Below, one piece after another: positions 1 to 20,044 of a DNA stretch of 20,044 nt. The stretch comes from a virus, in IMG/VR virus record IMGVR_UViG_3300025671_000711, positions 1 to 20,044 of that record; one strand, given 5' to 3'. Positions within the stretch are counted from its first letter, which is position 1; each line of letters opens with the position of its first letter. A model generated the notes under the pieces. That model searched no databases and was not told the origin of the DNA. It saw only the letters and a list, made by a program, of their open reading frames with translations. A program made the position numbers and the translations under genes.

Positions 1-264
1 GACGGAGACTAAGGCTGTTCCGGTAGCTGTTACGGTTCCTACGTTTCCAGTAGCTGATTCACCCGTGACGGAGACTAAGGCTGTTCCGGTAGCTGTTACG
101 GTTCCTACGTTTCCAGTGGCTGATTCACCCGTGACAGAGACTAAGGTTATTCCGGTAGCTGTTACGGTTCCTACGTTTCCAGTAGCTGATTCACCCGTGA
201 CGGAGACTAAGGCTGTTCCGGTAGCTGTTACGGTTCCTACGTTTCCAGTAGCTGATTCACCAGT
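1..264 (-). repeat. 66-bp tandem repeat, four copies, within the spike gene
   Basis: Units lie at 1-66, 67-132, 133-198 and 199-264, and a decayed fifth unit follows from 265. Copies differ from the commonest sequence at only 0-3 positions. The period is 22 codons, so gain or loss of units keeps the frame. The array continues beyond the left edge, so the copy number is unknown. Confidence 0.95.
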
Positions 265-1248
265 AACAGAAACAGTTACATTTGTTCCGCTAGTTTGGAA
301 CTCGTAGGCACCAAGAGACCACTCATGCCCAGCGGTGTCCCGGTTATAGCCGGTGATGTCGATCGCAAACTCTGCAGTGCCCAAGTCCGCACCGGTGTAT
401 CGATAAATAATCGCACTGGTGTTAACGATGGTCAGATCGTTATTTGCTACGTCAGTCCACTCGTTCGCAACAGTGAGGTTGTCGAGGTCAGACGGGTTGC
501 CGGTTGCATCAACCATCGACGCGCAGTTACTGATTGTGATGGGGTTGAACGCTTTGATGGTTCCATTAGGCGCGTTTAAGTTGCCAACTACGCAGTTGTA
601 GGCTTTTTGTGTTGACGTGCTGCCGTCGATTCCTATGGCGTTACCATTGTCCGACGTGAGATTTGCAACCGAGCAGTTAATGGCGCGTCTGTCCTGTCCG
701 CCGCCGTTGAGGCTGATGCCCCGGACTGAATTTGAGCCGGTGTTGCGGATGTTGTAGATGACGCTGTTATCGACTCGCGCCAGTTCAAGCACAGATATCG
801 CTGATAGGGGGCCGCCATTCACTGAGCGCGTAATGTCGTGTATTAGCAGTCGCGACCAACGGTTGTTAGGTGTCCCATACGTGCCGCTGTTTAAACCAAA
901 CCTAGAGCCGCTCGAAAGATCGAACTCCAGCTTTTCTACCTTGTAATTGCTTGTATCGGGGTTAAGAGTCCAGTAGTTATCCGTAGCGCTAGTCGTCAAA
1001 GTGAACGTACAACCCGCGCCCGCGACGCCACCGTGGTCGTCAGCCGCAGTGATAGTCAAGCTAGTAAATGAGGCGGTGCTGCCCAAGTCCAGCGTCTCAT
1101 TTACGAAGTCGCCACCGTCGTTGTAGCACTCAAGAATATGATCGGTGCCGGCGAAGGTGTCGTTCTCCGCGTCAGCTTCCCACGTTGATATAGCGCCGTA
1201 ATCGAAGGCGTTCCCCGGATTGCCGTATGCGTAGGTGTAGGTAGCCAT
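1..1248 (-). CDS. Tail-spike/fibre-like protein, beta-helix plus 22-aa repeats (partial, runs off left edge)
   Basis: The frame is open from the ATG at 1248 to base 1, giving 416 codons with no stop, so the C-terminus is missing. The first ~290 residues are rich in short N/G/S/T turns and alternating hydrophobics (for example SVLELARVDNSVIYNIRN and KAYNCVVGNLNA), as in right-handed parallel beta-helix proteins. Around residues 290-318 comes FAIDITGYNRDT...WSLGAYEF, which matches the end motif (D-I-x-G-x-x-R ... W-x-x-G-A-Y-E) of many beta-helix surface proteins. From about residue 329 a 22-aa unit, VSVTGESATGNVGTVTATG plus three residues, repeats at least four times. The start overlaps the stop of the upstream gene (TGATG) and has no ribosome site of its own, so translation is probably coupled. 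The likely role is a virion appendage that contacts the host. The beta-helix reading is good; receptor binding is inferred. Confidence 0.7.
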   Translation of the reverse strand, partial: MATYTYAYGNPGNAFDYGAISTWEADAENDTFAGTDHILECYNDGGDFVNETLDLGSTASFTSLTITAADDHGGVAGAGCTFTLTTSATDNYWTLNPDTSNYKVEKLEFDLSSGSRFGLNSGTYGTPNNRWSRLLIHDITRSVNGGPLSAISVLELARVDNSVIYNIRNTGSNSVRGISLNGGGQDRRAINCSVANLTSDNGNAIGIDGSTSTQKAYNCVVGNLNAPNGTIKAFNPITISNCASMVDATGNPSDLDNLTVANEWTDVANNDLTIVNTSAIIYRYTGADLGTAEFAIDITGYNRDTAGHEWSLGAYEFQTSGTNVTVSVTGESATGNVGTVTATGTALVSVTGESATGNVGTVTATGITLVSVTGESATGNVGTVTATGTALVSVTGESATGNVGTVTATGTALVSV

Positions 1249-2066
1249 CAGACGAAGTAGTTGCGGTCGTTAAGCGGGGCAAGGTGGTCGCGAACAGACC
1301 ACACCGATAAACGTGGCTTGATTGCCAGCAGCTCGGTGCCAATCGGAGCGATGCTGTCACGAACATCAAGCGCGACGTTGCGATCAAGCACCGTTGCACT
1401 CGGTAAGCCTAACTCGCGCCAATTAACCTTTGAACGCCGCTTGCGTGCAACGAGTATCTCACTATCTGACGTAAACCCAGGCTGTCTGTCGTCGGTGTTA
1501 TACTCGTTTGCTACAACACGCGAAACGATCTCATCGCGCAGCGCTATAGCCGGCAGTACGAGGAAGTGTTTTTTCTCGTTCTCGGTCCAATTCCAGCGCA
1601 TGTGGTCCGCTCGCAGCAGCGGGGTGTGCGTTTCGATAGCGTCCCATATTGCGGTCGTCTTGGCGAGTGAGTAGTCCTGCGCCCCGCTGTACCAAATCGC
1701 GGCGCTGCGCGGGCCGAACACGCGGAACCCGGCGGGGCGGGTGATGCGCGACAGATAGAGATCAACCGCGCCATCGAAACCCATATCTTGGATCTCGCTG
1801 TCGCCGGTCGCGATGACAGTGCGGCGCACTTGCCGACTATTCACCCGCTCCCAACGAATCGACATTGTGTTCTCAAGGTAGACGTAGGCGAGCGAGTTGG
1901 TGTCGCGCAGACCGTCCGCGTTCAGCGGCGTATGCTTGTGGTGGCAGATTGTCGCAGCGTGAGCGGCAAGTGTCTTCCGGTCGTTCGTAGCCGCCACGAT
2001 GTCGCCGTCCTGATAGTGGTTGTTGGGGCGCTGGTCGTTAGTGACGACGATAGCAATCTCAGTCAT
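1248..2066 (-). CDS. Conserved phage protein of unknown function, 272 aa
   Basis: I do not recognise a named domain. It is a soluble protein without signal peptide or membrane segment. The N-terminus is MTEIAIVVTNDQRP followed by a DGDIVAA motif that I associate with unnamed proteins of marine phages. The middle is rich in Trp, Arg and His, and the C-terminal third is basic (ARKRRSKVNWRELG). Its ATG overlaps the TGA of a 15-codon ORF (ATGA), and its own stop overlaps the spike start (TGATG), so three reading frames are chained. Position just before the spike, after the connector block, suggests a tail or tail-assembly role, but this is only positional. The gene is visibly more GC-rich (GCG, CGC, GTC codons) than the genes at 2177-6800, as is the spike gene, which may mean the pair was acquired together. 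Confidence 0.75.
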   Translation of the reverse strand: MTEIAIVVTNDQRPNNHYQDGDIVAATNDRKTLAAHAATICHHKHTPLNADGLRDTNSLAYVYLENTMSIRWERVNSRQVRRTVIATGDSEIQDMGFDGAVDLYLSRITRPAGFRVFGPRSAAIWYSGAQDYSLAKTTAIWDAIETHTPLLRADHMRWNWTENEKKHFLVLPAIALRDEIVSRVVANEYNTDDRQPGFTSDSEILVARKRRSKVNWRELGLPSATVLDRNVALDVRDSIAPIGTELLAIKPRLSVWSVRDHLAPLNDRNYFV

Positions 2067-2110
2067 TCGCTTTTGTCAACCAAAGTAAATACATTAAGTA
2101 TTTCGCTCAT
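2063..2110 (-). CDS. Possible 15-aa leader peptide coupled to the 272-aa gene
   Basis: Translating from the ATG at 2110 gives MSEILNVFTLVDKSE and then TGA. A Shine-Dalgarno-like AAGGTGAG lies at 2120-2113, two bases before the ATG, while the downstream 272-aa gene has no ribosome site of its own. The stop overlaps that gene's ATG as ATGA. This fits a short leader that loads ribosomes for the next gene. It could also be chance, since 15 codons carry little statistical weight. The ribosome site and the exact overlap are what support it. Confidence 0.4.
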   Translation of the reverse strand: MSEILNVFTLVDKSE

Positions 2111-2120
2111 AACTCACCTT

Positions 2121-2151
2121 TTTAAAGCAAAACGCCCCTAATTCAGGGGCG
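2121..2151 (-). terminator. Rho-independent terminator after the 143-aa gene
   Basis: On the minus strand a 7-bp GC-rich stem (CGCCCCT/AGGGGCG, arms 2145-2151 and 2133-2139) with a GAATT loop is followed by TTTTGCTTT. It stands 25 bases after the stop of the 143-aa gene and ends where the ribosome site of the 15-codon leader begins (2120). No promoter is evident between it and the next gene, so partial read-through is likely. Confidence 0.8.
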
Positions 2152-2176
2152 CTCAGGTGCCTGCTTGTAGGCTCAT

Positions 2177-2608
2177 TTACGCTATTTCAATAATTGCCGT
2201 GCCAGCTGCAGCTGCCGGGAACGAAACAGTAAATGTACCGCCTGAAGAAGACTTATCACTTCCGAAAAACAGTACAACAACTGATGGATCACCCGCTGCC
2301 GTGTCGTTATAAATCAACGCACCATTGGCGGTAATCGTAGAATTTGTCCAATTAACATCATCAAAATCAGTAATCCCTGACGTACCCGAAGTAGTCGGAG
2401 TAACATTAGTAAGCGTCTCTCCAGTTGCCGTATACCCAGTACCTGACACTTCATTGGTAGCCGTATAAGCTGGGGTTGAAGCACCGAGAGTTGCTGAAGA
2501 CGTATACAAAGCAATTTTAAAAGTATCGCCTGTAGAGTTAGTAAAATTGTGCGTCCCAGTTAAAAGTTCCTTCTTGAAGCTAGTGCACATTGCCTGAGTA
2601 ATTGCCAT
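2177..2608 (-). CDS. Small virion-type protein, 143 aa
   Basis: The protein starts MAITQAMCTSFKKELL and goes on with TGDTFKIALYTSSATL, an N-terminal pattern I recognise from unnamed structural proteins of marine and other environmental phages. It is almost all Thr, Ser, Ala, Gly and hydrophobic residues in alternating runs, so an all-beta fold is likely. The C-terminus (FTVSFPAAAAGTAIIEIA) is hydrophobic but not a membrane helix. AGGAG lies 8 bases before the ATG. A terminator follows directly, so this is the last gene of the unit that begins at the 8.25 kb promoter. A decoration or tail-associated role is inferred from composition and place only. Confidence 0.75.
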   Translation of the reverse strand: MAITQAMCTSFKKELLTGTHNFTNSTGDTFKIALYTSSATLGASTPAYTATNEVSGTGYTATGETLTNVTPTTSGTSGITDFDDVNWTNSTITANGALIYNDTAAGDPSVVVLFFGSDKSSSGGTFTVSFPAAAAGTAIIEIA

Positions 2609-2611
2609 CGG

Positions 2612-2905
2612 CTATCTCCTATTCTCGTAAATATAGTCTGCTAATTCAGACTGCCCATGATTTCTTAACAATACCGCTATGGTATCTCTCTCACCTTCAG
2701 CGACTTTGTTAAAATAAAACAACAGTAACTTCTTAATATTGTCTTTAAACATAAGAGCCTGCTGTTTTATAGGATCAGGAGCAGTCGCGCTAACTCCTAC
2801 GAACCTATCCAAAGCTAAATCTGCCCATTCTTCGGGAGACATACCACGATCATTGGTAGTTACTACCCTTACATTCCCAATCTTACCCGCCGAAAGATTA
2901 ATCAC
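2612..2905 (-). CDS. Conserved phage protein of unknown function, 97 aa
   Basis: It contains VRVVTTNDRGMSPEEWADLALDRFV, a block I have seen in unnamed proteins of marine phages, and then a helical C-terminal half ending in ADYIYENRR. There are no membrane segments or recognisable catalytic motifs. The ATG overlaps the stop of the 209-aa connector-like gene by four bases (ATGA), so the two are probably co-translated. Only three bases separate it from the next gene. A small virion assembly factor is possible, but nothing in the sequence proves it. Confidence 0.75.
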   Translation of the reverse strand: MINLSAGKIGNVRVVTTNDRGMSPEEWADLALDRFVGVSATAPDPIKQQALMFKDNIKKLLLFYFNKVAEGERDTIAVLLRNHGQSELADYIYENRR

Positions 2906-3531
2906 TGTAATGGAATCCTCATTTGACCGGAACGATAAGCATCTCTTCTATTCTTACCATCCCCAAGTTCTTTAAGTAATGTTAGAGCGATATCATACCG
3001 CTTTTGGTACTCGGCTGTAACATCGGCTTCACCCTTCATAAATGTATGAGCTTCTAAGATAGTCCCATACAGAAGAACTGAATCGAAATTATCACCAAGC
3101 CAAGTGTTAGTAGCCGTGACAATGCTTTCCGGATAATAGTAGTAATGTAGTTCTGCAGTGTAGTTAGCATCCGGAGTCGGGCCTAGAAGAAAAGAATTTC
3201 CATCGAATATAGCGTAATACTTAGGTAGCCCAGTATCAGTAGCTTTAGGATATGCTTGCCGTATAAAATTTACGTCTTTATCCAAAAGATATTCATAGTT
3301 ACCATCTGTATCTACAACAGCTAACGAAAAAGTAGACATCCAATCCGTAGGAGTTGTAAGGTACTTATTTCCAGAACTTACAGCGCCCGTTACGTTTTTA
3401 CGGAAAGCAGGTAAAGCAACTGTATTATAGATACGTTGTTCAGCTTGTTTTATGAACGTATTTATATCTGCCGTAGTAAATACGTCTTCTACATAAGACT
3501 GAACTTCAGTAACTAATTCAGAATAATTCAT
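2902..3531 (-). CDS. Head-tail connector/adaptor-like protein, 209 aa
   Basis: The N-terminus (MNYSELVTEVQSYVED, then DINTFIKQAEQRIYNTV) is a helical layout typical of phage adaptor proteins that dock below the portal. It is followed by a beta-rich middle (KYLTTPTDWMSTFSLAVVD, and YAIFDGNSFLLGPTPDANY with the LxPTP turn) and a C-terminal helical part with an aromatic run (ELHYYYYPESI). This order of helices, then strands, then helices resembles the SU10-type adaptor proteins. The other connector-like gene at 4032-4745 shares the general plan, including a PTPD turn. The role would be joining the portal ring to the tail. The family call is from memory of sequence pattern and not from a search. 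Confidence 0.6.
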   Translation of the reverse strand: MNYSELVTEVQSYVEDVFTTADINTFIKQAEQRIYNTVALPAFRKNVTGAVSSGNKYLTTPTDWMSTFSLAVVDTDGNYEYLLDKDVNFIRQAYPKATDTGLPKYYAIFDGNSFLLGPTPDANYTAELHYYYYPESIVTATNTWLGDNFDSVLLYGTILEAHTFMKGEADVTAEYQKRYDIALTLLKELGDGKNRRDAYRSGQMRIPLQ

Positions 3532-3539
3532 TTCGATAT

Positions 3540-3680
3540 CTACTGAGATTTATTACTAAACTTAGTACCTTTCGTAGCTGCTCCAGTACCGCGAGTCTGT
3601 TTCGTCTGAGTTTTCGGTACGTTATTCGGGTATCCATCCATTTTAGGTACTGGACACGGTTTAGGTTGATTATATTTCAT
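3540..3680 (-). CDS. Small conserved phage protein, 46 aa
   Basis: Starts MKYNQPKPCPVPKMDGYPNN and is rich in Pro, Lys, Thr and Gly. It is basic and probably unstructured. AGGTGA lies four bases before the ATG at 3680. It sits with 8-base gaps between the zinc-ribbon gene and the 209-aa connector-like gene, so it belongs to the same operon. The pattern with a central KTQTKQTRGTGAATKG stretch is one I recognise from unnamed small proteins in related marine phages. The function is unknown. A tail-end peptide or assembly accessory is possible from its place among connectors. Confidence 0.7.
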   Translation of the reverse strand: MKYNQPKPCPVPKMDGYPNNVPKTQTKQTRGTGAATKGTKFSNKSQ

Positions 3681-3688
3681 ATCGTCAC

Positions 3689-4039
3689 CTAACTAATAGT
3701 TACTGTTACAGTTCCCACTTTACCCTGCATCAACGCGGTATTGGGGGTCACTCCATTATTTGCCATGCCAACAGGGTTCCATCCCCATTGGATATCTCTA
3801 CTTCCTCCCGGTCCAAGACTGTTATCTGGTCTTGGATTTCTTACAGCCTGCGGGTCTTCGACCACATACATCCCCTGCATATTCTGAGGATGATCAGGCT
3901 CCCAACATTCAGGACAGACAAACATATTTGTCTTTTTCGTCCTTACAACCAGCTCTTTAAGCTGTTTAAGTTTGTACTGTTGCCCACATCTATCGCAATC
4001 CGCGATAGCTCGGACGCCTGTCGTAAACTTATTAGACAT
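3689..4039 (-). CDS. Zinc-ribbon-like phage protein, 116 aa
   Basis: Two CxxC pairs, C15-x2-C18 (CDRC) and C42-x2-C45 (CPEC), with a 23-residue basic spacer, form a typical zinc-binding ribbon. The second half is Pro/Gly/Asn-rich (NSLGPGGSRDIQWGWNPVG) and ends GKVGTVTVTIS. Zinc binding is seen as a motif only; no partner is known. It overlaps the end of the 237-aa connector-like gene by eight bases and precedes the 46-aa gene. Because all neighbours are virion assembly genes, a structural zinc site in a neck or tail protein is more likely than a transcription factor, but the latter cannot be excluded. Confidence 0.7.
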   Translation of the reverse strand: MSNKFTTGVRAIADCDRCGQQYKLKQLKELVVRTKKTNMFVCPECWEPDHPQNMQGMYVVEDPQAVRNPRPDNSLGPGGSRDIQWGWNPVGMANNGVTPNTALMQGKVGTVTVTIS

Positions 4040-4745
4040 ACGCCCTACGCGGCGCTACAGTAATGCTCGACCGATCTCTATCCTCGTCAGCTGCTAATTC
4101 CCATGCTTCGTCGTACATCTGCTTAAGCGGTACAATTCTTGGCGCACTATCAGGAATTTTCATCGCTATATAGTAAGCTAATCCAGCTACTAAACAAGGT
4201 AGAAATCTGAACGGTATATCTTGCGTATTAACACCGTTCCCAGCGTCCAACATCCTACGTAATCGCCAATACACCAACTGATAAGACATCGCACTATCCG
4301 GCGTAGGCCACACTGTAATTGTCGGATACTGAACAACCGCATCAGCAGCAACAGCACCGGTCTTACGATCTATATAGACTTGGATTGGCCGTCCAGTTGA
4401 AGTTTTGTTAGGGATACTCGCATAAGTGGGCAAAGCGATACGTGAGATAGCTATATCACTCTGATTAGAACTGCCCGCGTTCGTCCTGATTACATGCTCT
4501 ATCAAATCTACCGTATCGAGCGGTAAATCATAGGTTGCTGTACCGGAAACCAGATTTATCTGCCCCTGCTCCACAGTCCACAGGTTGATGCCGCGATTAG
4601 CCCACTCAGCAAACATCAAATTCAAGCTACGCCGTGCGGTACGGAAATCGTATCCAGTACGTAACTCAGTACCAGCACGCTCGAAAGCCTCTTCGATGAT
4701 ATCGTTAAGGTCTAAATTAAAAGCGCTTGTTGCTGAAGTTGCCAT
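4032..4745 (-). CDS. Head-tail connector/adaptor-like protein, 237 aa
   Basis: The N-terminal block LNDIIEEAFERAGTELRTGY...ARRSLNLMFAEWANRGINLWTVEQ is strongly conserved among unnamed neck proteins of marine phages. It fits a helical adaptor that sits under the portal. Then come beta-rich stretches (YDLPLDTVDLIEHVIR, ITVWPTPDSAMSYQLVYWRLRR) and a helical C-terminus (FRFLPCLVAGLAYYIAMKI, LKQMYDEAWELAADEDRDR). The hydrophobic stretch near residue 190 is a buried helix and not a clear membrane segment. A possible ribosome site AAAGGT lies nine bases from the ATG. The protein ends eight bases inside the zinc-ribbon gene. The role as head-completion or tail-tube-A-like protein is inferred from layout and position. 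Confidence 0.65.
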   Translation of the reverse strand: MATSATSAFNLDLNDIIEEAFERAGTELRTGYDFRTARRSLNLMFAEWANRGINLWTVEQGQINLVSGTATYDLPLDTVDLIEHVIRTNAGSSNQSDIAISRIALPTYASIPNKTSTGRPIQVYIDRKTGAVAADAVVQYPTITVWPTPDSAMSYQLVYWRLRRMLDAGNGVNTQDIPFRFLPCLVAGLAYYIAMKIPDSAPRIVPLKQMYDEAWELAADEDRDRSSITVAPRRAYV

Positions 4746-4755
4746 TTACATACCT

Positions 4756-5049
4756 TTATTCGGTAATTCGCTTCCACATAGACGCATGTGTTTCTCTATT
4801 GTCTGATTCTGCCTCTTTCATATCTCTTTTTAACTCAGAGACATCTTCAGAAATAGATTCTACTTTGGTCTGTAGAGACCCATATCCAACTGCAGCAGAT
4901 ATAGCGACGACAATTAATGGGAGCCATTTAAGATAATCTACCGTAGAAACAGGCGGTGGCTCCCGCCTGTCCGGTCCAGAATACCGGTCTCGTTCCGAAT
5001 CTCGGATACGATCTACAGCCCGCTGGATAATTGTCTCGTCACCTACCAT
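4756..5049 (-). CDS. Membrane-anchored coiled-coil protein, 97 aa
   Basis: Residues 1-39 are charged and polar (DRIRDSERDRYSGPDRREPP). Residues 42-59 (WLPLIVVAISAAVGYGSL) form one membrane helix, and residues 60-97 are a heptad-like coiled coil (VESISEDVSELKRDMKEAES). The ATG directly follows the stop of the 157-aa gene (TAA ATG). A single N-proximal helix with an outer coiled coil resembles an inner-membrane spanin or a holin accessory, but the 39-residue charged head is long for either. The plus-strand gene at 17701 has the same plan. The function is unknown. Confidence 0.7.
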   Translation of the reverse strand: MVGDETIIQRAVDRIRDSERDRYSGPDRREPPPVSTVDYLKWLPLIVVAISAAVGYGSLQTKVESISEDVSELKRDMKEAESDNRETHASMWKRITE

Positions 5050-5523
5050 TTAGCACATACGTCCGCGAGTTTTACCCTTTTTACAACATCCATCAATCCC
5101 CTTTTTAACCGATCCGCCAGCTTTATAATTTTTAGTCCGCGCCTTCATAGGAGGTTTCTTAACCTTACCCCCTTTGCGCATCGGAGTATTAGACGGTGTA
5201 GCTCCTGCAGCCTTATCAGTCGCTGTCTCCCCCGACATCTGTTGTGTGGTTGTCCTCGGTAGGCGTGCGGAAGGCGCTGCAGCTGCAGCTCGTCTGCTAA
5301 TAGGGTTCTCTAAACGATCAGCTCGATTAGAGTTCATTACTTTCGTCATATCTGGTCTGTACATATTACTAGCCCTATCCTTTCTTGGTCCTTGCGGACG
5401 ACCGCGTGTTCCGGATAACCCTTCAGGCATTTGTGCACGCCTTAATCCTAATCTCCCCTGTGCGCGTTCGCGACGTGCCATTCTGGGATCCATCATAGCT
5501 GGATCTCTTGGTCCCATACCCAT
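5050..5523 (-). CDS. Basic, disordered phage protein with KGGxVK motifs, 157 aa
   Basis: Very rich in Arg, Lys, Met, Pro and Ala. It opens MGMGPRDPAMMDPRMARRER and ends with MRKGGKVKKPPMKART, KAGGSVKKGIDGCCKKGK and a final Cys. No enzyme motif is present, and most of the chain should be disordered. The two GGxVK elements near the C-terminus are also found in the next gene upstream (5527-6396). AGGGAG lies before the ATG. The high positive charge fits a protein that meets DNA or a charged virion surface. I know the GGSVKK pattern from small proteins of marine phages but not with a proven role. Three Cys in the last 15 residues are unusual. Confidence 0.7.
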   Translation of the reverse strand: MGMGPRDPAMMDPRMARRERAQGRLGLRRAQMPEGLSGTRGRPQGPRKDRASNMYRPDMTKVMNSNRADRLENPISRRAAAAAPSARLPRTTTQQMSGETATDKAAGATPSNTPMRKGGKVKKPPMKARTKNYKAGGSVKKGIDGCCKKGKTRGRMC

Positions 5524-5526
5524 AAT

Positions 5527-6396
5527 TTATCTCCCTTTACCTGTACGTTGACGGGATGGTTTTCCTCCATATTTCACAGAACCACCGTGTTTGAATCCGG
5601 CCCTTATCTCTGCGGCTTCATCCGGTGTGACATACCCTTTATTTCTAGCTTTTGTAGCCCTTGTTTTTCTAGCGATATCTCGGTTTTTTTGTTCTTTTCG
5701 TCTACCTCTTGATAAGGTAGCTTCATTTCTCTCATTTCTTGCTCTCAAAACGTCAGATGCGCTGGGTGCCTCTTCAGCTTTTCTTTGTCTAGCGTTACGT
5801 CCAGAAACAGTACGTTTGCCATTTGACCCCATTTCCTTCTGAACTCTCCGTGCAAGAGCGCCTGTTAAACTTTTTGCAGCACCTATTTTCTTAAGCCCCA
5901 TAGCGCCCATAGCGCCTGCGCCTGAAGATTTTGCTATTTTTCCTAATGTGAGAGGATTTTTAGGTTTAGGTTTAGGTTTTGTAGCGTCGCGTTCTTTTGA
6001 AGTAGACCCTGCGCCCTGTGGTCTTACAGGTATTTTCGGTGGGTTCCGTTTAGTGGATATAGACCCGCCACCCGTCTTAGGTTTATTAGCTGCAGGTACA
6101 GCGTTAGCTGCTTTTTTCCTATCTGCGGCTTTCGCTTCGCGTGCGGCCTTCTCTTCTTTAAATTCTGTAGTGAATTCTTCACCATTAAAGTAAAAGGTTT
6201 TTTGTTTATTATCGCGAGCTTTTCTAAACGCTGCTCCAAAAGGACTTAATTTTTTAGCCACTTTACCACCTTTTTTATAAGTTTCCTGTTTATTAGACCC
6301 TTCGTACTCACTGACTAAAGCAGCTAATTGAGGATTGTTTACCGCAGCCCTTTTTACTTCAGTATAAAGATCTTTATCTTTCCTACCTAAACCCAT
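5527..6396 (-). CDS. Lys/Arg-rich phage protein with KGGKV and AFRKAR motifs, 289 aa
   Basis: Residues 39-75 carry YKKGGKVAKKLSPFGAAFRK and KTFYFNGEEFTT, a combination I recognise in virion-linked proteins of marine phages (a G-x-AF-x-x-AR ... F-x-W/F-x-G-x-x-[YF]-TT pattern). The remainder is low complexity: an Ala/Lys-rich helix region, a PKPKPKNP linker near residue 150, a Gly/Ala-rich stretch (SSGAGAMGAMG) and a long basic helix. It ends FKHGGSVKYGGKPSRQRTGK. The ATG overlaps the stop of the 50-aa gene (TAATG). It could be an internal head protein or an ejected protein, given the charge and flanking genes. This is an inference, and no membrane or enzyme motif supports a narrower call. Confidence 0.65.
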   Translation of the reverse strand: MGLGRKDKDLYTEVKRAAVNNPQLAALVSEYEGSNKQETYKKGGKVAKKLSPFGAAFRKARDNKQKTFYFNGEEFTTEFKEEKAAREAKAADRKKAANAVPAANKPKTGGGSISTKRNPPKIPVRPQGAGSTSKERDATKPKPKPKNPLTLGKIAKSSGAGAMGAMGLKKIGAAKSLTGALARRVQKEMGSNGKRTVSGRNARQRKAEEAPSASDVLRARNERNEATLSRGRRKEQKNRDIARKTRATKARNKGYVTPDEAAEIRAGFKHGGSVKYGGKPSRQRTGKGR

Positions 6397-6548
6397 TACC
6401 GTTTACCTTTTGGTTTAGCAGATCTCTTTAAGGCTTTAGCTGTGGGAGCGCCTTTAGCTCCGGGTTTACGCATCTTTTCTCCACTACCTGCGGCAATGCG
6501 TTTACGCTTTGCATGGATGTTATCCCAAAGCCCCCGTTTCCTAGCCAT
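6396..6548 (-). CDS. Small basic conserved phage protein, 50 aa
   Basis: Starts MARKRGLWDNIHAKRKRIAA, continues SGEKMRKPGAKGAPTAKALK and ends in KPKGKR. The GLWDNIHAKR...KPG[AS]KGAP pattern is a small family seen in many phages and large DNA viruses. I do not remember a proven function. It is one-third Lys/Arg. Both ends overlap neighbours by one base (TAATG with 6548-6826 upstream, TAATG with 5527-6396 downstream), so it is translated as part of a chain of basic proteins. Nucleic-acid binding or packing within the virion is plausible from charge alone. Confidence 0.75.
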   Translation of the reverse strand: MARKRGLWDNIHAKRKRIAAGSGEKMRKPGAKGAPTAKALKRSAKPKGKR

Positions 6549-6826
6549 TACCATTTCACCTTATCAGCCCAATAAGCAGCGCTCATTTTACCTTTAGCAA
6601 TGTTCTTGCCGTGTCGAGCCTTAAATGACTTGCGCTTTTTCTTCATCCTGTCTGATTCACCCGCTTTAGGTTTACCAGCGGTTTTAGCGCCTTGCTCTCC
6701 AAACCGAATAACTTTCTCTTTTCCCCCTTCGCAGGCTTTAACAACATGCGATTTTTTGGGGTGAGAAGGTGTACGGCGTGGAGAATTACACGCCATTTGA
6801 GAACGTCTGAGTGGTCTAATCGGCAT
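6548..6826 (-). CDS. Conserved phage protein, ACEGGKEK family (DUF6321-like), 92 aa
   Basis: The blocks HPKKSHVVKACEGGKEKVIRF, GEQGAKTAGKPKAGESDRM and KRKSFKARHGKNIAKGKMS, with AAYWADKVKW at the C-terminus, match a small family that I believe is catalogued as DUF6321. It occurs widely in phages, and its role is unknown to me. The start is uncertain. The ATG at 6826 lies inside the end of the 262-aa gene, and a second ATG at 6796 would give an 82-aa protein beginning MACNSPRRTP. I kept the longer form because a weak GAAG lies upstream of it and none lies before the shorter one. Highly basic, like the next three products. Confidence 0.8.
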   Translation of the reverse strand: MPIRPLRRSQMACNSPRRTPSHPKKSHVVKACEGGKEKVIRFGEQGAKTAGKPKAGESDRMKKKRKSFKARHGKNIAKGKMSAAYWADKVKW

Positions 6827-7604
6827 CGTTCTTCACCAAATATCCTTCATAGGTAGCGGATACAGCATTGGCCTGCGCTGAACTGACAACTGCTCGGGCT
6901 TCTATATCTGATTTTTCAGTAACAGTTAAAGGGATTTCCCAATCAAAGTCGATAAACCCCGTAACTAGAGTTATCTTGGCTTGCGTGCGAAATACGCCTC
7001 CAAAAGGTCTAGACACTAATCTAGCTGTAATGAACTGATTACCTGCAGATGCGGTGCCACTGGAGATGGTTCCTCTGGTTAAATACAGCGTATACCCTGC
7101 AGGGACGGTATAGGGGGTCATCAAAGTTTGATTATCCCCCAGCGTTATACGAGCATACGTCGTTCCATTAGGTACTCCAGCTGTTGCACCGCTAGTTCCT
7201 ATATAGATATTTCCTGCAGCCGTACCGCCAGAGCCTGCTGTAGCTACATAAGCTCTATAAACTCTAATGTAATTATTAGTAGTTGCTACCTGCGTCTGAC
7301 CATTCAAAGTCACAGTTTCAAATGCTTCGTTATAGTTAGCATCTAAGCCTCCTATAACAATAGTTCTAGCGCCGGTACCAGCGGAGGTATCCGTGGTTGC
7401 CGTAGAAGACACATACATCAAACCCGCAGCTGCGGGATAAGAGTACAGTCCTCCTAAATCCCAAACTGTTTCTTCAACATTTTGAACATCCGCATGAAAA
7501 CCAAACTTAAACAGTGGTGTGTGGTAACTAATCTGCCTGCGAGCAACTTGTAATTCAAATGGCTCAGTAGTACCGACCCTCGATATAGAACTTACTTGAG
7601 CCAT
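6816..7604 (-). CDS. Virion structural protein candidate, all-beta, 262 aa
   Basis: The pattern VEETVWDLGGLYSYPAAAGLMYVSS, GTGARTIVIGGLDANYNEAFETVTLNGQ, TAGSGGTAAGNIYIG and TVPAGYTLYLTRGTISSG is one I know well from structural proteins of marine phages, often encoded near the capsid gene. Repeated Thr/Gly-rich strands suggest a jelly-roll or decoration-like fold. No enzyme motif is seen. The gene follows the 95-aa protein after seven bases and overlaps the 92-aa gene by eleven. The exact position in the particle (head fibre, decoration or tail) cannot be read from the sequence. Confidence 0.75.
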   Translation of the reverse strand: MAQVSSISRVGTTEPFELQVARRQISYHTPLFKFGFHADVQNVEETVWDLGGLYSYPAAAGLMYVSSTATTDTSAGTGARTIVIGGLDANYNEAFETVTLNGQTQVATTNNYIRVYRAYVATAGSGGTAAGNIYIGTSGATAGVPNGTTYARITLGDNQTLMTPYTVPAGYTLYLTRGTISSGTASAGNQFITARLVSRPFGGVFRTQAKITLVTGFIDFDWEIPLTVTEKSDIEARAVVSSAQANAVSATYEGYLVKNDAD

Positions 7605-7611
7605 TGAATTA

Positions 7612-7899
7612 TTACCCTAAAATCAGTGTAATTACTGATCCTGTTCCAGACAATGCAGATACGTAACAACCGCTTTCAGCAAGAAGTCCATCTTCTCCTA
7701 AATAGATATCTTGGAATCCGATAGGAATCGTAAGATCCAGCAGAGTTTCACCAGACCCGCTCCCATCTTTAAGTGTGAAAGCGGTTATTGCTGTTCCGTA
7801 TACAAGAACACTCTTAATACGGGAACGATCTGGGCCTACCAAACCGGGTGTAAACCCGGCGGTTGCTACGTTATAGGCTTTTACTTCATAACCAGCCAT
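7612..7899 (-). CDS. Small virion-type protein, 95 aa
   Basis: MAGYEVKAYNVATAGFTPGL begins an all-beta-looking small protein rich in Gly, Leu, Ser and Thr (ITAFTLKDGSGSGETLLDLTIPIGFQDIYLGEDGL). Such proteins commonly sit next to capsid genes as decoration or fibre-base subunits. AGGAG lies seven bases before the ATG. It is the second gene behind the strong promoter at 8235-8263, which suggests high expression and a virion role. Function beyond this is unknown. No Cys pairs, no membrane helix, and no recognisable catalytic residues are present. Confidence 0.7.
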   Translation of the reverse strand: MAGYEVKAYNVATAGFTPGLVGPDRSRIKSVLVYGTAITAFTLKDGSGSGETLLDLTIPIGFQDIYLGEDGLLAESGCYVSALSGTGSVITLILG

Positions 7900-7912
7900 G
7901 AGCTAACTCCTA

Positions 7913-8140
7913 TTAAGAAAGAGCTGCGCCGACTGCGGTTACCCAAGCTGAACCTGTGCTAACAACCAAGCAATATTCGTTATTACCAACACCGTTATCA
8001 CTGATAAGACGAACCTGACCAGCATTACCAGCAGCGGCTGCAGGTAACTCAGAAGTAGTAATAGCTGTCAATTTAAGGAAAGCAGCGGTAGTAAAACCGT
8101 TGGTGGACACGACAGGTCCGGAAAAAGTGGTAGTAGCCAT
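7913..8140 (-). CDS. Small highly expressed virion-type protein, 75 aa
   Basis: MATTTFSGPVVSTNGFTT opens a short Ala/Thr/Ser/Gly-rich protein (SELPAAAAGNAGQVRLISDN...YCLVVSTGSAWVTAV). The [L/A]-x-x-x-x-AG-x-x-G-x-x-x-x-x-[ST]-[DN] plus GSAW pattern is typical of small domains in phage head fibres and tail proteins. AAGGAG lies five bases before the ATG. It is the first gene after a consensus sigma70 promoter and a roughly 88-base folded leader, so it is probably made in large amounts. A decoration or fibre-tip protein would fit; this is inferred. Confidence 0.7.
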   Translation of the reverse strand: MATTTFSGPVVSTNGFTTAAFLKLTAITTSELPAAAAGNAGQVRLISDNGVGNNEYCLVVSTGSAWVTAVGAALS

Positions 8141-8145
8141 CTTAG

Positions 8146-8226
8146 CTCCTTACATGCAAGTGGATGGAGGTATCGCTGTCTGCATGTCGTCAGCCGGGAC
8201 TGTCAGCGATACCGGATGTCCCCGGA
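8146..8226 (-). promoter_or_regulatory. Folded 5' leader with possible pseudoknot next to the ribosome site
   Basis: On the minus strand a perfect 10-bp helix joins GGTATCGCTG (8213-8204) to CAGCGATACC (8178-8169) across a 25-base loop. Inside that loop ACATGCA (8187-8181) is complementary to TGCATGT (8158-8152), which lies directly before AAGGAG (8151-8146). Pairing both would make an H-type pseudoknot touching the ribosome site. A further complement, CCGGGGAC (8225-8218) with GTCCCGG (8200-8194, one bulge), would cross the first helix. Seen: the complementarity. Inferred: control of translation or mRNA stability of the 75-aa gene. Confidence 0.5.
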
Positions 8227-8234
8227 ATATGTAC

Positions 8235-8263
8235 TGTATAGACGGTTACACTGTTTATGTCAA
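8235..8263 (-). promoter_or_regulatory. Sigma70-type promoter for the 75-aa gene and downstream operon
   Basis: Minus strand TTGACA (8263-8258, perfect -35), 17-bp spacer, TATACA (8240-8235, four of six at -10). It begins four bases after the U-run of the capsid-gene terminator and gives a leader of about 88 bases before the ATG at 8140. Expected to drive the small structural, connector and basic-protein genes down to the terminator at 2121-2151. Confidence 0.75.
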
Positions 8264-8267
8264 GCAT

Positions 8268-8292
8268 AAAAAAGGGGCACCGAAGTGCCCCT
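8268..8292 (-). terminator. Rho-independent terminator after the major capsid gene
   Basis: Minus strand AGGGGCAC, loop TTCG, GTGCCCCT, then a T-run (six T including the last stem base): an 8-bp stem closed by the very stable C(UUCG)G tetraloop. It lies 28 bases after the capsid stop codon. Confidence 0.92.
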
Positions 8293-8320
8293 CCAAAAAC
8301 GTCTGGGTGAACCGTTTTTG

Positions 8321-9232
8321 TTAACTGGATCCGGGAGATCCAAAGATCCCGAGGGGATCTGAAACGCCGAAGCTATAACGCTCGCGAGCCTTGTAACGCA
8401 CGTTACCCGTATCGAAGTCACCGTCCATAGAATTAGACAGCGGGGTACGGACAAAATGCTTCAGACCGTTCGGGACATCGGTGGTCAGGAACCACGCGTT
8501 GTCATCCGTGAGGAAGTGGTTAACTTTATAACCACCCGGAACCGATCCGTTGCTCACAATAGCGTTAACGTCGTTATCAGCCGTACCTACGCGGAACTCA
8601 GTCTCAAGCAGGCGGGTTGCTACGAACATTAAAGCAGGCGGGATGATGAGCTTACGCGGCTTAGCAGCAATAAGCAGACCGCGCTCATCGGTCCACCCGG
8701 CAATCTGAATGACTGCGGCTTCCAAAGAAGTCTCATTCAAATCTGCGCCCGTCGTAGGACGGTTGCTGTTCGTACCACCAGAAACAAGCGGGTGGTCGGT
8801 AGCGCAGAGCACCTTACCGTCACCATAGGTCGGGCCACCCGTGAACGCGTTGTTCAGGATATAGGCAGCTTTAACCTGCTTGGTGTATGCCATGCCGCGA
8901 GCAAGGGCTTTCGTATAACGCGACGAAAGGGAATCGTACAGGTTGTCCTCCATTGCCTCTTCGGTAATCGAGAATCCCATAGCGATGGTTTCGTGCGTAT
9001 AACGTGCAGTCCATGCTTCCTGTGCGTTGTCATATGCAATGGCAGAACCTTCATCCTTAACCGGAGCGGCGCCAAAGCCAGACAACTTGGTTTCTTCCTC
9101 GAAAGAACGGTCGGAACTCTCAGTCTCGTAGATTTCCTTATGTTCTTCCCCATACTTAGAATACTCCAACCCAAACAGAGCATTAAGCCCCGGGAGGAGT
9201 TCTTTGAGCAGTTGTGAACGTGAAATAGCCAT
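8321..9232 (-). CDS. Major capsid protein (HK97-fold, Mu gpT-like)
   Basis: 303 aa, normal size for a capsid subunit without a long prodomain. The start MAISRSQLLKELLPGLNALF, then EETKLSGFGAAPVKDEGSAI, TARYTHETIAMGFSITEEAM and DNLYDSLSSRYTKALARGM form the N-arm and spine-helix region. The CATDHPLVSGGTNSN block and PRKLIIPPALMFVATRLL match the P-domain pattern of Mu gpT-like capsid proteins and their marine relatives. FLTTDVPNGLKHFVRTPL and RYKARERYSFGVSDPLGIFG close the subunit. AAGGGAG lies upstream. The gene order scaffold, 152-aa protein, 196-aa protein, capsid and the strong terminator just after it all support the call. It forms the icosahedral head around the scaffold. Confidence 0.88.
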   Translation of the reverse strand: MAISRSQLLKELLPGLNALFGLEYSKYGEEHKEIYETESSDRSFEEETKLSGFGAAPVKDEGSAIAYDNAQEAWTARYTHETIAMGFSITEEAMEDNLYDSLSSRYTKALARGMAYTKQVKAAYILNNAFTGGPTYGDGKVLCATDHPLVSGGTNSNRPTTGADLNETSLEAAVIQIAGWTDERGLLIAAKPRKLIIPPALMFVATRLLETEFRVGTADNDVNAIVSNGSVPGGYKVNHFLTDDNAWFLTTDVPNGLKHFVRTPLSNSMDGDFDTGNVRYKARERYSFGVSDPLGIFGSPGSS

Positions 9233-9246
9233 TTATTACTGCTCCC

Positions 9247-9837
9247 TTAGTTAGCCAATACAGTGGCGTTATAGTACATATGAACGCCCTGATTGAACTT
9301 AACAATGCAGTCGGTATAAGCCGAGCCTGCATCAACGAAGTCAATAATACGAACGGCCAGCGTTCCGGTATTAGCCGGGGTAGCCAAGCGAATCGTAGAA
9401 AGACCCGTAGCGGTGCTACCGCCAAAGTTTTCTAGAGCAGCGAATTTGCCACGAACCGTGGCGGCTACAGATCCAACTGCCTGCACCTGAAACAACTGGT
9501 CCGGATCATCATAGACCCGCACAAATACCTGCGTATAACCAGAAGTAATGGCGTTAGCCGGAAGATACTGTGAGAACAAAGGCTGCTGAGTATCGGGACT
9601 GACGTAGCGAACGCCAGCAACAACACCAACAACACCCGCCGAAGAAGTCGTTACCGTAGCGGTGATAGCCGACGGTTGACCCGCCGAAGCTGCACCAATA
9701 GTGATAACGTCTCCTGTATAGACAGCCGTACCACTGTTAACCGTCATCGGGATTTCCCGAATCGAGCCTCCAGTGCTGGGCCGTCCACCGAGCATATTGA
9801 TCGGTTTTAACCCATAAGGGGACGCAACAGAAGCCAT
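9247..9837 (-). CDS. Capsid decoration/stabilisation-like protein, 196 aa
   Basis: MASVASPYGLKPINMLGGRP followed by a GSIREIPM...GTAVYTGDVITIG block is a hallmark of small proteins found just upstream of the capsid gene in marine phages. Beta-rich segments with GVVGVVAGVRYVSPDTQQPLF and VFVRVYDDPDQLFQVQA suggest a barrel-like decoration fold. AGGAG lies eight bases before the ATG, and the capsid gene follows after 14 bases, so both share one message. Binding to the capsid surface is inferred from family habit and place; the sequence shows no other domain. Confidence 0.7.
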   Translation of the reverse strand: MASVASPYGLKPINMLGGRPSTGGSIREIPMTVNSGTAVYTGDVITIGAASAGQPSAITATVTTSSAGVVGVVAGVRYVSPDTQQPLFSQYLPANAITSGYTQVFVRVYDDPDQLFQVQAVGSVAATVRGKFAALENFGGSTATGLSTIRLATPANTGTLAVRIIDFVDAGSAYTDCIVKFNQGVHMYYNATVLAN

Positions 9838-9850
9838 GTCGAACTCCTAA

Positions 9851-10309
9851 CTATGATTTAATGTTACCTTTTCCAAACGTAACCGACGTTTTCTTATCTT
9901 TGAATAAAGGCATACGTGGGTCACTTTCTCTCATAAAGTTGTTGTCAACGGAAGCAACAGCATCCTCTGTCTGTTTTCGGAAATGGTCGTCACGTTGCTC
10001 AACAAACTCTTGGGGGATTTTACAAAGAAGCAGTCCCCCGGACTCGATGGAGTCCTTAAACCGACTGTTTGGATCGGCCATTACATAGGCTTCTGGATGT
10101 TCAGAAGCGTTGACAGGCTCCCACCCCTCTCGGAATTTGGCCGAGACGTTCATGGGATCCGCGTTACCCATGACGCTAGTACGGATATATCGGTATGCGT
10201 AACCTTCTTCCGCATTAACATCGGGTAACAAACTTGCCCGTTGCCAGCGCTTTGGGCGCTCAGTTTTTTCACGGGTAGCAGCATCGCGAGTAGTTCTAGT
10301 ATCAGACAT
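9851..10309 (-). CDS. Conserved virion-region protein of unknown function, 152 aa
   Basis: The core RPKRWQRASLLPDVNAEEGY, YRYIRTSVMGNADPMNVSAK, REGWEPVNASEHPEAYVMAD and GGLLLCKIPQEFVEQRDDHF is a well-conserved pattern in marine phages between scaffold and capsid genes. It has no name that I know. The C-terminal part (SVDNNFMRESDPRMPLF) is helical. I start it at the ATG at 10309 (MSDTRTTRD) because AGGTG stands six bases before it; a longer GTG start at 10318 would lie on that ribosome site. The start overlaps the scaffold stop. Role in head assembly is inferred only from position. Confidence 0.75.
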   Translation of the reverse strand: MSDTRTTRDAATREKTERPKRWQRASLLPDVNAEEGYAYRYIRTSVMGNADPMNVSAKFREGWEPVNASEHPEAYVMADPNSRFKDSIESGGLLLCKIPQEFVEQRDDHFRKQTEDAVASVDNNFMRESDPRMPLFKDKKTSVTFGKGNIKS

Positions 10310-11255
10310 TTTGTGCACCTAATTTCAAAACTTCAGCAGCGTACTGCTCATTGGTTAAGCCTAACTTCTTGGCAAGGTCGGCTTGCGTTCTCGTTAGTCT
10401 TACTTTCCGAGGAGAAGTTGTCCTTTTTGCCGAAGCTACCACGGTTGTGTTCCGTTTTGTAGCTTTAGGTCTTTCAACAACCTCTTCATCATCGTCAAAC
10501 TGTTCTGGGAACCGCCGACGCATCTCAGAATTAATCTTATCATAGTATTCGTCTGAACGGGGGTCAACCCCATTAACAACTAAATCTTCATGTAAGCCGA
10601 ATACATAACTTGTCATGGATCGGTTAGTCCCAAACCATGGATTACTTTCTTTCCATTTTTCAGCTTTAGCATCTGGTCTAGCCTGTTGAGTTTGCTGAGT
10701 TTGCTGAGTTTGCTGAGTTTGTGTGGCAGGAGAAACATCCCAATTCTGATTATCCTGCGCAGGGTCATATGTAAACTGAGGCGTGTACTGTTGGACTTTT
10801 TCATACGCCGATTCAGCTCTAATCAGTTTGCGTTGGGACTCGGCTATCTTATCCGAGTCACCAGAATCATAGGCATCCTGAAACTCTCTCTTTGCTATAG
10901 CTAACGCATTTTCTGCCGAAACCTTAGCGGTATTGATTAATGTCTGCTCTCCTCCGCTAAGGTTTGTTTTCAGCCGCCTATTCTCTTCATAGACTCTCTT
11001 TGCGAAATTAACCGCTTCCTCACGTTCCCTGAATGCGGCTTCTTTAGCTCGACGCTCATCATGCCAAACTTTCTTTAACTGTTTGGCTTTTTCTTTAGAA
11101 AACTCTTCTAATTCATCGTCTTCGAGATCCCGCACGATTTCCTTGGGCATGGGTTCACGCCCTTGATCTTCTTCCGGCGTATCGTCCTCGATCTCAATTT
11201 CGTAATCGTCTTCATTCTCAAACTCTTCTTCTAGAACTTCAGCTTTTGCGTTCAT
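10302..11255 (-). CDS. Capsid scaffolding protein
   Basis: 317 aa. Residues 1-50 are strongly acidic, and residues 50-160 are a long charged coiled coil (EKAKQLKKVWHDERRAKEAA). A Thr/Gln linker (TQQ repeats) covers residues 178-191. NPWFG (205-209) with MTSYVFGLHEDLVVNG and DPRSDEYYDKINSEMRRRFP form a block common to scaffolds of marine podoviruses and siphoviruses. Residues 262-317 are basic, as expected for the capsid-binding end. It lies between the co-chaperonin and the capsid genes, the standard scaffold slot. It guides capsid shell assembly and then leaves. AAGGAG precedes the ATG. No protease motif is visible, so the means of scaffold release is not shown here. Confidence 0.78.
   Translation of the reverse strand: MNAKAEVLEEEFENEDDYEIEIEDDTPEEDQGREPMPKEIVRDLEDDELEEFSKEKAKQLKKVWHDERRAKEAAFREREEAVNFAKRVYEENRRLKTNLSGGEQTLINTAKVSAENALAIAKREFQDAYDSGDSDKIAESQRKLIRAESAYEKVQQYTPQFTYDPAQDNQNWDVSPATQTQQTQQTQQTQQARPDAKAEKWKESNPWFGTNRSMTSYVFGLHEDLVVNGVDPRSDEYYDKINSEMRRRFPEQFDDDEEVVERPKATKRNTTVVASAKRTTSPRKVRLTRTQADLAKKLGLTNEQYAAEVLKLGAQNV
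10684..10719 (-). repeat. 9-bp tandem repeat coding for Thr-Gln-Gln
   Basis: Four units of TGCTGAGTT (plus strand), the first with one change, encode the TQQ linker of the scaffold protein. A change in unit number would keep the frame and only alter linker length. Confidence 0.85.
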
Positions 11256-11264
11256 AAAAACTCC

Positions 11265-11642
11265 TTAACCTCTATAAATACCACGCGGGTCTTCGACCAC
11301 GCCTTCTACAGAATCATCATTAATCAAACGAAAAGATTTACCGTGGATGTTCAGGCGCGTGCCCGCGTGAGGACGGACTAATACAAAGTCGCCTTCTTTG
11401 CAGTACGCACCGGATGGGAATCTATCGGGGTCTTTAAAGCAGTCCGGTCCTAGTTTGACAACAAACAAAACCGTCGCTAAAAGCTCTTCGTTCTTCTTGG
11501 TAGAATCAGCCTTTAAGATTCCGCTATCGTATGTCGATTCTATATCTGGGATAGCACAGAGAATTCTGTACCCAGAGGGTTCAGGTAGTTGTTTAGCTTT
11601 ATTCTCTTCGCTTTCTACACTCTTGTCGTGTTCTGCGTCCAT
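11265..11642 (-). CDS. GroES-like co-chaperonin
   Basis: 125 aa, with the chaperonin-10 layout after a charged 20-residue lead. Residues 23-30 (SGYRILCA) match the first strand. YDSGILKADSTKKNEELLATVLFVVKLGPD (residues 38-67) matches the mobile loop plus the GxVLAVGxG strand. GDFVLVRPHAGTRLNIHGKS (residues 84-103) matches the GDxVxF and core-barrel strands, and RLINDDSVEGVVE matches the final DxLLxxED[D/S]ILAIVE strand. Phage co-chaperonins such as T4 gp31 cap the host GroEL so that it can fold the capsid protein. The place beside portal, scaffold and capsid genes fits this use. The family match is by eye, and sequence identity to bacterial GroES is low. Confidence 0.75.
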   Translation of the reverse strand: MDAEHDKSVESEENKAKQLPEPSGYRILCAIPDIESTYDSGILKADSTKKNEELLATVLFVVKLGPDCFKDPDRFPSGAYCKEGDFVLVRPHAGTRLNIHGKSFRLINDDSVEGVVEDPRGIYRG

Positions 11643-11824
11643 TAGTCTTCGTCTAACCTCTCTCTTATATCTCCAATGTAATCACGAACAGCAAGAAGTC
11701 CTTTGATTGTGCCGCATACATATCTATATTCTCCGATATCCTTTGCGGTTCCTGTTGACAGGTCTTCTGTGATCGCCCCCACCTTTTCATCTATCTTCTC
11801 TACAAGTAAATCTAATATGTCCAT
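11642..11824 (-). CDS. Small conserved phage protein behind the portal gene, 60 aa
   Basis: MDILDLLVEKIDEKVGAITE, then a GEYRYVCGTIKGLLAVRDYI block and a charged end (RERLDED). The EYRYVCG-x-I-x-GL-x-A pattern is a small helical family next to portal genes in many marine phages, without a known role. The ATG overlaps the portal stop (TAATG), and its own stop overlaps the ATG of the GroES-like gene, so all three are coupled. Two helices with a single Cys are predicted from the pattern; no membrane segment is present. Confidence 0.78.
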   Translation of the reverse strand: MDILDLLVEKIDEKVGAITEDLSTGTAKDIGEYRYVCGTIKGLLAVRDYIGDIRERLDED

Positions 11825-14322
11825 TAAACCCCGCTTCTTTGATTCATGCGATTCATCGCAGTTACATTATCTCTGGTAGATTGAGAAATTGCATTCTGCC
11901 CTATTTTAACGCCTTCAAGCAACTGTTTTACAGCTAACTCCCGCTCTTTATTATCACTATCTTCCTGCGCTTTGGCGGCTTCTATAAGCAATTTAGCCTT
12001 TTCAAGCTCAATCTTGGCTTGGTCAACCTGCGTTTTATTCTGCATTTCTGACTGTTCCATAGCCATTTTATGCTGCAATTCTTGGGTTTTAAGCTGTAAT
12101 TCTGTCCTCTGAATGATATTCAAAGGATCTTGAGCTTCCTGTTGCTGCTGTTGCTGTTGTACTTCTGCCGTATCCTGTTGTAGAAGTTTCTCTGCTGCCT
12201 GTGCGATAACCCGTGAAAGCGCCACTTCAATTTCCGCAGGTAGCGGCTCATCCGGGGGCGGTAATTGTGTCCCGAGTTGCTCTTCAATTTTGTTCCTATA
12301 TAGAAACGCTAAATGTTCACCTATATGCGCTTGTAGTGCGGCTTGAATAACCTGAGCTGCTGGACTCTGACCAATAGTCTGCTGAATCATCGGATCTTGG
12401 ATAAGCGACATATGTGCCTGCATATGTGCTTCGTGGTCCTGATGGATAAACGCTTTTACTGGTTTATTCTTGAAGATATTCATGTTCTCAGACACAGGGT
12501 CCAGAGGTTTGATATCTTCTTCAGTCGGTAGAATCTTATTGACGTTTTTAACCCCCAGAACATTCAACATCTGCTTATGCAGTGTAGGTAAGTCATAGAG
12601 TTGAGGAGCTGTCTGAGCAAGCTGTAAAGCTGCTTGATACTGGACGACGCGCTGAGCCATCGTAGCGGAATTGGGATCCGATACCGGTATCACTTCTACA
12701 TAGTCGTAGTCGGATTTCTTAGCTCTAGGATCGCCTTCTAACGGTTCATAAGTATAAGAATCGTCCGTGTAATCCCTAATAATCTTTGCTAATAACTTAA
12801 ATTCCTGTTTCATGGAGCTGTGGACTCGCGCCTGCACAGCACTCATTACTTTAAGCATCCGCTCCAATACAGCCAGCGTTGTCCCAACGGGGGATTGCGC
12901 GGACATATCACTGATCTTCAGGTCCGCAATCGACGCAAACCGACGCCCTTCTTCGATAATACTCTGCATCAACTGAAACAGTGTGGCACTCGGCTCCTTG
13001 AACGGAAGCGGCATGATGTTGTCGCGTAGACTGCCTGAAGCAATATCTACATCTCGGAACTCACCGGGACCAATCGGTGTATCGTCACCTCTAACCCGTA
13101 ACCCTTTAGTTTTGTATCCACCGGGAAGATTAGATAGCGTACCTGCATCGACTAGCTGTCGAATGATGGACGTTCCCGACTTTGAAAACGCCCCTAATAA
13201 ATGAATCAAACCGAACGCATAGAACCCGAACCCGGGAATGTAAGAGTAGTGCACGAAATGCGCACGTTTCTGGTAGGAGTTATCATCCTCGTTCCAATTC
13301 CTACGGATAGACAGAACTTCTCTTGACCCGTAGTCAATAGTTACTATGTACGGAACGGCTATCGTAATGTCATTCCCAAGGCTCTTAACGCACGGGTCTT
13401 TTTCGTCATACTCACTGAGATCCAGATCTACCTGCATCTCCAACAACCGGTGCCGGTGGTCGTTCGACACGCTGAAACCCATGTTTTCAGCGATCTTCTT
13501 ATCTACTTCATCAAGATAAGTCTCACCGTTCTCCGGATCTGGGAGGTCAATATCCAGATAAAACCCCGTCGCCTGCAGCCGCCGAACCTCGTTATGCGTC
13601 TTACGCATAACATGCGTAATCCTCTCCGAAGATTCTAAATCTGACGCACCATAAGGCACGATGACATCCTCGGCGGGCGCATAAATAGCTACCTGCCGGT
13701 CAAGCGATGGGTCAAAGTAAATCTTCTTAAACGCATTACCGGATAACCCCAAACCCCAAAGCATCCGTTCATGCTCAGGACGATACTCAGTCATCACTTC
13801 CGTCAGCTGATAATTCATATCAGCCTCTACGTTTTCAGCAGCCTGTTTCTTTTCAGGCGTTTCCTTACCAATAATCTTAGTTCTTACTGGACCTCCCGCC
13901 GGGAAAGTCTCCATAATCGTTTCCGACTGGAACTTAACCAGTGCTTCACTTAATAGTGGATGGAATACACCACATGCACCGTCCCACGGTTCCGTTCTCT
14001 CTTCTATCTTTAACCCAAGAAGCTCAAGTCCGTCGATATAAGTCTGAATCCAATCCTTCCGAGAGGCTGAATCCGCATCAAAATCACCAATTAAATCGCT
14101 AGAAATCTTAGTTAATGCTTCTTCAGATAGAACTTCAGCAAGATTTTCAAAGAACTCGCCGTCTTCTTCGGCTTCTAATCCTTCTTCTTTATCTCCAAAA
14201 TCAATTTCTATCTCTAGTCCTACTTCAGGCATAACGGGGTCTTCTTCACCCGGAAGTCGTTCACCGTTATCATCAATAACAACTTCAAGGGCATTACCCT
14301 CTTGATTAATTTCAATAGCCAT
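11824..14322 (-). CDS. Portal protein (long, P22/SU10-like type)
   Basis: 832 aa, as long as the portal family of P22-like and SU10-like phages. The first 60 residues are acidic. The block KIEERTEPWDGACGVFHPLL followed by KFQSETIMETFPAGGPVRTK is the family signature. YRPEHERMLWGLGLSGNAFKK and VIVPYGASDLESSERITHVM continue the wing and stem region. HYSYIPGFGFYAFGLIHLLG and QLVDAGTLSNLPGGYKTKGL form the crown-side core. From about residue 700 the chain is a Gln-rich coiled coil with a seven-Gln run near residue 720. It forms the dodecameric ring at one head vertex and is the channel for DNA. GAGGTG precedes the ATG. TerL lies directly upstream. Confidence 0.88.
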   Translation of the reverse strand: MAIEINQEGNALEVVIDDNGERLPGEEDPVMPEVGLEIEIDFGDKEEGLEAEEDGEFFENLAEVLSEEALTKISSDLIGDFDADSASRKDWIQTYIDGLELLGLKIEERTEPWDGACGVFHPLLSEALVKFQSETIMETFPAGGPVRTKIIGKETPEKKQAAENVEADMNYQLTEVMTEYRPEHERMLWGLGLSGNAFKKIYFDPSLDRQVAIYAPAEDVIVPYGASDLESSERITHVMRKTHNEVRRLQATGFYLDIDLPDPENGETYLDEVDKKIAENMGFSVSNDHRHRLLEMQVDLDLSEYDEKDPCVKSLGNDITIAVPYIVTIDYGSREVLSIRRNWNEDDNSYQKRAHFVHYSYIPGFGFYAFGLIHLLGAFSKSGTSIIRQLVDAGTLSNLPGGYKTKGLRVRGDDTPIGPGEFRDVDIASGSLRDNIMPLPFKEPSATLFQLMQSIIEEGRRFASIADLKISDMSAQSPVGTTLAVLERMLKVMSAVQARVHSSMKQEFKLLAKIIRDYTDDSYTYEPLEGDPRAKKSDYDYVEVIPVSDPNSATMAQRVVQYQAALQLAQTAPQLYDLPTLHKQMLNVLGVKNVNKILPTEEDIKPLDPVSENMNIFKNKPVKAFIHQDHEAHMQAHMSLIQDPMIQQTIGQSPAAQVIQAALQAHIGEHLAFLYRNKIEEQLGTQLPPPDEPLPAEIEVALSRVIAQAAEKLLQQDTAEVQQQQQQQEAQDPLNIIQRTELQLKTQELQHKMAMEQSEMQNKTQVDQAKIELEKAKLLIEAAKAQEDSDNKERELAVKQLLEGVKIGQNAISQSTRDNVTAMNRMNQRSGV

Positions 14323-14330
14323 TATGCACC

Positions 14331-16040
14331 TCAGTAATAACCTTTACGCGCAGAACGATTCCGGAAATATCTGATTTCATCATCCGGTTCATCTAATGCT
14401 GTACGAATATAGCCCCCGCGTCGAAATCTTGCTAGTGCCATAGACACTGAATCTACATAGTCATCATGCTCGCCTGCCGGGAAGCTCGCCACCTCTTCAA
14501 TGACTTCTTCTGCCCAACGAGTTTCGGGTGCCCATACTTTACCTGAAGCAAAGATATCGGACACTGTGTTTAACCTAACAATCTTATCGTTTCCCTTGGT
14601 AGGTGTGAAGTCCTGCACGGGGATGCCCATAGCACGTAACTCATATATAAGAGGTGCGCCACTGGCCTTCTTCTCAATAATCACTCCGTCAGGGTTCCAT
14701 TCCTCATACGCTTTGACCACTACCCGCTTCAGCTCTGGGAACTCCATCCGGTCCCTGAATGCGTCCAGCAGAATAATATTCGCGTCAGGACGTCCTCTGT
14801 CTCTATCTGCTACATAAAACCCCTCATCTCCCCCATCATTCTCGGTATAGAACACTCCCCATATCGTACAAGCCGAATAGTCTGCACGGTTATGCTTCTC
14901 AAACGCCGTATCCCAACTCATTAATATAAAGTCGCACGGCGGCGGGTTGTCTCTTTCCCACACACGCCACCACTCTCGTTTGACAATCGCAGACGCCTCA
15001 CTGGTCGGCTCCTGCATGTACTGCGCCATCCATTTGCCGTGAGGTAGCTCATTTCTTAAAACCTCTAACTCCTCAAGAGGCCAGAACTCAGGCCATAGCG
15101 GGTTACCGCTTGGCATAATGGCAGGGAAGTCAATCACCTCCCACTCTTCGCCATCCCTCTGCGCCGCCGCTTTCAGCACTTGCGCCGTCAAATCCCTCTT
15201 GGACCAGCGGGTCATCACGATCACGATAGCCCCACCCGGCTGAAGTCGCTGTCTTGGGCCGGATGTATACCACTCGTAGGTCTTATCGTAGATTTCCGGG
15301 TTGGTTTCAGCCATTGTGGCTTCTTGTTCTGAGTGCGGGTCGTCAATAATCAGCAAATCCGCACCTTTACCGGTCACCGCACCGCCTACACCGATAGCGA
15401 AATAGTCACCTCCCCTGCTGGTGTTCCACCTTCCCGCCGCTTTCGAGTCAGATTGTAGTGTTGTTTCGGGGAAAATCTCTCGATACCCCTCTTCGTCCAC
15501 TAAATTTCGCACTTTTCTACCGAAATTGACCGCCAATTCCGCTGTATGCGAAGTTTGAATTACTTTTTTCTCAGGAAACTTCCCTAAAAACCAAGCTGGA
15601 AGGAGATAAGAGGCAAATTCTGACTTCGTATGCCGGGGTGGCATATTAATAATCAGGCGTTTGCACTCTCCACGCGCTACTTTCTCAAACGCACGGGCCA
15701 TGATCTTATGATGTCGGCCCCCGATGAACCCGGGCCACATCTTCATAACGAATTTCAGGAAATCTCTGGCATAGGACTCGCGGTCCATAGCCTTTTCGTA
15801 CCGTTCCAAGTCCACCAGCAGGGACCGTTTCGCGGACTCAGGTAGTGATGGAAGCGCCGTAAGCAGCGCCTGAAGCTCCTGTAAAGTTAAATTATATTGT
15901 GCGCGTGTAGAAGTCTCGCGATTGAGGTCAATAGGCTTCTTACGTGGGAGGTCAGAAACGTCTTTTTTCGGTTTGAAATACTCGCTTTTCGGTTTTGAAA
16001 CCTTATCTTCGTCCGATAATTCTAAGGCGGCTTCACTCAT
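14331..16040 (-). CDS. terL: Terminase large subunit (packaging ATPase and nuclease)
   Basis: 569 aa. The ATPase Walker A-like motif is PPRHTKSE (134-141), Walker B is LLIIDDPHSE (229-238), and the coupling motif is MTRW (276-279). The C-terminal nuclease shows acidic residues in MSWDTAFEK (D377), IIEKKASG (E456) and HDDYVDS (D526, D527, D530), the RNase H-like set that cuts concatemers. The Walker A has Thr where most relatives have Gly (PPRHGKSE). The gene overlaps the end of the small-terminase candidate by eight bases and is followed by the portal gene after eight bases. It pumps DNA into the prohead through the portal. The packaging mode (cos or headful) cannot be told from this sequence. 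Confidence 0.95.
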   Translation of the reverse strand: MSEAALELSDEDKVSKPKSEYFKPKKDVSDLPRKKPIDLNRETSTRAQYNLTLQELQALLTALPSLPESAKRSLLVDLERYEKAMDRESYARDFLKFVMKMWPGFIGGRHHKIMARAFEKVARGECKRLIINMPPRHTKSEFASYLLPAWFLGKFPEKKVIQTSHTAELAVNFGRKVRNLVDEEGYREIFPETTLQSDSKAAGRWNTSRGGDYFAIGVGGAVTGKGADLLIIDDPHSEQEATMAETNPEIYDKTYEWYTSGPRQRLQPGGAIVIVMTRWSKRDLTAQVLKAAAQRDGEEWEVIDFPAIMPSGNPLWPEFWPLEELEVLRNELPHGKWMAQYMQEPTSEASAIVKREWWRVWERDNPPPCDFILMSWDTAFEKHNRADYSACTIWGVFYTENDGGDEGFYVADRDRGRPDANIILLDAFRDRMEFPELKRVVVKAYEEWNPDGVIIEKKASGAPLIYELRAMGIPVQDFTPTKGNDKIVRLNTVSDIFASGKVWAPETRWAEEVIEEVASFPAGEHDDYVDSVSMALARFRRGGYIRTALDEPDDEIRYFRNRSARKGYY

Positions 16041-17085
16041 TATCTACCAACTCGTAATCCGCCGGATTCAGTGTCTCGGTTTGAACCTCTTCATACTCTG
16101 CGTCTTCTATCTGTACGTTCTGCTGTCCTAGAATCCTGTTAATCTTATCTTTTATAGCGTGTTCAAGTGCTGCCGTAGAAGTTGTCGTGATATTGACTTC
16201 GCTCTTCTCTACAAACAGCCCCACATCTGAAATCTTACCGAGTAGCTCCAGCGCCCGTAGTTCGTCTTTTGGATTGCCAGAAGTTGATATCTCCAGCAGC
16301 TTATTCGTAATGTACGTCCTCAGCTGCACCGCATCCTGCACAATCTGCTTGTCGTATTCACTCAATAATGCAGATAACTTAACCCCTATAGCGCTGGTGT
16401 AGATATCTTTGGGTGGTAATACCTTCGATATTTTCTTCTGTTCCTTGTTACGCTTTCTGGCTTTTACGTATATGTTCTTCTTTTCTTCTTCTGATACTTC
16501 ATCGAGCCGCTTACGTTCACCTAACATCTTCACCAACATCTGCCCATGCAACCCCGGCTCTACACCTAATATCGGGGTATTTATTGGCACACCTTTCTCA
16601 TCCATACCCAATTTGTAGCATAACTCTTCCATCGACTCGCGATGCTTAGGGGGTGTCACCTCCAGATACGAATCCCGCTGGTCCACCACCATACTCTTAA
16701 ATATATCTATCGCATCTAACCCCAAGGGTAAGCGCGTCTTATTCGGAAACAACTCGTTATCAGGGTCCGGGTAAGGGTTCTTCTCCAACCACTCAAGCTG
16801 TTCACGCTTATCTATAGTGATATCCATACCCAAACCTAACAATGTCTCTGTGGTTTTTGCAGAGACACGCACAGCTTCATCAAGTGGCAAATCGGGTTTA
16901 TTACCGTGAGCGTTAGTACTGTCGGCGGTCCAGTACCTTATCTTGCTACTCATGCCTCGTGACTGCACCAGCGTAAAATAACGCTTTCCGTCTTCGACAG
17001 CTTCTACGTATTCAGGAGTATGTAAATGAAGGGGATGGTCGAACGTGGGAACTATGGGTACAGCGGATGAGATTTTTGGACTCAT
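16033..17085 (-). CDS. Small terminase subunit candidate, 350 aa
   Basis: The C-terminal half has LRTYITNKLLEISTSGNPKD followed by ELRALELLGKISDVGLFVEKSEV, similar to the KALELLGKHLGMF-x-EK region of terminase small subunits. The N-terminal half carries WLEKNPYPDPDNELFPN and VKMLGERKRLDEVSEEEKK and has no clear helix-turn-helix that I can pin down. It lies directly before TerL, where the small subunit is normally encoded. The role would be to recognise viral DNA and start packaging. At 350 aa it is longer than most small subunits, so extra domains are present. It starts with ATGA overlap to the holin-like gene. The call rests on the ELLGK block plus position. Confidence 0.6.
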   Translation of the reverse strand: MSPKISSAVPIVPTFDHPLHLHTPEYVEAVEDGKRYFTLVQSRGMSSKIRYWTADSTNAHGNKPDLPLDEAVRVSAKTTETLLGLGMDITIDKREQLEWLEKNPYPDPDNELFPNKTRLPLGLDAIDIFKSMVVDQRDSYLEVTPPKHRESMEELCYKLGMDEKGVPINTPILGVEPGLHGQMLVKMLGERKRLDEVSEEEKKNIYVKARKRNKEQKKISKVLPPKDIYTSAIGVKLSALLSEYDKQIVQDAVQLRTYITNKLLEISTSGNPKDELRALELLGKISDVGLFVEKSEVNITTTSTAALEHAIKDKINRILGQQNVQIEDAEYEEVQTETLNPADYELVDNE

Positions 17086-17570
17086 GTATTTTTCTTACTT
17101 ACTGTTTTCTTACTTACAGCTTTCTTACTTACAGCTTTCTTCTTTGGAGTTACTTTTCTAGATAACTTAATTCTATCTACTTTAACAGGTTTTTCGATTC
17201 TTGCAATCTCTTTCTTCAATTCCTCTGCAATTTGCACGATATCTTTATTCTCGCGTCTACTGAAGTAATTGGCGAGAAAACTAATCACACCTACAGAAAG
17301 TGCACCGATGATATACCCCAACCCTAAAGCTATATCCGGATTATTCAAATCGAACCCTATCCACATTGCTACAAATCCACTTAATGCAACAGAAGCTGTA
17401 ACTGCGATTCCTCCTATAATTAATCCTGCTATGTACCGATTCTGTGCACGTAATTTCTCGGGTTGCCAGAACACTGATAGGGAGAACCCACCTAACATAC
17501 CAGCCAATCCTGCTAAACACTTATTAATGATATGCCCAAGAGTAAGCCCTGTCGTCGTACTTAGTTCCAT
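17082..17570 (-). CDS. Holin-like membrane protein with basic tail, 162 aa
   Basis: Three membrane segments are visible: about 18-34 (CLAGLAGMLGGFSLSVF), 46-70 (YIAGLIIGGIAVTASVALSG) and 81-103 (ALGLGYIIGALSVGVISFLA). A charged helix follows, then a Lys-rich tail that ends with AVSKK-type repeats. Three small Gly/Ala-rich helices with a basic tail fit class I phage holins, which open the inner membrane at lysis, but no endolysin is visible nearby to support this. The ATG at 17570 has AAGGAG six bases upstream. A longer GTG start at 17603 would lie ahead of that site, so I reject it. It is the first gene of the minus-strand module. Confidence 0.6.
   Translation of the reverse strand: MELSTTTGLTLGHIINKCLAGLAGMLGGFSLSVFWQPEKLRAQNRYIAGLIIGGIAVTASVALSGFVAMWIGFDLNNPDIALGLGYIIGALSVGVISFLANYFSRRENKDIVQIAEELKKEIARIEKPVKVDRIKLSRKVTPKKKAVSKKAVSKKTVSKKNT
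17092..17136 (-). repeat. 15-bp tandem repeat coding for Ala/Thr-Val-Ser-Lys-Lys
   Basis: Three units at 17092-17106, 17107-17121 and 17122-17136; the last two are identical and the first differs at two bases. They encode the basic end of the holin-like protein. The frame is kept in any unit number. Confidence 0.88.
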
Positions 17571-17700
17571 GCTGGCTCCTTCTTTAGAGTGTCCCGACAG
17601 CACCAGATGGAAGAGAAAGGCGGGGGTGGAACACCTGATGCCGCCGGGACTCCCAAAGCGTATACTGTTATTAGACTAAGAGCAACAAAAGGAGGTTTCC
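17571..17700. promoter_or_regulatory. Divergent control region between virion module and plus-strand genes
   Basis: Holds the ribosome sites of both divergent genes (AAGGAG for the minus gene, AAAGGAGG for the plus gene) and a GTATAC palindrome. On the plus strand TATACT (17661-17666) is a fair -10 box but no -35 box is present at 16-18 bp. On the minus strand TTGTTG, 18 bp, TATACG is a weak candidate. CGGGACTCCCAAA (17645-17657), just before the -10 box, occurs again at 18335 with the same spacing to TAT. No terminator is seen. The promoters for the large minus operon must lie here or in the plus-strand gene area, but I cannot pick one firmly. Confidence 0.45.
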
Positions 17701-18114
17701 ATGGCCGCCGTTAACGAAGACACCGAAATCACGATCCCGTTGCGCAACCTCATCGCTATTGTTACTGCCATTGCTGTAGCCAGTTGGACCTACGCTGGTA
17801 TTAATGAACGCCTGAATATGATCGAACACACTAACGCGCAGAACAAAATTGTTATGGACCTCAATACAGAGTTCCGCACGAAATGGCCGCGTGGGGAGAT
17901 GGGGAGCCTTCCTGCAGACTCTCGGCAAGACATGCTTATCGAAAGCCTAGAAAGAAGATTAAGTGAACTACACCATGTGGACAATGAAGTAGATGCTCTC
18001 AAAATCCGAGTAGGTGCTCTAGAAGAATACGCCAATTCTCCCAACCCGGATGTCTCTATCCTCACACATAAAATAGAATTCCTACATGAGCAGATCGGCG
18101 CCTTGAAGCCTTGA
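17701..18114 (+). CDS. Membrane-anchored coiled-coil protein, 137 aa
   Basis: Residues 1-15 are polar, 16-33 (NLIAIVTAIAVASWTYAG) form one membrane helix, and 75-135 form a coiled coil (IESLERRLSELHHVDNEVDA, IRVGALEEY). A short basic, Pro-containing stretch lies at 59-72 (RTKWPRGEMGSLPA). This is the layout of an inner-membrane spanin or an anchor for another protein. The minus-strand 97-aa protein at 4756 has the same plan without sharing clear sequence. The ribosome site AAAGGAGG five bases before the ATG is nearly perfect. The last seven codons, with the stop, are the first unit of a 24-bp tandem repeat that continues past the gene. It faces the holin-like gene, so a lysis role is possible but unproven. 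Confidence 0.75.
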   Translation: MAAVNEDTEITIPLRNLIAIVTAIAVASWTYAGINERLNMIEHTNAQNKIVMDLNTEFRTKWPRGEMGSLPADSRQDMLIESLERRLSELHHVDNEVDALKIRVGALEEYANSPNPDVSILTHKIEFLHEQIGALKP

Positions 18115-18214
18115 CAACTCGGCGCCTTGAAGTCTTAACAACTCGGCGCCTTGAAGCCTTGACAACTCGGCGCCTTGAAGCCTTGACAACTCGGCGCCTT
18201 GAAGCCTTGACAAT
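18095..18214 (+). repeat. 24-bp tandem repeat, five copies, including the end of the upstream gene
   Basis: Units at 18095, 18119, 18143, 18167 and 18191. The unit is TCGGCGCCTTGAAGCCTTGA plus CAAC. Copy 2 differs at two bases and copy 5 at the last base. The period is eight codons, and each unit carries the stop codon of the 137-aa gene in frame (TGA, or TAA in copy 2). Every unit holds the palindrome GGCGCC, and four hold TTGACA. No spacers separate units, so it is not a CRISPR. It resembles iterons. Confidence 0.95.
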
Positions 18215-18386
18215 GTAAAGAAATGAATTTTTTGCGCAAAATACCCCCCGGGGGGTGTGAAATTGGATGATTAGGGGGGGTGGGATCTGAAAATGGGGGG
18301 ATTGGGTGTGTGGATTAGTATATAGGTAGAGTCGCGGGACTCCTAAACTATATGCGGGGGGTGGGGTATGGGTGGGGTCTATTAAC
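18215..18386. other. Gene-free G-rich stretch with palindromes and quadruplex-type runs
   Basis: The gap 18115-18457 holds no gene. After the 24-bp repeats come TTTTGCGCAAAA (18230-18241) and CCCCCCGGGGGG (18244-18255), two perfect 12-bp palindromes two bases apart. Then follow G-runs at 18274-18280, 18282-18284, 18295-18300 and 18304-18306. A tight set at 18356-18377 (six G, T, four G, TAT, three G, T, four G) meets the usual quadruplex rule of four runs with short loops. CGGGACTCCTAAA (18335-18347) recurs from 17645. All runs are on the plus strand. An origin, packaging or control site is possible. Confidence 0.6.
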
Positions 18387-18415
18387 TTGACACAGTATTG
18401 TTTAGTCCATACAAT
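18387..18415 (+). promoter_or_regulatory. Sigma70-type promoter before the 34-aa gene
   Basis: TTGACA (18387-18392, perfect), 17-bp spacer, TACAAT (18410-18415, five of six). Transcription should begin near 18422, giving a leader of about 36 bases with AAGGGAG six bases before the ATG at 18458. The quadruplex-type G-run ends ten bases upstream of the -35 box. Confidence 0.85.
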
Positions 18416-18457
18416 TTGAACCGTAGCGATTGGCTACATAAACGAAGGGAGCCAGCA

Positions 18458-18562
18458 ATGGCAACAGTTAAAACAATAGGTATTGCAACCTTCTTGTTCT
18501 TTTCGATGGCGGCTACTGAGTCTGTCATTGATCTCATGCTTTGGGTAGCGAACCTGCCTTAA
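18458..18562 (+). CDS. Small membrane peptide, 34 aa
   Basis: Starts MATVKTIGIATFLFFSMAAT and continues with VIDLMLWVANLP. A polar N-terminal tip with one Lys is followed by hydrophobic residues over most of its length, so it should insert in a membrane. AAGGGAG six bases before the ATG, a consensus promoter at 18387-18415 and a strong terminator eight bases after the stop make a complete single-gene unit, which supports it as a real gene despite its size. No family is recognised. It could be a lysis helper, a small toxin-like peptide, a leader that sets read-through into the 136-aa gene, or a host-membrane modifier. The sequence does not decide between these. Confidence 0.65.
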   Translation: MATVKTIGIATFLFFSMAATESVIDLMLWVANLP

Positions 18563-18569
18563 CTTTTCC

Positions 18570-18598
18570 GGGGCGCCCACGCGGCGCCCCATTTTTTT
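18570..18598 (+). terminator. Rho-independent terminator, copy 1 of a duplicated element
   Basis: GGGGCGCC (18570-18577), loop CACGC, GGCGCCCC (18583-18590), then A and seven T. The 33 bases 18567-18599 recur exactly at 19028-19060. The ribosome site of the 136-aa gene begins just after the T-run and no promoter lies between, so some read-through is expected. Confidence 0.93.
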
Positions 18599-18612
18599 GA
18601 GAGGAAAATACC

Positions 18613-19023
18613 ATGAAAATATACATCCAATTGTGGATAAGCATTAGCGGTGAGGCTAAGGTACGTCGTAAGGATTTAGAAGTTTCTTATGAAACGACCG
18701 ATTCTCAGATTCGACGAGTAGCTAAAAAGGCAATGGGTCTTACTGGTGTTCGCGGTATTTGGGAGGATATTGGAGATTGTCTTAGGTTTCGACCTTACGG
18801 AATCTGCCAAGAAATGCACGTCGCAATCAACACAAACCCTTTCTGGGATAGACAAGTAAAACTGTACAAAACAGCATTCAGTCCAATGTTTAATGAGTAT
18901 GTCAGCATCACTCATGCTTACATTGATGACGACGGCAGATGGCTGTTCTATGCCTGTTTGGCTTCAGAGCCAGATCACGAGATCATCTTTCGTAAAGAAG
19001 AACTGGAGAATTTCGTATTATGA
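18613..19023 (+). CDS. Phage protein of unknown function, 136 aa
   Basis: Not recognised. Soluble, mixed alpha/beta appearance, no membrane helix. It begins MKIYIQLWISISGEAKVRRK and contains WEDIGDCLRFRPYGICQEMH and ending HEIIFRKEELENFVL. Three Cys (two in the GDC and GIC segments) show no zinc pattern. AGAGGA stands a few bases before the ATG, directly after the terminator of the 34-aa gene, so this gene is probably read by leakage from the 18387 promoter. It has its own terminator right after the stop. Small, single-gene early-type units like this in phages often encode host-takeover or defence-evasion proteins; that is an inference without direct support. Confidence 0.75.
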   Translation: MKIYIQLWISISGEAKVRRKDLEVSYETTDSQIRRVAKKAMGLTGVRGIWEDIGDCLRFRPYGICQEMHVAINTNPFWDRQVKLYKTAFSPMFNEYVSITHAYIDDDGRWLFYACLASEPDHEIIFRKEELENFVL

Positions 19024-19030
19024 ACGATCC

Positions 19031-19059
19031 GGGGCGCCCACGCGGCGCCCCATTTTTTT
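19031..19059 (+). terminator. Rho-independent terminator, copy 2 of the duplicated element
   Basis: Same hairpin as at 18570-18598: GGGGCGCC, loop CACGC, GGCGCCCC, A and seven T. It stands eight bases after the stop codon of the 136-aa gene. Confidence 0.93.
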
Positions 19060-19065
19060 GTCTCA

Positions 19066-19105
19066 AAGGAACTGGTAAGGAAAGGGCCGTTGCCCTGCCG
19101 AGTCG
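19066..19105 (+). repeat. 40-bp post-terminator element, copy A
   Basis: Begins AAGGAACTGGTAAGGAA, identical for 17 bases to 19958-19974; the whole 40 bases match at 34 positions without gaps. It lies directly after a terminator, as does copy B. In this copy AGGGC, CGTT, GCCCT could form a small hairpin. A short GCAAGGGC direct repeat follows at about 19113-19128. Confidence 0.85.
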
Positions 19106-19138
19106 GTGGGCCGCAAGGGCGCAAGGGCGCGGAATCAC

Positions 19139-19166
19139 TTGCATACGTGGCTTTACAGTGTATAAT
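19139..19166 (+). promoter_or_regulatory. Sigma70-type promoter before the 228-aa gene
   Basis: TTGCAT (19139-19144, four of six), 16-bp spacer, TATAAT (19161-19166, perfect -10). Transcription would start near 19173. The leader then opens with a small hairpin, GTGGC, loop ATTTC, GCCAC (19174-19188), which may protect the 5' end of the message. Confidence 0.8.
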
Positions 19167-19208
19167 TCGAATTGTGGCATTTCGCCACCTAGTTAAAAGG
19201 TAACTACT

Positions 19209-19895
19209 ATGAACCCGACAGTGAACAATGAATGCAACATGGACGCGGAGCAGGCGTTAAAGATAAAAGACGCCATGAAAAATCTCGCTAAGAATGATGC
19301 GTTATTTAAGGAATGGCTAGAAAAGGATTCCGTAAACCGCCTCGACCAAATTTGCGGAAGTGTAGGGGAGACAATAGGCGCATTCGCGATCGCACGCGGG
19401 GCTGATGAGGCGCTGGCGGAATTAGCAGGATTCCTGACGAACAACGGCAAGGATCAGATGGACGCGGATTACTATTGGTCCGTTTTTCGGCCAGCGTACA
19501 TTGCGGGTGCGCTAACACGCGACATCGAAAAGAAATCCGCAGAGCGGGATTTTCAACGCAATATGTCGCGTATGCGCACCATGTCAGAGAACGGTGAATG
19601 CTGCCGTTTCGAGACGCCAGCGAAACCTAAAAAGCAAACGACGGCCGCTCAGAAAATGCGCGAGAGGCGCGCTAATGTTTCGCCGGAGGTTGCGAAGGCT
19701 CAGAAAATACTGGCTGATGCTAAGGCTAAGCAAAAGGCGGCAGATAAAGCGGCCAATAACGAGATCCGCGAAGCGCGCGAGGGGATCCGGGATGCCTGCA
19801 AGGTGATCACTGACCTGAAAGATCTGCGCGCGATTCTAACCTACGCTTCCAAACGGCAGCCGGGCAATACCGTAAAAGGACGCCGTTCCGCATAA
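19209..19895 (+). CDS. Phage protein of unknown function with charged helical C-terminus, 228 aa
   Basis: Not recognised. Residues 1-115 look helical and globular (DAEQALKIKDAMKNLAKNDA, GETIGAFAIARGADEALAEL, YYWSVFRPAYIAGAL). Residues 135-228 are low complexity, rich in Lys, Ala, Arg and Glu (VAKAQKILADAKAKQKAADK, then EIREAREGIRDACK), and probably a long coiled coil with a basic end. AAAAGG lies about eight bases before the ATG. It has its own promoter and terminator, so it is a single-gene unit. The basic helical tail could bind nucleic acid or ribosomes; this is only charge-based. GC content and codon use are higher in G and C than in the middle of the virion module. Confidence 0.78.
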   Translation: MNPTVNNECNMDAEQALKIKDAMKNLAKNDALFKEWLEKDSVNRLDQICGSVGETIGAFAIARGADEALAELAGFLTNNGKDQMDADYYWSVFRPAYIAGALTRDIEKKSAERDFQRNMSRMRTMSENGECCRFETPAKPKKQTTAAQKMRERRANVSPEVAKAQKILADAKAKQKAADKAANNEIREAREGIRDACKVITDLKDLRAILTYASKRQPGNTVKGRRSA

Positions 19896-19924
19896 CGCTA
19901 CCGACACCAACGTCGGCTCTGTTA

Positions 19925-19951
19925 CCCCCGCCTAGTGCGGGGGTTTTTTTT
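19925..19951 (+). terminator. Rho-independent terminator after the 228-aa gene
   Basis: CCCCCGC (19925-19931), loop CTAGT, GCGGGGG (19937-19943), then eight T. Its sequence differs from the duplicated terminators at 18570 and 19031. No gene is visible in the remaining bases to the right edge (19952-20044). Confidence 0.95.
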
Positions 19952-19957
19952 GGCCCG

Positions 19958-19997
19958 AAGGAACTGGTAAGGAAGGGGTCAGCGCCCTGCCGGGTCG
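19958..19997 (+). repeat. 40-bp post-terminator element, copy B
   Basis: Matches 19066-19105 at 34 of 40 positions. Again it begins seven bases after the T-run of a terminator. The following bases hold the palindrome GCGACGTCGC (20021-20030) and then the window ends, so a promoter and gene like those after copy A may lie just beyond the edge. Confidence 0.85.
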
Positions 19998-20044
19998 CAA
20001 GGCCATGAGGTGGCGAGGCGGCGACGTCGCTTAGCTCCAATCGT

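Follow-up and report, generated by a model that had tools for sequence, protein, structure and literature searches.

A multiply knotted mRNA leader at the ribosome site of a probable capsid cement-protein gene in aquatic phages

The preQ1-II and SAM-II riboswitches are H-type pseudoknots whose 3' strand holds the ribosome site, with an inserted hairpin in preQ1-II; both sit at metabolic genes and have a ligand pocket. A further RNA, Mu-gpT-DE, is said to stem from a 2017 paper in NAR. Rfam holds it as RF03012, a 53-nt model of two nested helices that ends at the AUG and is typed as sRNA, and the authors of CaCoFold count it among the families whose stored structure has no covarying pairs (PMC7657543). 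For viruses, a 2010 review considered the pseudoknot of T4 gene 32 to be possibly the only one in translational autoregulation (PMC3014915). The leader reported here is a multiply knotted RNA of ~80 nt, not in Rfam 15, and hundreds of contigs from aquatic phages carry it ahead of genes of the capsid-cement type.

The leader was analysed in a virus record of 20,044 bases (the window), and all its coordinates refer to the minus strand. It lies between the gene of the major capsid protein (MCP, 8321..9232), which matches Pfam PF25209 (2.4e-13), PF10124 Mu-like gpT (2e-7) and the PHROG family phrog_371, and a gene of 75 aa (MATTTFSGPV..., 7913..8140), both on the minus strand. The terminator scan places an intrinsic terminator of the upstream MCP transcript at 8294-8271, with a 10-bp stem and then a T run. 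The strong promoter that had been claimed just before the leader is indeed near consensus, having a -35 box TTGACA (8263-8258, 6 of 6 positions) and a -10 box TATACA (8240-8235) with a spacer of 17 nt, and the transcript start is predicted at about 8228. At the other end, the Shine-Dalgarno sequence (SD) AAGGAG (8151-8146) is followed 5 nt later by the ATG at 8140. For the 75-aa protein no Pfam or PHROG match of its own was found, and a PDB search with the MCP and this protein found no relatives. By its position it is probably a capsid cement or decoration protein, because it is encoded by the first gene after the MCP and the gene in the same position of phage DSL-LC04 is annotated as cement protein. 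Elsewhere in the window, a protein of 125 aa (11265-11642, minus strand) is encoded at the position of the GroES co-chaperonin in annotated relatives, and is probably a phage GroES since the relatives carry groES a few genes before the capsid gene. Two tandem repeats were also seen. A 24-nt unit, TCGGCGCCTTGAAGCCTTGACAAC, is present in five head-to-tail copies at 18095-18214 on the plus strand, at and just past the end of the ORF 17701-18114, and a 66-nt unit is repeated in tandem at the contig end (1-330), within an ORF with repeated VTETKAVPVAVTVPTFPVADSP.

Read from 5' to 3', the elements of the leader follow in the order A, B5', C5', A', C3', D, B3', E5', D' and E3', the last coinciding with the SD. 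Helix B is formed by GGTATCGCTG (8213-8204) and CAGCGATACC (8178-8169), and 17 nt separate its end from the SD. In helix A, the 5' strand CCGGGG (8225-8220), located at the extreme 5' end of the mRNA, pairs with UCCCGG (8199-8194), the loop of hairpin C, whose arms are CAG (8202-8200) and CTG (8193-8191). The pseudoknot helix of D, ACATGC (8187-8182), and D', GCATGT (8157-8152), has its 3' strand in the loop of stem E, of which the 5' arm is CTT (8160-8158) and the 3' arm AAG (8151-8149) is the first half of the SD. The two pseudoknots therefore have helix B in common, and a 3-bp stem carries each of the partner loops. The original prediction held that a perfect 10-bp helix was present, that its loop was complementary by seven bases to the segment touching AAGGAG, and that a third pairing crossed the first helix. 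All three are exact in the sequence, the second as ACATGCA (8187-8181) with TGCATGT (8158-8152), which abuts AAGGAG; the seventh of these pairs (8181-8158) is in competition with the inner pair of E, and the D-D' helix found family-wide has 6 bp. Stems C and E, of 3 bp each, were not part of that prediction and were added from the relatives. The strand CCGG (A2, 8215-8212) is an alternative local partner of the helix A 5' strand, and overlaps the first two pairs of B.

When 5000 dinucleotide shuffles of the window leader were examined, a perfect 10-bp stem appeared in 14 of them, and a 10-bp stem together with a crossing 7-nt match in none. The MFE fold of the leader is unremarkable (z from -0.01 to -0.74), and these weak plain scores are what might suggest a chance fold or an artefact at the codon or DNA level. 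MFE folding cannot see pseudoknots, and the evidence for the knot is therefore comparative. At least 160 loci were collected by scanning with the 75-aa protein and the capsid protein, and by eye the same architecture, with many letters changed, was found between the two genes at most capsid loci. A covariance model of 32 leaders, restricted to helices B, C and E, was then built and finds at most one copy per locus; with a context-free pattern scan added, the homologous leaders number at least 184, one per locus.

Overall, 97.6% of the pair cells do pair in 98 distinct sequences, and two-sided changes are present at 20 of the 22 pairs, with a covariation score of 0.447 against 0.172 ± 0.006 for shuffles and at most 0.113 for slid structures. 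All ten pairs of helix B have two-sided changes, with 96.6% paired, as do all six pairs of D-D' (98% paired), which had been left out of the covariance model. In the relatives the 5' arm of hairpin C is 100% paired and its 3' arm covaries, the 5' arm of stem E is 97.8% paired, and RAGG stands at the position of its 3' arm in 155 of 167 distinct leaders. Helix A was counted separately, setting 16 classes of loop sequence (CCCGG, CCCGA, CCTAG, CCGAG, TCGGG, CCAAG and others) against their own 5' leaders. The mean helix with the own leader is 5.76, compared with 4.36 ± 0.23 when the classes are permuted (0 of 20000), and the predicted crossing pairing is thereby borne out. The covariation of A2 is weaker (own 3.7 vs 3.23 ± 0.15, 2 of 5000) and A2 is missing in the CTAGG class; possibly it is a mutually exclusive second partner of the A 5' strand, that is, an alternative state or switch. 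Contrasts that take the tree into account, run on an MCP tree of 290 rows, show both sides of the middle pair of C changing in 13 of 13 independent contrasts (p=2.4e-4), while the closing pair of E has about 10 covarying contrasts and 0 contrary (p about 0.002), and the D pair 59/91 has 6 and 0 (p=0.03). These contrasts presume that leader and MCP share one history, and exchange of cassettes would leave fewer independent events. The original prediction had proposed a covariation search in homologues, and compensatory changes are abundant there. The helices, their crossing and their maintenance in evolution are thus observed, and since the relatives keep the knot while its letters change, the knot is real rather than a chance fold; the massive covariation and the absence of the double feature from the shuffles leave chance or artefact with practically no standing.

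The setting of the leader is likewise constant. The MCP lies upstream in 175 of 175 loci that have an MCP match on the fetched DNA, with a gap within ~150 nt in 150 of them and of 0.3-1.2 kb in 25, in several of which the insert is a homing-endonuclease-like gene; after the insert the leader remains with the downstream gene. GIY-YIG-like homing endonuclease genes are repeatedly inserted right after the capsid gene (L012, L020, L029, L050, L074, L077); these inserts are upstream of the leader which, where found, stays with the downstream gene. The start codon of the next gene comes 0-12 nt past the model end, mostly 5-6. With the MCP upstream and the start of the next gene downstream in the relatives, the cis position before a virion gene that had been supposed is borne out. 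Its fixed place between the capsid gene and the start of the next gene is a direct observation, and among the matches listed it is found at this one genomic place only. This bears on a metabolite or ion riboswitch, an explanation which the compact multi-helix knot with conserved junction bases at the ribosome site, resembling preQ1-II and SAM-II, could support. Among the matches listed, however, metabolic genes are never downstream of the leader, and the search of Rfam 15 with the leader gave no match up to E=10, neither to a riboswitch nor to a self-cleaving ribozyme family. The statement that it belongs to no known riboswitch class hence stands, and we regard a riboswitch as very unlikely.

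The downstream genes mostly have a TTFSGPV-like N-terminal start, and proteins with GPWLLGT and QSIWRSGG are also encoded under the same RNA. The leader might be a feedback operator, in which a phage-encoded protein such as capsid or scaffold stabilises the knot, as with gp32 or S15. Knots at the ribosome site are known protein operators in T4 gene 32 (PMC3014915) and rpsO (PMC4137082), and the conserved unpaired bases of the leader (A between B and C, AC after C, and AGA after D) exceed the needs of pairing. However, there are no binding data, and the RNA core stays the same although the products of the first gene belong to different families, so that a feedback operator would need another protein; we consider it possible but doubtful.

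At other loci of the same capsid family, a shorter leader (type 2) occupies the same place, including in the sequenced phages CRP-901 and CRP-902 (L404, L408). Rfam assigns it to Mu-gpT-DE in 11 of 16 loci tested, the members having 52-73 bits. Our analysis shows that Mu-gpT-DE also knots, with its loop pairing to the start codon and codon 2 (L404:3198-3259, L408, L281-L400): the D segments GCC, ACCC, TCCC and TTGCC are complementary to the start regions ATGGCT, ATGGGT, ATGGGA and ATGGCAA, respectively, and the rarer combinations TCCC/GGGA and TTGCC/GGCAA are separate support for the pairing. The counts were made on 122 leaders with a sequence anchor, because the MAFFT alignment shifts the D segment in leaders with ACCC. 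The second base of codon 2 is paired in 121 of the 122, against a mean of 70 and a maximum of 87 after shuffling. Mapped on the MCP tree, 17 changes fall on the leader base and as many on the codon base, and 10 of 10 independent supported contrasts go in the same direction, although leader and gene may travel as a cassette and the true number of events would then be lower. There is also a third subtype, in which D (CCTCA) pairs with the SD (TGAGG) itself, found in 17 distinct leaders plus L049, L050 and L077. Along the MCP tree, one leader type gives way to another at this site 23 times, and at least 9 of these exchanges are on supported branches. In every type one arm of the knot is at the ribosome site: it abuts the SD, where stem E extends to its edge or inside it, covers the SD, or pairs with the start codon.

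These features bear on two further explanations. One is a trans-acting small RNA or a put-like transcription antiterminator, which could be suspected from the typing of Mu-gpT-DE as sRNA in Rfam and from the position of the leader at the very start of the transcript. Against it, the terminator scan gave none between the leader and the ATG, so the leader is not free-standing; the RNA runs into the SD, and the partner of the type 2 loop is coding sequence. It appears far too improbable to be preferred. The other is a stabiliser or insulator at the mRNA 5' end, of the ompA or T7 gene 10 type, without any switch: the 5' end would be hidden from RppH and RNase E, the SD shielded from other pairings, and the output constantly high. 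A -10-like box is present in 158 relatives, and its spacing to helix A has a sharp maximum at 9 nt (about 87 at 9 nt, 122 within 7-10 nt), which is also the value in the window, so that helix A should start ~2-3 nt into the transcript and leave few free 5' bases. In addition, the promoter is strong, cement proteins are needed in hundreds of copies and can equal the capsid protein in number (540 copies each in phage GP4, PMC9698820), and the leader stays while the downstream protein families vary. A stabiliser, however, needs neither a second arm that tracks the SD or AUG nor a constraint on codon 2 as in type 2. It remains a serious competitor, to which we give somewhat less than even weight.

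The distribution of the leader in isolates is patchy. BLAST of the leader against phage records gave only 19-nt chance matches in Cronobacter and Pectobacterium phages, and the isolates carrying it were located through an MCP protein search instead. Leaders of the window kind (type 1) are carried by Pelagibacter phage HTVC023P (L409, 31 bits) and, as judged by eye, by DSL-LC04 (L402). Neither type 1 nor type 2 was found, by eye and with model R1, in HTVC027P, 023Pt_psg01, QDWS535 (Alcaligenes) and Pag-Yong1, or in Caulobacter phage RW; because the first four of these have a similar MCP, the leader is not indispensable. The genome collection gave four true matches and one chance match, and as all four are in metagenome-assembled bins there is no prophage or host link. 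One locus (L131:3861-4000) has a different leader before the same type of gene, a CTCG-GACA-CGAG hairpin directly before AGGAG.

Taken together, we hold it likely, in the absence of expression, probing or transcript data, that the leader is a 5'-terminal cis-acting knot which gates the access of ribosomes to the probable cement-protein gene. A separate transcript would start after the capsid gene with the leader at its 5' end. Its first bases (A) are predicted to dock into the loop of the inner hairpin C, across helix B, while the other end of the loop region (D) would pair with D' in the loop of E, the stem that takes up the first half of the SD with its 3' arm. From these two contacts it follows that the folded knot would unite the 5' end and the ribosome site in one compact body. 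We infer that this body limits 30S binding, and that translation of the cement protein depends on how often the knot opens, which would set or regulate the cement-protein output relative to the capsid protein; both the 30S occlusion and the regulation of cement-protein dose are inferences. Decay of the mRNA is probably slowed as well, since its 5' end is inside the fold. Not every leader would occlude the SD fully, because in the GTG/CAC variants (L015, L027, L030, L402) stem E is just upstream of the SD and not within it. Mu-gpT-DE may be read as an abridged form of this device, in which the outer stem holds the SD and the pseudoknot helix the start codon. The original prediction spoke of a translational switch or a stabilising knot. 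As far as comparative data can tell, a function at the ribosome site is favoured and protection of the 5' end is possible, whereas the choice between a regulated switch and a fixed governor or stabiliser is undecided. It is rather unlikely, though conceivable, that type 1, the SD-pairing subtype and Mu-gpT-DE make up a superclass acting as a capsid-stoichiometry switch through a phage- or assembly-dependent factor. As soon as capsid protein or heads have appeared, such a factor would open or close the site at which ribosomes bind the cement-gene mRNA. The switch, in contrast to T4 gene 32, would be a conserved feature of phages infecting Pelagibacter, Roseobacter and freshwater bacteria, the sequestered part moving from the SD to the start codon as the design shifts. 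The tuning of decoration protein against capsid protein in tailed phages becomes testable in the cultured phages HTVC023P and CRP-901/902.

Among the described systems, preQ1-II and SAM-II are alike in the H-type knot at the ribosome site and unlike in that the leader lacks an Rfam match. The operators of S15 (rpsO) and related proteins include the SD in pseudoknot or kissing structures and gate initiation (PMC4137082), but they belong to host ribosomal protein genes, have other helices, and have a known protein ligand. The T4 gene 32 pseudoknot is also in a phage mRNA leader and tied to translation. It is, however, placed 67 nt ahead of the start codon and serves to nucleate the binding of gp32 on an A+U-rich stretch, while the knots described here are joined directly to the SD or AUG with no protein known, and the variation of downstream protein families under the same RNA counts against an autogenous operator of this sort. 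If the proposed function is right, the leaders would give a widespread example of viral translational-control pseudoknots, for which T4 gene 32 was perhaps the only case.

The closest likeness is to Mu-gpT-DE. Membership of the window leader in this family, an idea arising from the gpT-like capsid gene, was rejected for want of an Rfam match: the window has no RF03012 match, whether at the gathering score (49 bits) or with E allowed up to 10; 17 type 1 loci likewise have none at gathering, and two divergent relatives have none with E up to 10. The covariance models of types 1 and 2 searched against each other gave no significant match, and weak R2 matches near some type 1 leaders (E=0.23 at L409) are within the range of its chance matches; common descent hence rests on inspection only, of the junction order and the site. 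The outer stem of Mu-gpT-DE has 4-5 bp (CCUG/CAGG) and contains the SD, whereas B of the window has 10 bp and lies before it; its D' is the AUG with codon 2, whereas that of the window precedes the SD inside stem E; and the window leader has the additional helix A at the 5' end. Both directly follow a Mu-gpT-like capsid gene and precede the ribosome site of the next gene, both show by eye the junction order stem, A, hairpin, AC, D, GA, stem, and in both a D-D' helix crosses the outer stem, which for RF03012 was found in this analysis and is absent from Rfam. Because site, topology and junction order are shared, the window leader can be said to work in the way proposed here for Mu-gpT-DE, to which it is probably related, descent not being proven. 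The orphan Mu-gpT-DE, filed as sRNA, in turn finds its explanation as a shorter variant of this knot at the ribosome site; its pairing includes coding sequence and shows covariation with the second codon. The window leader is a new RNA family that belongs to the ribosome-site pseudoknots; its place is unusual, and so is the richness of its knot.
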